Source: Chloroflexota bacterium
GTDB taxonomy: Bacteria > Chloroflexota > UBA11872
Length of the DNA: 64,000 bases
Reading direction: 5' to 3'
NCBI GenBank assembly: GCA_026707585.1
Contig: JAPOWQ010000040.1
Coordinates: 62,001 to 126,000 of the forward strand
The notes beneath the pieces are model-generated. The model searched no databases. It was not told the DNA's origin and worked only from the letters and a program-made list of their open reading frames with translations. Position numbers and translations under genes: made by a program. This document shows, piece after piece, positions 1 through 64,000 of the stretch; the first letter of the stretch is position 1; every line of letters begins with the position of its first letter.

Positions 1-330
1 CGTGGAATCGCGCGCCGATGTGCGGCGTGATGCTCTCAGTCGGGAGCGACCACAGCGTGGCGTCGGCCGGGAGCAGATCCGCGATAGAGACAGCGAGCGC
101 CGCGCCGCCAAAGTGGGCGTCACGGGGTCGGCGCACCAAGGCTCGCTCATCGTGCAAGGCCCCGCGCCCCCGGCGTTGATCAGCAGGGAGTCCTTCCGCA
201 TGGCGTCGAGCACGTTGACGTCAATCAGCTGAATCGTCTGCGGCCTTTCCGGGAGCAGTGCGATCGCGACGTCGGGGGACCACACCTTCGGCGGGTTGCC
301 AAGGCGCCGAGGGCGGGGCGGTCGTGCGGC
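1..330 (-). pseudogene. D-isomer-specific 2-hydroxyacid dehydrogenase, C-terminal remnant, frameshifted and cut by window edge
   Basis: Two overlapping minus-strand frames together give the C-terminal half of an NAD-dependent D-2-hydroxyacid dehydrogenase. One frame (about 330 down to 160) reads LLPERPQTIQLIDVNVLDAM followed by DSLLINAGG, the usual helix and strand before the catalytic Arg/Glu loop. The other frame (about 155 down to 1) reads DERALVRRPRDAHFGGAAL, then LLPADATLW and ITPHIGARF, with the family's catalytic His in TPHIG. The switch lies near 145-165, so an indel breaks the gene. The family interconverts 2-oxoacids and D-2-hydroxyacids. The N-terminal part above about 330 is not recognisable and the C-terminus runs off the window. 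No intact start was found. A sequencing indel is the alternative explanation. Confidence 0.65.
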
Positions 331-590
331 ACCCAACGGCCTTCACGATGACCTGGCCAAACGGCCATGAGGTTAGAGCTCGATGAGTCTGCTTGAGCGA
401 AAGATATTTGGCTCTGTACTATTCGTAATCAGAATCGGTACTGCGATTCTGAAGGAACCGGCGGGAGGCAACGGACAGCGGTCGTGCGCGCAGCGACGAC
501 TGATCGCCCGACGCGCACGGACGCGGCATCGATTCCTCGACTGGCCATCGGGTCGACTGGATGTGGCGTGCGTAGCAGCGGAGGCGCAGA

Positions 591-2284
591 ATGAACGGCG
601 TAAGTAGACGTGCTCTTGTTCGGATGATGGGCACCGGCGCCCTGGGATCCGCTGGCGCCGCGCTCTGGGCAGCCTGCGGTGAGACCCAGGTCGTGACCAA
701 AGAGGTCCCGGTCGAGAGGGTCGTCGTCAAGTAAGTCCCGGTAGAGAAGATCGTTACTCAGCAGGTTGAAAGAATCGTGACCCAGGAGGTCGTGAACGTC
801 GTGCGGCAGGAAGTTCCCGTCGAGAAGGTGGTTGAGGTCAAGCAGGTTGTCGAGGTCCCGGTCGAAAAGGTTGTCGAAAAGGTCGTCACCAAGGAAGTAG
901 AGACGGTCGTCGAGAAAGTCGTCGAGGTCGAGGCGCAGCTTCCGCCCGTGACCGTGGTATTTCGTCCACGACCACACGTCGGGTCCGCGCGGCGCCGCGA
1001 TGGGATGGGGCCTGGATCGATTCGCGCAGACGGTGCCCCACATCAATATCAAGTTCGTGCCTCAGCCTCACACCTACGAGGAGTCCTTCAGCATTCAGAT
1101 GGTCGCGGGCACGGCGGGTGAACTGGCGCTCTTGTCCGGCTGGTTCAAGTCACGCTTCCAGGCGTCAGGCGGCTTCATGCAGATCGATGACGTCGTGCGC
1201 AAGTTCGACACGTTCAATCCGCACGACTACTACTTCTACCCGGATACGAACGATCTGACGTTTACCGATACCCTGCCCATTGGGCATCTGGATGGCCTTC
1301 GGGGCCCCATGTTCGGTCTGCCTTATCAGGGCAATCTGAACACCCAGATCATTCAACCTTGACATCATGGAGCAGTCTGGAATCGAGTGGCCGACGACGG
1401 GTCGGTGGGGTATCCAGACAGAGTTCCTGGAGGCACTCCAGAAGGCGACCGACCCCGAAGCGCAGCAATGGGGGCTTCTCGCGAACGGGAGCTGGTACGG
1501 GATGTGGTACTCGTGGGGATGGGCGCTGGCCGACGATCCCAATCTGCGTTACCGATCGGCGGACGGCCTGCGGACGACGATGTGGGACAGCGACGGTGAC
1601 GCAGGGATCCGCCTTGTCAATGACCTGATCCATACACATGGTGCGGCGCCGCCGGTTTCCGAGACGCGGGAGCTGGCGGGTGAGTTTGGCGATCCGTTCT
1701 CCGCCGGACGCGTGATGGTCAGGTCGGCGGGATCGGTTGGCACCTTTGCGACGCGGATCAAGGACCGGTTTCGGTGGTCGCGAATGCCAACGGTCGAAGG
1801 CCCGCGCGGGCCTGCGCCATACGCCATGACCATGCAGCCGCACTTGGTGACGAATTCCGCCGAGACGCGCGGCAACGTGGAAGCGTGTGTTGAGGTCTGC
1901 TTGTTCTTCGCCGGCCGGGAAGTCCAGGGACGGGTCGGTATCGATCGGGGATCGGTGCCGATCAGGAAGGACGTCCTGGCATCGCCGGAATACGCGGCGG
2001 GACCGCCGGAGAACCACGGCATGATGAAGGACTTCTTCGAGCAGCCGGACGCGCGCTCGGCGCAGATGGCGCATCCGGCGTGGCGGGACTGGCAGCGCGG
2101 CGGAAGTCCGCGCATCCAGAATCTGTCGGCAATCCTGCTCGGCGAGTTCAGCATCGATGAGGGCATCGAGCAGACGCTGAAGTCGGCGGATCGCGCGCTC
2201 GAACAGTCCCACGAGTCGTGGCAAGAGCTGCGGAACTGGTGGCAGGAGCGCCCGAACCCGATCAAGCCCGAGGAGTTTGGCTAG
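591..2284 (+). pseudogene. ABC transporter extracellular solute-binding lipoprotein (family 1), broken by one stop and two frameshifts
   Basis: The start at 591 gives a Tat/lipoprotein-like leader (SRRALVRMMGTGALGSAG, lipobox-like LWAACG) and then a Val-Glu-Lys repeat linker (VVTKEVPVERVVVK). A TAA at 732-734 sits where the repeat predicts Glu (GAA), after which the same frame continues the repeat to about 955. The reading then moves to a second frame (YFVHDHTSGPRGAAMGWG onward, to 1362) and to a third frame from about 1367 (MEQSGIEWP, then FLEALQKATDPEAQQWG), typical of sugar-type solute-binding proteins. That third frame runs to 2284. The product would have been a surface lipoprotein delivering a carbohydrate-like ligand to an ABC importer. 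No permease genes are nearby. One nonsense and two indels argue for a pseudogene unless the region was badly sequenced. Confidence 0.8.
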
Positions 2285-2455
2285 GCCAGGTCGACGGACG
2301 CCCAGTTCCGGTCGTTGTGCAACGGCCGTGACGTGAGCCGCTGCAGTGGTCGCGCGGTTGCGGCAGCGAATACGCTGGTCCGGATGGATGATACTGGACG
2401 ATCAGGTTTCCGATGGCGTCCGCGCGGACTCGGTCGACAGGCCTGAGATAACTGC

Positions 2456-3937
2456 ATGTCAGACGAGCCGCTGATCGCCGCTCCGCGCAGGCCGCCAAAC
2501 ATCCTGTGGTACTGCACCGACCATCAACGGTTCGACACGGTGGCGGCCCTGGGAAACCCCGAGATTCGCACGCCACACCTTGACGAACTGGTCCGGCAGG
2601 GTGCGGCGTTCACGCATGCGTACTGCCAGAGCCCGTTGTGCTGTCCCAGCCGAGCGAGCTTCATGACCGGCCGCTATCCCGGCGCCATCCACGTCAACTA
2701 CAACGCGCTCGATTACTTTCCGGGGGCGGCGGAGTCCACGCTGGTCAGCCGGCTGCTGGCGGACGCGGGCTACGAGTGCGGTCTGGTGGGAAAACTCCAC
2801 CTGGCTGACGGCCACGGCGATCCCCACGCGACCGAGCCTCGCGTAAACGATGGGTTTGGGTGGTTCGATTGGAGCCTGGGTCCGCACGACGATTGGGCGC
2901 CGGGCGTTCATGGCTACGCCGACTGGATTCGGGCGAAGGGCCACGAGCCGTCGGCGGTCTTCGCGCGCCGCCCAACCACGCCGAATCGGCGCTACGCGCC
3001 GACGCCGGATTGCGACAACATCCCGGTCGAACTGCACCAATCGACGTGGTGCAGCGAGCGGGCGATCGCGTTTATCGAGCAGGCGCGAGAGCCTTGGCTG
3101 TTGTGCGTGAATGTGAATGATCCGCATCCGCCGTTCGATCCGCCGTGGGAGTACTACCGGCGTTACGATCCCGACTCGCTGTCCGATCCCTACTTCCGGG
3201 AGAGCGACCTCGACCAGCAGGAACGCCTCGCGGACATTGAGTGGCGGGCGCGGCGGCCGATGCCGACGCGTCCGTCCGACATGGATGCAAAGCGCGTCAG
3301 AGCCGCGTACTACGCGATGATCGAGCTCATCGATGCGGAATTCGGACGCATCGTCGAGCACCTGGAGGCGGCCGGCCAGCTCCGCGACACGGTGATTGTT
3401 TTCATGAGCGATCACGGCGAGATGCTGGGTGATCACGGGCTGCTGGAAAAGGGCTGCCGGTTCTACGAGGGAATGGTGCGGGTTCCGCTGGTGATGGCGT
3501 GGCCGGGCCGAATTCCGGCGGGGAGTCGCTGCGATTCGCTTGTCGAACTGACCGATGTCGCCCCGACGCTGCTGGAATTCGCCGGGCAGCCGATCCCATC
3601 GCTCATGCAGGGCCGGTCGCTCGCACCCGTGATTGAACGTAGTGACGGCGGCGGCGAAGCGCATCGGGACTTCGTTCGCACGGAGTACTACGGTGCACGC
3701 GGACGGCCAGCGGGCAGGAGCTTCGCCACGATGTACCGCGATACACGCTGGAAGCTCGTGGTCTACCACAACCACGGCACGGGCGAGCTTTACGACCTGG
3801 ACGACGATCCATGGGAGTTTGTGGATCGCTGGAACGATCCCGACTTTCGGGACGTAAAGTCGGATCTCATTGCGCGGAGTTTCGATGCCACGGCGCTGGC
3901 GGCCGATCCGGGTCCGCCGCGGCGGCAGGATCGATGA
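2456..3937 (+). CDS. Sulfatase (formylglycine-dependent, type I)
   Basis: A 493-residue alkaline-phosphatase-superfamily sulfatase. The N-terminus has NILWYCTDHQR with the metal-binding Asp. The activation motif is C62-C-P-S-R66, in which C62 is the Cys converted to formylglycine. SDHGEMLGDHG lies near residue 325, the usual second metal/active-site block. The C-terminus has the WKLVVYHNHGTGELYDLDDD strand region typical of polysaccharide and choline sulfatases. There is no obvious signal peptide, so it is probably cytoplasmic or exported by another route. It precedes an amidohydrolase and a nitrilase on the same strand, with short gaps, and probably shares a transcript with them. It removes sulfate esters from organic sulfates; the substrate cannot be read from the sequence. 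Confidence 0.9.
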   Translation: MSDEPLIAAPRRPPNILWYCTDHQRFDTVAALGNPEIRTPHLDELVRQGAAFTHAYCQSPLCCPSRASFMTGRYPGAIHVNYNALDYFPGAAESTLVSRLLADAGYECGLVGKLHLADGHGDPHATEPRVNDGFGWFDWSLGPHDDWAPGVHGYADWIRAKGHEPSAVFARRPTTPNRRYAPTPDCDNIPVELHQSTWCSERAIAFIEQAREPWLLCVNVNDPHPPFDPPWEYYRRYDPDSLSDPYFRESDLDQQERLADIEWRARRPMPTRPSDMDAKRVRAAYYAMIELIDAEFGRIVEHLEAAGQLRDTVIVFMSDHGEMLGDHGLLEKGCRFYEGMVRVPLVMAWPGRIPAGSRCDSLVELTDVAPTLLEFAGQPIPSLMQGRSLAPVIERSDGGGEAHRDFVRTEYYGARGRPAGRSFATMYRDTRWKLVVYHNHGTGELYDLDDDPWEFVDRWNDPDFRDVKSDLIARSFDATALAADPGPPRRQDR

Positions 3938-3965
3938 AGACTAACGACCGGACTGGGGGACGGCG

Positions 3966-5090
3966 ATGATCGTTGATGGCCATGCGTACTGCTTTCCGAG
4001 TCCGAACGAACGGCTGGATCCGCCCAGCGACGAGGACCCGCTGCGGCACCTCCAGCGGGAGATGGGCAAACATCACCAGCCGGCCTGGCGGATGCGCGAC
4101 CGTGCCCCCGCCGGTGTGGATGCGCTGATTGATCTCGGGCGCTGGGAAACGCTCAACTCGCTCAAGGAGGCTGACTTTCGCGCTGCGGGGTTCGGGCGCT
4201 TCGAGTGGCGGAGCGGCAGCGAGGCTATCGCCAAGCAGTATCAGCCCCCGTCCATGCAGGACATGGCCTACCCGCCGGAGCGGCTGGTGGCCGAGATGGA
4301 CTACGCAAATATCGAATGGGCCTTGCTGCACAAGTTCCAGGGAACGACGAACGACTACATGGCCGCCTGTGTTCGGGACTTCCCTCGGCGACTCCGCGCT
4401 CTCGCGCATGTCGCCGAGTGGCGAGTCGCCGACGACCCTGATGCAGCGATCGCCGAAGTGACGCGCGCGATAACCGAGCTCAAGCTCAGCGGCCTGCAAT
4501 TCATGCCGTACCAGATGGACCTGTACGGGCACCACGAGCCGTGGGACGGGCCCGAGTATCGACCGTTCTGGGATTCCGTTGCGGATCTGGGCGTGCCCGT
4601 CTACCTCACGCTGCTAGGTCGGCGGGACCCAGCGATCGAGAGCTATCGCAACGAACTGCGAACGCTGGAACGCTGGATGGAGCGATACCCGGACATCACC
4701 GTCGTGCACACGCACGGATTCCCCTGGCGGATGTACATCGATGGCGATCACGTTGCGTTGCCGGACTACGTCTGGGAACCGTATGCAAACCCCCGGCTGC
4801 ATCTGCAGCTGCTGTTTCCGATTTCATTGGGCAACGTCTGGGACTATCCGATGCGAGAGGTGCACCCGGTCATCGAGACGTGTGTGAGCCGAATCGGCGC
4901 CCGGCGCCTGATCTGGGGAACGGATATGCCGATGGTCATGCGATTCTGGACGTACAGGCAGAACGTCGACTTCATCGGCCGGTACTGCGAATTCCTCATG
5001 GATGAGGACCGCGCCGCGATTCTCGGCGGAACCGCAGCGCGATTGATGGACGTGCCAGGCGACGGTTCAGCCTCACCGGAAGCTTCCTAG
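3966..5090 (+). CDS. Amidohydrolase-2 family (ACMSD-like) metal-dependent hydrolase
   Basis: 374 residues of the TIM-barrel amidohydrolase-2 fold. The N-terminal metal motif appears as DGHAY, so the usual second His of DxHxH is Tyr. VVHTHGFPWRM near residue 245 and WGTDMP near residue 319 supply the later His and the catalytic Asp. Family members hydrolyse or decarboxylate small cyclic or aromatic acids. The start is preceded by a purine-rich GGGGGACGGCG. It lies 28 bases after the sulfatase and 40 bases before a nitrilase homologue, suggesting a small catabolic operon. The altered HxH may indicate a changed metal site. Confidence 0.8.
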   Translation: MIVDGHAYCFPSPNERLDPPSDEDPLRHLQREMGKHHQPAWRMRDRAPAGVDALIDLGRWETLNSLKEADFRAAGFGRFEWRSGSEAIAKQYQPPSMQDMAYPPERLVAEMDYANIEWALLHKFQGTTNDYMAACVRDFPRRLRALAHVAEWRVADDPDAAIAEVTRAITELKLSGLQFMPYQMDLYGHHEPWDGPEYRPFWDSVADLGVPVYLTLLGRRDPAIESYRNELRTLERWMERYPDITVVHTHGFPWRMYIDGDHVALPDYVWEPYANPRLHLQLLFPISLGNVWDYPMREVHPVIETCVSRIGARRLIWGTDMPMVMRFWTYRQNVDFIGRYCEFLMDEDRAAILGGTAARLMDVPGDGSASPEAS

Positions 5091-5130
5091 GCGTGACCGG
5101 ACACCGGTCAGCACCGGGCAGCTAAGGCTG

Positions 5131-5988
5131 ATGTACCGCTCAATTGTCGCGAGCGCGGTCTCCATCAAGCCGACCAAGTGGGAGAAGGCTGAGAACGCCG
5201 ACAAGCTCGAGGCGTTCATTCGCGAGGCTGCGCGCGAGCGGCCCGATGTGATCGTCGCGCCGGAGGGATTCCTCGTGGGATACGTGGTATTGGAAGTCGT
5301 CCGCGACCCTTCCAAGGCCGAAGCGATGCACGCGCTGGCCGAGCCTCTCGATGGGCCGTATATCCAGCGCTTTCAAGCGCTGGCGCGCGGCCTGAAGCGG
5401 AACATCTGTTTCGGCTTCGCCGAGCGTCGTGATGACGGGATCTACAACTGCGCCGCCTTCATCGGGTCGGACGGGGCGCTGTGCGGCACGTATCGCAAGA
5501 CGCAGCTGTCCGAAGGCACGCATCCGTCGTGGGACTTCAATCGCGTCGGACGGCGCTTGCGCGGCATCGATACACCCGTTGGGCGGGTGGGCGTGCTGAT
5601 CTGCAATGACCGCTGGAACGCCCACATCGCCCGGACCGATGTGATGGACGGCGCGCAAGTGCTGCTGATCCCATCGTTCGGATCGCGAAAACGCGCCCAG
5701 AACGAGGCCGTTATGGCGCGCGCGCGGGAAAACGGTGTGCCGGTGGTCGAGGCGGCCGTGGGCGTCAATCTCATCATCAGCAAGGGCGAGGTGGTGGCGT
5801 ACACGTGGGGCGTCGATCGGATCACCACGGCGCGCATCGACATTCCAGCATGGCCGGCGCCGGCCCTGGCGGACGACATGGAGCGCATCTACCTGGCCGG
5901 GCAGGACGCCGAGATGCTTCGCCGGCATCGCCACATGATTGAGGAATTGAAACGGGAGGCGGCCGCCCAGCGGGCAACGGCCGGCTGA
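5131..5988 (+). CDS. Carbon-nitrogen hydrolase (nitrilase superfamily)
   Basis: 285 residues, the usual length for a single-domain nitrilase-superfamily amidase. The catalytic triad is visible: Glu45 in VAPEGFLVG, Lys123 in TYRKTQL, and Cys158 in VLICNDRW. This points to an amide or carbamoyl hydrolase acting in the cytoplasm. It is the last gene of the plus-strand run that begins with the sulfatase. The C-terminal tail is charged and helical (MIEELKREAAAQR). The substrate is unknown; nitrile hydrolysis itself is less likely than amide hydrolysis for this branch. Confidence 0.88.
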   Translation: MYRSIVASAVSIKPTKWEKAENADKLEAFIREAARERPDVIVAPEGFLVGYVVLEVVRDPSKAEAMHALAEPLDGPYIQRFQALARGLKRNICFGFAERRDDGIYNCAAFIGSDGALCGTYRKTQLSEGTHPSWDFNRVGRRLRGIDTPVGRVGVLICNDRWNAHIARTDVMDGAQVLLIPSFGSRKRAQNEAVMARARENGVPVVEAAVGVNLIISKGEVVAYTWGVDRITTARIDIPAWPAPALADDMERIYLAGQDAEMLRRHRHMIEELKREAAAQRATAG

Positions 5989-6156
5989 GTCTGATACGAC
6001 TCGGACGCACGCTTGGACAAAGTCGCCTGGCGGCGTCGCACCGGTGAACGAACCCGCCGAGACCGTGCCGGGCAACACCGCCCAAGCCACGCCGGCGTCC
6101 GTCGCCTGACGTGCACCAGTCCTGGTTGCAAAGACTGGGTGTTGGTCAGCTAAGCC

Positions 6157-6936
6157 TCAGCCTGTGCGAACGGGGAGCCCGTAGTCCTGCTGCCGCGGGA
6201 GTAACGCCACGTCGGCGGTCGGGGCGAAGTACTCATAGACGGGCCCGCGGCGCTTGTGCGGCGAGGTATTGGGCGCGGAGAAGTGATAGGTGAGGCAGTG
6301 GAAGAGAAGCGCGCCGCCCGCCGGCACTTCGGCCTGGACGACGTCGTCGCGATCGAACAGCTCCGGCGCCAGCGGGTTGGTATGCAGGCCACGCCGGTGA
6401 CTGCCCGGCACGACCTCGATACAGCCGTTCTCCGCCGACGAGTCATCCAGGTAGTACTGGATCGCCACCACCGGCGCGCGTTCGGGCGTGAGGTCCGTGC
6501 CCTGTCCGATGAGCCGGGCGACCTCCGCCGGCGCGACAAAGCCCTCGGAGAGATCCTGGTGCCAGTGCTTGGCCGATCCCTCGAACGGCGGCTTCATCAT
6601 CAGCTTGGAGTGGTGGAACCGGAGATCCGGCCCCAGCAAGTCCTCGAAGACATCCAGCGTAAACGGATGCGTCATGAGCGCACGCCACGGCTCGCCGCCG
6701 TGGTGATGGATTGCCTGGATCTTTCGCAAGGCGACGTGGTCATCCGTGCTGGTCTTCTCGACGTCGAAGTGGGGGTGTCGATGGTGTTGGGCCCAGGCCT
6801 CGAGCACGTCGACCGACGCTCGCAGGACGTCGAGATCGGCCGGCGCGATGGCTTCCTCGAGTACCAGGAATCCCTGGTCGTGGAAGGCCCCGACTTGTGA
6901 TGCGGTCAGGCGATTGAGGGTGCGGGTCATTAGCAC
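6157..6936 (-). CDS. Phytanoyl-CoA dioxygenase (PhyH) family protein
   Basis: 259 residues of the Fe(II)/2-oxoglutarate-dependent PhyH family. KHWHQDLSEGF supplies the His-x-Asp iron ligands and LTYHFSAPNTSP supplies the distal His. The region ENGCIEVVPGSHRRGLH is the family's usual core strand. The enzyme would hydroxylate a small organic substrate using oxygen and 2-oxoglutarate. It lies just beyond the terminator end of the propeller gene at 6995-8527 on the same strand, so the two may be cotranscribed. A second PhyH gene lies at 31915. Confidence 0.88.
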   Translation of the reverse strand: MLMTRTLNRLTASQVGAFHDQGFLVLEEAIAPADLDVLRASVDVLEAWAQHHRHPHFDVEKTSTDDHVALRKIQAIHHHGGEPWRALMTHPFTLDVFEDLLGPDLRFHHSKLMMKPPFEGSAKHWHQDLSEGFVAPAEVARLIGQGTDLTPERAPVVAIQYYLDDSSAENGCIEVVPGSHRRGLHTNPLAPELFDRDDVVQAEVPAGGALLFHCLTYHFSAPNTSPHKRRGPVYEYFAPTADVALLPRQQDYGLPVRTG

Positions 6937-6994
6937 AGCGGTCCCCTCCAGTTCTGTACTCGACTCGGTGTTGGTCGACGCGTTCGATCAGAGT

Positions 6995-8527
6995 TCATTC
7001 TGAACGATCCGTAAAGGTGAATCCGTGCAGCCGGGCCTGGCCGTAGATCCAGAATCGCAGCTGCACGGGCTCGGCGACGGACGGCAGGTGCAGGGAGTCG
7101 GCTCAGCGGACAGGCCGATCGGCGCCATCGGCGCTGAGGTGATGGCCGTCGGCGCCCTCGAAGCCCTCAATCTCCTCGCCGATCGAATCAAGCACGGCGA
7201 CGTCAATCCAACTGCGACCCGCCAACGTCCCGCTCACGCCTGCGGACAGCCCAACCGCCCCAGCCGTGGGCTCGATCGGAATCGTCGTAACGATGGCCGG
7301 CATCTCGCCATCGCGGGACTCCAGGCCGGTGAAGCCGTCGAGCGGGAGCGTGGCGAGACCCATCTGGGCGGGGTAGATGCTTCCCACGCTCTGCGGCCAT
7401 CCCACTTTTTTGTGCACGCGGTCGCCGAGCGGCCACATCGTCCAAGTCTCGGCCTGACCGGAGTAGTAGAGGCGAAGCTCAGAGCCGTACACGACCACGT
7501 CGCTTGAAGTCACGATGAAACCGCTGTCCCACTCGTGCCTGGCGCCGCGACGAGTCACTGGCTCATGGGCGTTCACGCGCCTGAATATCTCGCCATCCCG
7601 GCTGACGGCGAGCCGCACGTCTCCCACGCACGAATCGAGCAGCGGCTCGATCCACCCGAATTCGTAGAGCATGAAGTAGTAGCCCTTCCACGGGAAGACC
7701 GAGATGAAGTGGATTTGAAACTCTTCGCCATCGTCCGGGTCGATGATCGGGTTGTGGGTTGAGCGGGTCCACGTCCACGGGTCCGGGCCGAACGCCATGC
7801 CGCCCTTGCGGCTCGTCCAGCCGCCTCGCTCAGGCGACTTGGGCGCGGAGATCTGGCCGTAGCACTTGTAGCGGCGCTGTGGATCGGGGTCCTGGGGGTC
7901 GTACAACACCTGGTGAACGTCGAACCATGCTAGAGGATCGGGGAGCCAGCGGTAGGCCCCGTCCGGCGTGCGAGCGGATGTCAGACACGGCTTTCCCTCG
8001 CGCGTGAAGTGAATGCCGTCGGGTGAGTTCCAGATCTCCTTGTTCTCGCTTTCGTCCGGAAGAAAGAGCTTGTAGCGACGATCAGGATTCGGATCCGCTA
8101 TGTCCTTGAGGCAGGGGCCGTTCGTCCGGCGCGGCGTGTTGTCAACGAGCAGGTTGTTCGCACGCGAGCCCTTGTACTCGCAGATGCCAAGGTCCGGGCG
8201 ATCCCAGGCGATGCCATCCACGCTGGTGGCATAGCCCGTACGCGGTCGCTGGATGCCGGCCTCCTCGGCGTCAATGCCCATGTACCAGCACTTGAATACG
8301 CCGTCTTCGGCGTCCCAGAGAACTGTTCCCTGCCAGGGCGACGCCTGCATCGAATCTCAGCGTCCGATCAGCCCGGCCGCGAGGACGGGATTGGCCGGGT
8401 GTTTCGAGGCGCTGGACACGACGGGGCGCGCGTTGTGCATCTCGGCCACCTCGAGCAGGTCGGCGAAGAGGACGCTTCGGCCTGGCGTAATCGCCAGGCG
8501 GACCGACTCCGGATAGGCGGCCGGCAT
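6995..8527 (-). pseudogene. Propeller-type glycosidase-like protein with two in-frame UGA codons at conserved Trp positions
   Basis: One uninterrupted frame from ATG 8527 to TGA 6995 gives about 510 codons, broken only by TGA at 8357-8359 and 7103-7105. It matches the intact paralogue at 45507-46934: KHPANPVL early, GVFKCWYMG, WDSGFIV, and the C-terminal VQLRFWIYGQARLHGFTF. Aligned with that paralogue, the first TGA falls on the Trp of DEWDAVRAS and the second on the Trp of ASWQGAE. Other family members have Trp at both sites (RAWEHH; VTWAG). It belongs to a five-bladed beta-propeller glycoside-hydrolase-like family with SxDGxxW repeats and a C-terminal beta-sandwich. It is divergent from a GntR gene. 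Either two TGG-to-TGA changes inactivated it, or UGA is read through here. Confidence 0.75.
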
Positions 8528-8628
8528 CAGTGACGTCCGTGCGGCCGCCGGGGCGAGATGCTCGGGCACGCGCGTGGGCTCAATGGCTCCGTCGCCAACG
8601 CCATACGCTTGCACTGCGTAATAAGGTC

Positions 8629-8637
8629 ATACAGTAT
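8629..8637. promoter_or_regulatory. Candidate operator palindrome between divergent genes
   Basis: ATACAGTAT is a perfect short palindrome in an AT-rich patch of the 170-base gap between the propeller gene (minus) and the GntR regulator (plus). GntR/FadR-type proteins often control the gene divergent from their own. The spacing is suitable, but the site is short and single, so this is only a candidate. Confidence 0.25.
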
Positions 8638-8697
8638 ACAGACATCTCCCATTTCCGTCGGGCGGCGGTCACTGCGCCTGCCCCACTTGGAGTCGCC

Positions 8698-9474
8698 GTG
8701 AGGACCGTTGGTACGTTGTTGCCAGACGTCGACCGGTCTCAGATTCCGGACGGCGGCGCGTCTGGCTTCGAGAGCGCGCACTTGTCGCTGATTCGCCGCC
8801 GCCCAACGGTGGCCGAGTCGATTGCTGAAGTCTTGACCGACGCGATCGTCTACGGGGATGTGGAGCCAGGCGCACCGATTACGCAGCTAGAGCTCGCCAG
8901 GCGATTCGATGTTTCGCGCATTGCCGTGCGCGACGCGCTGCACCTGTTGCGGCGGCGCGGTCTGATTGTCGACAGCCCGAGTCATCGGACCTTCGTTCAG
9001 ACGGTGTCGATCGAGACCGCGCGCGAGGTCGCCGACTATCGCGTCCTGCTGGAGGCGGAGGCGGCGCGCATCGCCTGTCAGCGGCGGACACCTGGTGACC
9101 TGGAGGAACTCGACCAGCACATCGCGCGCCAGAAGGAACTCGCGCGTCGCGACGACTTCGGCGGGTTCAGGCGTGCCGACGTGGCCTTCCACAGTCGAAT
9201 CGCCGACCTGTGTGATAACACGCTGCTGGCCGAACAGCTCGAATACGTTGCCTACCGCTCCCAGCAGATCGTCAGCTATGCGACCCGCGTCACGCCCGAC
9301 GGGAAGGACTACGACAAGACGCGGGGGATGCGGGCGACCGTTCGGAGGCACGGCCAGATGGTTCGGGCGTTGCGGAGCCGTGACGCTGAGCACGCGGAGC
9401 AGGTGTTTCGCGCGTGTATCGCTGAGTCACACGCCCGGCTGTTAGACCGTCTGCGTGCGAGCGAGCACGTCTAA
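8698..9474 (+). CDS. GntR-family transcriptional regulator (FadR/FCD subfamily)
   Basis: 258 residues from a GTG start at 8698; the longer frame to 8530 would run over the divergent promoter region and is less likely. The N-terminal winged helix is clear: VAESIAEVLTDAIVYGD, LARRFDVSRIAVRDALHLL, then a wing ending FVQTV. The C-terminal half is a helical FCD ligand domain (DYRVLLEAEAARIA, AFHSRIADLCDN, HGQMVRALRSRDAEHAEQ), which usually binds a carboxylate metabolite through a metal. The divergent neighbour is a propeller glycosidase-like gene that it probably controls. Confidence 0.88.
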   Translation: MRTVGTLLPDVDRSQIPDGGASGFESAHLSLIRRRPTVAESIAEVLTDAIVYGDVEPGAPITQLELARRFDVSRIAVRDALHLLRRRGLIVDSPSHRTFVQTVSIETAREVADYRVLLEAEAARIACQRRTPGDLEELDQHIARQKELARRDDFGGFRRADVAFHSRIADLCDNTLLAEQLEYVAYRSQQIVSYATRVTPDGKDYDKTRGMRATVRRHGQMVRALRSRDAEHAEQVFRACIAESHARLLDRLRASEHV

Positions 9475-9843
9475 GGACGGCGCCATGACGGGCGATCTGC
9501 GGACGGCGACGCGCGGCTTGGCATGGTGCGGGAACTGGCGGCGGGGCAGTCCCGCAGACTCGGGTGGGCGGCCGATTCGCGTGGTATCGGGGTGGTCCCA
9601 ATTGAGCTCGCAGGCAAGGTGCGCAATCCAAGTCTCTTTTGGGTCGAAGTAATGGAGTGGATGCACTCGGAGTAGGTACGCTTGATCGGGATAGTCTGAT
9701 TGCTGGGCAATAGCCAGTTCAGAATCGCACCGGCAGGCATGAAAGTGCTATTGGTAGCATTTGCGACAAATTGAGGGCTGATAGCTGCGTAAACTTTGCC
9801 TGAGGGCATAGGGAAGTGCATTGAGCCTCTAGAAATGGTGCAA
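9475..9843. other. Gap of 369 bases with no recognisable gene
   Basis: Short frames exist on both strands but none shows a recognisable motif. Composition becomes AT-rich from about 9650 to 9840, consistent with a promoter region for the M16 peptidase gene that follows. Confidence 0.5.
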
Positions 9844-12800
9844 ATGAGCGAACGACTGAAGTCGGTACTCCGAGTCGCCTGCGCGACCTTGATGGGCGTG
9901 GCGTTGGTGGGGTGCGACCCCACGTCACCGACTCCGACTGAACCGGAGCCCACGGCCGTTTCGACCGCAGTCGTCGCTGCGCCAGGCGTAGAGCCAGCTC
10001 CCCTCGCAACCGCCGCGCCCACCGTCGTGAGTCCGATGCCTACGGTCGTGGCCGTGCGAGCCGTGGCGACTCCAACGGCGCGGCCGCAGCCGACGGCGAC
10101 CGCTGCGCCGACCGTCCTGGCTCCAACGCCTGATCCGGAGCCAACGCCGACCGCCGCGCCGACGCCCGCAGCCACGCCGGTGGCGCCTACGCCGACGCCG
10201 ACTCCGGAACCGACCGCAACGGCCGAACCGGACGTTGAGACCGTCGTGCCGTTGGCCTTCGATCCCCTGGTGACTCGCGGCACGCTCAGCAACGGGATGG
10301 CCTATTACATCAGGCAGAACCAGGAGCCTCGTGAGCGGGTGCAGCTATGGCTGATCGTCAAGGCTGGATCAATCCTCGAGGAAGAGGACGAGCGAGGTCT
10401 CGCGCACTTCGTCGAGCACATGGCCTTCAATGGCACGGAGCGCTTCGCGAAGCAGGAGATTGTCGAGTACCTGGAATCCATCGGCAGCAATTTCGGGCCC
10501 GACGTGAACGCGTCAACCGGCTTCGACAGCACCAACTACTTCCTGGAAATCCCGACTGACGACCCCGAAGTCCTTGAGACGGCATTCCAGATTCTGAGCG
10601 ACTGGGCCTACGCGATTGCGTTCGATCCGGAGGAAGTTGAACTGGAGCGTGGAGTCGTCTTGGAGGAGTGGCGTCTCTTTCGAGGATTCGGGGCGCGCTT
10701 TCAAGACAACTGGTTTCCGCTGATTTTCGGCGACTCTCGTTATAACGAGCGCTCCCCCATTGGTCTGCCGGAGGTCATTGAAAACGCGCCGCCGGAGCGC
10801 CTGCGGGGCTTTTACGATCGGTGGTACCGGCCTGACCTGATGGCCGTGATCGCCGTCGGCGACATTGACACGGAGGAAATCGAAGCCAAGATCCGCCAGC
10901 ACTTTGCACCACCTCCCGAGGGCGACGCCAGCCAGGCGAGCGCGGCTGTGGCGGAGCCAAGCACCCGGCCGCGCTATGACCTTCCCGAGCACGCCGCGCC
11001 GCGGGTCAATGTGTTCAGCGATCCGGAGGCGCCGGGCACCCAGGTCTACCTGCTTCGAAAGCTGCCCCCGGAGTCTGGCCAAGACATGCCGGCGCTGCGA
11101 CGAATCATCGTGAATCGGCTGGCGTTCATGATGCTGAACGCACGGTTATTTGAGCGGGGCCAGGTAGACGATCCCCCCTACCTCGGGGCCGGCGGGGCGA
11201 GGGGTCGTTTTGTCGATCCAATTGACCTCGTCCAGTTCTGGGCATGGGTGGAGCAGGACAGTGTGCAGCCAGGGTTTGCGGCCTTGCTCGAGGAGACGCA
11301 GCGCGCTCGGCAGCACGGATTCACCGAAAGTGAACTGGCTCGAGAAAAGACCAACCTTCTGAGTGCGATTGAACGGATCTACAAGGAAAGGGAGCAGCGA
11401 GAGTCGGCTGACTTTGCCCAGGAGTACGCGGACCACTTCCTTAGCGGGATTCCGGCGCCCGGCATTGAGGCTGAGTGGGAGTTATACCAGGCCTTGCTTC
11501 CCGAGATTTCGCTAGTCGACGTGGATGAAGTCGCCGCCAGTTGGGCGGAGCCCGGCAATACGGTGCTCCTGGTCATGCGTCCCGAGGGCGGCGAGGAGTT
11601 GGACGACGAAGAGTTGGCCTCGATCTTGCAGGCGCAACTCGCGGAAGCCGACTCGCTGACTGTCGAGCCGTATGAGGATGAGTTCGCCGACGTCCCGCTG
11701 CTTGCCGAGGTGCCAACGCCGGGAACGATTCTCGATGAAGAGCAGATCGAGTCCATCGACGCGGTCAGGTGGACCCTGTCCAACGGAATCACCGTGATCG
11801 CCAAGCAGACCGATTTCAAGAATGACGAGATTGTGTTTGGCGCCTTCAGTCCGGGCGGGCATTCGCTGGTTGAGGACGCCGACTATGTGTCGGCCCTGTA
11901 CGCGGATTCGCTGGCGGCCGGCAGCGGCGTCGGGGAGCATGACAACGTTGCCCTGGACAAGCTGCTGGCCGGCAAGCGGGTTTCGGTGTCTCCCTTCATC
12001 GGTGAGCTGTTCGAGGGCTTCAGCGGTCAGACGTCGCCTGAAGACATCGAGACGATGTTTCAGCTCGTAACGCTGTACGCGACCGCCCCGAGATTGGATC
12101 CGATCTACTTCTCGACGTATGAGACGAGCCTGCGGACCCTGGCCGAAACGAGGGCCGATCAGCCGGATGCCGTGTTCGCCGACACCGTGAACAGCGTGCT
12201 GAGCCAGAACCACTTCCGCCGGCGACCGTTAACGCTGGAACTGGTGGACGAACTCAGCATCGAGCGCGCGAAAGCGGTGTATGTCGACCGGTTTGCCGAC
12301 CTGGGCGACGCGACATTCGTATTCGTGGGCGCGTTTGAATGGGAAAGCCTGCGGTCCTTGACCGAAACCTACCTGGCCAGCCTGCCAACCACCGGGCGCG
12401 TGGAGCAGTGGAAGGATGTGGGGATCGACCCGCCGACCGGGCTGGAAGACCACGCTGTGCACATCGGCATCGAACCGCGCAGCCGGACGCGCGTGTACTT
12501 CGCCGGCGAGTTGGAGTGGGACCGCCAGGAGGCGCTGACTCTAACGGTGATGGCGGAAATGCTCACGACCCGACTGCGTGAGCGATTGCGCGAGCAGCTG
12601 GGCGGCACCTATAGCGTGGGCGCGAGCGCCCGAGCAAATCTGCTACCGGACGCCGAGTACCGAATATCCATCGGTTTCGGCAGTGATCCCGCGCGCGCGG
12701 ATGAGCTCTTGATGGAGGTGTTTGAGGAACTGGCGTGGCTGCGCGACGGGGGCGCACAGGACTACCTGGATACGGCGAAAGAGCTGCTGCGGAACCCCAG

Positions 12801-12999
12801 GGAAGAGCAACTCCGGGATAACGGCTTCTGGCTGGGTCAGATCCAGAGCTCACTGCAACGCGGTCAGGACTTTGGCGGAACCCTCGACTTCGAGGATCGC
12901 CTGGATGCTCTGACTCTCGAGGACGTTGTCGCGGCGGCCCAGCGGTACCTGACCGAGGACCGCTACGTGCGGGTGGTGCTGCTACCGGAAGAGGGATGA
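9844..12999 (+). CDS. M16 family zinc metallopeptidase, lipoprotein with Pro/Thr-rich linker
   Basis: About 1051 residues from ATG 9844, the start that gives a clean leader (LKSVLRVACATLMGVALVGC, lipobox LVGC). A Pro/Thr/Ala-rich linker of about 110 residues follows, then two M16 repeats. The first holds the inverted zinc motif HFVEH in GLAHFVEHMAFNGT, with the downstream Glu in VVLEEWRLFRG. The second, from about IDAVRWTLSNGITVIAKQ, lacks HxxEH and ends with the R-Y-type substrate loop (REQLGGTYSVG). This is the usual active/inactive half pairing. The protein should be anchored to the outside of the membrane and degrade peptides. It is followed directly by a mannonate dehydratase remnant. 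Confidence 0.92.
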   Translation: MSERLKSVLRVACATLMGVALVGCDPTSPTPTEPEPTAVSTAVVAAPGVEPAPLATAAPTVVSPMPTVVAVRAVATPTARPQPTATAAPTVLAPTPDPEPTPTAAPTPAATPVAPTPTPTPEPTATAEPDVETVVPLAFDPLVTRGTLSNGMAYYIRQNQEPRERVQLWLIVKAGSILEEEDERGLAHFVEHMAFNGTERFAKQEIVEYLESIGSNFGPDVNASTGFDSTNYFLEIPTDDPEVLETAFQILSDWAYAIAFDPEEVELERGVVLEEWRLFRGFGARFQDNWFPLIFGDSRYNERSPIGLPEVIENAPPERLRGFYDRWYRPDLMAVIAVGDIDTEEIEAKIRQHFAPPPEGDASQASAAVAEPSTRPRYDLPEHAAPRVNVFSDPEAPGTQVYLLRKLPPESGQDMPALRRIIVNRLAFMMLNARLFERGQVDDPPYLGAGGARGRFVDPIDLVQFWAWVEQDSVQPGFAALLEETQRARQHGFTESELAREKTNLLSAIERIYKEREQRESADFAQEYADHFLSGIPAPGIEAEWELYQALLPEISLVDVDEVAASWAEPGNTVLLVMRPEGGEELDDEELASILQAQLAEADSLTVEPYEDEFADVPLLAEVPTPGTILDEEQIESIDAVRWTLSNGITVIAKQTDFKNDEIVFGAFSPGGHSLVEDADYVSALYADSLAAGSGVGEHDNVALDKLLAGKRVSVSPFIGELFEGFSGQTSPEDIETMFQLVTLYATAPRLDPIYFSTYETSLRTLAETRADQPDAVFADTVNSVLSQNHFRRRPLTLELVDELSIERAKAVYVDRFADLGDATFVFVGAFEWESLRSLTETYLASLPTTGRVEQWKDVGIDPPTGLEDHAVHIGIEPRSRTRVYFAGELEWDRQEALTLTVMAEMLTTRLRERLREQLGGTYSVGASARANLLPDAEYRISIGFGSDPARADELLMEVFEELAWLRDGGAQDYLDTAKELLRNPREEQLRDNGFWLGQIQSSLQRGQDFGGTLDFEDRLDALTLEDVVAAAQRYLTEDRYVRVVLLPEEG

Positions 13000-13027
13000 T
13001 GCTCTTGCGAGGTAGTCGGGTCGATCG

Positions 13028-13235
13028 CAGTCCGACCGGCCAACAACCCTGGATGGCCGGCGACGTCGACATGCTGAGGGCAATGCGGCTTTTCAAGGAG
13101 GTCGGCTACGACGGACCGTCCGTATATGACCACGTACCGGAGATGATGGGCGATTCCGAGCGGCAAGAACAAGCGGTTGCTTTTGCCCTGGGCTACATCA
13201 AGGGTCTGATGAAGGCTGTGGGCGTCGACGGCTAG
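13028..13235 (+). pseudogene. Mannonate dehydratase C-terminal remnant
   Basis: The frame through this region reads AGDVDMLRAMRLFKEVGYDG, then DHVPEMMGDSE, then FALGYIKGLMKAV. This is the C-terminal 60-odd residues of UxuA-type mannonate dehydratase, with the final barrel strand and helix. The roughly 270 residues before it are absent: the frame instead runs back into the M16 stop at 12999. No start or ribosome site suits it. It is most likely the stub left by a deletion. Confidence 0.65.
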
Positions 13236-13322
13236 GCACTCACGGTAGCGTGTTGCTAGCGGCGTCGACCGATTGGCATGATCCGCGCAAGAGCGCGATT
13301 CGGTGTAGCCGGATGACCCACG

Positions 13323-14147
13323 CTAGTTGTCGTCAATACGTCGTTCGAGTCTCTGGAGTTGGTCCTGCGTCGCGCGGATTTCTCGCAGAAGTTCTTCGCG
13401 CGAAACGGGTTTCTCAAGATCGCGAAGAGTTTCCAGTTTAGCTTCGTCTAGGTTGTTCAGAATGATCGCAATAAAGAGATTGATTACCACGAAGGTTCCG
13501 ATCACAACGAAGCTAACGAAGTAGATCCAGGACAGCGCATTCAATTCCATCGCCTTGAACATAACGTCTGTCCATCCCTCGAGCGTGATGATGTTGAAGA
13601 GCGTGAGCAGTGAAGTCCCAAGATCACCCCAGTTTTCGGGATCGTGATCACTGAATAAGTGATAGCCGATGATGGCGTATATGTAGACCATTATTCCTAT
13701 AAGAAGCATGACGTGTCCGACGCTTGGGATCGAACGAACAAGCGCCGAGACGATCAAGCGCAAGTCTTTGATCGTCGATACCAATCGAAGCACCCGAAGG
13801 AGGCGGGCCAGCCGGGCAATCATCGCGAACTGACCGGTTGCGGGTATGAGCGCGAATACGATGATCAGAAAGTCGAAGACATTCCAGCCATCGCGGAAGT
13901 ACCCGAAGACTCGTGGCGAAGCTACCGTTATCTTCAGAATCGCCTCAACGATGAATATGATGAGCGTAACCTGGTGACCAAGGTCGATCCACCGTCCAAA
14001 GTTCTCATCGATTGCCTGCGAAGTTTCGAGCCCCAACAGCACGGCGTTGACGATGATGATCCCTATGATGGCGGCGTCGAATGCGGGCGCTGAGGTAATT
14101 CGACGAATCGACTCCAGGACCGTGTGCATGGCTTGGTTATGTGGCAT
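13323..14147 (-). CDS. Voltage-gated cation channel (BacNav/BacCav type), calcium-channel-like filter
   Basis: 274 residues with a single six-helix channel unit, the size of NaChBac-type proteins. S1 spans about 22-42, S2 58-76, S3 88-102. S4 carries Arg at 112, 115, 118 and 121 (RLARLLRVLR). S5 is about 140-162, the pore helix 176-190, and S6 205-231. A C-terminal charged coiled coil at 240-272 is the tetramer-forming segment. The selectivity filter is T188-L-E-G-W-T-D194. BacNav sodium channels usually have TLESWxx; Gly at the fourth position is the feature linked to calcium selectivity in the native channel CavMr. It is monocistronic. Ion selectivity is inferred, not shown. Confidence 0.88.
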   Translation of the reverse strand: MPHNQAMHTVLESIRRITSAPAFDAAIIGIIIVNAVLLGLETSQAIDENFGRWIDLGHQVTLIIFIVEAILKITVASPRVFGYFRDGWNVFDFLIIVFALIPATGQFAMIARLARLLRVLRLVSTIKDLRLIVSALVRSIPSVGHVMLLIGIMVYIYAIIGYHLFSDHDPENWGDLGTSLLTLFNIITLEGWTDVMFKAMELNALSWIYFVSFVVIGTFVVINLFIAIILNNLDEAKLETLRDLEKPVSREELLREIRATQDQLQRLERRIDDN

Positions 14148-14662
14148 GTGCGACGGCCGCCGGCGGAGGGCCCAAGTGCGGCGGTTCGGACGCGGTGAAC
14201 TACATGGGACGTCGTGAGGTCGAGCCGGCGGCTATCCTATCAGACGCTATAAGGGGTAGGCATGGTCGCTTCCGGGCGGCGGTGGCCCTCGTGAGGTGGT
14301 CGAGTCCCGTGTGCGGACGTTCGCTAGTACTTGCAGGCATGAAGTCTCGATAGACCCGGCAGCAAGCTGATCGCTGCCGGACCGTTTCGGCAGCGGCCTG
14401 GGCGTTTGCGGACCGATCTTTTGGCGGGCGAGCGTCACCGTGTGTTTGAGAACGCGAGTCGCTGACCTTAGCGGCACCTGCAGGGTACGCCAGTCCCAGG
14501 CTATCGAACTCCTTGAACCATGAGCTCGAACGCAAATGGCCAAAGCAGTGAGGCGTGCTGCGTTGGGTGACGGAGGGGGAGCTGCGAATCAGTTGAAACC
14601 GGGCTTTAGTACAATGTCTAGCCCTTGAGATTTGACCATACCAAGCCGGCATCAACACGAAT
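14148..14662. other. Intergenic region of 515 bases upstream of the cobalamin plus-arm
   Basis: No coding frame with recognisable motifs and no cobalamin-riboswitch core is visible on the plus strand before cbiB. It holds one clear stem-loop at 14356-14380 and probably the promoters of the divergent channel gene and of cbiB. Confidence 0.45.
14356..14380. other. Stem-loop, 8-bp perfect stem
   Basis: CCGGCAGC and GCTGCCGG flank a 9-base loop. No T-run follows on either strand, so a classical intrinsic terminator is not supported. It may be an RNA structure in the leader of the cbiB operon. Confidence 0.35.
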
Positions 14663-15613
14663 ATGACGTGGTTCGAAGGATTCGCCTTGAACGCCGCAAT
14701 TCTCGTGATTGCCGCGGTGCTGGATCTTCTGCTTCCGGAGCCTCCAAGCGCCATCCATCCGGTGGTGTGGTTCGGCAGGTCGACTTCGGGCCTGAAGCGC
14801 CTCGCGCCCAGGGGATCCGTGGCTGCTTTTGTGTATGGATTCGGCATGGTCGTCGCCGTGGTGGGAATCGCCACAATCGTGGCATGGATTGCTATGAATC
14901 TACTGTCGTTAATTCATCCCGCGGCGTACGTGGTCGGCGGCGCCGCGTTGCTTCGAACTACTTTCGCGCTAGCCGGGCTCAAATCGGCCGCGTACCGGAC
15001 CAGGCGCGAACTCGCAGACGGCCGGCTGGTCGCTGCTCGCGAGAGCCTGCGAAGCCTGGTCAGCCGCGACGCTTCGACGCTCACTCCGCCGCTGGTTGCC
15101 GCCGCGGCAATTGAGTCGGTTGCCGAAAACACGACCGACAGCGTGGCAGGTCCGTGGCTGGCATTTGCGCTCTTTGGCGTGCCCGGCGCCGTTGCGTATC
15201 GAGCCGTCAACACTATGGACAGTGTCGTCGGCTACCGCGGTGCCTATGAATACCTGGGCAAGGTCGCGGCCCGGCTTGACGACGCAGTCAATCTGATTCC
15301 GGCCAGGCTGTGCGCGATTCTGCTGCTATCGAGTGGGCATGCCGCCAGCCTTCCGGCAGGACGGGGCTGGCGCGTGATGCGGCGGGATCGAAACAAGACC
15401 GCCAGCCCGAATGCCGGCTGGACGATGAGTGCAATGGCCGGCCTGTTGGGCGTTCAGCTGGAGAAGGCCGGGCACTACCGGCTGGGCGAGGGGCTGCGGG
15501 ATCCGACTCCAGGTGACATTGATCGTTCCGTGGCAGTTCTGAATCGAACTGCGGTGCTCGTGGCTCTGGCAGCGCTCGGCTTGCTGGCGCTCAGGCATGC
15601 CATCGGTGGCTGA
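14663..15613 (+). CDS. cbiB: Adenosylcobinamide-phosphate synthase CbiB
   Basis: 316 residues, standard length for CbiB/CobD. The membrane protein joins cobyric acid to aminopropanol (phosphate). Diagnostic blocks are IHPVVWFGR, ESVAENTTDSVAGPW, VNTMDSVVGYR and SPNAGWTMSAMAGLLGV. Hydrophobic helices lie near residues 8-25, 53-80 and 295-312. It opens the plus-strand arm and its end overlaps the next start by 17 bases, indicating translational coupling. Confidence 0.95.
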   Translation: MTWFEGFALNAAILVIAAVLDLLLPEPPSAIHPVVWFGRSTSGLKRLAPRGSVAAFVYGFGMVVAVVGIATIVAWIAMNLLSLIHPAAYVVGGAALLRTTFALAGLKSAAYRTRRELADGRLVAARESLRSLVSRDASTLTPPLVAAAAIESVAENTTDSVAGPWLAFALFGVPGAVAYRAVNTMDSVVGYRGAYEYLGKVAARLDDAVNLIPARLCAILLLSSGHAASLPAGRGWRVMRRDRNKTASPNAGWTMSAMAGLLGVQLEKAGHYRLGEGLRDPTPGDIDRSVAVLNRTAVLVALAALGLLALRHAIGG

Positions 15614-16691
15614 AGGTTTTTTGCCGGCCGGTGCGCCGACCGTACATGGCGGATTGGACGAAGAAGAACTGCGTGTCCATGGGCTAACCCGCCGCGACGT
15701 GCTGGACTTCAGCTCCAATGTCAACCCGTTGGGCACGTCGCGGCTCGTCAGGAAAGCTGCGGCTAAGGCTGATCTCTCGGCATATCCGGATCGGCGGAGC
15801 CTGGTTTTGAGCGAAGCCTTGTCGTCGAGATTGGACGTATGCCTCGACGAGGTTCTCATAGGGAACGGTTCCACGGAGTTGATTCATTTGCTGGCGCGGG
15901 CCTGCCTCGGTCCCCGGCGCCGATGCCTGATCCTGGGTCCTACCTTCGGGGAATATGAAGCGGCCGCAACGCTGGCAGGCGCTGAGGTGCACTTCGTCGA
16001 GGCTACCCGCCCGCGGGGCTTTGTCTGGTCGGCCGACGCTGTCATCCGAGCAATCGAGACGCTGCGACCGGCGCTGACCTTCCTGTGCAATCCGAACAAT
16101 CCCACCGGTGTCTATGTCGATCGGGACTTCGTGATGCGGCTGACGCGCGCAATTGGCGGAAGAGGTCTGCTTGTGCTGGATACGTCCTACGTCCCGTTTG
16201 CCGAGGCACCGTGGGACGAGCGCGAGCTGCTGGCGTGCGGAAACGTCGTTCTTCTTCGCTCGATGACCAAAGACCATGCGCTGGCGGGCGCGCGGCTTGG
16301 TTACCTGGTGGCCGGGGCGCCCACGGTCTCTGCACTGCGGCGGCTCCAGCCGTCGTGGAGCGTGAGCGCGGTTGCGCAGGCCGCTGGCCTGGCGGCGCTG
16401 GACGACAACGCTCACTTAGAGGTCGCCCGCGCCGTCGTTGCGGAAGCCAAGGCGTATCTGCGCGCCCAGTTGGACACGCTGGGCCTGCAGGTGGTGGATT
16501 CGGCCGCGAATTTCATGCTCGTACGCGTAGGCGACGCGGCCGCACTGCGCCGCGAGCTGCTATGCCGGGGTATCGCCGTCCGCGACTGCACGTCATTCGG
16601 CCTGCCCGCATACATTCGCGTCGCCGTGCGAAGGCTCGACGAGTGCCAGCGGCTGACCGCGGCGATGCGGGAGGTACTGGCGCATGGCTAA
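15597..16691 (+). CDS. cobD: Threonine-phosphate decarboxylase-like PLP enzyme (CobD/CobC type)
   Basis: 364 residues of fold-type I aminotransferase, related to histidinol-phosphate aminotransferase. [11 protein letters not shown] near residue 37 is typical of the cobalamin branch. CNPNNPTG (164-171), the PLP Asp195 in VLDTSYVPF and the Schiff-base Lys225 in [16 protein letters not shown] are all present. The enzyme makes (R)-1-amino-2-propanol phosphate from threonine phosphate for CbiB. Its neighbours, overlapping cbiB upstream and cobQ downstream by 8 bases, strongly favour this role over histidine synthesis. Confidence 0.9.
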
Positions 16692-18213
16692 GCCGAGTCG
16701 CGCCAGGGTCGTGATGGTCCAGGGCACCTCATCACACGCCGGCAAGTCGGTCATTGCCACGGCGCTTTGCCGGATTTTCGCGCGGGACGGGTTCCAGGTT
16801 GCGCCGTTCAAGGCGCAGAACATGTCGCTCAACTCCTACGCGACGCCCGATGGCGGAGAGGTTGGCCGTTCGCAGGCGGTGCAGGCGGCGGCCGCGCTGA
16901 TTGCGCCGCGCGTGGAAATGAATCCGGTGCTGCTGAAACCCGAGGGTGACCGCCGGTCGCAAGTTGTGCTGATGGGACGGCCGCGGGCGGTGGCCTCGGC
17001 GCGGGAATACCACTAACTGAAGCCCAGGATCTGGACCCAGATCACGTCGGCGCTCGATCGGCTGCGTGCGGAGTTCGACGTGGTGGTCATGGAAGGTGCC
17101 GGGAGCCCGGCGGAGGTCAATCTCAAGGACCACGACATCGTCAACATGCGGGTGGCCCTGCACGCCAACGCGCCCGTGTTGCTGGTAGGGGACATCGATC
17201 GCGGCGGAATCTTTGCGCAGCTCGTGGGAACGATGGTGCTGCTGGAGCCGGAGGAACGGGCGCTGGTCTGCGGGCACGTAATCAACAAGTTCCGGGGTGA
17301 TCCCTCGCTGCTGACGTCGGGGTTGGACTTCCTGCACGAACGAACCGGGGTGCCCGTCGCTGGCGTCGTGCCCTTCTTCAATGACATCCACATTCCTGAA
17401 GAAGACTCGGTCGGTCTTGGGGCGGATGCGGAATCGGAGAGCGATGACGCCATTGACGTGGCGGTCATGCGGCTGCCCCACATCGCCAACTTCGATGACT
17501 TCGATCCGCTGCGCCACGAGGCAGGTGTGCGCGTTCGATACGTGGGCCAGGCGTCGGAGTTTGGCGATCCGGACCTCGTCGTGATTCCCGGGAGCAAGAC
17601 CACGGTGGCGGATCTCGACTGGCTGCGGGCGCAGGGCCTGGATGCTCAGATCATGGCTGCGCGCCGAGGTGGAACGCCGGTCATTGGCATTTGCGCCGGC
17701 TATCAGATCCTGGGTGATGAATTGTTGGATCCGGATGGGGTGGAATCGTCGGTCAGGCAGTCGCGCGGACTCAGGCTGCTGCCGACGACTACGACCTTTC
17801 GGCGAGACAAAGCCACGCACCAGGTTCGGGGACGGGTGGCGCGCGACGAGGGACTGCTTGGAAACTGTCGCGGCGCCGAAGTTGTGGCCTACGAGATTCA
17901 CATGGGGGAGACCTCGGGGGCGGATCTGGCGAGCCCATTCGTCCTTCATTCCCGCTCGCAGAGGGAGGTCGAGCTGCCGGACGGTGCCCTCGACGCCGAA
18001 GGGCTCACCCTGGGCACCTACCTCCACGGTCTCTTCCATAACCGAGACGTGCGCCGCTCGATCCTGGCCTGGGCCGGCGCCAGGCGCGGTCTCACCGTGG
18101 TGTCGACCGGGGACGACATCGATCCAAGCGCGGAGTACGACAAGCTGGCAGCGCTGGTGCGGCGTCACCTGGATATGGATCTCGTCTATCGCTCGATGGG
18201 ACTGACGCGGTGA
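16684..18213 (+). pseudogene. cobQ: Cobyric acid synthase CobQ with one in-frame TAA
   Basis: A complete CobQ sequence of about 509 codons in one frame, interrupted only by TAA at 17014-17016. The N-terminal part has the nucleotide-binding GTSSHAGKS and [11 protein letters not shown]. After the stop, VVVMEGAGSPAEVNLKDHDI and DIDRGGIFAQL follow without gain or loss of residues: LKPRIW continues directly, so the stop replaces a single amino acid. The C-terminal glutamine amidotransferase domain has VIGICAGYQILG (nucleophile Cys) and YEIHMGE. CobQ amidates cobyrinic acid a,c-diamide to cobyric acid. A restart at GTG 17080 would lack the ATP site. It overlaps both neighbours (8 and 4 bases). A true nonsense mutation, a base error or readthrough are the options. 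Confidence 0.85.
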
Positions 18214-19154
18214 AGACGCCGCCGGAACCGTGCCGAACCGCGAATCTTGTCGGACGCGGCGCGGCCTGGGCGCCCGGGACCTGCGGCGAACTGGCCCAGG
18301 GTCACTTGGACGGCGCCGCCGTGATGGTGACCTGCCCGATCCACTTTGGTTCGAAGGCCGTCGTAGAGCTATGCCACGGCTCGGGATTCGTCCACGGTCC
18401 GGCGGATGCGCCGAAAGCACGCCGGGCTTTGACGTCAACCCTGGAATTTATCGGCCGTCCGAAACTGAACGCTCGGCTCAAGCTCGAAAGCCCCCTTCCG
18501 CGCTCGAAGGGCATGGCCAGCAGCACCGCCGACGTAACTTCGGCCATCGTCGCGACCGCGACGGCCCTGGGAGCGACGATCTCGCCGCAACAGCAGGCCG
18601 AGCTGGCCTTGGCAATCGAGCCAAGCGACGGCGTCATGCTGCCGGGCATCGCGCTCTTCGATCATCTCGACGGTCGGATTGCCCGGACACTGGGGCCGCC
18701 GCCGCCGATGCGCGTGCTGGTGCTCGAGTTTGCCGGCAAGGTCGACACCGAGGCTTTCAACGCGGGAACCCGAGCCAACGGCGTTTACCAAGACGACGGC
18801 CGCTTCCGTGACGTGTTCGAACTCATCGCCGACGGAGTGGCGAACGGAGATCCCCGGCAGATCGGCGAAGGCGCCACGCTGAGCAGCCGTTTGAACCAGT
18901 GCGTCCTCCCCAAGCCGCGGCTGCCGGACGCAGTGAAGCTAGGCAAAGACGCCGGCGCGCTCGGCGTCAATGTTGCGCACAGCGGTACGGTCGTCGGGCT
19001 GCTCTTCGATGCCGACGCCGAGCGAATCGCATGGGCCGCACAGTCGGCACGACAGCGGCTGCCGGAACTCGTGGCGACTCACGACTGCCGAGTGATTGGC
19101 GGTGGCGCCGTTGTGCATCCAGGCACGCGACGGACGGTGGACACCACCGCCTGA
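18210..19154 (+). CDS. pduX: GHMP-family L-threonine kinase (PduX-like)
   Basis: 314 residues from a GTG that overlaps the cobQ stop (GTGA). WAPGTCGELAQG near residue 20 is the PduX-type opening. PLPRSKGMASSTADVTSA around residue 95 is the GHMP ATP-binding loop. ALGVNVAHSGTVVGLLFD near the end is the C-terminal GHMP motif. The enzyme phosphorylates threonine, feeding the decarboxylase encoded two genes upstream; together they supply the aminopropanol-phosphate linker for CbiB. Last gene of the plus arm. Confidence 0.88.
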   Translation: MKTPPEPCRTANLVGRGAAWAPGTCGELAQGHLDGAAVMVTCPIHFGSKAVVELCHGSGFVHGPADAPKARRALTSTLEFIGRPKLNARLKLESPLPRSKGMASSTADVTSAIVATATALGATISPQQQAELALAIEPSDGVMLPGIALFDHLDGRIARTLGPPPPMRVLVLEFAGKVDTEAFNAGTRANGVYQDDGRFRDVFELIADGVANGDPRQIGEGATLSSRLNQCVLPKPRLPDAVKLGKDAGALGVNVAHSGTVVGLLFDADAERIAWAAQSARQRLPELVATHDCRVIGGGAVVHPGTRRTVDTTA

Positions 19155-19397
19155 CCGCAACCCGGCGTTGCGGATTTGATGCAGCCACCGGGAATCGGCG
19201 GGTGTGCCGCCGCTCGATTCGCGCGAACAAGACCTCGGGGAAGCGTTCAGACACCCGGAACCGTCGGGCCGCGGATTCGGCCTGGAACGTTGCATTGGGT
19301 TGTGGCTCGCGGCACGATCTGGCTGGCAATGCGTGTCTCCGGATCACCGCGGTGCACAGGCCAGGGCCCACACGGCAATAGGAGTCGAGGCAGGAAT

Positions 19398-20867
19398 GTG
19401 ACAGGCCACGCGAGCGAGCCAATCGATCTCGGCACTCGAAAGCACCTCCTTATCGATTTCTCGCTTATCGATCAAGCTGACGATGTGTCGCTGCGAGTGA
19501 ATCCGCCGACTGTCGGTGGGGTTGCCGTTCACCGGGACCGGGCCTGGGAGCACCACATCCACTTCATGAATTCGGTGATCGACGACGACGGTCTGGCCCG
19601 AATGTGGTATGCGTCCAGCCACATGGGCGCCGGCAATCTCCATTCGTACCGCTGGGGATATGCCGAGTCGCTGGATGGCGTCCATTGGAGAAAGCCGGAC
19701 CTCGGACTCGTTGAACTCAACGGCGTCCGCTCAAACAACCTCCTGCTCGGGGTGCCGGGGAGCGTCTTCAAGGACCCCACGGCGCCTCCGGCGGAGGGCT
19801 ACAAGGGGTATTGGCTTAACTGGGATCCGGACCTCGGTCCACTCGGCTTCGGCTATTCCGTGTCTCCCGACGGCCTTCGATTCGCCTGGAAGGGCGGAAA
19901 CGGCGTCGCGCTGCACGGTGACTCGCAGAACCAGGTCTTTTGGGATGAGCGGATTGGACGTTACGTGGCGTATTTCCGCAGCTGGGTCCCTACCGAGCGC
20001 GACGGGCAGTCGCTGAGCGCCAACGGGCCGTGGCGGCGTGCGGTCGCGCGATGGGAGACCGACGACCTGGCATCGCGGGATGGATGGCAGCTCACCGATT
20101 CGCCGGTTGATGTGCGTGGCCCGCGACTCACCAGCGAGCTTCCCACGGTGCTCGCGCTCGACGAGCGGGACCCGCCTGACATGGACATCTACACGCCCTC
20201 GATCGTCAAGTACCCGGGGGCCGATGACGTCTACATCTCGACATTCTCGGTCTACCGGCACTTCACCGAGGCCGAAATCCTGGACGCGGAGACGCGCCGG
20301 AACGACGGCTTGATGGAGATTCAACTGGCCGTCAGCCGCGACGGGATCACCTGGGAACGACCGGACCGTCGACCCTATGTCCGGATCGATCCCGACGGAC
20401 CGCGATCGAGGATGCTCTACTCGGCGCTCGGCATGGTCATTCGGGACCGCTCGATCTACCAGTACGCGACCGCGTACGACCAGTCGCATGGGCTCAAACG
20501 CAGGAACAACCCGGCTGGCCAGGTCATTTGGACCCGGCAGCGCCTGGACGGCTTCGTCAGCGCCGAGGCGGCCTACGCTGGCGGCCAGTTGATCACGAAG
20601 CCTCTGGTGTTCGCAGGTACTCGCCTGGAGCTCAATGTCGACGCATCCGCCAGCGGCGACGTGCGGATTGAGTTGCAGGACTCAGAGGGCCGAGGCATCG
20701 AGGGATACACCCTGGACAGGTGCGACCGCGTGCTTGGCAATCACATACGGCACGTCGTGACCTGGGCCGGCAACGAACGGCTGCCGGCAACCAACGGCCA
20801 GCCCGTGCGCCTGCGGATTGCCATGCGCGGTGCGCGGTTATACGCCCTGCAATTCGTGGCTACGTAG
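19398..20867 (+). CDS. Propeller-type glycosidase-like protein
   Basis: About 489 residues from GTG 19398, which has GAGG seven bases upstream; an open frame to 19176 exists but has no site or homology. The N-terminus reads LGTRKHLLIDFSLIDQ, as in the paralogue at 54908. WEHHIHFMNSVIDDDGLARMWY follows. Blade repeats of SxDGxxW type recur (AESLDGVHWRKP, AVSRDGITWERP), and PPDMDIYTPSIVKYPGADD is shared with that paralogue. A C-terminal beta-sandwich ends VRLRIAMRGARLYALQF. It lies between the two cobalamin arms and is convergent with cobU. There is no signal peptide. Probable carbohydrate-active enzyme; reaction unknown. Confidence 0.75.
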   Translation: MTGHASEPIDLGTRKHLLIDFSLIDQADDVSLRVNPPTVGGVAVHRDRAWEHHIHFMNSVIDDDGLARMWYASSHMGAGNLHSYRWGYAESLDGVHWRKPDLGLVELNGVRSNNLLLGVPGSVFKDPTAPPAEGYKGYWLNWDPDLGPLGFGYSVSPDGLRFAWKGGNGVALHGDSQNQVFWDERIGRYVAYFRSWVPTERDGQSLSANGPWRRAVARWETDDLASRDGWQLTDSPVDVRGPRLTSELPTVLALDERDPPDMDIYTPSIVKYPGADDVYISTFSVYRHFTEAEILDAETRRNDGLMEIQLAVSRDGITWERPDRRPYVRIDPDGPRSRMLYSALGMVIRDRSIYQYATAYDQSHGLKRRNNPAGQVIWTRQRLDGFVSAEAAYAGGQLITKPLVFAGTRLELNVDASASGDVRIELQDSEGRGIEGYTLDRCDRVLGNHIRHVVTWAGNERLPATNGQPVRLRIAMRGARLYALQFVAT

Positions 20868-20917
20868 CCGAGGCCCGCGCGGTTCGCCCCGGCCACGCGT
20901 GGCCACCCGCCGGCGTT

Positions 20918-21469
20918 TCATCGGCTCTCGAGGCCGCGCGTCTTTAGGTTCACCGGCAACCCCGCAAACACCACGAATACGTCGTCCGCCGCGGCGGCAA
21001 ACTGCTGGTTGACTCGCCCCAGCGCATCCGCATAATCGCGTCCCAGCCTGGTTGGCGGTATGACGCCAAGCCCTACTTCGTTGCTGACGACAATCCAGGC
21101 GGCATTACCCCGCCCGTGAAGTTCGATCAGTCGACGGGCCTGCGTTTGGATGTGTGCCGGTGTCGCCTCGTGTTGCGGGTCCCGGAGCAGCAGGTTGCTG
21201 ACCCACAACGTCAGGCAGTCGACCAGCACGGTGTCGAAGTTCGGCACGAGCGGCGGTAGGGCTGTCACAAGGTCGATGGGTTCTTCGAGTGTCGACCACG
21301 CCGTGGGCCGCTCCGCTCGGTGGGCCTGGATGCGAGCGGCCATTTCCTCGTCGCCGGCCTCGGCCGTGGCCACGAACAGCACCCGTCCGCTCTCGCCCGC
21401 CAACTCCTGCGCAAAGCGGCTCTTCCCGGCGCGAACGCCGCCCAGCACCAGGGTCAGACGCCGGCTCAT
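20918..21469 (-). CDS. cobU: Adenosylcobinamide kinase / guanylyltransferase CobU (CobP)
   Basis: 183 residues from ATG 21469, which overlaps the preceding cobC-type gene by 4 bases (ATGA). The P-loop is LVLGGVRAGKSRFAQ. VDCLTLWVSNLLL and IVVSNEVGLGVIPPTRLGR are the two conserved CobU blocks, the second including the conserved NEVG. The protein phosphorylates adenosylcobinamide and then transfers GMP to give adenosylcobinamide-GDP. It is the last gene of the minus arm. Confidence 0.95.
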   Translation of the reverse strand: MSRRLTLVLGGVRAGKSRFAQELAGESGRVLFVATAEAGDEEMAARIQAHRAERPTAWSTLEEPIDLVTALPPLVPNFDTVLVDCLTLWVSNLLLRDPQHEATPAHIQTQARRLIELHGRGNAAWIVVSNEVGLGVIPPTRLGRDYADALGRVNQQFAAAADDVFVVFAGLPVNLKTRGLESR

Positions 21470-22104
21470 GCGGAATCGGAGGAGTCGACGTCCGCGAGGT
21501 GGCTCGTGTCGTTCCATGACTCAAGCACTCGGCTGCCGTCATGGTCGCTGACGATCGCGAGCGCGGTATTGTCGACTTGAAACTTCCAGAAGTCGGTGTC
21601 GGCCAGATCCAGCAGGCAGACCACAAGGGCGCGCAAAGTGCCGCCGTGCGCCACGACCAGGATGTCCTCCCCGGCGTCAAGCCTGGCATTCGCGCGCGTG
21701 CTGAAGCGGCGAACCCGCTGGAGCGCATCAATGGCGCTCTCGCCACCGGGTGCTGACCATCCCATGTTGCCTCCGGCCTCGATTCGCTCGGCGAGCACTC
21801 CCGGATAGCGCGTCTCGACTTCCTCCAGCGTCAGCCCCTCCCACTCGCCGCATGAGAACTCGCGAAGGTCCGCATCGGGGGTGACCGCAAGGTCGCGGCC
21901 GTCGGCGATGATCCGAGCAGTCTCCGCCGCACGCGCAAGGTCGCTGGCGTAGATGGCCGAGAACTCGACACGCCGCAGCCGTCCGGCCAACCGGGTTGCC
22001 TGGCGGCGGCCTGCGGCGTTCAGCGGCACACCCAGGTGCCCTTGCATCCGGCCCGTTCGATTCCACTCGGTTTCGCCGTGTCGCACGAGATACCAGGTGC
22101 CCAT
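21466..22104 (-). CDS. cobC: Histidine phosphatase, alpha-ribazole phosphatase type (CobC)
   Basis: 212 residues of the phosphoglycerate-mutase-like superfamily. The catalytic His is in YLVRHGETEWN; the second His is in VVAHGGTLRAL near residue 150. FSCGEWEGLTLEEV is the middle acid/base block. Position between cobS and cobU supports removal of the phosphate from alpha-ribazole phosphate or adenosylcobalamin phosphate. The gap to cobS is 10 bases. Confidence 0.88.
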   Translation of the reverse strand: MGTWYLVRHGETEWNRTGRMQGHLGVPLNAAGRRQATRLAGRLRRVEFSAIYASDLARAAETARIIADGRDLAVTPDADLREFSCGEWEGLTLEEVETRYPGVLAERIEAGGNMGWSAPGGESAIDALQRVRRFSTRANARLDAGEDILVVAHGGTLRALVVCLLDLADTDFWKFQVDNTALAIVSDHDGSRVLESWNDTSHLADVDSSDSA

Positions 22105-22114
22105 GTTTGCGCGC

Positions 22115-22876
22115 CTACCAGAACGGTGCGCCGGCGAACCCCGGCGACAGCTGAATCAGAATAAGCCCGGCCAGCAGGACCGCGACTTCCGCAACTTCGT
22201 TGGTTGCGCCGTAGGTGTCCCCGGTCATGCCGCCGAGTAATCGCAGGAACCAGAGTCCGAGCCCCAGGGCAACGACTGTTGCGACTCCAAGTAGCAGCAA
22301 CCCGGCGAGCCCCAGCAACAGTCCGCCCGCTGCAGCGGCCGTGAGCAGCGCAAGGGCGAGCTGACGCCAGCTGGCGCCATCCTGGAACGCCGATCCGAGT
22401 CCCTGCGTTCGCGCGTATGGAAAAACGGACATTGCGGCGACCATGGCAAAGCGCGAAAGGCTCGGAAAGAGCACCAGAAGGCCTATTCGTTCAGCTTCAG
22501 GGATGCCCGCCAGCAGCGTCCACTTGAGCAGCAACAGGCATGCGCCGCCGATCGCGGCGAACGCCCCGACGTGCGAATCCCGAAGAATGGCGAGGCGCGC
22601 CTCCCGATCGCAGCCGCCCAGGAGGCCGTCGCACGTATCCAGGAATCCTTCCGTGTGCAGGGCGCGAGTAAGCACCAGCATGGCCACGACGAGCAGCGCT
22701 CCAACCACTGGCAGCGGCAGAACCTGGCGAGCCGCAACGTCCAGCCCGGCCAGCAGCCCGCCCAGCCCGAGTCCGACCAGCGGAAAGTAGACCCTGGCAA
22801 GGCCCATCGGCCCGGCGTAAGCGCCGCCAACGGGCAGAACGGTCAGAAAACCAATGGCCAGCCGCAGACTTCTCAC
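22115..22876 (-). CDS. cobS: Adenosylcobinamide-GDP ribazoletransferase CobS
   Basis: 253 residues and several membrane helices, with the diagnostic LTRALHTEGFLDTCDGLLGG and REARLAILRDSHVGAFA. LGGMTGDTYGATNEVAE near residue 215 is the second conserved acidic block. The enzyme joins alpha-ribazole (phosphate) to adenosylcobinamide-GDP in the membrane. The GTG start overlaps the cobT stop (GTGA), indicating coupled translation. Confidence 0.95.
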   Translation of the reverse strand: MRSLRLAIGFLTVLPVGGAYAGPMGLARVYFPLVGLGLGGLLAGLDVAARQVLPLPVVGALLVVAMLVLTRALHTEGFLDTCDGLLGGCDREARLAILRDSHVGAFAAIGGACLLLLKWTLLAGIPEAERIGLLVLFPSLSRFAMVAAMSVFPYARTQGLGSAFQDGASWRQLALALLTAAAAGGLLLGLAGLLLLGVATVVALGLGLWFLRLLGGMTGDTYGATNEVAEVAVLLAGLILIQLSPGFAGAPFW

Positions 22877-23952
22877 GCGGATGGCTCCGTGGGATGTCCT
22901 GGCTCCCGGTCCGAGACCCCGGCTTCATCAAATGTGGCCATGTCGGACAGGCAGGCCGCGGCGACTTCAACCAGGCCCGCCGCCAGCAGGGCGCCCGTGC
23001 CTTCACCCAGCCGCATGTCCAGATCCAGCAGCGGCTGGAGTCCCAGGTGTTTCAGCGTGACCCGGTGACCGGGTTCGGCCGAGAGGTGGCCCGCGATCAC
23101 GTAGTCCAGGACCGTTGGGCAGAGGCTGTGCGCGATCAGTGCGGCCGCGCCGGACACGAAGCCGTCGAGCACCACGGCGCGCCGAGCCAGCGCCCCGCCC
23201 AGGACCACGCCCGCCAGCACCCCGATCTCGAAGCCGCCAACCGTGCGCAAAATGTCCAGCCCGTCATCGGCATCCGGCCGATTCACATCCAGCGCGCGTT
23301 CCACGCAGGCGATCTTGTGCTGGAGTTCCGGATCGGATCGACCCGTGCCCCGCCCGGTCGTCAGCCGCGGCGGCGTCGTGGTGAGTGCTGCCGTAATGGC
23401 GCTCGCAGCCGTGGTGTTGCCGATGCCCATGTCACCCGTGGCGATTACGTGCGCACCGTTTTCGGCGGCGTCCAGGGCGATGCCGACACCGGCCGAGATG
23501 CAGTCCTCAGCCTGTTCACGGGTCATGGCCGGACCTTGTGTCATGTCGCGTGTTGCGCGTCCGGCCGAGACGACGCGCAGATTCGGATGGGCGGGCAGCG
23601 GCGTGGCAACACCAGCATCCACAATCACCAGCTCGACTCCCCGCGTTCGCGCCATCACGCTGACCGCCGCGCCACCGCCCAGGAAATTCAGCACCATCTG
23701 GGCGGTCACCGCCTGCGGATACCCCGTCACCCCCTGCGCCACCACCCCGTGATCGGCGGCGGCAACGACTAACGTGGTGTTCCGGGCAATCGGACGCTCG
23801 GTTCCGAAGATCCCGGCCAGCTGAATCGAAATCTCTTCCAGCCGGCCCAAACTGCCCGGCGGCTTCGTCAGCCGCTGCTGACGCTGCGTTGCCGCCTGCT
23901 TCGCTTTGGCATCACCCGCGCGGATGCCGGCGACAACGTCCTCAAGTCGCAC
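22873..23952 (-). CDS. cobT: Nicotinate-nucleotide:dimethylbenzimidazole phosphoribosyltransferase CobT
   Basis: 359 residues, standard CobT length. KPPGSLGRLEEISIQLAG starts the fold; VAAADHGVVAQGVTGYPQ and TGDMGIGNTTAASAI are diagnostic. The catalytic Glu is in MRLGEGTGALLA near the end. It activates the lower-ligand base as alpha-ribazole phosphate. It starts with GTG two bases after the cobO stop. Confidence 0.95.
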   Translation of the reverse strand: MRLEDVVAGIRAGDAKAKQAATQRQQRLTKPPGSLGRLEEISIQLAGIFGTERPIARNTTLVVAAADHGVVAQGVTGYPQAVTAQMVLNFLGGGAAVSVMARTRGVELVIVDAGVATPLPAHPNLRVVSAGRATRDMTQGPAMTREQAEDCISAGVGIALDAAENGAHVIATGDMGIGNTTAASAITAALTTTPPRLTTGRGTGRSDPELQHKIACVERALDVNRPDADDGLDILRTVGGFEIGVLAGVVLGGALARRAVVLDGFVSGAAALIAHSLCPTVLDYVIAGHLSAEPGHRVTLKHLGLQPLLDLDMRLGEGTGALLAAGLVEVAAACLSDMATFDEAGVSDREPGHPTEPSA

Positions 23953-23954
23953 GC

Positions 23955-24530
23955 CTAGAACTCAATCCCCCGTTGCGCGCGGATGCCCTGCTCGCGATAG
24001 GGGTGCTTGATCAGCTTCATTTCAGTGACCAGGTCCGCGCAGTCGATGAGATCCTGCGGCGCATTCCGTCCGGTGATGATCACGTGCAGCGGCGCCGGCC
24101 GCGCCTTCAGCGTCTCCACCACGTCCTCCACCGGCACCCATCCGTAGTGCATCGCGTAGGTGAACTCGTCCAGCACGATGATGTCTTCGTCGCCCTTGAG
24201 AATCGCTTTCTTGCAGTGGTCCCACTGCTCCACCGCCAGCGCCGCCGTCCGGTCCATGTCCTTGGACAGCCAGGTAAATCCATCGCCCAGCGCCTCGATG
24301 GGAATGTCCAGCCGCATCGCCGCCCGGTGCTCGCCGAAGGTGGCGGTGGTGTGCTTGATGAACTGGAACATCCGGATCTTGAAGTCACGCCCCCAGGCCC
24401 GAAAAATCACCCCCAGCGCCGCCGTCGTCTTCCCCTTGCCCTCGCCGGTATTGACGATCACCAGGCCGTGCCGGCGACGAGGGCGCTTGGGAACTTCGGC
24501 GGGTTTTGTCTGAGGATCCCTGGCGCTCAT
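23955..24530 (-). CDS. cobO: Corrinoid adenosyltransferase CobO/BtuR type
   Basis: 191 residues. The P-loop variant GEGKGKTTAALG near residue 29 and the Walker-B-like DIIVLDEFTYAMHYGW near residue 117 are diagnostic of the CobA/CobO family. ITGRNAPQDLIDCADLVTEM completes the fold. It transfers the adenosyl group of ATP to reduced corrinoid. The ATG overlaps the stop of the BtuD gene (ATGA). Confidence 0.95.
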   Translation of the reverse strand: MSARDPQTKPAEVPKRPRRRHGLVIVNTGEGKGKTTAALGVIFRAWGRDFKIRMFQFIKHTTATFGEHRAAMRLDIPIEALGDGFTWLSKDMDRTAALAVEQWDHCKKAILKGDEDIIVLDEFTYAMHYGWVPVEDVVETLKARPAPLHVIITGRNAPQDLIDCADLVTEMKLIKHPYREQGIRAQRGIEF

Positions 24531-25423
24531 GTCGTAGCCGCTCCTGGGGTTGCCGGGCTGGCTGCCGCTTCCCGGTTGTGGTGTGGACTGCGGCCGTTGG
24601 CGCCAGCCGCCGACGCTGAACCGTTCTCGTCGGCCGGGGCGATAAGGCTGACCACCAGCGAACCGGTCACCGGGTCCGGGTAAACCGCTGATCGAACCCC
24701 GAATGCGGCCTCAATGATGTCCGGCGCCAGCACCTCCGCGGGCGTCCCGTCCGCAAGCACCCGTCCCTCACTGAGCAGCACCAGGCGATCGCAATAGCGC
24801 GCCGCCATGCCGAGATCGTGAATGGCGGCCACGGCTGTCAGCCCCTCGTCCACCAATTGGCGCACGAGATCCAGCACCCGCAGCTTGTGCAGCACGTCCA
24901 GGTTGGCCGTCGGCTCGTCCAGCAGCAGCACGCGCGGCTGCTGCGCCAGGGCCCGCGACACGAACACCCGCTGGCGCTCGCCGCCGGACAGCGTGTCCAG
25001 CGTTCGCTCGGCGAATTCGTCCGTCTCCGTGAGCTCCATGGCTTCCCGCGCAATCCGCTCGTCGTTCGGGCCCTCAATCTGGAAGCGCCCCAGGTGCGGA
25101 TACCGCCCCATCAGGACCAGTTCGCGCGCCGTGAACCCGTGCGTATACGGCGCGATCTGCGGCACCAGGGCCATCCGGGCCGCAACGTCCCTGGCGGGGA
25201 TAGTCTTGAGTTCCTCGCCCTCCAGCCAGACCGCCCCTTCCTGCGGCCGCAGCACGCCCGCAATGGCGCGGAGAAGCGTTGACTTCCCCGCGCCATTCGG
25301 ACCGATCAGACCGACCAGTTGACCCTGGTCCGCGTGCAGCCGCACGCGCTCGAGCAGCGCCTTCGCCTCGACCCGAAAGCCGAGTTCGTCCGCCCGGATA
25401 GACGCTGTCCGTTCGGTCTGCAT
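24527..25423 (-). CDS. btuD: Corrinoid ABC importer ATP-binding protein (BtuD type)
   Basis: 298 residues from ATG 25423 (a TTG two codons earlier is possible). Walker A is GPNGAGKSTLL, the Q-loop lies in ALVPQIAPYTHG, the signature is LSGGERQRVFVSRALAQ, Walker B is VLLLDEPTANLD and the switch is AAIHDLG. A C-terminal Ala/Gly/Asn-rich tail of about 40 residues is unusual. The closest type is the iron-siderophore/vitamin B12 importer ATPase. Location between btuF and cobO under a cobalamin riboswitch makes corrinoid the likely cargo. Confidence 0.92.
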   Translation of the reverse strand: MQTERTASIRADELGFRVEAKALLERVRLHADQGQLVGLIGPNGAGKSTLLRAIAGVLRPQEGAVWLEGEELKTIPARDVAARMALVPQIAPYTHGFTARELVLMGRYPHLGRFQIEGPNDERIAREAMELTETDEFAERTLDTLSGGERQRVFVSRALAQQPRVLLLDEPTANLDVLHKLRVLDLVRQLVDEGLTAVAAIHDLGMAARYCDRLVLLSEGRVLADGTPAEVLAPDIIEAAFGVRSAVYPDPVTGSLVVSLIAPADENGSASAAGANGRSPHHNREAAASPATPGAATT

Positions 25424-25429
25424 CGTCAA

Positions 25430-26743
25430 CTACTCCGCCAGGCTGAAGGGCGGACTCTCGGAGTCGCCCAACGCATCCGGCCACAGGATTCGGGCCAGGT
25501 CTTCGGCCCCGCGGATGTTCCAATAGGACAGCGTGGTGAAGTGCTTGCTCTCAACCACGTAGATGGCCTCGTTCTTGACCGCCGGTAGCTCGGCCAGCGC
25601 CTCATTGTCCAGCAGGCTCTGCCTGAACTCGTTGGCCCCAAACTCAACGGGTTGTGCAATCACGATCACCTCCGGGTTCATGGCAATCACACCCTCCAGG
25701 CTGGTGGTCTGATTCCCCTCGATCCCGGCCTCCGCGGCCACGTTCAGGCCGCCGGCCGCCGTGATGACTCCGCCCTCGGTGGAGTCCTTGCCGGCCGTCC
25801 AGATCTTGTCGCCGAACTGCGTGAGGGCGAGCACGCGCGGTCGGGTCTCAACCTCCCCGGTCACGGCGATCAAGGCCTCGTAGCGCTCGCGAACCTCGGC
25901 GGCGAACGCAACGGCCCGCTCCTCTTCCCCGTAGATGTAGCCCATCAGCAGGATGTTGCTGATCCGGGCCTCCGGACCCTGCGTGAGCTCGGTCTGGATC
26001 ACCGGAATCCCGGCCTTCGACAGGGCGGCAATGCCGTCCGCCGAAAAGAACGGGCTGGTCACGATGATGTCCGGTTCCTGCGCGATGATCGTTTCCGGGT
26101 CACGGGAGATCTCGGTCTTCGCCTGCAGCAGGTCCGCGACGTTGGAGTAGGTGATGTTCTTCGACGAACCGCCCACCGCGATCAGTCGCTCGATCGGAAC
26201 GATCGCCAGCGTCATCTCGTCGTGTCCCACGGACGCCGTGATGATGCTGAGCGGCTTGGCCGGAATGCTGACGACGCCGTTCAGCCCCTCCACCTCGCGT
26301 GGCCACCCGAAGTTGCTCGGGTCGACAATCCCCCGCACCCCTTGAAACGCCTCGGCGAAGGCCGGGGCGGCAGGAGTGGCTTCCTCAGTCGGGGTCGGCT
26401 CGGGCGTAGCTTCCGGCGTTGCCGTCGCTGTCGCCGCGGGCGTGGCCTCGGCGGTTGGCTCCGGAGTCGCGGTGGGCCTTGCGGTCGCCGCCGGCGTTGG
26501 CTCGACCGTGGCCTCTGGAGTCGGCTGCGCCGTAGCGGCCGGCGCCGGCGTCGACTCCGCGCGCACGACCTGAGGCGTGGCGGCCGGCGGCGGTGCGGCG
26601 GTCGCTGCTGGCGGCGGGACGTCGTCCTCCGGCCCGCAGGCCGAAAAGGCCAGCGCCAGCACCAGCGCGAGAATCGGCAACACGGCAAAGCTACGCAGTC
26701 GCTGCATGGAGCCCATGAATCCTTTCAGGTGGCCGCGCCTCAC
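25430..26743 (-). CDS. btuF: Corrinoid-binding lipoprotein of ABC importer (BtuF type)
   Basis: About 437 residues. The GTG at 26743 overlaps the btuC stop (GTGA); ATG 26716 or 26707 are alternative starts. A hydrophobic leader ends in the lipobox LAFSACG. A Pro/Ala/Thr linker of about 90 residues follows, then the two-lobed helical-backbone binding fold: EVEGLNGVVSIPAKPLSIIT, SVGHDEMTLAI, DIIVTSPFFSADGI, RPRVLALTQFGDKIWTAG, and SYWNIRGAEDLARILWP. It captures the corrinoid outside the membrane for BtuC/BtuD. Confidence 0.88.
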   Translation of the reverse strand: MRRGHLKGFMGSMQRLRSFAVLPILALVLALAFSACGPEDDVPPPAATAAPPPAATPQVVRAESTPAPAATAQPTPEATVEPTPAATARPTATPEPTAEATPAATATATPEATPEPTPTEEATPAAPAFAEAFQGVRGIVDPSNFGWPREVEGLNGVVSIPAKPLSIITASVGHDEMTLAIVPIERLIAVGGSSKNITYSNVADLLQAKTEISRDPETIIAQEPDIIVTSPFFSADGIAALSKAGIPVIQTELTQGPEARISNILLMGYIYGEEERAVAFAAEVRERYEALIAVTGEVETRPRVLALTQFGDKIWTAGKDSTEGGVITAAGGLNVAAEAGIEGNQTTSLEGVIAMNPEVIVIAQPVEFGANEFRQSLLDNEALAELPAVKNEAIYVVESKHFTTLSYWNIRGAEDLARILWPDALGDSESPPFSLAE

Positions 26744-27792
26744 AGCGCATAGGCCTGACGCTTATTCCGAATCAGCAACAAGGCGAAAAACGGCGCGCCC
26801 ACAAAGGCCGTCAGCACCCCGACCCGAAACTCCGCCGGCTGGATGATCGTCCGGGCAAACGTGTCGGCCACGATCACGAATACCGCCCCCGCAAGCGCGC
26901 TCAGCGGGATCAGCACCCGGTGATCCGGCCCCAGCACTAGCCGCAAAATGTGCGGTGTGACCAGCCCTACGAAGGCGATGGTTCCGCTCACGGCCACCGC
27001 CGCGCCGGTCGCCAGTGCGGCAGCCCCCAGCAGCGCAACTCGGGTCAAGCTCACCCGCACACCCAGCGCCCGCGCCTCGTCGTCCCCCAGCATCAACAGG
27101 TTCAGATCGCGCGCGCGCACCAGGATCACGACCGTGGCGCCCACGATCAGCGGCGCCGAAATATGCACGTGCTCCCAGGCCCGCGAATCCAGGCCGCCCG
27201 CCAGCCAGAACAGGATCTCGCGCAGCGCTTCGTTGTCCGGCAGCAAAATGATGATTGCGGAGATCACCGCTCCCAGGAACGCGTTCACCGCCACCCCGGC
27301 CAGCAGCAGCGTCGCCATCGAGAAGTGCCCGCCAACCGCCGCAATGCCGTAGACCAGGAACGTCGCCGCCACGGCGCCCACGAAAGCAAACGACGGCAGC
27401 GCCAGAAAGAACAGGCCCGTCAACCCCGTCGCAATTGCAATGACCGCGCCCAGCGCCCCGCCCGCCGAGACCCCGATAATCCCGGGATCCGCCATCGGGT
27501 TCCTAAACAGCCCCTGCATCGTCGCCCCGGCCACCGCCAGTGCCATCCCGACAAAGGCGCCGACCAGGATTCGCGGCAGCCGAATCTGCTCAATGACCAG
27601 GTGCTCCGTGCGGCTGACCTCGGCCAGATCAAGGCCAACGAACGACAGCACGACCGCCGCCACGTGACCCGCCGGTATCTCAACCGGCCCAAGGCTCAGC
27701 GAGATCAACGAGGTCAGCAGCACCAGCCCGCCGAGCAACACGCCGCCAACAGCAAGGCGAACGGAAATCCCGGCCTGGCGGAATTGACGCAT
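26740..27792 (-). CDS. btuC: Corrinoid ABC importer permease (BtuC/FecCD type)
   Basis: About 350 residues from ATG 27792; an in-frame GTG at 27921 sits right against the riboswitch and would add 43 poorly conserved residues. Ten-helix FecCD-type permease with RLPRILVGAFVGMALAVAG, MQGLFRNPMADPGIIGVSAG, FWLAGGLDSRAWEHV and GTIAFVGLVTPHILRLVLGP, all family landmarks. First gene of the minus-strand operon, read from the cobalamin riboswitch. Confidence 0.92.
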   Translation of the reverse strand: MRQFRQAGISVRLAVGGVLLGGLVLLTSLISLSLGPVEIPAGHVAAVVLSFVGLDLAEVSRTEHLVIEQIRLPRILVGAFVGMALAVAGATMQGLFRNPMADPGIIGVSAGGALGAVIAIATGLTGLFFLALPSFAFVGAVAATFLVYGIAAVGGHFSMATLLLAGVAVNAFLGAVISAIIILLPDNEALREILFWLAGGLDSRAWEHVHISAPLIVGATVVILVRARDLNLLMLGDDEARALGVRVSLTRVALLGAAALATGAAVAVSGTIAFVGLVTPHILRLVLGPDHRVLIPLSALAGAVFVIVADTFARTIIQPAEFRVGVLTAFVGAPFFALLLIRNKRQAYAL

Positions 27793-27925
27793 CGACGTCG
27801 GTCGAGCGGCCTCTCGCAAGTCCTGCCTCCAGCGATTCTCCGCTGAAAGCCAAGGCCTTCGAGTTGCCAGGTCCTGCGACCTGACGCCCGAGGAACCCTC
27901 TCTTGAGCGGAGAGCGGTCACCTCT

Positions 27926-28087
27926 CGTTCAGGCAGGTCTCCTGGCTTACGGGCTTAGGTCTGTCGCCGGTCCCTTCCCATCGATCCCTCGACAGTGGAC
28001 CCCGGCTCCGAAATCCCGCTTACAGTGGCGCTACCGCGGCGGATTTGCACCGCCTTCCCTATTCTCCCTAGGGCGGGCACCTGAACG
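27926..28087 (-). promoter_or_regulatory. Cobalamin riboswitch
   Basis: On the minus strand the closing stem pairs CGTTCAGG (5' end, 28087) with CCTGAACG (3' end, 27926). Between them are the conserved AGGGAATAGGGAA stretch, GGTGCAAATCCGCCGC, the GCCACTG loop (28023-28029) and the B12 box GCCAGGAGACCTGCC (27932-27946). This is a complete class-I-like cobalamin riboswitch. It would switch off btuC-btuF-btuD and the cob genes when adenosylcobalamin is abundant. Confidence 0.95.
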
Positions 28088-28118
28088 AACGATGCGTAAC
28101 TAAGTTCGGTTGGGCGGA

Positions 28119-28147
28119 AGTGTTGCCGGGCGGACGGGGACTGTCAA
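28119..28147 (-). promoter_or_regulatory. Candidate promoter of the cobalamin minus-arm operon
   Basis: On the minus strand a perfect TTGACA -35 (28147-28142) is followed after 17 bases by AACACT (28124-28119) as a weak -10. Transcription would begin about 25 bases before the riboswitch. Confidence 0.45.
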
Positions 28148-28196
28148 GCGAGCACGTGAGCGGGCCGGCAGGCCGAACATGGGGAATAGCAAGTCG

Positions 28197-28211
28197 CATG
28201 TTATAAACATG
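28197..28211. promoter_or_regulatory. Operator-like palindrome of the toxin-antitoxin operon
   Basis: CATGTT-ATA-AACATG is a perfect 15-base palindrome 10-16 bases upstream of the antitoxin start, and its centre could also be a -10 element. Ribbon-helix-helix antitoxins usually repress their own operon at such sites. Confidence 0.5.
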
Positions 28212-28221
28212 TGATACTGTG

Positions 28222-28458
28222 ATGAGCATGTCGAAGATGATTCAGGTCCGCAATGTACCCGACGAGGTGCATCGCGAGGCCAAGGCGAGAGCGGCCCGCG
28301 CCGGGCTGAGTCTCTCGGACTTTCTGCTTCGAGAGTTGGAGCGAGCGCTGTCGGTCCCGCCGGTTGAGGAGGTGCTTGCGCGGATCGCCGCCAGGGAACG
28401 TCCGCATCTGTCTGAGTCCCCGGCGCAAGTCATCCGGCGTGAACGCGAGCAGCGGTGA
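28222..28458 (+). CDS. Ribbon-helix-helix antitoxin (VapB/FitA-like)
   Basis: About 78 residues; in-frame starts at 28219 (GTG), 28222, 28228 and 28237 cannot be separated, and no clear ribosome site is visible, so leaderless translation is possible. MIQVRNVPDEVHREAKARAA and AGLSLSDFLLRELERAL form the strand-helix-helix DNA-binding fold of FitA-type antitoxins. The C-terminal tail (EEVLARIAARERP) would wrap the toxin. Its stop overlaps the PIN toxin start (GTGA), the classic type II pair layout. Confidence 0.88.
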   Translation: MSMSKMIQVRNVPDEVHREAKARAARAGLSLSDFLLRELERALSVPPVEEVLARIAARERPHLSESPAQVIRREREQR

Positions 28459-28871
28459 TCGTTGCCGACGCGTCGGTGGTCGTTGAATTGCTGCTGGGCC
28501 CCGGAAGTCCCGCGGGGAGCATGCTGGCCCGGCATCTCGGTGATCAGGAGGTCGTCTGTACGCCGCACCTTTTGGACGCGGAAGTCGGTCAGGCCCTTCG
28601 GCGGTTTGTGCTACCACGGGAGATGTCATTCGCTCGAGCCCAGGCCTCTCTTGACGACCTGGCCGACCTTCCGCTGCGCCGGTTTCCCCACACGGCGTTT
28701 CTTTCCAGGGCCTTTGCGCTTCGAGCGAACGTCACGGTGTATGACGGCATATATCTGGCCCTAGCGGAGGCTCTCGGTGCCCCGCTGATCACCTGCGACG
28801 CCGCGCTGCGGAATGTTCCGGGCTGCACGGCGGAGGTTGTATTAGTCCCTGCCAGCCCGTCGAGGAACTGA
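28455..28871 (+). CDS. vapC: PIN-domain ribonuclease toxin (VapC-like)
   Basis: 138 residues from GTG 28455. The PIN acidic residues are visible: VADASVVVELLL (first Asp), PHLLDAEVGQALRR (Asp/Glu), TVYDGIYLALAEAL (third Asp) and LITCDAALRN (fourth Asp). VapC toxins cut specific RNAs and are held inactive by the antitoxin encoded just upstream. Confidence 0.9.
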   Translation: MIVADASVVVELLLGPGSPAGSMLARHLGDQEVVCTPHLLDAEVGQALRRFVLPREMSFARAQASLDDLADLPLRRFPHTAFLSRAFALRANVTVYDGIYLALAEALGAPLITCDAALRNVPGCTAEVVLVPASPSRN

Positions 28872-28914
28872 CCCAACATTTCTTGCGTCGACGGTTGAGT
28901 CATGGCGCATCGAA

Positions 28915-30279
28915 CTAGTCGAGCAAGTGTTCGATTCCGAGACGAGCGACGGTAATCTTTTCCAGGTCACGGACGTTGCCCACGCTGTATAGGCAGAGCA
29001 CGGTGCCCTCGGGGGTAACGGCCAGGTCGGAGTAGCGGCAGGGTCGCGGGTCGATGATTTTCGAGATCGGCCACGTGCGCCCGTCGTCCGTGCTCGCATA
29101 GATGGTCATTTCGGTACCGCCGGGGATGCGGCGGTTCACGCCGATCGGATGGGAGAACAGGAGAGTCTCCGGTCGGTTGTCGTCGCCCGAGCCATGGCGG
29201 GCGAGGCCCACGTTGACCGGCCGGCCGCTGAGTTCGGGATGCTCGCCGAGTTCGTAGAAGCTCTGTCCGCCGTCGCGGCTCCGTGCATAGGTTCGGCCGT
29301 CGCGGCGCTGGGTGTTTCGGCGATAGCTGACGTAGATCTCGCCGCCGGTGGTTTCCACCAGCGACGCCTCGTCGGATCCATCGGGTAGGACTGCGCCGAC
29401 CGTCCACGAAGTTCCGTGGTCGTCGCTGTAGAGCAGGCCGCCGCGCACGCCCGGAACCTGTCCGGGCTCGCCTTCCTTATACAGGAAGCCAGGAATCACC
29501 AGCCGACCGCGGTGCGGTCCGGCCACGAGTTGAATCCCGTGCTCGTTGTTGTTGGGCCACCCGGTCCAGCCCTCGGCGTTGGGGCTGGGATCGACGCGCA
29601 CGGCTTCCGACCAGGTCCGGCCGTCGTCGGTGCTCCTGACGAGCCCGAACCCGCCGCCCTGCTCGGCGTAGGTGCTGAAATACCCAAGGTCATCCCGAAC
29701 TTCGGCGGGGATGTTCCAAAAGGTCACGAAAATCGTTCGCGTCACCCGGTCTTCAACAATCGCCCCAAGGAACGTGTACTGGCCTGGTTCGGCGTGGATC
29801 ACCTGCTGTCGCGACCAGGTCGTGCCGCTGTCCTCGCTGCGCGCTGACAGCAGGTCGTTCTCGTGGCCGCCGTCGCTCATTGAATCGTGGCGCCGGCAAC
29901 ACACGGCCACCACGTTCCCGGCGTCCGTGACGATCAGTCCGGGCATGCCGACGCCGAAGCCGTCGTAGTTGTGGTACAGGAGGTTCGTGAAATCGACGGT
30001 CACTTTGGCCTGGGCCATCCGCTTGCGCATCGGCCGGTCGGTGCTGATGACCGCAATCAGGAGCTCGTTCGGGTCTCGAGTACTGGTATAGAAGTTCGCG
30101 GTCACCCCGAACGTGTGAATCGCACTCGAATCCGGCTCGTTCTGCTCCGAGAGGCCTTCCTTCGCCGAAACCTCCGCCGGCGCCTCCGTCCGGTCCCAGT
30201 GATAGGCCGGCGCCTGTGTCAGCGTGTCGCCCTGACCGGGAAAGAAGACGTCGACGTATTCGACCTGTGGGCTATTCAC
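28915..30279 (-). CDS. Exo-alpha-sialidase-like protein with Asp-box repeats
   Basis: 454 residues from GTG 30279 with AGGAGG six bases upstream. Five Asp boxes (S-x-D-x-G-x-T-W type) are readable: SEDSGTTWS, STDDGRTWS, SDDHGTSWT, SRDGGQSF, STDDGRTWP. This is the signature of the six-bladed sialidase/neuraminidase propeller. There is no signal peptide. It could remove terminal sialic acid or a related sugar, or be a non-sialidase propeller hydrolase, since catalytic Arg residues cannot be assigned with certainty. Confidence 0.82.
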   Translation of the reverse strand: MNSPQVEYVDVFFPGQGDTLTQAPAYHWDRTEAPAEVSAKEGLSEQNEPDSSAIHTFGVTANFYTSTRDPNELLIAVISTDRPMRKRMAQAKVTVDFTNLLYHNYDGFGVGMPGLIVTDAGNVVAVCCRRHDSMSDGGHENDLLSARSEDSGTTWSRQQVIHAEPGQYTFLGAIVEDRVTRTIFVTFWNIPAEVRDDLGYFSTYAEQGGGFGLVRSTDDGRTWSEAVRVDPSPNAEGWTGWPNNNEHGIQLVAGPHRGRLVIPGFLYKEGEPGQVPGVRGGLLYSDDHGTSWTVGAVLPDGSDEASLVETTGGEIYVSYRRNTQRRDGRTYARSRDGGQSFYELGEHPELSGRPVNVGLARHGSGDDNRPETLLFSHPIGVNRRIPGGTEMTIYASTDDGRTWPISKIIDPRPCRYSDLAVTPEGTVLCLYSVGNVRDLEKITVARLGIEHLLD

Positions 30280-30354
30280 GTTCGCCTCCTGAGCGGGACG
30301 CCAGATGTGCGAGGCCTTCAGAATAAGGGGCGATGATGCAGGGCTCTTGGCTCG

Positions 30355-31797
30355 TCAGCCGCCAGCTTGCAGCTCTTGCATCTCCTGAACCGCTCGGCGT
30401 AGTCCCTCGTCAGGATCGGTGTCACCCAGCAAAACGTCGCGGACGAGGGTATTGCTCAACAGTGCGTACTCGGACCGCGAAAGGTCGGGATACGTCGCGT
30501 TCTCGAGTAGGTGAACGATCACATGCTCGTCGTCGCCGTGCAGCTCGGGCATGAGCCGCCGAATGGCGGCCGCATCGACGCGAAAAGGTGGCAGCGTTGA
30601 GTCGGGTCCTATGACTGCGTGGAGACGCCGTAGCGCGTCGTACGAGACATCCGGATTCCTGCCCGAGTTCACGACGCCCAGCAGAAATGTGAACGCGGGG
30701 TTGCGTCCGGAACCGAAGGCAGGAAACGGATAGACGCGGTTGTTGGTGATGAACTGTCCGGCGTCGGAAAAAGCGATCGATGCGAATCCCATGCCCCACT
30801 TGCCGGCCTGGATGTAGCGGCCGTAATCCAGGTTGCCGATCGGGATCAGCCGGTGACGGTGGACGAGATCGCGATAGAAGTCCAGGACTTCCCGCGCCTT
30901 TTCGCTCTGAAGCGGCGTCAGGCCGCCCGCGGAGTCGCGAAAACTGCCGAGCGCGGAGTTAAGTGCGATGGCCAGTGGTGGATTCACGATGTAATCGCCA
31001 TGCTCTGTCGGTTCCGGAAAAAGGACGCCCAGAATGCCCTGGGTACCGGCCCCGCCATCGGCGGGCTCGGGATCATGAAACGCCTGCGCGGTATTGAGGT
31101 AGGCCTCCGCGGTGAAGGCCGGCACGGTCGGTTCGGGTAGTTCGATGTCACGCGCGCTGGCTAGCTCGCCATTAACCAGCGTGAAGTACGGCGAAACGGC
31201 GAACGGCAGTCCGAACTGCACGCCATCGTGCCGCCCTTGCTCCAAGACACCCGGCCAGAATGCGCCGGCATCGAAATCCGGATCGGCGGCCAGATAGTCA
31301 TCCAACGGCGTGAGTTGATCGTGGACGACGAGGTCATCGAGATCGCTGCCGAAAAAGACCACGAGCTCCGGCGCCGAGGCTTCCACCGCCGCAAGGGCAC
31401 GGCTCATGTTCCAATTCAGCGTTGCAGCAAAGTCAAGCGGCACGTCGTCGAACCTGTAGCGGCCCTCGGATTGGCGGCTGGCCTCACGTAACCCATTGGC
31501 GAATAACGCAAGAATCCTGGGGCCCGCAACGTCCAACGACATCACGGCCACGGGCACTTCGCGCCGCTCGCCAGGTTGAGGAAGCGATGGCCCCGGCGCG
31601 GGCGCACGCTCGGTCACGCTCGCCGCGGCGGTCCGCGCGCGCTGCAGGGCGGCATCCAGGTCTTCGCGACCGGTTGTGGCAGGCGGGGTGGGTTGCTCCG
31701 GCTCTTGCTCGCCGCAGGCAACACCGATAGCGGCCAGGCTTCCGGTGGCCAGCATGCGCAGCGCGCTGCGCCGCGTGACAATCGGTCTGACCCTCAC
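30355..31797 (-). CDS. Extracellular solute-binding lipoprotein, ABC transporter type
   Basis: About 480 residues from GTG 31797 (a TTG at 31806 is possible). The leader TRRSALRMLATGSLAAIGVACG combines a twin-arginine-like start with a lipobox. A short Glu/Pro/Thr linker follows, then a family-1 binding fold: LVVFFGSDLDDLVVHDQLTP, FGLPFAVSPYFTLVNGELA, KWGMGFASIAFSDAGQF, FPAFGSGRNPAF. It probably binds a carbohydrate or similar ligand. No permease or ATPase adjoins it, so its transporter partners are elsewhere. Confidence 0.82.
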   Translation of the reverse strand: MRVRPIVTRRSALRMLATGSLAAIGVACGEQEPEQPTPPATTGREDLDAALQRARTAAASVTERAPAPGPSLPQPGERREVPVAVMSLDVAGPRILALFANGLREASRQSEGRYRFDDVPLDFAATLNWNMSRALAAVEASAPELVVFFGSDLDDLVVHDQLTPLDDYLAADPDFDAGAFWPGVLEQGRHDGVQFGLPFAVSPYFTLVNGELASARDIELPEPTVPAFTAEAYLNTAQAFHDPEPADGGAGTQGILGVLFPEPTEHGDYIVNPPLAIALNSALGSFRDSAGGLTPLQSEKAREVLDFYRDLVHRHRLIPIGNLDYGRYIQAGKWGMGFASIAFSDAGQFITNNRVYPFPAFGSGRNPAFTFLLGVVNSGRNPDVSYDALRRLHAVIGPDSTLPPFRVDAAAIRRLMPELHGDDEHVIVHLLENATYPDLSRSEYALLSNTLVRDVLLGDTDPDEGLRRAVQEMQELQAGG

Positions 31798-31914
31798 GTG
31801 GACCAACGCCTCATCACGACGAGCACCTCAAGTTTGAGCCGCAGCGCCCTTGCACAAACCATACCGCGCGCACGTCCTGCCGACGCAGACGGCCGGTCCG
31901 GTCGCCGCGGTTGG

Positions 31915-32763
31915 CTATCCCCGCGAGGGCTCGCTCATCTCCTGGCGCGCCTTGCGCGCAAGCTGAGACAAGTGGCCGTCGTTGGCCAGGCGTTGTTCCA
32001 GGTGACGCATGCGCTTTGGGCCGGCCGTCCGAACCATTGCGTCGCCGTAGGCGCGCTCGATCCAGAAGCGAGCCGCGTGCCCGATGTCCTGGCGAAGTTC
32101 GTCCAGATCCTCCTCGGCAAAGCGCTCGGACACGTTGATGGTGAACATGCGCCGGCGGGTCCCGCCGCCAAATGACGCGTGCTTGAGATCCTGGTTGAAC
32201 ATCAGCAGGTCGCCAGGTTGGGTTTCCAGCGCCACGGCCGGCATCTCCGCGCCCGAAACGCCTAGGTGCTCCTCCATCGTCCAGGTCCGCTGACTTGACA
32301 TAATGCCTTGCAGGCCTTCGGCGTAGTCGTCGCCCCTGTGGTGGCTGCCAGGAATCACTCGCAGGCATCCCGAATCGCGCTCCACCGGATCCAGGTAGAA
32401 CGCAAACTTGACGTTGCGGTACTTGCTGCGCGCATAGCCGTCCGAGTGCCAGCGGGTGTCGCCCACGTAGAAGTTTCCGTCGCTACCTGTGTAGTTGTAG
32501 TCCTCACCCACCACCTCGCTGGCCACGTCGTCGATCCGAGGGTCGTCCAGTAGGGCGCTCAGGTATTCGCTTTGGTCGATGAATGGGACGAGGGCCGAGC
32601 GCTGCTGATGGTCGTGGGCCTTTCCGTGGTGCCCGCCGCCGCGGTTGGCCCAGAGGCGCTCAAACTCCTCGGTGATCGTCTCGGCTTCCGCTGCGAACAG
32701 TCCGGGAAACCCCAGGTAGCCGAAAGTCTCGAAGTACGCGCGCTGCTGATGCGTGAAGTTCAT
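31915..32763 (-). CDS. Phytanoyl-CoA dioxygenase (PhyH) family protein
   Basis: 282 residues. Iron ligands appear as TRWHSDGYARS (His, Asp) and DLKHASFGG (distal His), and the 2-oxoglutarate Arg in GTRRRMFTINVS. VERDSGCLRVIPGSHHRGDD is the family core. An Fe(II)/2-oxoglutarate hydroxylase, only distantly similar to the PhyH protein at 6157-6936. It starts 130 bases beyond the next minus-strand gene. Confidence 0.88.
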   Translation of the reverse strand: MNFTHQQRAYFETFGYLGFPGLFAAEAETITEEFERLWANRGGGHHGKAHDHQQRSALVPFIDQSEYLSALLDDPRIDDVASEVVGEDYNYTGSDGNFYVGDTRWHSDGYARSKYRNVKFAFYLDPVERDSGCLRVIPGSHHRGDDYAEGLQGIMSSQRTWTMEEHLGVSGAEMPAVALETQPGDLLMFNQDLKHASFGGGTRRRMFTINVSERFAEEDLDELRQDIGHAARFWIERAYGDAMVRTAGPKRMRHLEQRLANDGHLSQLARKARQEMSEPSRG

Positions 32764-32891
32764 GCCTCGGCTCCGGCGGAGATGCGACCGTGTGCGCCAA
32801 GTCTAGGCAAGCGATTCGCTCGGGCGCGGACATCCGTCTCACCCCCAACTTGTAGCCGGTTCGGCGTCGGGCTCCGCTTTGGGCGCCGGGG

Positions 32892-33443
32892 CTACAGCCT
32901 GGCTGCCTTTACGACCTCCAGGATTCGACCTCGCGGCGGCCTGTCCGCCTGCAGCAGATCGTGAAGCTCTCCTACCACGCTCGACCTGTCCGGCACCTTC
33001 CAATCGGGGTACGCCCCGATCCGCCATGTGAGGTACGTGTGCAGCGTCCCCGTTCCCTCAAACATTACTTTGGCGGCCAGCAGTTCCATCAGAATCGCCC
33101 GGCGATGCGCGTAGGCGTGGCTCCGGCCCGCCAGCTTGTGCGTGATCTCGACGTGCTCGTGCAATGCCACCAGGTTGGCCCGCTCCGGATTCTCGTCCGC
33201 GCACCGCTGCGGGAGATAGATGTTGCCGTCCTCGTCGTACATCGCCAGGTCGGCTTCATCGGGCCATGGGTCGCACACCAGGTAGGGGATTTCCGTTCCG
33301 TCCACTGTGCACGTGCGCTCGCCGCTCACGTTCGCCCTAATCGCCTCGACAAGCTCGGTCAGCTCGGGGTGCGGCAACTTGAGGCGCTTGGTGGCTGTGG
33401 ACATGCCTGGCCAGTCGGCAATCTGAGTCAGCGCAACTATCAT
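32892..33443 (-). CDS. Unrecognised protein with a His-rich segment
   Basis: About 183 residues from ATG 33443 (ATG 33404 and TTG 33455 are alternatives). I do not recognise the family. Visible features are a beta-rich N-terminal part (ERTCTVDGTEIPYLVCDPWP, EDGNIYLPQRC) and a helical His-rich stretch LVALHEHVEITHKLAGRSHA followed by YAHRRAILMELLAAKVMF. HEHVE resembles but does not match the HExxH zinc motif. Composition matches its neighbours. It is divergent from the ABC ATPase gene. Confidence 0.65.
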   Translation of the reverse strand: MIVALTQIADWPGMSTATKRLKLPHPELTELVEAIRANVSGERTCTVDGTEIPYLVCDPWPDEADLAMYDEDGNIYLPQRCADENPERANLVALHEHVEITHKLAGRSHAYAHRRAILMELLAAKVMFEGTGTLHTYLTWRIGAYPDWKVPDRSSVVGELHDLLQADRPPRGRILEVVKAARL

Positions 33444-33593
33444 TGCCTTACGCAAGGCGTCAGAGCCAACGCTCGCGCTCCGCCGAATCCCGGCACGCTA
33501 GATTGTCGGTACGTCCGGGTTGATCACAGAGGCGTGGGGCATGGGCCATCGGCTCCGCCGGCCTGCGCGCCGCACGGGCTCAGAATCTTGAGC

Positions 33594-34481
33594 GTGACCG
33601 AGCGTCCTCCGCCCATCGAGGTCCGCAACCTCAACAAGCGATACAAAGACGGCCCGCACGCCAACCAGGACATCTCGCTAACCGTCAGCTGGGGCGAAGC
33701 GCTGGGCGTCCTTGGACCCAATGGCGCCGGCAAGACCACCCTGGTCCGCCAGATCACAACCGAACTCGTTCCGACTTCCGGCGAAGTGCGCGTCGTAGGC
33801 ATCGACGCCGTGTCCAATCCCGACGCCGCCAAGTCACGGATCGGGGTCGTGCCGCAAGAGGCGCGGCTGTTCGATGGCCTCTCGGTCTACCAACACCTGC
33901 GCATCTTCGGCGTGCTGCGCGGGCTCTCGCGCCGTGCCGCGAGAGAGCGGGCCGACGAACTGATCGAGGAACTCGACCTGGCGGCCCACCGCGACTTCTC
34001 CAGCGAACGTCTGTCAGGCGGACTTCGCCGCCGTCTCCTGGTCGGCATCGCCATGCTGGCGCGGCCGGACGTGCTGATCCTCGACGAACCCACGGTTGGC
34101 CTGGACGTGGAGTCCCGCCAGCGGCTCTGGGAGGTCCTGCAGGGCTACCGCCGGCGCGACGGCGCCGTGCTCCTGACCACGCATTACATGGAGGAGGCCG
34201 AGACGCTCTGCGATCGCATCGGCATCATCCAGGACGGTCGCCTCATCTCCCTCGACACCATCGCGAACCTGCGGACCTCCATCGGGCACGAATACAAGCT
34301 GGTCTACGAGACCTCCGAGGGATCCCAGACCCTCTTCGGCGACGACCATCTGGCCCTGGCCACCCAGCTGCGGGCCCAGGGTGTGGACGAGTACGCGGTC
34401 ATGCGCACGAGCCTGGAAGACGTGTACTTGGCGCTGACGCAGAAGGCGCGCGCTAAGGGCGAGGCCGATGCGGCGGAGTGA
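33594..34481 (+). CDS. ABC-2 type exporter ATP-binding protein
   Basis: About 295 residues from GTG 33594; the frame extends far upstream but only as a shadow of the opposite gene. Walker A GPNGAGKTTLV, signature LSGGLRRRLLVGIAMLARP, Walker B VLILDEPTVGLD, switch TTHYMEEAE. The C-terminal extension (TSLEDVYLALTQ) is typical of drug/lipid exporter ATPases. It overlaps the next gene by 14 bases; the matching permease is the gene after that. Confidence 0.92.
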   Translation: MTERPPPIEVRNLNKRYKDGPHANQDISLTVSWGEALGVLGPNGAGKTTLVRQITTELVPTSGEVRVVGIDAVSNPDAAKSRIGVVPQEARLFDGLSVYQHLRIFGVLRGLSRRAARERADELIEELDLAAHRDFSSERLSGGLRRRLLVGIAMLARPDVLILDEPTVGLDVESRQRLWEVLQGYRRRDGAVLLTTHYMEEAETLCDRIGIIQDGRLISLDTIANLRTSIGHEYKLVYETSEGSQTLFGDDHLALATQLRAQGVDEYAVMRTSLEDVYLALTQKARAKGEADAAE

Positions 34482-35085
34482 CTCGCTAAGCACTGCGACG
34501 GGGACCAGCGGACAGCCTTTGCTGCTCGTCCGGCACTCCAGCCCTTGCGTTTCGGACGGTCTGAGTTACCGGGACTGGCGGCTGAGCGACGAAGGCAAGG
34601 AGTCTGCCGACAGAGCGGCAGGTTTCATCGCCGAACTCAGACCCAGCCTGATCTGCTCCAGCGATGAGCGCAAGGCCTTTGAGACTGCGATGATCATCGG
34701 GCAGCGCTGCGGCGTTGACGTTGAGATAGAGGCTGACCTAGGCGAGCATGATCGAACCGGTGTGCCGTGGCGCGATGCGGCGACGAGGCAGCAGGAGTTT
34801 CAAGCGCTCTTCGCGAATCCCAACGCTGTCGTGTTCGGTCGCGAGTCAGCGAGTCAAGCGCTGCAGCGACTGTCGGCGGCTATCGACCGCGTCACCACGC
34901 GGACACTTGGGCCTTGGGTGCTGGTCACTCACGGAACGGTCATGGCGCTGTACTTGGCTAAGTTGACCGGTCGCGCTGCGTTGGAAGTATGGTCACAGCT
35001 TGGACTGCCGACCGTGGCCACGGTAGATCTTGATCACCGTCGGCTCGTGGAGCTTGTCACCGACTTTCCGGCCGCAGGCCCATGA
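34468..35085 (+). CDS. Histidine phosphatase family protein inserted in an ABC exporter operon
   Basis: 205 residues. The catalytic His is in LLLVRHSSPCVSDG, the second in WVLVTHGTVMALYLAKLTG; SSDERKAFETAMII is the middle block with the conserved Arg. It is a phosphoglycerate-mutase-like phosphatase of unknown substrate. It overlaps the ATPase gene by 14 bases and the permease gene by 4 (ATGA), so all three are translationally coupled. Confidence 0.85.
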   Translation: MRRSDSLSTATGTSGQPLLLVRHSSPCVSDGLSYRDWRLSDEGKESADRAAGFIAELRPSLICSSDERKAFETAMIIGQRCGVDVEIEADLGEHDRTGVPWRDAATRQQEFQALFANPNAVVFGRESASQALQRLSAAIDRVTTRTLGPWVLVTHGTVMALYLAKLTGRAALEVWSQLGLPTVATVDLDHRRLVELVTDFPAAGP

Positions 35086-35864
35086 AGACAATCGGACCGA
35101 TGCCTCAAACTGACCGCCTCCGCGCGCCCGGCCCGCGCAAGTTCGTCAGCGATTCGCTGGCCGTGCTGGAGATCCATGCGCTCCCGATGATCCGCCAGTG
35201 GTATCTGATCGTCCTGGGAACCCTTGTCTTTCCGATCCCGATGTTCTACGTCTTTCGTTCCATCGCGCCCGACGACGCGGCCGTGTGGCAGCGCCTGCTG
35301 GCCGGCACGCTGATCTTCGGTGTCTCCTTCAGCACCGCCATGCTGGTCGGTCAGCAGATCGTGGCGCAGCGGTTCATGGGCCACCTGAAGCTCGTCATCA
35401 CGATGCCCGTCTCCAAGGCCGCCTACGTTGTCGGAACGCTGTTGTACACCGCCGTGTCGGGAACGCTGTCCGCCCTGTTTCTTCTGGCGTTCGCCTTCAT
35501 CGCCGGCGTCGAAGTCGAGCCCACCTGGGCGCTGGCTCCGGCGCTGCTCCTGACGGTTCTGGCATTGGCCGGCATTGTTCTATTTGTGATGAGCTTTGCG
35601 CCGTCACTGCCTGTCGGCAACATCCTGGCCAGCCTCATCGCCATCGTACTGGTCATCATCTCGCCCGTGTACTTCACGATGGAGTCCGCGCCGCTTCTCT
35701 TGCAGTGGTTCGGATACGTCTCGCCGCTCCGCTACGCCGCTGACGCCATTGCCGCTTCCCTAGGCGGCCGGGTGGACGTATGGCTGGAACTCGGTGTCCT
35801 GGCGGCCTGCGCGGTCGTCGCGATGGGCCTTGGCCTCTGGCGGCTACCCTGGCGGGAGACGTAG
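35082..35864 (+). CDS. ABC-2 type exporter permease
   Basis: 260 residues with about six membrane helices (near 42-60, 73-92, 108-135, 145-170, 178-198, 232-252). FMGHLKLVITMPVSKAAYV and the late SPLRYAADAIAASLGGRVD are the ABC-2 permease landmarks. It pairs with the ATPase at 33594. The cargo is unknown; drugs, lipids or polysaccharides are typical. Confidence 0.88.
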   Translation: MKTIGPMPQTDRLRAPGPRKFVSDSLAVLEIHALPMIRQWYLIVLGTLVFPIPMFYVFRSIAPDDAAVWQRLLAGTLIFGVSFSTAMLVGQQIVAQRFMGHLKLVITMPVSKAAYVVGTLLYTAVSGTLSALFLLAFAFIAGVEVEPTWALAPALLLTVLALAGIVLFVMSFAPSLPVGNILASLIAIVLVIISPVYFTMESAPLLLQWFGYVSPLRYAADAIAASLGGRVDVWLELGVLAACAVVAMGLGLWRLPWRET

Positions 35865-35960
35865 CGGGCTTCCCTTCAGCTGCGGGCCATAACGCGGCCC
35901 TGCGAACGGCATAGTCTCCAGTCACCGGCTAAAGTCCGAATCTCTGCTCAAGGGCAATTC

Positions 35961-36389
35961 ATGGCCTGGCGCGACCCAACAGCACTTTCGACCACCGAAC
36001 TCGAAGAAGGCAGCGACATCGCCCTGGACTTTGGGCGATTCTTCTCCGCGATCGGAGACGGCGTGGTTCCCGTCGTCGCTCAGGACGTCGAGTCCCGCGA
36101 CGTCCTGGTCCTGGCGCACGCCAACCGAGCGGCGCTGGACTACACCTTGCAGCACGGCGTTGCAGCCTTCTGGAGTCTGTCGCGAGACCGCCTGTGGATA
36201 AAGGGCGAGACCTCCGGCAACTTCCTGGACCTCGTCGAAGTTCGCGTGAACTGCGAGCAGAACTCGCTTCTCTACCTCGTCGGACTGCGTAAGGAGGGCG
36301 TCTGCCACACGCTCCAGGACGGCGTGGCGCGGCATAGCTGCTACTACCGCCGGATCACCGGCGATCGACTGGAGCCGGTGGAGGGCTAA
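35961..36389 (+). CDS. HisI-like phosphoribosyl-AMP cyclohydrolase homologue with altered magnesium site
   Basis: 142 residues, HisI length. The whole core is readable: VVPVVAQDVESRDVLVLAHA, AAFWSLSRDRLWIKGETSGN, then CHTLQDGVARHSCYYRRI. Zinc-type Cys residues are kept (C98, C115, C127). The magnesium-binding Asp run that normally reads VDCDxDA is VNCEQNS here (N97, E99, N101). Canonical HisI opens the purine ring of PR-AMP in histidine synthesis. No other his gene is present in the window. It is either a changed-function paralogue or an unusual HisI. Confidence 0.8.
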   Translation: MAWRDPTALSTTELEEGSDIALDFGRFFSAIGDGVVPVVAQDVESRDVLVLAHANRAALDYTLQHGVAAFWSLSRDRLWIKGETSGNFLDLVEVRVNCEQNSLLYLVGLRKEGVCHTLQDGVARHSCYYRRITGDRLEPVEG

Positions 36390-36459
36390 CGGCGATCTGG
36401 GCCTGGGCGCTTCGCCTAGAGAGCCCAGTCGGATTTGTCTGCTTCCGTGACTCCGGTCG

Positions 36460-37398
36460 TCAGCGCAGTGATCTCAGCCGAATCTCCTCAAGCTCGTTGG
36501 CTGTAAACACACCGGCTTGATGGAGATTCACGTATTCGTCCGAGACGCTCTGCCCAAAGATCATCAGATCGTCAGTGTTGATCGTCACGTCGACCCCATG
36601 GTCGTACAACACGCGAATCGGGTGCGACGTCAGGTCCGCCACCGCCCCCAGCATCACGTTGCTCGTGGGGCAGACATTCAGCCGAATTCGATTGTCCGCC
36701 AGCCAGTTCATTACAGCCGTGGACTCCGCGGCGCCGATCCCGTGCTGTACTTCGTCGAGCTGAAGAACCTCAACGGTTCGCTTCACCTCGTCGGCGCCCC
36801 CGAATTCGCCGACGTGCGCCTTGAGCTTTAGGCCGTGTGCCCGCGCCTTCTCGTAGAGCCATCGCACCGATTCAGGCTCGCAGTCGTGCTCGTAGGCGTA
36901 CATGTCGATTGACCGAAAGACGCCTGTCTCGATCGCTTCGGATAGCGAAGTCATCAGGTCAGCCTTTGCGACGTACGAGCGTGAGAACCCCACTTCCGGC
37001 CCAAAGTCGACCTGGCCACGGAACTGCGATTCCAGCGACGCGGCAAACGCCGTAAGACCGCGGAGCCCATCGGGATGGTGCCGGACGGCCCAGATGTCGA
37101 AGCTCGATTCAAGGAGAACAACGCCGTCACTCTGCGCGTGTCTAACGGCGGCGTTGGCCACGAATTCGAAGGCCGTCCAGTTGTCCATGTAGGGGTCGAT
37201 TGCCTGGCGCGCGTAAGCCCGCATGCCGTCCAGTCCATCCATTCTGGGCGGCGGACGGTCAATAGCGTGGCCCAGCCATCGCTCGACATCGACAATTGGA
37301 GCGGCAAAGTAGAGATGTGAGTGCAGGTCAACCTTCGCCGCACTTCGGATATCAGCGGTGTCCCCAGCGGCCAGGGCCTCAGCGAATGACGACGGCAT
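36460..37398 (-). CDS. Adenosine deaminase-family hydrolase
   Basis: About 312 residues from ATG 37398; an upstream extension to 37551 is not conserved. The zinc motif VDLHSHL (His26, His28), KAHVGEFGG (catalytic Glu block), VQHGIGAA (the HG of RIGHG), NVCPTSNVMLG and TINTDDLMIFG (Asp pair) follow in the order of adenosine/adenine deaminases. The final motif is NTDDL where SDDP is usual, so the substrate may not be adenosine. It is convergent with the HisI-like gene. Confidence 0.85.
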   Translation of the reverse strand: MPSSFAEALAAGDTADIRSAAKVDLHSHLYFAAPIVDVERWLGHAIDRPPPRMDGLDGMRAYARQAIDPYMDNWTAFEFVANAAVRHAQSDGVVLLESSFDIWAVRHHPDGLRGLTAFAASLESQFRGQVDFGPEVGFSRSYVAKADLMTSLSEAIETGVFRSIDMYAYEHDCEPESVRWLYEKARAHGLKLKAHVGEFGGADEVKRTVEVLQLDEVQHGIGAAESTAVMNWLADNRIRLNVCPTSNVMLGAVADLTSHPIRVLYDHGVDVTINTDDLMIFGQSVSDEYVNLHQAGVFTANELEEIRLRSLR

Positions 37399-37601
37399 GT
37401 GCGCTAGCCACCAGCCAACGGCAGAGCGGCAAAGGGAGGGCTCTCTGCGTCTGGTTCCACAAGCCTCAGCCTCCGGCTTTGAGTGAAGCGAGTGTAAGCG
37501 GGATCGGAGGTAGTGCTTCTTCGCCGCCGCAAGGAATTGTCCCCACGCCAAGCGTTAGACTGTGGGACGGACAGTCAAGGGCGGTAGAAGGACAAACCGG
37601 A

Positions 37602-37853
37602 ATGACGGTTGACCTGACCGCCATCGAGATCGAGCGGCGCCTGACCGCCATCGAGACCACACTTGAGACCACGCTCCCGACCTTCGCAACGAAGGCCGAC
37701 GTCAACTCGCTGAGAGCCGACATCCAGGCTGTGCGCGCCGAGTGGAAGTCCGACCTTCACAGCCTGACCCGCTGGATGGTCGTTACAGTGATTGGGTCGG
37801 TTACAGCCGCCGCGACGATTACCGCGCTAATCGTGCGATTCGTTGGCGCCTGA
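37602..37853 (+). CDS. Small coiled-coil protein with C-terminal membrane helix
   Basis: 83 residues. ALTAIEIERRLTAIETTLETT-like heptads at the N-terminus, FATKADVNSLRADIQAVRAE in the middle and a hydrophobic helix (WMVVTVIGSVTAAATITALI) at the end. It has the layout of the DUF1640/CCDC90-like family: coiled coil then membrane anchor. AGAAGGA lies upstream of the ATG. A paralogue is at 53274-53468. Function unknown; such proteins often form oligomers at membranes. Confidence 0.7.
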   Translation: MTVDLTAIEIERRLTAIETTLETTLPTFATKADVNSLRADIQAVRAEWKSDLHSLTRWMVVTVIGSVTAAATITALIVRFVGA

Positions 37854-37896
37854 AAGGGCCCAGCTGCGTAAGCAGTCCGTCGGAGTGGGCTGACGA

Positions 37897-39510
37897 TCAG
37901 CCGCCCGACCGCTCAATCGCGAAGGAATACAACTCCGCGTTCTTCATCACGAACCGAAGCTGCCGGTGCGGGATAAACCGCGTGTAGACGGTGCCCGAGT
38001 CGACGTCCTGGGGAAGCGGCAGATTGGCGTCGCCCTGCCAGGTGACGGTGAGGCGGACGCTGTCGCCGGTGAACGTATCGGAATCCTCAAGTCCCCGACC
38101 GGGCAGCACCCCGTCGGTTGCATCGCGAACCTCGACCTTGAGATAGCCGCCGGTACCGCAGGCGGCATTGACGATCAGCCGGTCCCCCTCCGATACGAAA
38201 GGCTGCGTGGCCACCATTCCCTCACGCATTCCGCCCGCCCCGACCGACACAAACCCTTGGCGCCGCAGCTTGCCGATGCCCAGCGCGTAGCGGGGATCGC
38301 TCGCGGCCCCCGCTGAATGGCTCTTCGGCTCCTTCTGATCCTCTGCGTACCAGAGATCGTGCTGCGAAGTGGCGCCGCCGAAATAAACCCAGGTCTCGTC
38401 GCCCACGTCCAGGATGCGTGGAATCCCAATCTGGTTCGCGCACCAGCTTCCTGGCTCCCCCAGGCCAATCCAGTCATGGGTGGGCGCCAGGCGTTCCCAC
38501 TGCCGCCCGTCGCGGCTATGCACCAGTTCGACCGTTGACGTGTTGGACACCTGGTGAAACACGCCCAGGAACCCGATCCAATGCCCGCCCAGACGAACCG
38601 GCCGCATCCCGTAGAAGGCCACGTCCAGGTTGTCCAATTCGGGGTTCGGCGCAAGGATCAGCCGAGGCTCGCTCCAGTTCACGAAGTCGCGGCTCTCGCA
38701 CATGAAGATTCGGCGCACGACCCGCCGATTGGGCGTAGCCATGACCGCGTCAAAGCTCGGCGCCCCGCCCACCATCGGCGCGTGGGTCGGCCGCGTGCGC
38801 GGCGCCAGTTCCATCAGCGGATGGCGCGTGACGATGCGATAAACGCCGCTATCGGGATCGAACGTCGGAAAGATCGTGTCGCCTAGCCGGTCGCCCAGCG
38901 ACCCGAAGCCCGGCACGTCGTCGGCAGCGGTCCAATGGACGCCGTCCGGTGAGTAGGCCAGCCGGATGTGCGCACCCGGCGTCTCGTCAGCCACCCGGAA
39001 GCCGGGCGGACCCAGCTCGTAGAGCATCTTGTAGCGGCGCGCCGGATCCTGCTCCAGCGGATCGTCCAGCACGGCCGGACCCCAGACGTTTCCGTACGTC
39101 TCGCTGCCAAGGACGATGTTGGTGTCGTGCCCGCCCTCACGCGCGATGCCCATGGCTGGCTTGTCCCAGTTCAGCCCGTCCGGCGACCGCGCATACATCA
39201 CCCGGAACCGGCTGATGTGCCAGTCGATCATCGTCCCGCCCTCGCGCATCAGCTTCTCCCGGTCCAGCGCCATGTCCGTATAGAGGCAGTGAAATCCTCC
39301 GTCTTCATCCCGCCACAGTGCCCAGTCGTCCGCCCCAAAGTTGGTGAAGTGCTCCCACGGCCGATCAAGTTCCAGCACGGGGTTCCGCGCCAGCTTCCTG
39401 GGCGCATGCACCGTCCGCCTGATGTTCTGAATCTCTTCGATCAGCCCGCTATCAAAGAAATACTGCGGCCGCTCGCCAATGATCAGTTCGGTCGAGTCAA
39501 GCCCGGTCAC
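37897..39510 (-). CDS. Propeller-type glycosidase-like protein
   Basis: 537 residues from GTG 39510, the longest family member here. GERPQYFFDSGLIEEIQNI opens it; NPVLELDRPWEHFTNFG carries the conserved Trp. Blade repeats include ARSPDGLNWDKPAM, AYSPDGVHWTAADD and HSRDGRQWERLAP. The C-terminal beta-sandwich has LIVNAACGTGGYLKVEVRD, RLTVTWQGDANLPLP and LRFVMKNAELYSFAI. It is distinct from the sibling set at 19398/54908. Probably a carbohydrate-active hydrolase; no signal peptide. Confidence 0.75.
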   Translation of the reverse strand: MTGLDSTELIIGERPQYFFDSGLIEEIQNIRRTVHAPRKLARNPVLELDRPWEHFTNFGADDWALWRDEDGGFHCLYTDMALDREKLMREGGTMIDWHISRFRVMYARSPDGLNWDKPAMGIAREGGHDTNIVLGSETYGNVWGPAVLDDPLEQDPARRYKMLYELGPPGFRVADETPGAHIRLAYSPDGVHWTAADDVPGFGSLGDRLGDTIFPTFDPDSGVYRIVTRHPLMELAPRTRPTHAPMVGGAPSFDAVMATPNRRVVRRIFMCESRDFVNWSEPRLILAPNPELDNLDVAFYGMRPVRLGGHWIGFLGVFHQVSNTSTVELVHSRDGRQWERLAPTHDWIGLGEPGSWCANQIGIPRILDVGDETWVYFGGATSQHDLWYAEDQKEPKSHSAGAASDPRYALGIGKLRRQGFVSVGAGGMREGMVATQPFVSEGDRLIVNAACGTGGYLKVEVRDATDGVLPGRGLEDSDTFTGDSVRLTVTWQGDANLPLPQDVDSGTVYTRFIPHRQLRFVMKNAELYSFAIERSGG

Positions 39511-39540
39511 GCCCGCCGCTCCCGCGATACCGATACCAGG

Positions 39541-40479
39541 CTAAGAAAGCAGGTGGCCTTGGCGCTCAACGAGTTGGAATTGCTGTGCATCCAGCCCTAC
39601 AAACTTCACCGCTTCCATCTCGGAGAACCTCTTGGCCATGACCGCAACAGCTTCTTCGTTGTCGTCAATCAGCACGAATCTTCGACCAAGCTCGTAGGCG
39701 GCTTCCCCAAGCGTGCCGCTGCCGGCGAAGAAATCGAGCACCAAGTCGCTTGGTTTGGAAGACGCCTGGACGATGCGGCGCACAATTCCAAGCGGTTTCT
39801 GGGTCGGGTATCCCGTACGCTCCTTGCCGTTCGTCGGCACGATGGTGTGCCACCACGTATCAGTCGGGAGCTTTCCGCGCGCCGCCTTTTCAGGTCCGAC
39901 CAACCCAGGCGCCATGTACGGAATGCGATCCACGTCGTCCACGTTGAAGAGGTAGCGCTCGGGATCGCGCACGTAGACCAGGATGTTGTCGTGCTTCGGC
40001 GGCCATTTCCTCTTCGCACGGGCTCCGTAGTCGTAAGCCCAGATGACCTCGTTGAGAAAGCAATCGCGGCCGAATATGCCATCCAGCAAGACTTTGGCGT
40101 AATGAACTTCGCGGTAGTCAAGGTGGAGGTAGAGCGAGCCTGAATCGCTCAACAGGCGGTGCGCCTCTTCAAGTCGAGGCTCCAGGAATGCGAGATAGTC
40201 GTCAAAGTCGTCGTCGAACGCTCGTGACCCAACCTTGATTGAGCGATACCGTTGCCCCTTGAAACCCGTTCGGTCACCGCTGGGGTCCCGGACGGTGCGC
40301 AGTTGAGTCCTGGCCTGCTTCTTGCCTGTGTTGAACGGCGGATCCGTGTAGATCAGATCAACGGACTGCGGCGCCATCTTCCGCAGGATGGGCAAATTGT
40401 CACCGTAGTAGACGACGCCTCGTTCTCCATCGTTGCTTTGATGACCGCCTCCAGGCGCTGTGGCCCGGTCGCATGTCAT
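39541..40479 (-). CDS. Orphan DNA methyltransferase (N6-adenine/N4-cytosine, beta class)
   Basis: About 312 residues from ATG 40479, which overlaps the esterase stop (ATGA). The catalytic motif TDPPFNTGK (46-52) comes before the AdoMet motif LVLDFFAGSGTLGEAA, the order of beta-class enzymes. DYLAFLEPRLEEAHRLLSDS and TGYPTQKPLGIVRRIV are family blocks. No restriction enzyme is adjacent, so it may be a solitary regulatory methylase or half of a lost restriction system. Confidence 0.9.
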   Translation of the reverse strand: MTCDRATAPGGGHQSNDGERGVVYYGDNLPILRKMAPQSVDLIYTDPPFNTGKKQARTQLRTVRDPSGDRTGFKGQRYRSIKVGSRAFDDDFDDYLAFLEPRLEEAHRLLSDSGSLYLHLDYREVHYAKVLLDGIFGRDCFLNEVIWAYDYGARAKRKWPPKHDNILVYVRDPERYLFNVDDVDRIPYMAPGLVGPEKAARGKLPTDTWWHTIVPTNGKERTGYPTQKPLGIVRRIVQASSKPSDLVLDFFAGSGTLGEAAYELGRRFVLIDDNEEAVAVMAKRFSEMEAVKFVGLDAQQFQLVERQGHLLS

Positions 40480-41579
40480 GTGGTCGAGTTGTTCTCGGTC
40501 AACCGCTCCACCAGCCACGGCTCCGCCGTCACCCCAAACCACTGGTGCTCGCCCGTCTGCACGTCATGCACTAGCAGTTCACCAGCGTCCAGTAGCTCGT
40601 AGGCGTCGCGCGTGATCGACACCTGCTCATACACGTTGTCCAGCCCGCGCGCCCCGTTCAGCGGGTCCTCATCGCCGGTTTCTAGCAGCAGCGGACGCGG
40701 CGCGATCAGCGCGCCCAAATCGCCCATGTCCACGGCCTGCCACAGCCCGGGGACGTAGTTGCAACCGCAGTTGCTGTTCATGTCCAGCAACGAGTCGCGG
40801 TATCCGTAGAAGTATCCGCTCACCACCGCGGCGCAAATGCGGTCGTCCATCGCGGCCAGCCACAGCGTCTGCAACCCTCCGCCGCTTAGTCCGGCGCAAG
40901 CAATACGCTCGGGATCGCAGTCGTCGCGGGTCAGCACGTAGTCCACCAGCCGCATCAGATCCCAGGTCCACATGCCGGTAACGGTCTGACCCAGCGAGAT
41001 CGCCGCGAAATTCAGCGGCGTGCAGGTCGACCGCATGAACGAGTCTTCGTCGTTCGCCTGCCCCACCGGTTCGCGTCGCTCGCCAAACGCCCGCGCGTCG
41101 GGCGCAAACACAATCAGTCCGGCCTGCGCATAGCGCTCCGCGTAGGCGCCGTTGTGCTTCTCGATAGTGTCGGCCACGGCCGGGATGTCGCGCCGGCCTG
41201 CGGTCATGTTTTTGCCCCCGCTGCCGTGCCCATGCGGTGCGATGACCACCGGCCGCCGCTCGCCAGCCTGCAGGTCGTCCGGCAGCAGCGCGTACAGCGG
41301 CATGACGACGCCCGGCTCGGTATGCATCTCCATCCGCTGCCGCACGTAGCCGTCACACTGGACCGACTCCGTGACGACGGGCTGCGGATCGGCGGGACGC
41401 ATGCTGTCAATGCCGGTGATGGCCGAAAGGTGTCGCCGCGTGGCCGCCCGCCACGCCTCAAAGGCTGTCTGACTGCCTGCATCCACCGGCATCCGGCGCG
41501 CCTCGCGGTCGAACCGCGCCTGCAACTCGGCATGCGCCGGAAAGAAGCGCTCAACCGTGGGAACCCGGAGTGTCGCCAT
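40476..41579 (-). CDS. Alpha/beta hydrolase, acetyl-xylan-esterase/dienelactone-hydrolase-like
   Basis: 367 residues. The nucleophile elbow is IACAGLSGGGLQTLWLAA; the acid is in LLLETGDEDPLNGA; the His is in VQTGEHQWFG. RPVVIAPHGHGSGGKNMTAG supplies the oxyanion region. This fits a carbohydrate esterase (family 7/15-like) cutting acyl groups from sugars, which would suit the surrounding glycosidase-like genes. No signal peptide. It overlaps the methyltransferase gene. Confidence 0.85.
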   Translation of the reverse strand: MATLRVPTVERFFPAHAELQARFDREARRMPVDAGSQTAFEAWRAATRRHLSAITGIDSMRPADPQPVVTESVQCDGYVRQRMEMHTEPGVVMPLYALLPDDLQAGERRPVVIAPHGHGSGGKNMTAGRRDIPAVADTIEKHNGAYAERYAQAGLIVFAPDARAFGERREPVGQANDEDSFMRSTCTPLNFAAISLGQTVTGMWTWDLMRLVDYVLTRDDCDPERIACAGLSGGGLQTLWLAAMDDRICAAVVSGYFYGYRDSLLDMNSNCGCNYVPGLWQAVDMGDLGALIAPRPLLLETGDEDPLNGARGLDNVYEQVSITRDAYELLDAGELLVHDVQTGEHQWFGVTAEPWLVERLTENNSTT

Positions 41580-41666
41580 GGCTCCGTACTTTAGGGCCGC
41601 CCGCGACGCCGCGCGAACTGGAACCGCAGCGCCGGACCTGCTCCAAAAGGCGCGGTCACTTCAAAG

Positions 41667-42680
41667 CTACGCCAGAAGCGCCTCACTACGCCCGCGATCT
41701 GCCCTCAGCCGCGCCGTCAGCACCTCAAGCAGCGAATCCGCCAACTCCTCCTGGTCCACCGGTGTCGCGGCCTGCACTTGGTCGGCCCATTGAGGCCGGA
41801 TTCCAGAAGCTCCGGCTATCGCCCCGGCCACCGGGCCGCCCATGGCCCCGATCGAGTCGGCATCCCGTCCGAAATTCGCCGACATCAGCGCAACGTCGTT
41901 CGGATCCCCGTCGGCCAGCAATAAGAGCGCCAGCGCCACCGACGCCGACTCGCGCGGGTCCACGGCGTTGCTGTGCCCCTCTTCGGGCTGCTGCGGCCAA
42001 TCCCAGAGATGGTCCGCGTAGTAAGCGGCTCGAAACGCGGCAAAGTCGCCAGTCGATCGGGCCAGACTCACCGCCGTCTCAATGGCCGCCGGCATGTCGC
42101 TCTCGTCATCCAGGTTGCCGACCGCCGCCTCGATGACCGACTCGGCATCGGCGTTCGGATCGAAGGCCGCGGCCGTGGCGGCGGCCATGGCCAGGGCGCC
42201 GTCCTGCGGCGAGCCGCGATGGATCAGGCTGGTGACCTCATACGCCTCCAGCATCGCCCGCCGCGGGTCGCCCGCGTTGATGATCCCGATCGGCGAGATG
42301 CACATCGCCGTGCTGTTGGAAATCATGTTGCCGATGCCCGCCTCGCGCGCTCTCACCCCGCCAACCGAGATCTTGTAAAACGAACTGGCCACCGGCGGAT
42401 AGAACTTGAACGGGTTCATGCGCTCGCGCCAGACCTGGGCCCAGGCCGCCGCGTTGACGTCGCCATTCGTTCGCCTGATCGCCTCGCACAGCATGTGCTT
42501 CAGGGCCGAGTCGTCGGTGCCCGCGCCCGGCTGGAGTCCCCGGTGCTCCTTCAGCGTGGTGACTTCGCCATGGCGCTCCGCGATGAACTCGTAGTGCAGG
42601 CCTTCGACTGGCCCGCCCATCGCGTCGCCCAGCAACCCGCCGAGCAAACACCCCATGATCTTGTCGCGCAAGTCAGTCAT
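41667..42680 (-). CDS. ADP-ribosylglycohydrolase family protein
   Basis: About 337 residues from ATG 42680. KIMGCLLGGLLGDAMGGPVE opens the all-helical DraG fold; GAGTDDSALKHML is the first metal (two magnesium) motif and NFGRDADSIGAMGGPVAGAI the second. Family members remove ADP-ribose from proteins or nucleosides. It is monocistronic between the esterase and a kinase gene on the other strand. Confidence 0.9.
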   Translation of the reverse strand: MTDLRDKIMGCLLGGLLGDAMGGPVEGLHYEFIAERHGEVTTLKEHRGLQPGAGTDDSALKHMLCEAIRRTNGDVNAAAWAQVWRERMNPFKFYPPVASSFYKISVGGVRAREAGIGNMISNSTAMCISPIGIINAGDPRRAMLEAYEVTSLIHRGSPQDGALAMAAATAAAFDPNADAESVIEAAVGNLDDESDMPAAIETAVSLARSTGDFAAFRAAYYADHLWDWPQQPEEGHSNAVDPRESASVALALLLLADGDPNDVALMSANFGRDADSIGAMGGPVAGAIAGASGIRPQWADQVQAATPVDQEELADSLLEVLTARLRADRGRSEALLA

Positions 42681-42792
42681 AACCGTCTCCGTCCTGGCCC
42701 GAAACCCGCTGCCCAAGCTACACGCCCGAGGGCCGGTCGCGCGCAGCCATGGCTAAGCTCCTCTGGCGTAGAGCGAAGCTCCGAATCGGCAC

Positions 42793-43830
42793 GTGACACG
42801 CCCTAACCTTGATGCGCTAACCGGCGACTACGGTCACCGCTTGGGCCGCTTGACCGGCGCCCAGTTGCAGGCCGCCGTCGATCGGTTCGACCTCGGTGGG
42901 CTACGAGGCGCCGCGCCGATCCCGGGCGGGCAATTCGGTCAGAACGTTCACGTCACAACCGAATCCGGCGCCTGGATCCTGCGCGGCTGCCCGCACTACG
43001 ACTGGCAGTTCCCGAAAGAACGGTTCTTTGCGCGCCAAATCGCCACGCGCTCGCGTATTCGCGCGCCCTGGCCGTACCTCATCGAACCCAGCCGCGGGAT
43101 CTTCGGCTGGAGTTTCGCGCTGATGCCGTGCCTGCCCGGCCTCCAACTCGCGGATCCGGCCGTCCGTGCACGGCAAACTCCGGCTGAAGCGACAGCAATC
43201 GCTCGGGCGCTCGGCACCGGTCTCACAATGCTGCACGAGCTGACCTGGACCCATGCGGGCGCATACGCGTTCAAATCGGACGACGTTGTGCCCTACGCGG
43301 TCGGCCACCGCGAGCGCGTTCTAGGTGAGATCGACGATCTGGTTTCCCAATGCGGCCGCCTCGACTCGCTGTCGGACTCAGATCTGCACTGGCTCCGCCG
43401 GCTCCTCAAACACAACCAGGCAGCGCTCGACGTGTCCTTCCAGCCAACCTTCGTTCATCACGACTTCACCACGTCCAACGTCGTCGTCAACCGCAGCGCA
43501 ACCGCTTGGAACCTTAGCGGCGTCTTCGACCTGATGGAGGCTTATGTCGGAGACCCGGAGGAGGACCTTGTACGAGCGCTGTACAACTACAGCTCGCGCC
43601 GGCCCGGGCTGGCCCGCGATTTCCTGCGCGCCTACGTAAGCCGCAAGCCGTTGCGCGAGGACGCGACAAGGCGACTCCGCCTGTACATGCTGCGCGACTG
43701 CCTGGTCATCTGGGAGTTCGGCCATCGGTTCAGCAAGCAATGGGTCGCGAGCGCGCCCGGCTTTCGAGTTTGGGCCCAGCCGTACGTTGGTCGAGACCTG
43801 GAGGCGCTAAGCGGTGGCTTGAAAAGCTGA
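42793..43830 (+). CDS. Aminoglycoside phosphotransferase-family kinase
   Basis: 345 residues from GTG 42793. PGGQFGQNVHVTTESGAWIL is the nucleotide loop and strand. The catalytic loop is FVHHDFTTSNVVVN (Asp, Asn) and the second metal motif is SGVFDLMEAYVGDPEEDLV. The fold covers antibiotic, choline, homoserine and sugar kinases; there is no context to choose, and resistance should not be assumed. Confidence 0.85.
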   Translation: MTRPNLDALTGDYGHRLGRLTGAQLQAAVDRFDLGGLRGAAPIPGGQFGQNVHVTTESGAWILRGCPHYDWQFPKERFFARQIATRSRIRAPWPYLIEPSRGIFGWSFALMPCLPGLQLADPAVRARQTPAEATAIARALGTGLTMLHELTWTHAGAYAFKSDDVVPYAVGHRERVLGEIDDLVSQCGRLDSLSDSDLHWLRRLLKHNQAALDVSFQPTFVHHDFTTSNVVVNRSATAWNLSGVFDLMEAYVGDPEEDLVRALYNYSSRRPGLARDFLRAYVSRKPLREDATRRLRLYMLRDCLVIWEFGHRFSKQWVASAPGFRVWAQPYVGRDLEALSGGLKS

Positions 43831-43882
43831 ATTCGGTTCTAATGTGTCGAACCGGAAGTCCTGACAACACTGAGCCTTGCAA

Positions 43883-44731
43883 ATGCTCGACTTCACCCGC
43901 TCCTTCATCACCTGGACCACCTTTCCCAGGAAACCCCATCCGTACTACCGCTGGGATGGCGGTTTCGTCGGCGACCTTGGCGACGTCTACCGCGTCCGAA
44001 TGCAGGTCGACTCGACCATGGACATCGTCACTCCTTCTGGATCGTCGATCACCCACTACCTCAACTACCCCTGCCGCGCCGAGCTCACCATCGCGACCGA
44101 GCAGTTCTTCATGATCCCCAGCGGCGAGTGGCGGGCGGTCTTTACCCGCGAGCACGGCGTGCCGATCGCGCGGGGTCCGTCGGACGTCCCCGAGCCCGTC
44201 GCCCGCAGGCCCTGGCCCGAGCGCTACGCGGACATGGACTATCGCCCCGTCACGATCCCCGGCGCCGAACATCTCCTGGACGGCCACGCCGTCAACGAAG
44301 CAACCCAGGCCGGCGCGGTCATCAACGGCCAGACCACCTACCGCGACAAGGCCACCGGACTCGACATTCGAGTCGAGTTCCCCATCCGCCTCATGAACCT
44401 GCACCCCGACTCCGGAAAGTTCCAGCTCTGCTGTGGGCCGGTCATCGTCCCGGACATGGCCACCTGGGACGGCGAGGGCGTCGACCGCGTCTTCCTGGCC
44501 GAGGTCGCCTTGAGCCAGTTCGACTACGTCGAGTTCATCCTCCGCCGCGAAATCGAGCCGGCCGAGAGCGAAAAGGAGTGGTTCCACCAGGTCCGCGGCC
44601 GCGACCGCCTCGAACTCTGGGACCCCAACAACCCACCGCCCGAGCCCCTCGTACTTCAGCGCCCCCGCCCCCACGTCTACCACGAGACCTGGACATTTGA
44701 CTCGGAAAACGTGATCCTGCGCGCGCCCTAG
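43883..44731 (+). CDS. Unrecognised protein, 282 residues
   Basis: A frame with good codon bias starting at ATG 43883 (TTG 43877 possible). I do not recognise the family. It is rich in aromatic and Pro residues, with repeated beta-strand-like segments (MDIVTPSGSSITHYLNYPCR, LDIRVEFPIRLMNLHPDSGK, FQLCCGPVIVPDMATW) and no membrane helix. The conserved-looking C-terminal RPRPHVYHETWTFDSENVIL suggests a folded all-beta protein. It is downstream of the kinase gene and may be cotranscribed. Confidence 0.65.
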   Translation: MLDFTRSFITWTTFPRKPHPYYRWDGGFVGDLGDVYRVRMQVDSTMDIVTPSGSSITHYLNYPCRAELTIATEQFFMIPSGEWRAVFTREHGVPIARGPSDVPEPVARRPWPERYADMDYRPVTIPGAEHLLDGHAVNEATQAGAVINGQTTYRDKATGLDIRVEFPIRLMNLHPDSGKFQLCCGPVIVPDMATWDGEGVDRVFLAEVALSQFDYVEFILRREIEPAESEKEWFHQVRGRDRLELWDPNNPPPEPLVLQRPRPHVYHETWTFDSENVILRAP

Positions 44732-44765
44732 CCCCATTCTGCTGGGTCCTGGAATAGACTGGACC

Positions 44766-44978
44766 ATGATGATTCATGGCGGATATCGAGCCGCAGTCAC
44801 GTACGACTATGACGCTGGCGTCTTCCACGGCGACGTGATTGACACTCGCGACGTCATTACCTTCCAGGGCGCCTCGGTTGCGGAGTTGCGTCAGGCATTC
44901 AGGGACTCGGTCGACGAGTACCTGAAGGTCTGCGCCGAGCGAGGCCTCAATCCCGATCAGGCGGCGTCGGCACACTAG
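44766..44978 (+). CDS. HicB-like protein, short and without HicA partner
   Basis: 70 residues. YRAAVTYDYDAGVFHGDVID and FQGASVAELRQAFRDSVDEY match the RNase-H-like HicB fold. The C-terminal DNA-binding helix pair of full HicB antitoxins is missing, and no hicA toxin is adjacent. It may be a solitary regulator or a relic of a toxin-antitoxin pair. Confidence 0.75.
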   Translation: MMIHGGYRAAVTYDYDAGVFHGDVIDTRDVITFQGASVAELRQAFRDSVDEYLKVCAERGLNPDQAASAH

Positions 44979-45024
44979 TCGTCCGGTCTGCGCAACTGGC
45001 CGGCGCGACGACGACCGACCGCAG

Positions 45025-45426
45025 CTAACAGCAACCGTCGTCCACGTACGCGTCCGCCTCGATCTCCAGCACCGACTCACCGCCAACCAGGCTCGTGCAG
45101 CCAATAAAGGCCGACGCCGGCATCGCGTTGCCAAATGCCTCCAGGTGCGCCCGCCCCACTGCGTCCGCGTCCCGATCGATGTCGGTCAGAAACACCCGTG
45201 TTCGCACGACGTCATCTAGCGTGGCGCCGGCCTCGGCCAGTCCTTTCTCGATAATCCCGATCGCGTGCTTCGCCTGCGCATAGGCGTCTCCCGGCGACTC
45301 GGGATGCTCGGGCGGCAGCGGGCCGGTGGTACCGGCCACCCAGATATGCGGACCGACTCGTACCGCCCGCGAATATCCGATCACGGCCTCGGTTGGCTTG
45401 CCTGACGAAATGCGCTGACGCTCCAT
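45025..45426 (-). CDS. RidA/YjgF/YER057c family protein
   Basis: About 133 residues from ATG 45426. VGPHIWVAGTTGPLPPE, AQAKHAIGIIEKGLAEAGAT, DVVRTRVFLTDIDRDADAV and ASAFIGCTSLVGGESVLEIE are the fold landmarks; the conserved Arg in VVRTRVFL and the Glu near the end form the imine-binding site. Such proteins deaminate reactive enamines/imines. It follows a propeller gene on the same strand. Confidence 0.9.
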   Translation of the reverse strand: MERQRISSGKPTEAVIGYSRAVRVGPHIWVAGTTGPLPPEHPESPGDAYAQAKHAIGIIEKGLAEAGATLDDVVRTRVFLTDIDRDADAVGRAHLEAFGNAMPASAFIGCTSLVGGESVLEIEADAYVDDGCC

Positions 45427-45506
45427 GAACGTGCTCCTGAGGGTTCCAGGTGCGTGCATCGTCGCGGCAACGGCCGCGCGGGCGCAATTCGCTACGGGCG
45501 AACGCG

Positions 45507-46934
45507 CTAGGTCAGGCTGTAGGCATGCAGCCGCGCGGCGCCGTGGATGTGGAATCGCAGGCGCACCTGCCGCCGACCGCAGGCGCCCAGTTCCGCGCCC
45601 TGCCAGCTAGCCGCAGCCCGCACATTATCGACCGCCAGCGGCACGCACTCCTCGCGGCTGAATCCGGGAATCACCTCGCCGGTCTCCGCGTCCAGCACGT
45701 CCACGTCCACCCAGCTCCGCCGCGCAATTGCCTCCGCCACATTCACGTTCATCCGCGTGTCCGGCTCGATCTGCATCGCCGTCGTCTCCAGCGACCCCGA
45801 GATCTCCCGGTCAACCGTCTGCATGCACGTGAACCCGTCCAAACGCAGCGTTGCCAGGCCCAGCTGCGTCAGTCGAACGGACCCACTCTTCCCGCCCCCG
45901 AACTCCTTGGGATAGTTCCCCGGCGGCCAGAGGCTCCAGTCCTCGCCCTGCCCGCTGTAGTAGATGTAGATGGTGTCGTCCTTGACGATGATGCGGTCGC
46001 CAATCACCAGGAATCCGGCATCCCACGCGCCTCGCTCGCCCCGCGGGATCACCTTGTCGGTCAGGCAGATGCGCGAGAAATGCTCGCCGTCCTTGCTGAC
46101 GGCCAGCCGCAAGTCCGCTGCGTACTGTCCGAACACCCCGAGCCCGTTGGGCACGTACCAGCCGAACTCGTACACCGAAATCCAGCCCGTGCCGTACCGG
46201 TCCAGCGTCAGGAAGTGGTTCTCCTGCTCCAGCCCATCCTTGGGATCGAGGAACGGGTTGTCGGGGCTGGACGTGAACTTCTCGACGCTTGGCCCGTAGG
46301 CGATGAACTTGCCGCGGACTGTTGCCGGCCCCGGCTTGGCCGCCGGCACCCGCTCCTGCCAGATCAGGATGTACCGACGATCCGGGTCCGTGGCCTGCTC
46401 GTCGAGCGCCAACACGACGATGTCTGGCCCATGCGCCAGCGCCGGCAGGTCGACCGCCGGGCCCACGGTCCAGTGAATCCCGTCGGGCGAGTACGCGGCA
46501 CGCGCCGGCCCGCTCCCCACGAGATCTTTCGTGACCATCTTGAACCGGCGGGCCGGGTCGGGCTCCGTCGGATCGCGAATCACCGCCCCCAGCATGTCCA
46601 GGCAGATGTTGTTGTCCTTGGACCCGTTGAACTCGAAGAGCCCCAGCTTCGGCTTGATCCAGTGGATGCCATCCTCGCTGTATGCGTAACCCATGCGCCG
46701 CCAGCGCAGGCGCTCCTGGTCGGCCCCCGTGTACCAGCACTTGAACAGCCCGTCGTCTGGGTCGTATAGCACCGTCCGCACCGACCACACGCTCGCCCGC
46801 ACGGCGTCCCACTCGTCCAGCCGCCCCACTGGCAACACCGGATTCGCCGGATGCTTCGTCGCCTCGCACACCCGCTGCTCCACGTTATGCGTAGTTGCGA
46901 CCTCGTCCAGGTCTAGAAACAGGTGTTTTGCCAT
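45507..46934 (-). CDS. Propeller-type glycosidase-like protein
   Basis: About 475 residues from ATG 46934 (MAKHLFLDLDEVATTHN); the longer frame to 47003 has no conserved residues. KHPANPVLPVGRLDEWDAV, GLFKCWYTGADQERLRWRRM and AYSEDGIHWIKPKLGLFEFN follow, then EWDAGF-type WDAGFLVIGDRIIVKDDTIY. The C-terminal sandwich ends RLRFHIHGAARLHAYSL. It is the closest intact relative of the UGA-containing gene at 6995-8527 and of the partial copy at 63433. A sulfatase gene lies just upstream on the same strand, a pairing typical of sulfated-glycan use. Confidence 0.78.
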   Translation of the reverse strand: MAKHLFLDLDEVATTHNVEQRVCEATKHPANPVLPVGRLDEWDAVRASVWSVRTVLYDPDDGLFKCWYTGADQERLRWRRMGYAYSEDGIHWIKPKLGLFEFNGSKDNNICLDMLGAVIRDPTEPDPARRFKMVTKDLVGSGPARAAYSPDGIHWTVGPAVDLPALAHGPDIVVLALDEQATDPDRRYILIWQERVPAAKPGPATVRGKFIAYGPSVEKFTSSPDNPFLDPKDGLEQENHFLTLDRYGTGWISVYEFGWYVPNGLGVFGQYAADLRLAVSKDGEHFSRICLTDKVIPRGERGAWDAGFLVIGDRIIVKDDTIYIYYSGQGEDWSLWPPGNYPKEFGGGKSGSVRLTQLGLATLRLDGFTCMQTVDREISGSLETTAMQIEPDTRMNVNVAEAIARRSWVDVDVLDAETGEVIPGFSREECVPLAVDNVRAAASWQGAELGACGRRQVRLRFHIHGAARLHAYSLT

Positions 46935-47038
46935 GGGTCCGGGCTTTCGAGTCGAAGTAGTTCGCTCACCGCATATCGTCGCCGGATACCCGCCGGCGCG
47001 CAATCCGGGCGAACTATCGCAAGCCTCGCGCGCTCCGC

Positions 47039-48412
47039 CTACGGCATGCCCGCAAAGAGAATCCGCCGCCGCCGCTGGCTCTCGCGGACTCGCTGGTCGA
47101 TCTCCTCGGGGGACCAGTCCTTGAGGACAAGGCCGACAAGATCGTCGCGCACCTCGCGATGATCGGAGTCCAAGGCCAGATTGTTGAATTCGTTTGGATC
47201 CGCTAACAGGTCGAATAGCTCCGCCTGCTCACCGTGGTAATAGTTCAGCTTGTAGCGTCCGCGCCGGACCATGCGGGCGGGCCGGTCCGTCCCGTGCGCT
47301 TCGAACTCAGCGAACACGGCCCGGTCGCCATCAAGCCTCGATTCCAGCAGGTCGTCGCCGACGATCCCCTCGGCTTCGGCGCCCGCCGCTTCCACGATGG
47401 TGCGCGTCAGGTCCAGCAGCGAAACCGGCGTATCCACCCGCGAGCCGCCTTCGATCCGGCCCGGCCACGCCGCGATTAGCGGCACCCGCACCGACGGCTC
47501 GTAGAACGAACTCTTCCACCACAGCCCGTGCTCGCCAAGCATCTCGCCATGGTCCGACGTGTAGACCACCAGCGTGTTGTCGACCGCCCCGGTGGCCGCC
47601 AGTGCTTGCAGTACCCGGCCAACTTGCGCGTCCGTGAATGAAACCATGCCGTAGTAGGCCGCCCGCGCCCGCCCAATCTGGGCGTCGGTCAGACCCTCCG
47701 CGCCCAGGTACTCCCGAAACCGCCGGCTCTGGGGATGCACCGTGTCGATCGGCTGGGCAGCCGCGCTCGGCTGATTTACGTGGTCCGGGTAGTACATATC
47801 GAAGTACTCAGCCCGTACCGTCAGCGGCGTATGCGGCAGGAACCAGCCCACCACGGCCGCCCACGGACCGTCCTGCCTCGCCGCGTCCGAAAGGTAGGCC
47901 ACGGCCGCGTCTGTCACGCTATCGTCGTACCGCTGCTGAAAGGTATCGCCCGCGCCCGCCGTCTCAAGCCGCTCCCGCGTTCCCCGGTGGGCTCGAATCG
48001 GCGCATCCCAGTCCGGAAAACTGGATCCCATCTTGCCGGGGCGCATCTCGGGTTGAATTCGCTGCGCGAACCCGTGCATCTGGTTCGGCCCGCCAATGCT
48101 CATCCGCCCGCACACCGTGGTCTCATAGCCCACCGCGTTCAGCCGGTGCGCCCACGTCGGCTCCGTCACCGGCAGCGGGCACGAGTTGTCCCAGGCGCCG
48201 ACTTGGTGGACCGGCAATCCCGTCAGAAAAGCCGAACGCGACGGCACGCAAAGCGGCGATGGGCAGTACGCGTTCTCGAACGTCACGCCGCGATCGGCCA
48301 GGCCCTGGATCGCTGGGGTGCTGACGAAGGAATGGCCGTACGCCGAACTCACCATCGGGTTGTGCTGGTCGCTCATCAGCACCAGCACGTTGGGCCGCGC
48401 CGCTGCACTCAA
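47039..48412 (-). CDS. Sulfatase (formylglycine-dependent, type I)
   Basis: 457 residues from TTG 48412, which has AAGG at suitable distance and no better start. NVLVLMSDQHNP carries the first metal Asp. The activation motif is C55-V-P-S-R59, with C55 becoming formylglycine. SDHGEMLGEHGLWWKSSFYE is the second active-site block; the C-terminus has RYKLNYYHGEQAELFDLLAD. It is probably cotranscribed with the propeller gene downstream. The substrate is unknown. Confidence 0.9.
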   Translation of the reverse strand: MSAAARPNVLVLMSDQHNPMVSSAYGHSFVSTPAIQGLADRGVTFENAYCPSPLCVPSRSAFLTGLPVHQVGAWDNSCPLPVTEPTWAHRLNAVGYETTVCGRMSIGGPNQMHGFAQRIQPEMRPGKMGSSFPDWDAPIRAHRGTRERLETAGAGDTFQQRYDDSVTDAAVAYLSDAARQDGPWAAVVGWFLPHTPLTVRAEYFDMYYPDHVNQPSAAAQPIDTVHPQSRRFREYLGAEGLTDAQIGRARAAYYGMVSFTDAQVGRVLQALAATGAVDNTLVVYTSDHGEMLGEHGLWWKSSFYEPSVRVPLIAAWPGRIEGGSRVDTPVSLLDLTRTIVEAAGAEAEGIVGDDLLESRLDGDRAVFAEFEAHGTDRPARMVRRGRYKLNYYHGEQAELFDLLADPNEFNNLALDSDHREVRDDLVGLVLKDWSPEEIDQRVRESQRRRRILFAGMP

Positions 48413-48452
48413 ACCGGCCTTCGTCCCGTCAGCACACCCACGGCTCGCCGTC

Positions 48453-48582
48453 TACGGAGACCTTTGCGTAACCCCGCCTCGATCTCAAAAGCGGGGCCGC
48501 TCTTTCTCCCTCTCCCGCTGGGAGAGGGTTGGGGTGAGGGTCTTCCGGGCACCCTCCCTCGGGTTACGCAGAGGTCTCTCTA
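48453..48582. mobile_element. MITE-like element with terminal inverted repeats and TA ends
   Basis: GAGACCTTTGCGTAACCC (48457-48474) and its inverse GGGTTACGCAGAGGTCTC (48561-48578) match at 17 of 18 positions, and weaker matching extends outward to a TA on each side (48453-48454; 48581-48582). TA target duplication is typical of IS630/Tc1-type elements. Inside are two further hairpins: CCCCGC/GCGGGG (48472-48497) and CCCTCTCCC-GCT-GGGAGAGGG (about 48508-48529), the latter like REP sequences. No transposase is encoded. The right end supplies the stop codon of the lipoprotein gene beside it. Confidence 0.7.
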
Positions 48583-48795
48583 TGGGGCTGCGGTAGGCGT
48601 GGGTGTGGCCTGGTAGCCAGCGCAGCTCACGGAACTCACCCCGCCACAACGCTCCGGCGCAATGACCGAGTAGTAATCCTGCCGCACCAGCTTCTCGTCC
48701 CCGCCGCAGGCGCCCAGCGTGAGGCCAACCAATACCACGGCAGTCGCCGTACATACGCGGACGCGGCGCCAGAGTGCCGTCCGATAGCCAATCAT
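48580..48795 (-). CDS. Small lipoprotein, probably truncated by the adjacent MITE
   Basis: 71 residues from ATG 48795. A basic start (MIGYRTALWRRVRV), a hydrophobic helix (CTATAVVLVGLTLGAC) and the lipobox LGACG are clear. The mature part is short, has Cys pairs (PERCGGVSSVSCAGY) and ends TPTPTAAP. That ending looks like the start of the Pro/Thr linkers that elsewhere lead into large domains. The TAG stop (48580-48582) lies exactly on the element's terminal TA. Confidence 0.6.
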   Translation of the reverse strand: MIGYRTALWRRVRVCTATAVVLVGLTLGACGGDEKLVRQDYYSVIAPERCGGVSSVSCAGYQATPTPTAAP

Positions 48796-48964
48796 GATTC
48801 CTGCGCTCTGCGGCCTTTCGTGCTGGGCCGAACCTAGCACGCGGTCTTCCGACCTGCGCTGTGAGTCCATCTTCGTCCGCTAGGCGACGCTCGACGCGCT
48901 GGTGCGGGCCATGCCTTCCTCACTCGCGGCGGCCCCGGCCGCGCTGCGTCCGTGCCCCGTCCCT

Positions 48965-49756
48965 CTAGGCCCTGAACTCCTGGACTATCGACGTCCACGG
49001 CTCGTACTGCCACACGTCCCTTGGGTACCGGCCCGTGACCGCGATCGACACCGCGCCTTCAGCCAGCGCGTGCATTTCGTCCCCCGGCTGCGGCTGCCGG
49101 CCGAAGAAGTCGCCCAGCCTGACCCGCAGGTTGATTCCCTGCTCGTCGGCGGCGTACTCGTGCAGCCCAAACTCGCTGAACGTCGGATCCCGGCTCGGTC
49201 GGGTCAACCGCACCGCCGTGTCCGGTCCGAAGGTCTCCGGCACATTCACGTTGAGCAGTACGGCGGGAAGTGGGTCGAAGGCGCCGCGGATGGCCTGCAA
49301 CAGCCGACGGGTTGCGGCGGCGATGTCCGCGTACTGGCGAGCGGCCGCCGCCTCCCCGGCCGAGACCGCCACGCCCAGCAAACCGCGCTCCACCGCCACC
49401 TGCGCCGCGCCTGCGGTCCCAGAGACTTTGAACGGGGCTTCACAGAGGTTCCAGCCAGGGTTGATGCCCGCGACCAGCGCGTCCACCTTCCCCCCAAAGG
49501 CGTGCGCCGTCCCGATGGCTGCCAGCGAGGCCGGCGGTGCGTCCAGGGTGAACGCGGCGCAACCCGGATCGATGCCCGGCGGGACGGCGGCCCGGCTCAG
49601 ACGAAGCTCGCGGCGCAGCGTCACGGACATTCCGGCCCCGCTGAAGTTGCGGGTCGGGGCGTACACGGCCACCGAGCCCAACGGCGAGAGCTCGCGCGCC
49701 AGCGCCCAGATACCTGGCTCGCCGATGCCGTCGTCGTTGGCCACGATCAGGTTCAC
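48965..49756 (-). CDS. surE: 5'-nucleotidase SurE
   Basis: 263 residues from GTG 49756, chosen because VNLIVANDDGIGEPGIWALA is the family's N-terminus; the frame upstream is not conserved. The metal Asp pair is in ANDDG, the Asn in NFSGAGMS, and VDALVAGINPGWNL is the second motif. SGTAGAAQVAVERGLLGVAV is the dimer/active-site helix. It removes phosphate from nucleoside 5'-monophosphates. Confidence 0.92.
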   Translation of the reverse strand: MNLIVANDDGIGEPGIWALARELSPLGSVAVYAPTRNFSGAGMSVTLRRELRLSRAAVPPGIDPGCAAFTLDAPPASLAAIGTAHAFGGKVDALVAGINPGWNLCEAPFKVSGTAGAAQVAVERGLLGVAVSAGEAAAARQYADIAAATRRLLQAIRGAFDPLPAVLLNVNVPETFGPDTAVRLTRPSRDPTFSEFGLHEYAADEQGINLRVRLGDFFGRQPQPGDEMHALAEGAVSIAVTGRYPRDVWQYEPWTSIVQEFRA

Positions 49757-49951
49757 TCGCAAGTCCGTGGCTCGTGGCCGGAAGAAAAAGGGCAGGCATC
49801 GTACCGGCGTGCATGCGACTGCGCAACTGCCCGATAGCCTCCGCGCGCGTGCGCCGGTACGTGCAGCCTCCCCGGAGCGGTCAGTGCGCCGTCGTCGGCT
49901 GCTTAACGATTCCGGTAATCCACTAGTCCGGGGTGACCCGTCACCGGCTGA

Positions 49952-52294
49952 GTGGCCGCGTCTGACCGGAAAAAACACGATTCGCGAGTGCGTGCGAAGA
50001 TTGGCATCGCCCCCCGCCTGGATGGACGCCACGTGACAGTCACCGCGCCTGAGCTAAACGTCGTTGGAACCAGCCCCATCCGCCACGACGGCGTGGACAA
50101 GGTCACCGGGCACGCGGTCTTCGGCGTGGACGTCAGCATTCCCGGCATGCTGCACGCTCAGGTCCTGCGCAGCCCGCACGCCCACGCGCGTATTGCCCGC
50201 ATCGACACCTCGCGGGCCGAGGCCCTTCCCGGCGTCCTGGCGGCGATGACGTCCGCCGACATCCCCTTGCCGCCGCTGGACGGTCCCCAGGCCTTCGGCA
50301 ACGCCATCCACCTCAAGGCCATGAACGTCATGGCGCGCGACAAGGCCCTCTACCACGGCCACGCCGTGGCCGCCGTCGCTGCGACCTCACCCCATATCGC
50401 CGCCGAGGCCCTGCGCCTGATCGACGTCGAGTACGAGGTTCTCGACGCCGTTCTCGACGCCAAATCCGCCATCGCCTCCGACGCCCCGATCCTGCACCCC
50501 CACCTGCGCATGGAGACCGCCGGCGCCTTCGCCGACGCCCCGAGCAACATCGCCAAGCACATCGTCCTGGAAGAAGGCGACATCGACGCCGGCTTCGCCG
50601 CCGCCGACCTGATCCTGGAGCGCGACTTCAGCACCTCCACCATCCACCAGGGCTACATCGAACCCCACAACGCCACCGCCTTCTGGCGAGCCGACGGCAC
50701 GCTGGAGATTCACTGCAGCACCCAGGGCCACTTCGGCGTCCGCAACGAGATCAGCCAGATGCTCGGCATCCCGATCTCGAACATCCGCGTAGTCCCCGCC
50801 GAAATCGGCGGCGGCTTCGGCGGCAAGCTCACCAACTACGTGGCCCCAATCGCGGTGGTCCTGGCCCGCAAGTCCGGTCGACCCGTCAAGCTCACCATGG
50901 ACCGCACCGAGACCCTGCTCGGCACCGGCCCCGCCCCCGCCGCCTTCATCCGCTGCAAGATCGGCGCAACCTCGGCAGGCGATCTCACCGCCGCGCAACT
51001 CACGATGCACTTCGAAGCCGGCGCCTTTCCCGGCTCCTCCGTCGGCGGCGGCGCCAACTGCGGCTTCGCCCCCTACCGGCTCCAGAACTTCCGCGTCGAC
51101 GGCTACGACGTCGTCGTCAACAAGCCCAAGTCCCAGGCCTTCCGCGCCCCCGGCGCTCCCCAGGCCGCCTTCGCCGTCGAGGGCGTCATCGACGAGCTCG
51201 TCGATACCCTGGGCATGGATCCCCTCGAGTTCCGCCTCCGCAACGCCTCCGGCGACGGCGACCTGCGCCCCAACGGCACTCGCTTCAACGACATCGGCAA
51301 TAGCGAGCAACTCCGCGTCGCCCGGGAAACCGATCACTGGCAATCCCCGGTCGCGCGGCAAAGCGGCCGTCTCTGTGGCCGCGGCGTGGCCTCCGGCTTC
51401 TGGGGCAACGGCGGCGGCACCTCGTCCGCCACCGCGCGCCTCAACGGCGACGGCTCGGTCACCCTCTTGGAGTCCTCGCCCGACATCGGCGGCACCCGTA
51501 CGTCCATCGCCATGCAACTGGCTGAGACCCTCGGCATCGGCGCGGACCGCGTCCATCCCCGCATTCCCGACACCGACGCCATCGCCGAAGGCGGCAACGC
51601 TGCCGGCAGTCGCACCACCTTCGCCACCGGCTGGGCCGCCATCGAAGCCGGCCAGGACCTTCAACGCAAGATGCGCGACGCCCTGGCCGACATCTGGGAC
51701 GTGGCCGAGTCGAACATCGACGTCTCGCTGGACGGCTTTGCCGCCAACGGCTATGCCGTCGACTTCGCAGAGGCCGCCCGCCTGATCGTCCGCGAGGGCG
51801 AGGCCCCCGTCGGCGTTGCCACCACCACGCCAACCCTTCCCGGCCCTTCCTTCGCCACCCACATCGTCGACGTGGCCGTCGATCCCGAAACCGGCAAGGT
51901 CGACGTCCTCCGCTACACCGCCGTCCAGGACGTGGGCAAGGCCGTCTATCCGCCCTACGCCAGCAGCCAGATCGAGGGCGGTATCGCCCAGGGCATCGGC
52001 TGGGCCATCACCGAGGGCTACACCTACGACGATGCCGGCCGCATGACCAATACCTCGTTCTTGGACTACCGCATGCCCACCGCGCTGGACGTCCCGAACC
52101 TTGAAGTCGTCATGGTCGAGTACCCGAATCCCGGCCACCCCTACGGCGTGCGCGGCGTCGGCGAACTGCCCATCGTCCCGCCCCTGGCCGCCCTGGCCAA
52201 CGCCATCCACAACGCCACCGGCGGCCGCATCCGCCACCTGCCCGCCTCGCCGGTTCGGGTGCTGGAAGCCGTCAACAGTTCAGGCAGCGCCTAG
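49952..52294 (+). CDS. Molybdenum hydroxylase large subunit (xanthine dehydrogenase / CO dehydrogenase family), isolated
   Basis: 780 residues from GTG 49952 (later GTGs possible). VGTSPIRHDGVDKVTGHAVF opens the first domain; EIGGGFGGKLTNYVAPIAV contacts the molybdopterin. AFRAPGAPQAAFAVEGVIDE occupies the active-site loop position, where CO dehydrogenase would have a Cys loop, so CO oxidation is unlikely. The catalytic Glu is in YGVRGVGELPIVPPLAALAN. The partner iron-sulfur and FAD subunits are not in the neighbourhood, so it either uses subunits encoded elsewhere or is a single-subunit form. An aldo/keto reductase gene follows after 32 bases. Confidence 0.9.
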   Translation: MAASDRKKHDSRVRAKIGIAPRLDGRHVTVTAPELNVVGTSPIRHDGVDKVTGHAVFGVDVSIPGMLHAQVLRSPHAHARIARIDTSRAEALPGVLAAMTSADIPLPPLDGPQAFGNAIHLKAMNVMARDKALYHGHAVAAVAATSPHIAAEALRLIDVEYEVLDAVLDAKSAIASDAPILHPHLRMETAGAFADAPSNIAKHIVLEEGDIDAGFAAADLILERDFSTSTIHQGYIEPHNATAFWRADGTLEIHCSTQGHFGVRNEISQMLGIPISNIRVVPAEIGGGFGGKLTNYVAPIAVVLARKSGRPVKLTMDRTETLLGTGPAPAAFIRCKIGATSAGDLTAAQLTMHFEAGAFPGSSVGGGANCGFAPYRLQNFRVDGYDVVVNKPKSQAFRAPGAPQAAFAVEGVIDELVDTLGMDPLEFRLRNASGDGDLRPNGTRFNDIGNSEQLRVARETDHWQSPVARQSGRLCGRGVASGFWGNGGGTSSATARLNGDGSVTLLESSPDIGGTRTSIAMQLAETLGIGADRVHPRIPDTDAIAEGGNAAGSRTTFATGWAAIEAGQDLQRKMRDALADIWDVAESNIDVSLDGFAANGYAVDFAEAARLIVREGEAPVGVATTTPTLPGPSFATHIVDVAVDPETGKVDVLRYTAVQDVGKAVYPPYASSQIEGGIAQGIGWAITEGYTYDDAGRMTNTSFLDYRMPTALDVPNLEVVMVEYPNPGHPYGVRGVGELPIVPPLAALANAIHNATGGRIRHLPASPVRVLEAVNSSGSA

Positions 52295-52326
52295 CGCGCG
52301 GGCCGCCTGCCACGGAGGACCAACCC

Positions 52327-53226
52327 ATGCCAACCGATCTACCCACCGCCACCCTCGGCCGCACCGGACTTGACATAACCCGCCTCGGCCACGGCGCCAT
52401 GGAAATCCGCGGCGCCCCCCGCGGCCGCGACATCAGCGACGACGACGCCCGCCGTATCCTCACCGCCGTCCTCGACTCCGGCATCACCTACATCGATACG
52501 TCCAACGACTACGGCCGCAGCGAGGAACTGATGGGCCGCTTCATCGGCTCCCGCCGCGACGAGTACATCCTGGGCACCAAGTGCGGCTGCATCCCCGGCG
52601 GCGGCGAGCACATCTGGACTCGAGAAAACATGTTCCGCGGCCTCGAGCAAAGCCTGCGGCGCCTCAAGACCGACTACGTCGACGTCATGCAACTCCACAA
52701 CGCCACCGTCGAGCAGTGCGAAACCGAGGGCGTCGTCGACACCCTCCAGGACATGCGCGCCCAGGGCAAGGTCCGCTGGATCGGCGCCTCAACCACCCTC
52801 CCGCACCTGCCCGTCTACATCCAGTGGGGCGTCTTCGACGTCTTTCAGATCCCCTACGCGGCCGTCCTCCGCGAGCACGAGGAATGGATCAGCAAGGCCG
52901 CCCAGGCCGGCATCGGCACCGTCATCCGCGGCGGCGTCGGCAAGGGCGAACCGGGCGTCGGCCTCGCCAGCGCCGATCGCTGGGCTGCCTACGAGAAGGC
53001 CGGCCTCGACGACCTCCGCGAGGATGGCGAAAGCCCCACCGCCTTCATGCTCCGCTACACCCTCTCCCACCCCGACGTCCACACCATCATCGCCGGCACC
53101 CTCAACCCGGACCACCTCGCCGAAAACGTCGCCACCGCCCACCGCGGCGCCCTCCCCCCGGACACCTACGCCGAAGCCAAACGCCGCCTCGACCACGCCG
53201 GCGAATCACCCGCCCCCGCGGACTGA
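52327..53226 (+). CDS. Aldo/keto reductase
   Basis: 299 residues with GGAGG upstream of the ATG. The catalytic tetrad positions are visible: Asp57 and Tyr62 in YIDTSNDYGRSEELMG, Lys in YILGTKCG, and His in VDVMQLHNAT. VRWIGAS and HTIIAGTLNPDHLAENV are the NADP-binding blocks. Third codon positions are strongly C-biased, as in the upstream molybdenum-enzyme gene, and the two probably form an operon. Confidence 0.92.
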   Translation: MPTDLPTATLGRTGLDITRLGHGAMEIRGAPRGRDISDDDARRILTAVLDSGITYIDTSNDYGRSEELMGRFIGSRRDEYILGTKCGCIPGGGEHIWTRENMFRGLEQSLRRLKTDYVDVMQLHNATVEQCETEGVVDTLQDMRAQGKVRWIGASTTLPHLPVYIQWGVFDVFQIPYAAVLREHEEWISKAAQAGIGTVIRGGVGKGEPGVGLASADRWAAYEKAGLDDLREDGESPTAFMLRYTLSHPDVHTIIAGTLNPDHLAENVATAHRGALPPDTYAEAKRRLDHAGESPAPAD

Positions 53227-53273
53227 CCGCGCCGGGCTCAGGTTGCGCTTCGGCGGCTGGCCTCGCCCCGGGT

Positions 53274-53468
53274 CTACGTCCAGAACCGGCTGATCACCGA
53301 CACAATCGTGCCGGTGATCATTGCCGAGGCCAGCACGGACCCAACCGTCCACCTGATCAGGCGCGTCTCCAGGGCGTGCAAATCCGCCTTTGTTGCGACG
53401 GTGGCAGCCAGTGCGTCAATCCTGGTCAGCCGACGCTCAATCTCAAGGGCGTTCAACTCGGCCGTCAT
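53274..53468 (-). CDS. Small coiled-coil protein with C-terminal membrane helix (paralogue)
   Basis: 64 residues with GGAGGAG six bases before the ATG. LNALEIERRLTRIDALAATV is followed by ATKADLHALETRLIRWT and a hydrophobic helix VGSVLASAMITGTIVSVI. It shares EIERRLT, ATKAD and the layout with the protein at 37602. It lies between two convergent-looking plus-strand genes. Function unknown. Confidence 0.65.
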   Translation of the reverse strand: MTAELNALEIERRLTRIDALAATVATKADLHALETRLIRWTVGSVLASAMITGTIVSVISRFWT

Positions 53469-53633
53469 CGGCTCCTCCATGAACCGGGGTTCCGGATTCC
53501 TGTCATCCGGACGATGCTGGCCCACCGCACCGCCCAGCAAGAGAGCCTGAAAGATCATAGCGGCGCTGCCTCGATGGAGTGCCCCACCACCGACAGTCCC
53601 ACCCTTCGTGCTGGCTGATACGTTGGAGAGACT

Positions 53634-54383
53634 ATGCGCTTTGGCGACCTCACCTACCTCGAAATCCGCCAGCAGGCAAAGACCGGCTGCCTGGCGATCC
53701 TTCCCACCGGCTGCACCGAGCAGCAGGGTCCGCACCTCCCCGTCGACTTCGACACTTGGCTCGCCGAGCGCCTCTGCCTGGCGGCGTCCCGGAGGGCTGC
53801 AGGCAAATTTCGCGTTCAATCGCTGGTGCTACCCGCGATCCCTTTCGGTCCAACGCCGGAACATCGGAACTACGGGGCGGGCTACGTCGACATCCCGGGC
53901 AAACTCCACAGCGGTCTGGTCTCCGCGACATTGGCTTCCCTCGCCGCGCAGGGCTTCGAGCGCATCGTCGTCTGGCGCGGCTGCGGCGGCCACGACTTGC
54001 GCGAAACGGTCAGGGAGTTCAACCAGGCAAGCCCTCACGAGGCCCAGGCCTTCCTGCCTGAGCACCCATTCCACGACATCTGGTGCCGTCTCGGTGACCC
54101 GGATGTGCCAGGCGGCCATGCCGACAGCTTCTCAACCTCGATATCGCTCCATCTGCGCCCTGCAACCGTCCGGGTGAACGAGATCAGGGATCCCGCCCAT
54201 CGGGCCGTTGACTGGCAGGATCCGGACTTGGACTTCGCGCGCTACTCGTCCACCGGGGTCATTGGCAACCCAACCCACGCCAGCGCCCAGCTTGGCGCCA
54301 AACTCTGGGAGGCCTCTGTGGCGAGTGTCGCCAAGACTCTGCGGGCAATATCGCTGACCTCCGCATCCACCGACGGTCCCTAG
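53634..54383 (+). CDS. Creatininase-family protein with altered metal ligands
   Basis: 249 residues with GGAGAG before the ATG. LPTGCTEQQGPHLPVDFDTW matches the first metal segment GSxEQHGPHLPxxTD: Glu29 and Asp40 are kept, but the His of EQHG is Gln31. The second segment, normally NGHGGN, reads RGCGGH (C116, H119). The late HAGxxETS reads HADSFSTS. Typical members are amidohydrolases using zinc or manganese. The changes suggest a different metal arrangement or a distinct subfamily. Confidence 0.8.
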   Translation: MRFGDLTYLEIRQQAKTGCLAILPTGCTEQQGPHLPVDFDTWLAERLCLAASRRAAGKFRVQSLVLPAIPFGPTPEHRNYGAGYVDIPGKLHSGLVSATLASLAAQGFERIVVWRGCGGHDLRETVREFNQASPHEAQAFLPEHPFHDIWCRLGDPDVPGGHADSFSTSISLHLRPATVRVNEIRDPAHRAVDWQDPDLDFARYSSTGVIGNPTHASAQLGAKLWEASVASVAKTLRAISLTSASTDGP

Positions 54384-54420
54384 CGGTTCGTCGACTGCAG
54401 CGCCGTCGAGATTCGTCGAC

Positions 54421-54435
54421 AGCCTGAATCAGGCT
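54421..54435. other. Short perfect palindrome between convergent genes
   Basis: AGCCTGA-A-TCAGGCT lies between the ends of the creatininase-like gene and the selenoprotein gene. It could act as a weak bidirectional terminator stem, but no T-run is present. Confidence 0.25.
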
Positions 54436-54474
54436 CCCAGCCGAATCCGACGCTATTCGCGAGGCCCGCTCGGC

Positions 54475-54723
54475 TTACGCCAGTGCCGCGCTCACCAGCG
54501 GCAAAACCTCGCCGTCCTCCGCATGACGCCCCAGCGCCTTCTTCGAGAACACCAGGTCCCCGTCGACGACCACCTCGAAAACGCCGCCTCCCGAAGGCAT
54601 CAGCGTCATCTCGCCCACGTCGGTTCCATGCTCTCCCAGGATCTCTTCCGTCGCACGGACGGCTTTAGGGAGATAGTTTCATTGGCTGCAGTATTCGATC
54701 GAAACCCGGGCGCCGCGTCCCAT
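54475..54723 (-). CDS. SelW/Rdx-family selenoprotein with CxxU motif (UGA = selenocysteine)
   Basis: 82 residues from ATG 54723 (GAGGGAG upstream) to TAA 54475, with a single in-frame TGA at 54681-54679. The protein reads RVSIEYC-S-Q-U-NYLPKAVRAT, so the UGA is codon 15, exactly the second redox residue of the C-x-x-C/U motif of SelT/SelW/SelH-like (Rdx) proteins (Cys12, Sec15). The rest matches the thioredoxin-like Rdx fold: GEMTLMPSGGGVFEVVVDGD and LVFSKKALGRHAEDGEVLPL. A SECIS-like stem-loop follows the UGA. Such proteins are thought to be small redox proteins. Ordinary gene finding stops at the UGA and misses it. The Sec machinery is not in the window. Alternative: a Cys codon mutated to UGA. 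Confidence 0.82.
54641..54674 (-). promoter_or_regulatory. Bacterial SECIS-like stem-loop
   Basis: On the minus strand, starting four bases after the UGA: ATCTC (54674-54670) pairs with GAGAT (54645-54641), and CCGTC (54662-54658) with GACGG (54652-54648), closing the loop CGTGC. Seven and two unpaired bases separate the stems. The loop starts 22 bases after the UGA and has G at its second position, within the published bacterial SECIS pattern as I recall it. It should recruit SelB. Confidence 0.7.
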
Positions 54724-54907
54724 GGTGCGCTCCCTCGTGCGGGTGGTGCATTAGGCGTACGCTGCAATTGTCGCATGCGCGCTGCCTCGGCTCACCCTTG
54801 CCGCGAGCAAGGCCCGTGAAGCTGCGCGAGCTTGCAAGCGACCAGGGGCCTGCGCAGCCTCGGGATTGCACCGCCGGACTGCCCGCAATCGACAGGAGAT
54901 GGTCAAT

Positions 54908-56335
54908 ATGGGAACCGACGTAACTGACCTCGGCTCGCGCAAGCACCTCTTCATCGACCTTTCCCTGGCCGACCACACGTCCAACGTTGCCCTCGGCGTC
55001 AATCCCCCGCGCCTGGGCGGCATCGCCATCGGACGCGACCGCGCCTGGGAACACCACATTCACTTCCAGAACACCGTCCTCGATGACAACGGCCTGGCCC
55101 GCTGCTGGTACCTCGCGTCGATCATCCGCAGAGGACTGGAATCCGCGCGGTTTGGATACGCCGAGTCCGAGGACGGCCGCAACTGGCGCAAACCCAACCT
55201 CGGCCTGGTCGAGCTCAACGGCCGACGCGACATGAACCTCATCCCGCCCAAGCCCAAGCGCTCCAACGTCTTCATCGACCCCACAGCGCCTCCCGCGGAG
55301 CGCTACAAGACCTTCGGCCTCAGCCTCGAAGGCGATCCCGGAGGCGACGGCTACGGCGTCTTCGCGTCCCCCGACGGCTACGTTTTCCATGAGCTCGGCT
55401 GCAACGGCCTCCGGCTTGCCGGCGACACCCAGAACATGGCCTTCTGGGACGACCGCATCGGACGCTACGTCGCCTACCTCCGGGGCTTCTCCCATCATCC
55501 CGACGGCCGTCGCCGCCGCGCGGTGGCGCGCTGGGAGACCGACGACCTGACCAGCCGCGAGGGCTGGGACCTGTCGAACGAGGAAAGCGACCGCCACGTC
55601 ATCAACCAGTTGCCCATCGTCATCGCCTGCGACGACGACGATCCCCCCGACATGGACATCTACACCCCGTCCGTCGTCAAGTACCCGGGGGCCGACGACG
55701 TCTACCTCGCCACCATGTCCATGTACCACCACTTCACCCCCGAAGAGATGGACGACACAGACCCACCCCGCAACGACGGCCTCATGGACATCCAGCTCGC
55801 CGTCAGTCGCGACGGCATCGCATGGGACCGTCCCGACCGCCGGCCCTACGTCGGCATCGACGCCGAAGGCCCCGGCCAGCGCATGTGCTACGCCGTCCAG
55901 GGCATCTTGGTCCGCGGAGACACCGTCCTCCAGTACCACACCGCCTACGACCAGTCCCACGGCCACAAGCGCCAGAACAACCCCGGCGGCGTCATTCGCT
56001 GGACCGAACAGCGCCTGGATGGCTTCGTCAGCGCTGACTTCGCCTACACAGGCGGCGAACTCGTCACCCGGCCAATCACCTTCAACGGGTCCAAACTGAT
56101 CCTCAACGTCGACGCCTCGGCGTCCGGCGAAGGCCGAGTCGAAATCCAGGACGCCCACGGCCGCCCGATCCCTGGCCGCACCCTCGCCGATTGCGACCGC
56201 ATCCTCGGCAACTTCCTCCGCCACCCCGTCACCTGGGGCGGCGATTCAACCCTCGGCGTACCCCCCGGCACCCCCATCCGCCTCAGATTCGCCCTCCGCA
56301 GCGCCCGCCTCTTCGCGCTCCAGTTCACAAATTAG
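54908..56335 (+). CDS. Propeller-type glycosidase-like protein
   Basis: About 475 residues from ATG 54908, which has AGGAG nine bases upstream (ATG 54899 and 54866 are possible but not conserved). LGSRKHLFIDLSLADHTSNV, then DRAWEHHIHFQNTVLDDNGL and GLARCWY. PPDMDIYTPSVVKYPGADD and DGIAWDRPDRRPYVGID parallel the gene at 19398 closely, so the two are recent paralogues. C-terminal sandwich with HPVTWGGD and LRFALRSARLFALQF. It is divergent from the selenoprotein gene; both promoters lie within 54724-54907. Confidence 0.78.
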   Translation: MGTDVTDLGSRKHLFIDLSLADHTSNVALGVNPPRLGGIAIGRDRAWEHHIHFQNTVLDDNGLARCWYLASIIRRGLESARFGYAESEDGRNWRKPNLGLVELNGRRDMNLIPPKPKRSNVFIDPTAPPAERYKTFGLSLEGDPGGDGYGVFASPDGYVFHELGCNGLRLAGDTQNMAFWDDRIGRYVAYLRGFSHHPDGRRRRAVARWETDDLTSREGWDLSNEESDRHVINQLPIVIACDDDDPPDMDIYTPSVVKYPGADDVYLATMSMYHHFTPEEMDDTDPPRNDGLMDIQLAVSRDGIAWDRPDRRPYVGIDAEGPGQRMCYAVQGILVRGDTVLQYHTAYDQSHGHKRQNNPGGVIRWTEQRLDGFVSADFAYTGGELVTRPITFNGSKLILNVDASASGEGRVEIQDAHGRPIPGRTLADCDRILGNFLRHPVTWGGDSTLGVPPGTPIRLRFALRSARLFALQFTN

Positions 56336-56628
56336 GTCGGCTAACTGGTCGGCCACACTCTGATGTAATTGGCAAGATTAGGGCTTGCTGCCTTCGGTTC
56401 GCGAGGCTCCCTGCTTTGGAAGTTGAAACTCAAGGGAATCTCTCGTCAGGTAAGTCGTGTGAAGGCAAGGTAGGTCCTCGAAAGGTAACTACGGGATCTC
56501 TCCAAGGGTGTCTGAACTCGGACCTTCCGAGTTTTGCTTTCGGCACATCAATCCGCCGTAGCAGCGCTTATATCCGCAAGAGACATCGTCGCTAAGGACT
56601 GCAATTAAACCGTCTATTGGAACCAGAT
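56336..56628. other. AT-richer gap of 293 bases
   Basis: No recognisable gene. Composition is clearly less GC-rich than the surroundings and continues into the atypical gene that follows, so both may belong to one acquired segment. Confidence 0.4.
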
Positions 56629-57426
56629 TCAGGATCTGAGATCTTCAGGGATAAGCCACGCGCCCGGATAGCGCTCCCTCAGGTCGTAGAAAAGCTTTGT
56701 GGTCTCATTAAACAGTCTCTGCTCCAAAACATGGTAGGCTAGCCAGTTTTCGTGGCGACGTAGATTGAACTGATCGTGAATATTATCGAGATTCGATACT
56801 TGGAAAAGTTCATGTGTCAAAAACTTGTTCCTGTATTTGGTCAATATGCTCTTGAATGTAGTGGAGCCAAGCTCAGTGCCAAGTAGCTCATCGATTGGAT
56901 GGACAAGGTGATGCAATGAATGATGCTCAAGTACATTTCGAATGTTGACGTCACTAGGTCGAGGGCTGGTTCCAATGAAGTAATTGACGCACATAGTTCG
57001 AAGAGCGTTAAGGTAGAATGACTGTTCAGGGCTGCCATCATTTGTCGGATCAGTAATTGCTTTGAGCCTCAAATAGCCATGGACGAACCCAAACATCGAG
57101 TGAAGAACGAGTCCAAGTTCGATAATGTCCTCATCAGACATGCAGGTAGGATCGAAATGTCGGCTCCACTTCGATTCCATGTCAAACCATTGTCGTTCTG
57201 AAATCACCTTTGGACTTCCGAAGAACAAACCAGAAAACAGACTTAGCAGTAATCCAGACTTGCAATTCGTGCACTTGACAACCGTCCGCATCTGTATTCC
57301 GGCGCGCTTCTCAAATCTGCCATCGTCACTATCCAAGCTGTCAGAAGTGCCGCACTTGGGACAAGTGATGTATCTGGTCAATTGGTCACTGCAGTCCTTG
57401 CTGTGCCTCGCCTGTCGATCCGGCAC
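56629..57426 (-). CDS. Zinc-ribbon protein of unknown function, atypical composition
   Basis: 265 residues. The N-terminal zinc ribbon is TCPKCGTSD ... VKCTNCKSG (four Cys, residues about 22-55). The rest is helical, with SMFGFVHGYLRLKAI, MCVNYFIGTSPRPSD, NVLEHHSLHHLVHPIDELLG and HENWLAYHVLEQRLFNETTK. No family recognised. The gene is much richer in A/T and in Asn, Phe, Ile, Lys and Ser codons than its neighbours, a sign of recent transfer. It stands alone, with AT-rich flanks. Confidence 0.7.
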   Translation of the reverse strand: MPDRQARHSKDCSDQLTRYITCPKCGTSDSLDSDDGRFEKRAGIQMRTVVKCTNCKSGLLLSLFSGLFFGSPKVISERQWFDMESKWSRHFDPTCMSDEDIIELGLVLHSMFGFVHGYLRLKAITDPTNDGSPEQSFYLNALRTMCVNYFIGTSPRPSDVNIRNVLEHHSLHHLVHPIDELLGTELGSTTFKSILTKYRNKFLTHELFQVSNLDNIHDQFNLRRHENWLAYHVLEQRLFNETTKLFYDLRERYPGAWLIPEDLRS

Positions 57427-57461
57427 GAAGTCACAAAGGCGTCAGATGCGGTTGGCAAGGG

Positions 57462-57833
57462 CTAGCGCGAATCTAGTTCGGCTATCGCACGACGGATTCG
57501 ACGCAGAAGGCGATTCAAGAATATCTGCAGGTTCGGATCTGAAGCTAGGCAGAGTGCTTTGAGCGCTAGTTTGTGAGCTTCGACAGCGTGCCCGGTCTTG
57601 TACAGACTGCTGGCCAGCCACGCCAGCGCTTCAGGCACGACGGCGGGATCGATCTCGAGCGCCAGGGCCTCGCGGTAGTGCGGGATCGCCTGCGCTTCCC
57701 GCCCATTGTTGTCGTGGAAGAGACCGAGTTCATAGTGCGCCTGGGCCTGTTCGCTCCGCGACGAGGCCTGACGTAGGGCGGCTGTCAGCCCGGCCAGGCT
57801 GCGGCGCCTCCTGTGCGGCCTTTCCTTGCTCAC
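57462..57833 (-). CDS. Tetratricopeptide-repeat protein
   Basis: About 123 residues from GTG 57833; the frame to 57923 runs into the MFS gene and is not conserved. Two to three TPR helices pairs are visible: AQAHYELGLFHDNNGREAQA, IPHYREALALEIDPAVVPEA and ALAWLASSLYKTGHAVEAHK. The N-terminus is basic (KERPHRRRRSLAGL). Probably a protein-interaction module. It is just downstream of the MFS exporter gene. Confidence 0.65.
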   Translation of the reverse strand: MSKERPHRRRRSLAGLTAALRQASSRSEQAQAHYELGLFHDNNGREAQAIPHYREALALEIDPAVVPEALAWLASSLYKTGHAVEAHKLALKALCLASDPNLQIFLNRLLRRIRRAIAELDSR

Positions 57834-57843
57834 GAGTTCCGCC

Positions 57844-59499
57844 TTATGAAGCCGTTTCAGGTCTTCGCGGGCTCTCGCTACCGTGCGCCGGTCCCGGCCC
57901 CCGCCCCCGCAGCGGCACCTCACGCAAAAAAATCGTCACCACAAAGGCAATCGCCAGCGCCACCGCCACCACCACAAACACCGCCCCGATCGCCGCGGCC
58001 AGCGTCTCCCGCAGCGCCGCCAGCAGCTGATCCAGGATCGCCGCCCCCTGCGGCCCCCGCTCGGCGAACCCAGCTCGCAGTGCGTCCAGCGCCTGCGGAT
58101 TCACCAGCGCCTGCGGGTTCTCCTCCATCCGCGCCAGCTGCTCCGCCGGCACCGCCTGTCGAATCGCCGGCGGCAGCGCCTCCTGCAAGCCGGCCGCAAA
58201 CCGGTTCGCCATAAACGACCCCAGCACCGCCAGCCCCAGCGCGCCTCCGACCGACCGGTAGAACTGCGTTGCTGAAGTCACCGCCCCCAGCTGGCCCATT
58301 GGTGCGGCGTTCTGCACGGCGATCGTGAAGCTCGGAAACGTCATCCCCAGCCCCAGCCCAGTCAACATGATGCTGGCCACCGCCTGCCCGAACGACGTGT
58401 CGGCCGTCATCCGCGAGGTCATCACCACCCCGCCCGTCATGATCCCGATCCCGATCAACCCCTGCAGCCGGTAGTGCCCGCCCAGCCGCGACAGCGCCTG
58501 CCCAGATAGCGCCGCCGCCACCACCATGCTCATCATCATCGGTGTCATGAAGGAGCCGCTGCTCGTGGCGGAAGCCCCCAGCACCCCCTGGAAAAACAGC
58601 GGGATGAAGATGATCGACCCAAACATCGCGAACCCCGTGATGAACACGGCCACCAGGGAGACACTGACCACAGGGTTCGAGTAGATGCCCAGCGGCATGA
58701 TCGGATCCGCCGCCCGCCGCTCCACCAGCACGAATATCACCGTCATCACGGCTGCAAAAACCAGGATCCCCACGATCTGCAGCGAGAGCCACTCGAACTG
58801 CACCCCGGCCAGCGACAGCCCGATCAGCAACGGCACCACCACCAGCACCAGCAGGGCCATCCCCGCGTAATCAAGCTGAAACGTCCGCTTCTCCGGCCGA
58901 GTATTCGGGAAAAACCGGATGAACAGCGCGATCACCGGCAGCCCCAGCGGCACGTTGACGTAGAACACCCAGTTCCACGACAGCGTGTCGGTGATGAACC
59001 CGCCCAGCGTCGGACCAATCACCGATGACAGGCCGAACACGGCGGCGACAATGCCCTGGTACTTCCCGCGCTCCGCCGGCGGAAACAGGTCGCCCACCGT
59101 CGTGAACGACAGCGCCATCATGCTCCCGCCGCCGATGCCCTGGATGGCCCTGAAGGCGATCAACTGATCCATCGACTGGCTCACCCCCGCCAGCACCGAC
59201 CCCACCAGGAACACCGCGATCCCGCCCAGGAAAAACGCCTTCCGCCCATACAGGTCCGACAGCCGCCCCACGATCGGCACCGTCGTCGTCGACGCCACCA
59301 GGTACGCCGTCGTCACCCACGTGAACCGGTCGAACCCGCCCAGATCCGCAATGATCCGCGGCATCGCCGTGCTCACCACCGTCTGATCCAGCGACGCCAG
59401 AAACAACGCCAGCATCAACCCACCCATCGTCAACACCACCTGCCGCCGCGGCAGCGGCGTATAGCCGTGAGTTCGAGGTGAAGCTGTGGTTGCGCTCAC
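57844..59499 (-). CDS. MFS exporter, DHA2 (EmrB/QacA, 14-helix) family
   Basis: 551 residues from GTG 59499. Fourteen hydrophobic segments can be traced. SLDQTVVSTAMPRIIADLGG is the helix-1 motif of DHA2 exporters, GRLSDLYGRKAFFLGG the MFS loop 2-3 motif, and GLSSVIGPTLGGFITD the antiporter motif C (GxxxGPxxGG). An unusual hydrophilic loop near residues 455-500 (Gln/Ala/Pro-rich) precedes the final helix. It probably exports small organic molecules with proton antiport. Confidence 0.93.
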   Translation of the reverse strand: MSATTASPRTHGYTPLPRRQVVLTMGGLMLALFLASLDQTVVSTAMPRIIADLGGFDRFTWVTTAYLVASTTTVPIVGRLSDLYGRKAFFLGGIAVFLVGSVLAGVSQSMDQLIAFRAIQGIGGGSMMALSFTTVGDLFPPAERGKYQGIVAAVFGLSSVIGPTLGGFITDTLSWNWVFYVNVPLGLPVIALFIRFFPNTRPEKRTFQLDYAGMALLVLVVVPLLIGLSLAGVQFEWLSLQIVGILVFAAVMTVIFVLVERRAADPIMPLGIYSNPVVSVSLVAVFITGFAMFGSIIFIPLFFQGVLGASATSSGSFMTPMMMSMVVAAALSGQALSRLGGHYRLQGLIGIGIMTGGVVMTSRMTADTSFGQAVASIMLTGLGLGMTFPSFTIAVQNAAPMGQLGAVTSATQFYRSVGGALGLAVLGSFMANRFAAGLQEALPPAIRQAVPAEQLARMEENPQALVNPQALDALRAGFAERGPQGAAILDQLLAALRETLAAAIGAVFVVVAVALAIAFVVTIFLREVPLRGRGPGPAHGSESPRRPETAS

Positions 59500-59903
59500 G
59501 TTTGGTCAGTCAGATCCATGGGTGATCCGGCAAGCGGGCTGCCCGTACGCGCCCCGGCATGCTCCTGCGGCTGGTCGACATCGTCCAGCTTGACACTCTT
59601 CGAGTTCTCGAGACCGTTGACCACGGTGTGATCCGCCGCCAACCCTGCCGCCGTTCGTGCCGATGCCGCTCCCCGCGTCGTCGACTCAAGGGCGATCGTC
59701 CAGCGTGCTTAGCATGCACGCGGGCGATTCTCGGGGGGCTCAACGATGACTGTTCGTTCGCGCAGGTCATTTCGACACCGCACGGGTTCAGCGTCTATTG
59801 AACGCGCAGTGAGCACCGCAGTAACTTCTTGAGGATCGCCTTAACGGGCTGACGCTCAGCTGCGGCTACCGTGTGAGGTGCGTCCGTGAACCTGGGTTGG
59901 TCA
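59500..59903. other. Gap of 404 bases with no recognisable gene
   Basis: One minus-strand frame (about 59510-59700) has protein-like composition but no usable start and no recognised motif. A decayed gene or a long leader of the exporter are both possible. Confidence 0.35.
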
Positions 59904-61523
59904 TCACGGGTTCAGGTAGCTCCCGCGGAACGCCGTGGGCCCGCCGCGGCAGCCTGCGTTCAGGTCCTGCCCATCCGCACACGGTCGTTCGGGCCATCCG
60001 CCCAAGAGCCAAGCGGCGATGTCGGTTATAACCTCGGCACCAACATGCAGGCGCGCTCGGTGGTAGGGCGGATCCACCCCCCGCCCATCGAGCAGGGTGT
60101 GGTTATGCCCCTCATACAGGCGAAACGCCGCATCGTCCCGGACATGAAGCTCCTCAATCCAGCCAAGAAAGTCATCTGCGGACACAACGTCATCATTGGT
60201 GCCCTGGAGGATCAGCAGCGGTAGCGGCAAGTCGCGGGCGACATCCTCCGGCCGGTAGCCGCCGAAGTCAGCGTGATAGGCGGTGCGCACGGTCAGGTTG
60301 CGCGGTGGCGTCTCACCGTCAACCAATGCACCAACCGCCGCGACATACGTTCGCATCACGTCAAGCGCGCGTTGCTCGCCTTGGGTAACGGTGCCATCTT
60401 CTTCGAATCGACGCTGCAGGCTACCCACGAAGCCGTCCCAGTAGCGCCCGCTCGGCGCCGAGTAGAAGATCAGACCCGCGATATCCGGGTCCCGTTGCGC
60501 GATGCGCGGCGCTGCGACACCGCCCAGACTGGCTCCCAGCACAAAGACGCGGGCCGGGTCGATTCGCGGCATCTGGCGCAATAGCTCCACCGCCGCCAGC
60601 GCGTCGTCTACCAGTTCAGCATCGATCGTGAAGTCAGGCTGGCGCGCGAAATCCAGCGCGTGCGTCAGTGTGCGCTTGTCATAGCGCAGCACCGCTACGC
60701 CCTGGCTGGCTAGCCCCCAGGCTAGGTCGCGAAATGCCTTGGTCGCGCCAGAAACGGCGTCGCGACCGCCGTAGCCGCCACCAGGCACTAGCACTACGGC
60801 AGGGAAGGCCCCCGGCCCACGCGGCACAGTCAGCGTGCCGCCCAGTTCCCAGGGTGTCTGTCCGATCACGACCTCGGTTTCTTCAAAGAAAGTCAGGTCC
60901 GCGTACGGTGGCGGGACAAAGTCCTCCACCGGTCCCAACTCGGTCAGGATCTCGCGGAGTTCAACTCGGGATATTCGACCGTCGCGCAGCAGCGCCAGGT
61001 GGACGTAGATCGCAGAATCGGCCGAGGACTGGTCAGGCACCAGCCGGATGAGCACCTCTAGCTCGTCATAGGTTGGTACAAAGCCGAATACTGGCGCGGG
61101 CGGTATGTCCCCGTGTGTGCTGCGTTCCGGGTTCGAAGGCCATCCCTGCGTCGTGACAACTTCCACCCTCGCGAGTCCGTTGTCAGCCAGCGTCTGAATG
61201 TTCTCCAGCCGGACCTCGCAGAGCGACGCATACGGCAATAGCTCCGGGGCTAGCATCGCGTAGGCGCTCCGGTAGTCTTGGTCCACTAGAGCCTGGCCAA
61301 AGGTCAGGGCGCGTTCCTCCGGATCGAAAGCAAACGGCGCCGCCTCGAAGTCCGGCGATGCCGGCGTCGCCGCCTCGCAGGCCGGAACCGTGACGGCATT
61401 GATCACGAGCGTCAGCGCAATAAGCGCGGCCAGCCCGCTGCTGAACAACCCGAAAGCCAGCGCCACGCCGACGTGGGCCCACCAGGACACCCGCAGCCGC
61501 CAGGTCTCCGGTCGCAGCGACAT
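59904..61523 (-). CDS. Membrane-anchored alpha/beta hydrolase (acyl-peptidase/esterase type)
   Basis: 539 residues. A hydrophobic segment near residues 17-45 (VGVALAFGLFSSGLAALIAL) anchors it or serves as a signal. Residues about 55-210 form a DUF3887-like beta domain. The hydrolase domain follows: FPAVVLVPGGGYGGRD (oxyanion), VFVLGASLGGVAAPRIAQ (nucleophile Ser), LLILQGTNDDVVSADDFLG (acid) and YEGHNHTLLDG (His). The active site would face outside. It is an esterase or peptidase; the substrate is unknown. Confidence 0.85.
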   Translation of the reverse strand: MSLRPETWRLRVSWWAHVGVALAFGLFSSGLAALIALTLVINAVTVPACEAATPASPDFEAAPFAFDPEERALTFGQALVDQDYRSAYAMLAPELLPYASLCEVRLENIQTLADNGLARVEVVTTQGWPSNPERSTHGDIPPAPVFGFVPTYDELEVLIRLVPDQSSADSAIYVHLALLRDGRISRVELREILTELGPVEDFVPPPYADLTFFEETEVVIGQTPWELGGTLTVPRGPGAFPAVVLVPGGGYGGRDAVSGATKAFRDLAWGLASQGVAVLRYDKRTLTHALDFARQPDFTIDAELVDDALAAVELLRQMPRIDPARVFVLGASLGGVAAPRIAQRDPDIAGLIFYSAPSGRYWDGFVGSLQRRFEEDGTVTQGEQRALDVMRTYVAAVGALVDGETPPRNLTVRTAYHADFGGYRPEDVARDLPLPLLILQGTNDDVVSADDFLGWIEELHVRDDAAFRLYEGHNHTLLDGRGVDPPYHRARLHVGAEVITDIAAWLLGGWPERPCADGQDLNAGCRGGPTAFRGSYLNP

Positions 61524-61731
61524 GCCCCAGGCCTCCCCTTGTGTCCCGTTGCGCCTTGCGGCACGCCAATCGTGATCAGCAGCTGCGCGTTGGTTCCTGC
61601 AAAGGCGCTTACGCGCACGCGCGTCCCGGCCTCGGTAGCAGCGCTGATCGTCTTGCGGGAAACCCGCGACTCACTAAATGTGGTGGAGAGGATGCTACAG
61701 GCCCCACGGCCGAGCCCGGGTATCCGAGAGC

Positions 61732-63420
61732 CTACGAACCTATAAGCCCTTCCTGCGGACGCACCCACGGCAGCTTTGGCAAGACGGCCATGAACTCGGC
61801 GCGCGGAAGCTGCAGGTCGCCGACTGGGACGTCGATCACGACTGGCGCCTCGCACTCGAGCGCGCGCGGAAGCAGGTCTTTCAGATCCTGCGGATCGTCC
61901 GCCCGCATGCCGACCGCCCCGAACGACTCGGTGAATCCCACGAAGTCGGGGTTATGCAGGCCGGTCTCGTAGTCGCCGTCAAAAAACTCCTCCAGGTCGC
62001 GGGCCACATTCCCGTAGGCGTCGTCCCGAAAGACAATGCTGGTGACGTTGATGCCATACCGCACCGCCGTGGCCAGTTCCACGGCATTGAACAGGAACCC
62101 ACCGTCGCCGTTGACCGATATCACCGGCCGATCGGGATGGGCCACCTTGGCCCCCAGCGCCGTGGGAAATCCGAAACCGAGGTTGAACGAGTAGCCGGAG
62201 TCGATAAACGTCTTCGGCTCGTGGACCTGGTAATGCGTGCGGGCGTAGTAGCCGAACTGCGTGACGTCCCAGACGATGTGGGTGTCCTCCGGAACGCTGC
62301 GTTGCATGGTTTCCAGGATCGGGTAGTGCGGCTCTTTGAGGTGAATGTCCCGGTAGGCGATCAGCCGTCGCGCAGCCACGACGGCCTCCACGGGTGATGG
62401 GCGGTTCCCGGCGCCGGCTGCCTCGAGCAGCGGAAGCAGGGCCTCGATCGTGGCTTTGGCGTCGCCGTGCAGCGGGTGGGTGTTGGCCTGAACTCGCGTG
62501 ACTTCCGATTCCTCGATGTTGATATTGATCAGCGTGGCGGCCTCTCCCGCCGGATTGCCCAGGGAGAAGCGCGTCCCGATGCCGATTACCAGGTCCGCCG
62601 CCTCCATCACTTCGAAGAGTTGGTTCATCTGGTCGAACTCGCCGTGGTGCGCGAAGCACGAGCCGTACGCCAGTGGATGCCGATCGGGAATGACGCCCTT
62701 GCCGCCGCAGGACGTAACGACCGGAATCTTTGTGGCCTCGGCCAGGCGCACCAGCGCCGCTTCGGCGTCTGAACGAGCCACGCCGCCGCCCGCGTAAATG
62801 ACGGGCAGCCGGGACTCCGCGATCAGCCGCGCCGCTTCACGCAGTTGTTCCTGGCTGGGGACGATCCGCGGCACCGGCGCCGGGTCGTGCAACGTCACCT
62901 CGTCGCGCTCCACTCCGGCTTCGGGTGGAATCTCGATCAGCACCGGATACGGGCGGCCGCTCCGCATCTGGCGAAAGGCCTCCGTCACGGCCGGCGAGAT
63001 CTCCTGCGGCCTGTTAGCGGCGTGACGCCACTTGGTCACGGCCCCCACGATGTCCGCTTGACCCAGCACCTCGTGATACGTGCCCAGGCCGCTGCCGATC
63101 TGCCCCCGCGGGATCTGTCCCGCAATCGCCAGCACGGGCGACGAGCGTGCGTAGGCCGTCGCCAGGCCGCTGGCCGCGTTGTACACCCCCGTGCCCGGGA
63201 CCACCAGCACCACCCCCGGCTTGCCGCTCACCCGCGCATAGCCGTCGGCCATGTGCGCCGCCGCCTGCTCGTGCCGCGTCGTGATCATCCGGATATCGGG
63301 ATGGTCCCGCAGCGCCGCAATGATCCCGGACATGTGGATGCCCGGAATCCCGAAGACCACGTCCACCCCTTCTCGCACCAGGGAATGAACCAGGGCCTCC
63401 CCGCCGCTCATCATGGTCAT
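61732..63420 (-). CDS. Thiamine-diphosphate enzyme, acetolactate-synthase-like
   Basis: 562 residues with the three domains of the AHAS/benzoylformate decarboxylase family. The catalytic Glu is in ITTRHEQAAAHMADGYARVS. The FAD/rossmann middle domain has PVIYAGGGVARSDAEAALVR and PVVTSCGGKGVIPDRHPLAY. The ThDP/magnesium motif is ISVNGDGGFLFNAVELATAV to about 30 residues on (DDAYGNV). HHGEFDQMNQLFE marks it off from biosynthetic IlvB. It probably acts on a 2-oxoacid. The gene overlaps no neighbour; the partial propeller gene is just upstream. Confidence 0.9.
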   Translation of the reverse strand: MTMMSGGEALVHSLVREGVDVVFGIPGIHMSGIIAALRDHPDIRMITTRHEQAAAHMADGYARVSGKPGVVLVVPGTGVYNAASGLATAYARSSPVLAIAGQIPRGQIGSGLGTYHEVLGQADIVGAVTKWRHAANRPQEISPAVTEAFRQMRSGRPYPVLIEIPPEAGVERDEVTLHDPAPVPRIVPSQEQLREAARLIAESRLPVIYAGGGVARSDAEAALVRLAEATKIPVVTSCGGKGVIPDRHPLAYGSCFAHHGEFDQMNQLFEVMEAADLVIGIGTRFSLGNPAGEAATLININIEESEVTRVQANTHPLHGDAKATIEALLPLLEAAGAGNRPSPVEAVVAARRLIAYRDIHLKEPHYPILETMQRSVPEDTHIVWDVTQFGYYARTHYQVHEPKTFIDSGYSFNLGFGFPTALGAKVAHPDRPVISVNGDGGFLFNAVELATAVRYGINVTSIVFRDDAYGNVARDLEEFFDGDYETGLHNPDFVGFTESFGAVGMRADDPQDLKDLLPRALECEAPVVIDVPVGDLQLPRAEFMAVLPKLPWVRPQEGLIGS

Positions 63421-63432
63421 CCGGACCCGCCC

Positions 63433-64000
63433 TCAGGTGCTGAAATTCAGCGCGTGCAATCGCGCCGCCCCGCAGAAGTGAATCCGCAGCCGGACCGCTT
63501 CCGGGTCCAACTCGTCCCACCGCCGCTCCCGCCAGCTCACCGTCTCACGCAGCCCATCACGGCTCACCGGCCGGCAATCGTCGCGGCTGAATCCCGCCAG
63601 CGGCTCGTCGCCCTCCGCCGGCAGCACCTCTACCTCCACCCAGCTCCGCAGCGGCTGCCCATCGCTGACGTTCAGCGAGAGCCGCGCCCCCCGCTCCTCG
63701 GCCGTAATCGCCCGCGTCACCGCGTACCCCGGCGTCTCCCGGTCCACCGTCTCCAGGCACGTGAACCGGTCCCGCCCCAGCGTCGCCAGCCCCATTTGCG
63801 ACAGCCGCAGCGCCCCGGTGTTCGGCCAGTGCGAGTCGTCCGGAATATTCCCGCCCGGCCAGCTGGTCCAGTCCTCGCCATTGCCGCAGTAGTACAGGTA
63901 CATCCGGTCGCTGTGCTCCACCAGCTTGTCCGCGATCACCAGCGACCCGCTGTCCCAGTCCCCGCGTACCCCTCGCCGGATCAGCGGCTGGTGCGTCTGC
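63433..64000 (-). CDS. Propeller-type glycosidase-like protein, C-terminal part (runs off window)
   Basis: The frame is open to the window edge; the first readable residues are QTHQPLIRRGVRGDWDSGSL. YYCGNGEDWTSWPGGNIPDD, LRLSQMGLATLGRDRFTCLE, the beta-sandwich SLNVSDGQPLRSWVEVEV and the end RLRIHFCGAARLHALNF match the paralogue at 45507. The conserved Trp is present (ETVSWRERR). It is the sixth family member in this window. It ends 13 bases upstream of the ThDP gene and is probably cotranscribed with it. Confidence 0.75.
   Translation of the reverse strand, partial: QTHQPLIRRGVRGDWDSGSLVIADKLVEHSDRMYLYYCGNGEDWTSWPGGNIPDDSHWPNTGALRLSQMGLATLGRDRFTCLETVDRETPGYAVTRAITAEERGARLSLNVSDGQPLRSWVEVEVLPAEGDEPLAGFSRDDCRPVSRDGLRETVSWRERRWDELDPEAVRLRIHFCGAARLHALNFST

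Follow-up and report, generated by a model that had tools for sequence, protein, structure and literature searches.

Does the TGA at codon 15 of a short minus-strand frame in a Chloroflexota genome end translation, or is it read as selenocysteine (Sec) in a small redox protein? The frame lies in what we call the window, the whole 64,000-nucleotide stretch of DNA that was analysed, where the following features bear on the question.

54475..54723, minus strand: predicted selW-like (Rdx family) selenoprotein coding sequence of 82 residues, UGA = Sec at residue 15 (from translation with TGA as U, profile matches and purifying selection)
54724..54744, minus strand: ribosome-binding region, with GAGGGAG 5′ of the ATG (from the sequence)
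54688..54690, minus strand: first redox Cys codon (residue 12) of C-S-Q-U (from the translation; Cys kept in homologues)
54679..54681, minus strand: in-frame UGA codon predicted to be read as Sec, second redox position of CxxU (from the TGA conserved among homologues)
54641..54674, minus strand: bacterial SECIS-type hairpin (from the fold, homologue counts, paired changes and low pS)
53634-54383, plus strand: creatininase gene adjoining selW (PF02633)

The frame runs from an ATG at 54723 to a TAA (54477-54475) and contains a single TGA, which is codon 15. Translated with TGA as U it reads MGRGARVSIEYCSQUNYLPKAVRATEEILGEHGTDVGEMTLMPSGGGVFEVVVDGDLVFSKKALGRHAEDGEVLPLVSAALA, with the redox motif C12-S-Q-U15 near the N-terminus and homologues carrying the same motif, while a Shine-Dalgarno-like GAGGGAG stands directly upstream of the ATG (...CGCACGAGGGAGCGCACCATG). 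Profile searches, run with C in place of U, matched the protein to Pfam Rdx (PF10262) at 70.6 bits against a cut-off of 22.6 (E 1.3e-19) over residues 6-77, on both sides of the UGA, to NCBIfam NF041051 at 90.9 bits (cut-off 88) over residues 7-77 of the read-through protein, and to TIGR02174 (NCBIfam SelT/W/H) at 51.6 bits (cut-off 34.2). Among solved Rdx structures matched by sequence, the best was 2fa8 (E 2e-14), and the selenoprotein W structure 2npb matched weakly (E 0.006). Judged by the curated cut-offs, the predicted protein is a member of the Rdx (SelT/SelW/SelH) family. An initial annotation had described an 82-codon minus-strand frame with one TGA at C-S-Q-UGA, a good ribosome site and homology flanking the UGA; its coordinates, codon count and motif are exact, the GAGGGAG is found just 5′ of the ATG, and the comparison with the Rdx family that it called for gave the match across the UGA.

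Critical to a Sec reading is whether the organism possesses the decoding apparatus. The window belongs to a Chloroflexota metagenome bin of 3.9 Mb in 75 contigs (95.6% complete, 3.3% contaminated), and this genome carries tRNA-Sec (selC; 71.2 bits, anticodon UCA, TCA in DNA), selA (508 bits vs cut-off 268), selB (332 bits vs cut-off 242) and selD (370 bits vs cut-off 125). All four genes sought on the advice of the initial annotation are present, and a genome lacking selB or selC, which it had named as grounds for abandoning the proposal, was not encountered. The selD frame (L048:1501-2427; G000:C49:11963-12889) itself contains one in-frame UGA, in KLTRYAHGAGUACKL, and with this UGA (GAGUACK) selenophosphate synthetase is therefore a predicted selenoprotein too. 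A second tRNA-Sec match (contig C23, 50 bits) was rejected, being tRNA-Ser by ARAGORN. The four sel genes lie on separate contigs of the bin, and one or another of them could in principle be foreign to it, though same-genus genomes carry tRNA-Sec too. Among the 52 UGA-bearing genomes, tRNA-Sec was matched in 46, including every one at least 90% complete, and the remaining six are bins of 81-89% completeness. Because tRNA-Sec matches are common in the phylum (83 of 101 genomes), with tRNA-Ser perhaps behind some of the weakest (48-52 bits), this association is consistent with Sec decoding and not sharply diagnostic of it.

Downstream of the UGA the transcript can fold into a two-tier hairpin. 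After four bases the lower stem begins, AUCUC/GAGAU (54674-54670/54645-54641), followed by a 5-bp upper stem, CCGUC/GACGG (54662-54658/54652-54648), and an apical loop, CGUGC (54657-54653), which starts at the 22nd base after the UGA (an offset of 21 nt) and has GU at its second and third positions. The published constraints for bacterial SECIS elements are a loop of 3-9 nt, an upper stem of 4-16 bp, a G in the first two loop positions, a loop 16-37 nt from the UGA and an MFE of -7.5 or lower (PMC13188914). Coded directly for hairpin scoring, these constraints accommodate the window hairpin, with its 5 bp, CGUGC loop, 21 nt and MFE of -9.1 kcal/mol. The folding energy of the single window sequence is not exceptional, as an equally good fold arises in 30% of synonymous-codon randomisations. 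A model-based search over loop positions was made across homologues for hairpins with 5 bp or more and G[G/U] in the first positions of a loop lying 16-37 nt downstream of the UGA. Such a hairpin occurs in 84 of the 85 distinct Sec-form sequences, whereas randomisations preserving the protein and the family codon usage produce one in 26.5% of cases (s.d. 5%); L128, L135, L140 and L146 were left out of these statistics. Paired changes accompany this count, with U-A 26, C-G 22 and U-G 11 at one upper-stem position and C-G, U-A and G-C at another, although the 85 sequences are related, so that neither the hairpin count nor the paired changes are independent events. Folding z-scores average -0.69 at the SECIS, compared with values of about 0 at three control positions further downstream. 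Five of the seven Cys-form homologues have no SECIS-type hairpin, a weak control in that their amino acids differ there too. On the other side, some close relatives have a weaker lower stem (GAAAU in L012, for instance). The comparative data, rather than single-sequence energy, argue strongly for a SECIS. The stem-loop had been anticipated four bases after the UGA with its loop at 22, and both the stems and the loop position are exact; folding of 54641-54681, likewise suggested at that stage, agrees with the bSECIS constraints and with the comparative support.

When the stem is tested in a fixed register, it is complete in only 44 of 74 sequences, since some lineages use another register. In Acidimicrobiia-like loci (L108-L110, L112 and similar) the hairpin is CCGCGC-CGUGA-GCGCGG, shifted four bases nearer the UGA. 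We suggest, tentatively and at somewhat less than even odds, that SelW-like genes of many phyla have one common in-gene SECIS (GCCGUC-AGUUU/CGUGC-GACGG, loop 21-22 nt after the UGA), Acidimicrobiia-like members using a second register (loop at 17 nt, CCGCGC-CGUGA-GCGCGG). The likeness of the SECIS sequence across phyla may come partly from the common protein sequence.

Any readthrough would restore the frame, including insertion of Trp or another standard amino acid through a code change or leaky readthrough, yet such a reading is very improbable. The genome holds tRNA-Sec(UCA) and a complete Sec pathway, a SECIS hairpin lies downstream of the UGA, and the residue that homologues align with the UGA is Cys, not Trp. 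Further against it, some same-genus copies of the selW-like gene (L060, L061) end with UGA as their stop codon.

The Sec reading also agrees with the distribution of the codon. We searched 101 genomes with the protein (its own and 100 relatives) and found a homologue in 60, the best match having TGA in 52 and no stop in eight. At genus level (all twelve other genomes searched), as in the family, order and class, each homologue found has a TGA; across the phylum most do. Of the eight without a stop, seven could be extracted; each has Cys (TGC/TGT) at the site, and together they form a distinct subfamily. A Cys codon in close relatives, which would have spoken against the initial annotation, did not appear. 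A scan of public genome contigs yielded 75 loci, of which 74 span the active site, and TGA is there in all 74. The scan was not limited to UGA forms, because of its six query patterns one carried Cys at this position and the other five were placed elsewhere. By record title the TGA loci come from Chloroflexota, Actinomycetota, Gemmatimonadota, Planctomycetota, Desulfobulbaceae, Alphaproteobacteria, Acidobacteria, Armatimonadetes and others. The records nearest to the window gene are Chloroflexota MAGs, presumably sponge-derived to go by their isolate names (e.g. RHO, COS).

Selection on the coding sequence points the same way. In comparisons with ten genomes of the same genus pN/pS is 0.00-0.04, with two more distant members of the genus it is 0.21 and 0.30, and the codons downstream of the UGA evolve under strong purifying selection. 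Within the genus synonymous divergence falls about threefold under the hairpin (pS 0.09 vs 0.30 in the remaining gene after the UGA), where 4 of 12 degenerate codons vary, versus 38 of 50 elsewhere (Fisher p 0.007). An ordinary Cys-form Rdx gene that acquired its TGA through a sequencing error or a pseudogenising mutation is scarcely credible: metagenome contigs do carry errors, and Cys-form Rdx proteins occur in the same phylum, but the same TGA in twelve other same-genus genomes and dozens of independent assemblies already refutes this reading, and the purifying selection downstream and the conserved SECIS hairpin stand against it as well. Equally hard to credit, and already refuted by homology, is a spurious frame, either antisense noise to a 98-aa plus-strand frame (54523-54819) or part of a 519-aa minus-strand frame (54665-56224), for although both overlap the selW stretch, neither accounts for the Rdx homology, the synonymous-rate pattern or the cross-phylum conservation, and the 519-aa frame is itself antisense to a 489-aa plus-strand frame (54866-56335).

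Around the selW-like gene lie the creatininase and an aldo/keto reductase, both encoded by the plus strand, the 489-aa frame, which had no Pfam match at E 0.001, and a xanthine-dehydrogenase-type protein. DNA alignments of several same-genus loci pass over creatininase but retain the selW segment, suggesting gain or loss of creatininase beside a stable selW; in the sister genus the alignment is confined to some 260-310 bp around selW. On both these grounds selW appears to stand alone, and the neighbouring genes at the locus suggest no partner for it. Elsewhere in the window a cobalamin riboswitch occupies 27915-28099 on the minus strand (RF00174, 105.6 bits).

We conclude, with a probability of about 0.96, that the locus is a stand-alone SelW-like Rdx selenoprotein gene whose UGA codon 15 is decoded as Sec via tRNA-Sec(UCA), SelA, SelD, SelB and the SECIS, and whose product is probably a small CxxU oxidoreductase. 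Decoding of UGA as Sec by this organism, as the initial annotation had supposed, is supported by the sel genes, the conserved UGA and the SECIS. We infer actual Sec incorporation, redox chemistry and a physiological role along the following lines. SelA would form Sec on tRNA-Sec, with selenophosphate supplied by SelD; SelB would bind the SECIS hairpin, whose apical GU loop begins 21 nt downstream of the UGA, and deliver Sec-tRNA, so that the ribosome would read codon 15 as Sec through tRNA-Sec(UCA). The predicted product would probably act as a small thioredoxin-fold thiol/selenol oxidoreductase via a C-x-x-U selenenylsulfide.

Bacterial Sec-containing SelW-like proteins have long been described and are abundant (PMC1088965, PMC2398784, PMC1794560, PMC13188914), and the novelty first claimed for this gene was overrated in that respect. 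The CxxU SelW-like family outnumbered every other selenoprotein family in the Sargasso Sea survey, with 48 sequences (PMC1088965), and again in GOS, with 427 Sec versus 56 Cys forms (PMC2398784), and the window gene is for this reason best regarded as a further member of an established family. The marine bacterial proteins (pfam05169 in the surveys, PF10262 now) likewise have an Rdx domain, CxxU and a SECIS directly after the UGA, differing in that the window gene's host is a Chloroflexota bin. A redox function has been inferred for the family from CxxU, and a reported interaction with glutathione is mentioned (PMC1088965). The window protein passes the equivalog cut-off of NF041051 (SelTWH_Campy, SelT/SelW/SelH family (seleno)protein), but only slightly (90.9 vs 88), and that name points to Campylobacterota whereas the gene is from Chloroflexota. 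Eukaryotic selenoprotein W has the Rdx domain and the CxxU position in common with it; the eukaryotic SECIS, in contrast, is located in the 3′ UTR (PMC2398784), whereas that of the window gene is inside the coding sequence beside the UGA. The Cys-form Rdx proteins of the same phylum (L127, L129-L134; CAxCGYEPQTLAL...HSMYRDGGFPE), which are Rdx-like and were found with the window query, have Cys for Sec, other flanking motifs and mostly no SECIS-type hairpin. Because most of the genomes in which they occur have tRNA-Sec as well, they look like a separate subfamily and not a simple Cys replacement. For Chloroflexi a 2006 survey listed only 3 selenoproteins (PMC1794560), and by title and abstract the literature held nothing specific on selenoproteins in sponge Chloroflexota.

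The general picture of bacterial selenoproteins is unchanged by a selW-like gene in Chloroflexota. The locus is a well-supported example of a gene that would escape annotation based on stop codons, and a usable SECIS consensus for the SelW-like family can be drawn from the 85 distinct Sec-form sequences. It also places a complete Sec-decoding trait, together with a SelW-like selenoprotein, in a Chloroflexota genus that is known, among the records examined, from metagenome bins only.
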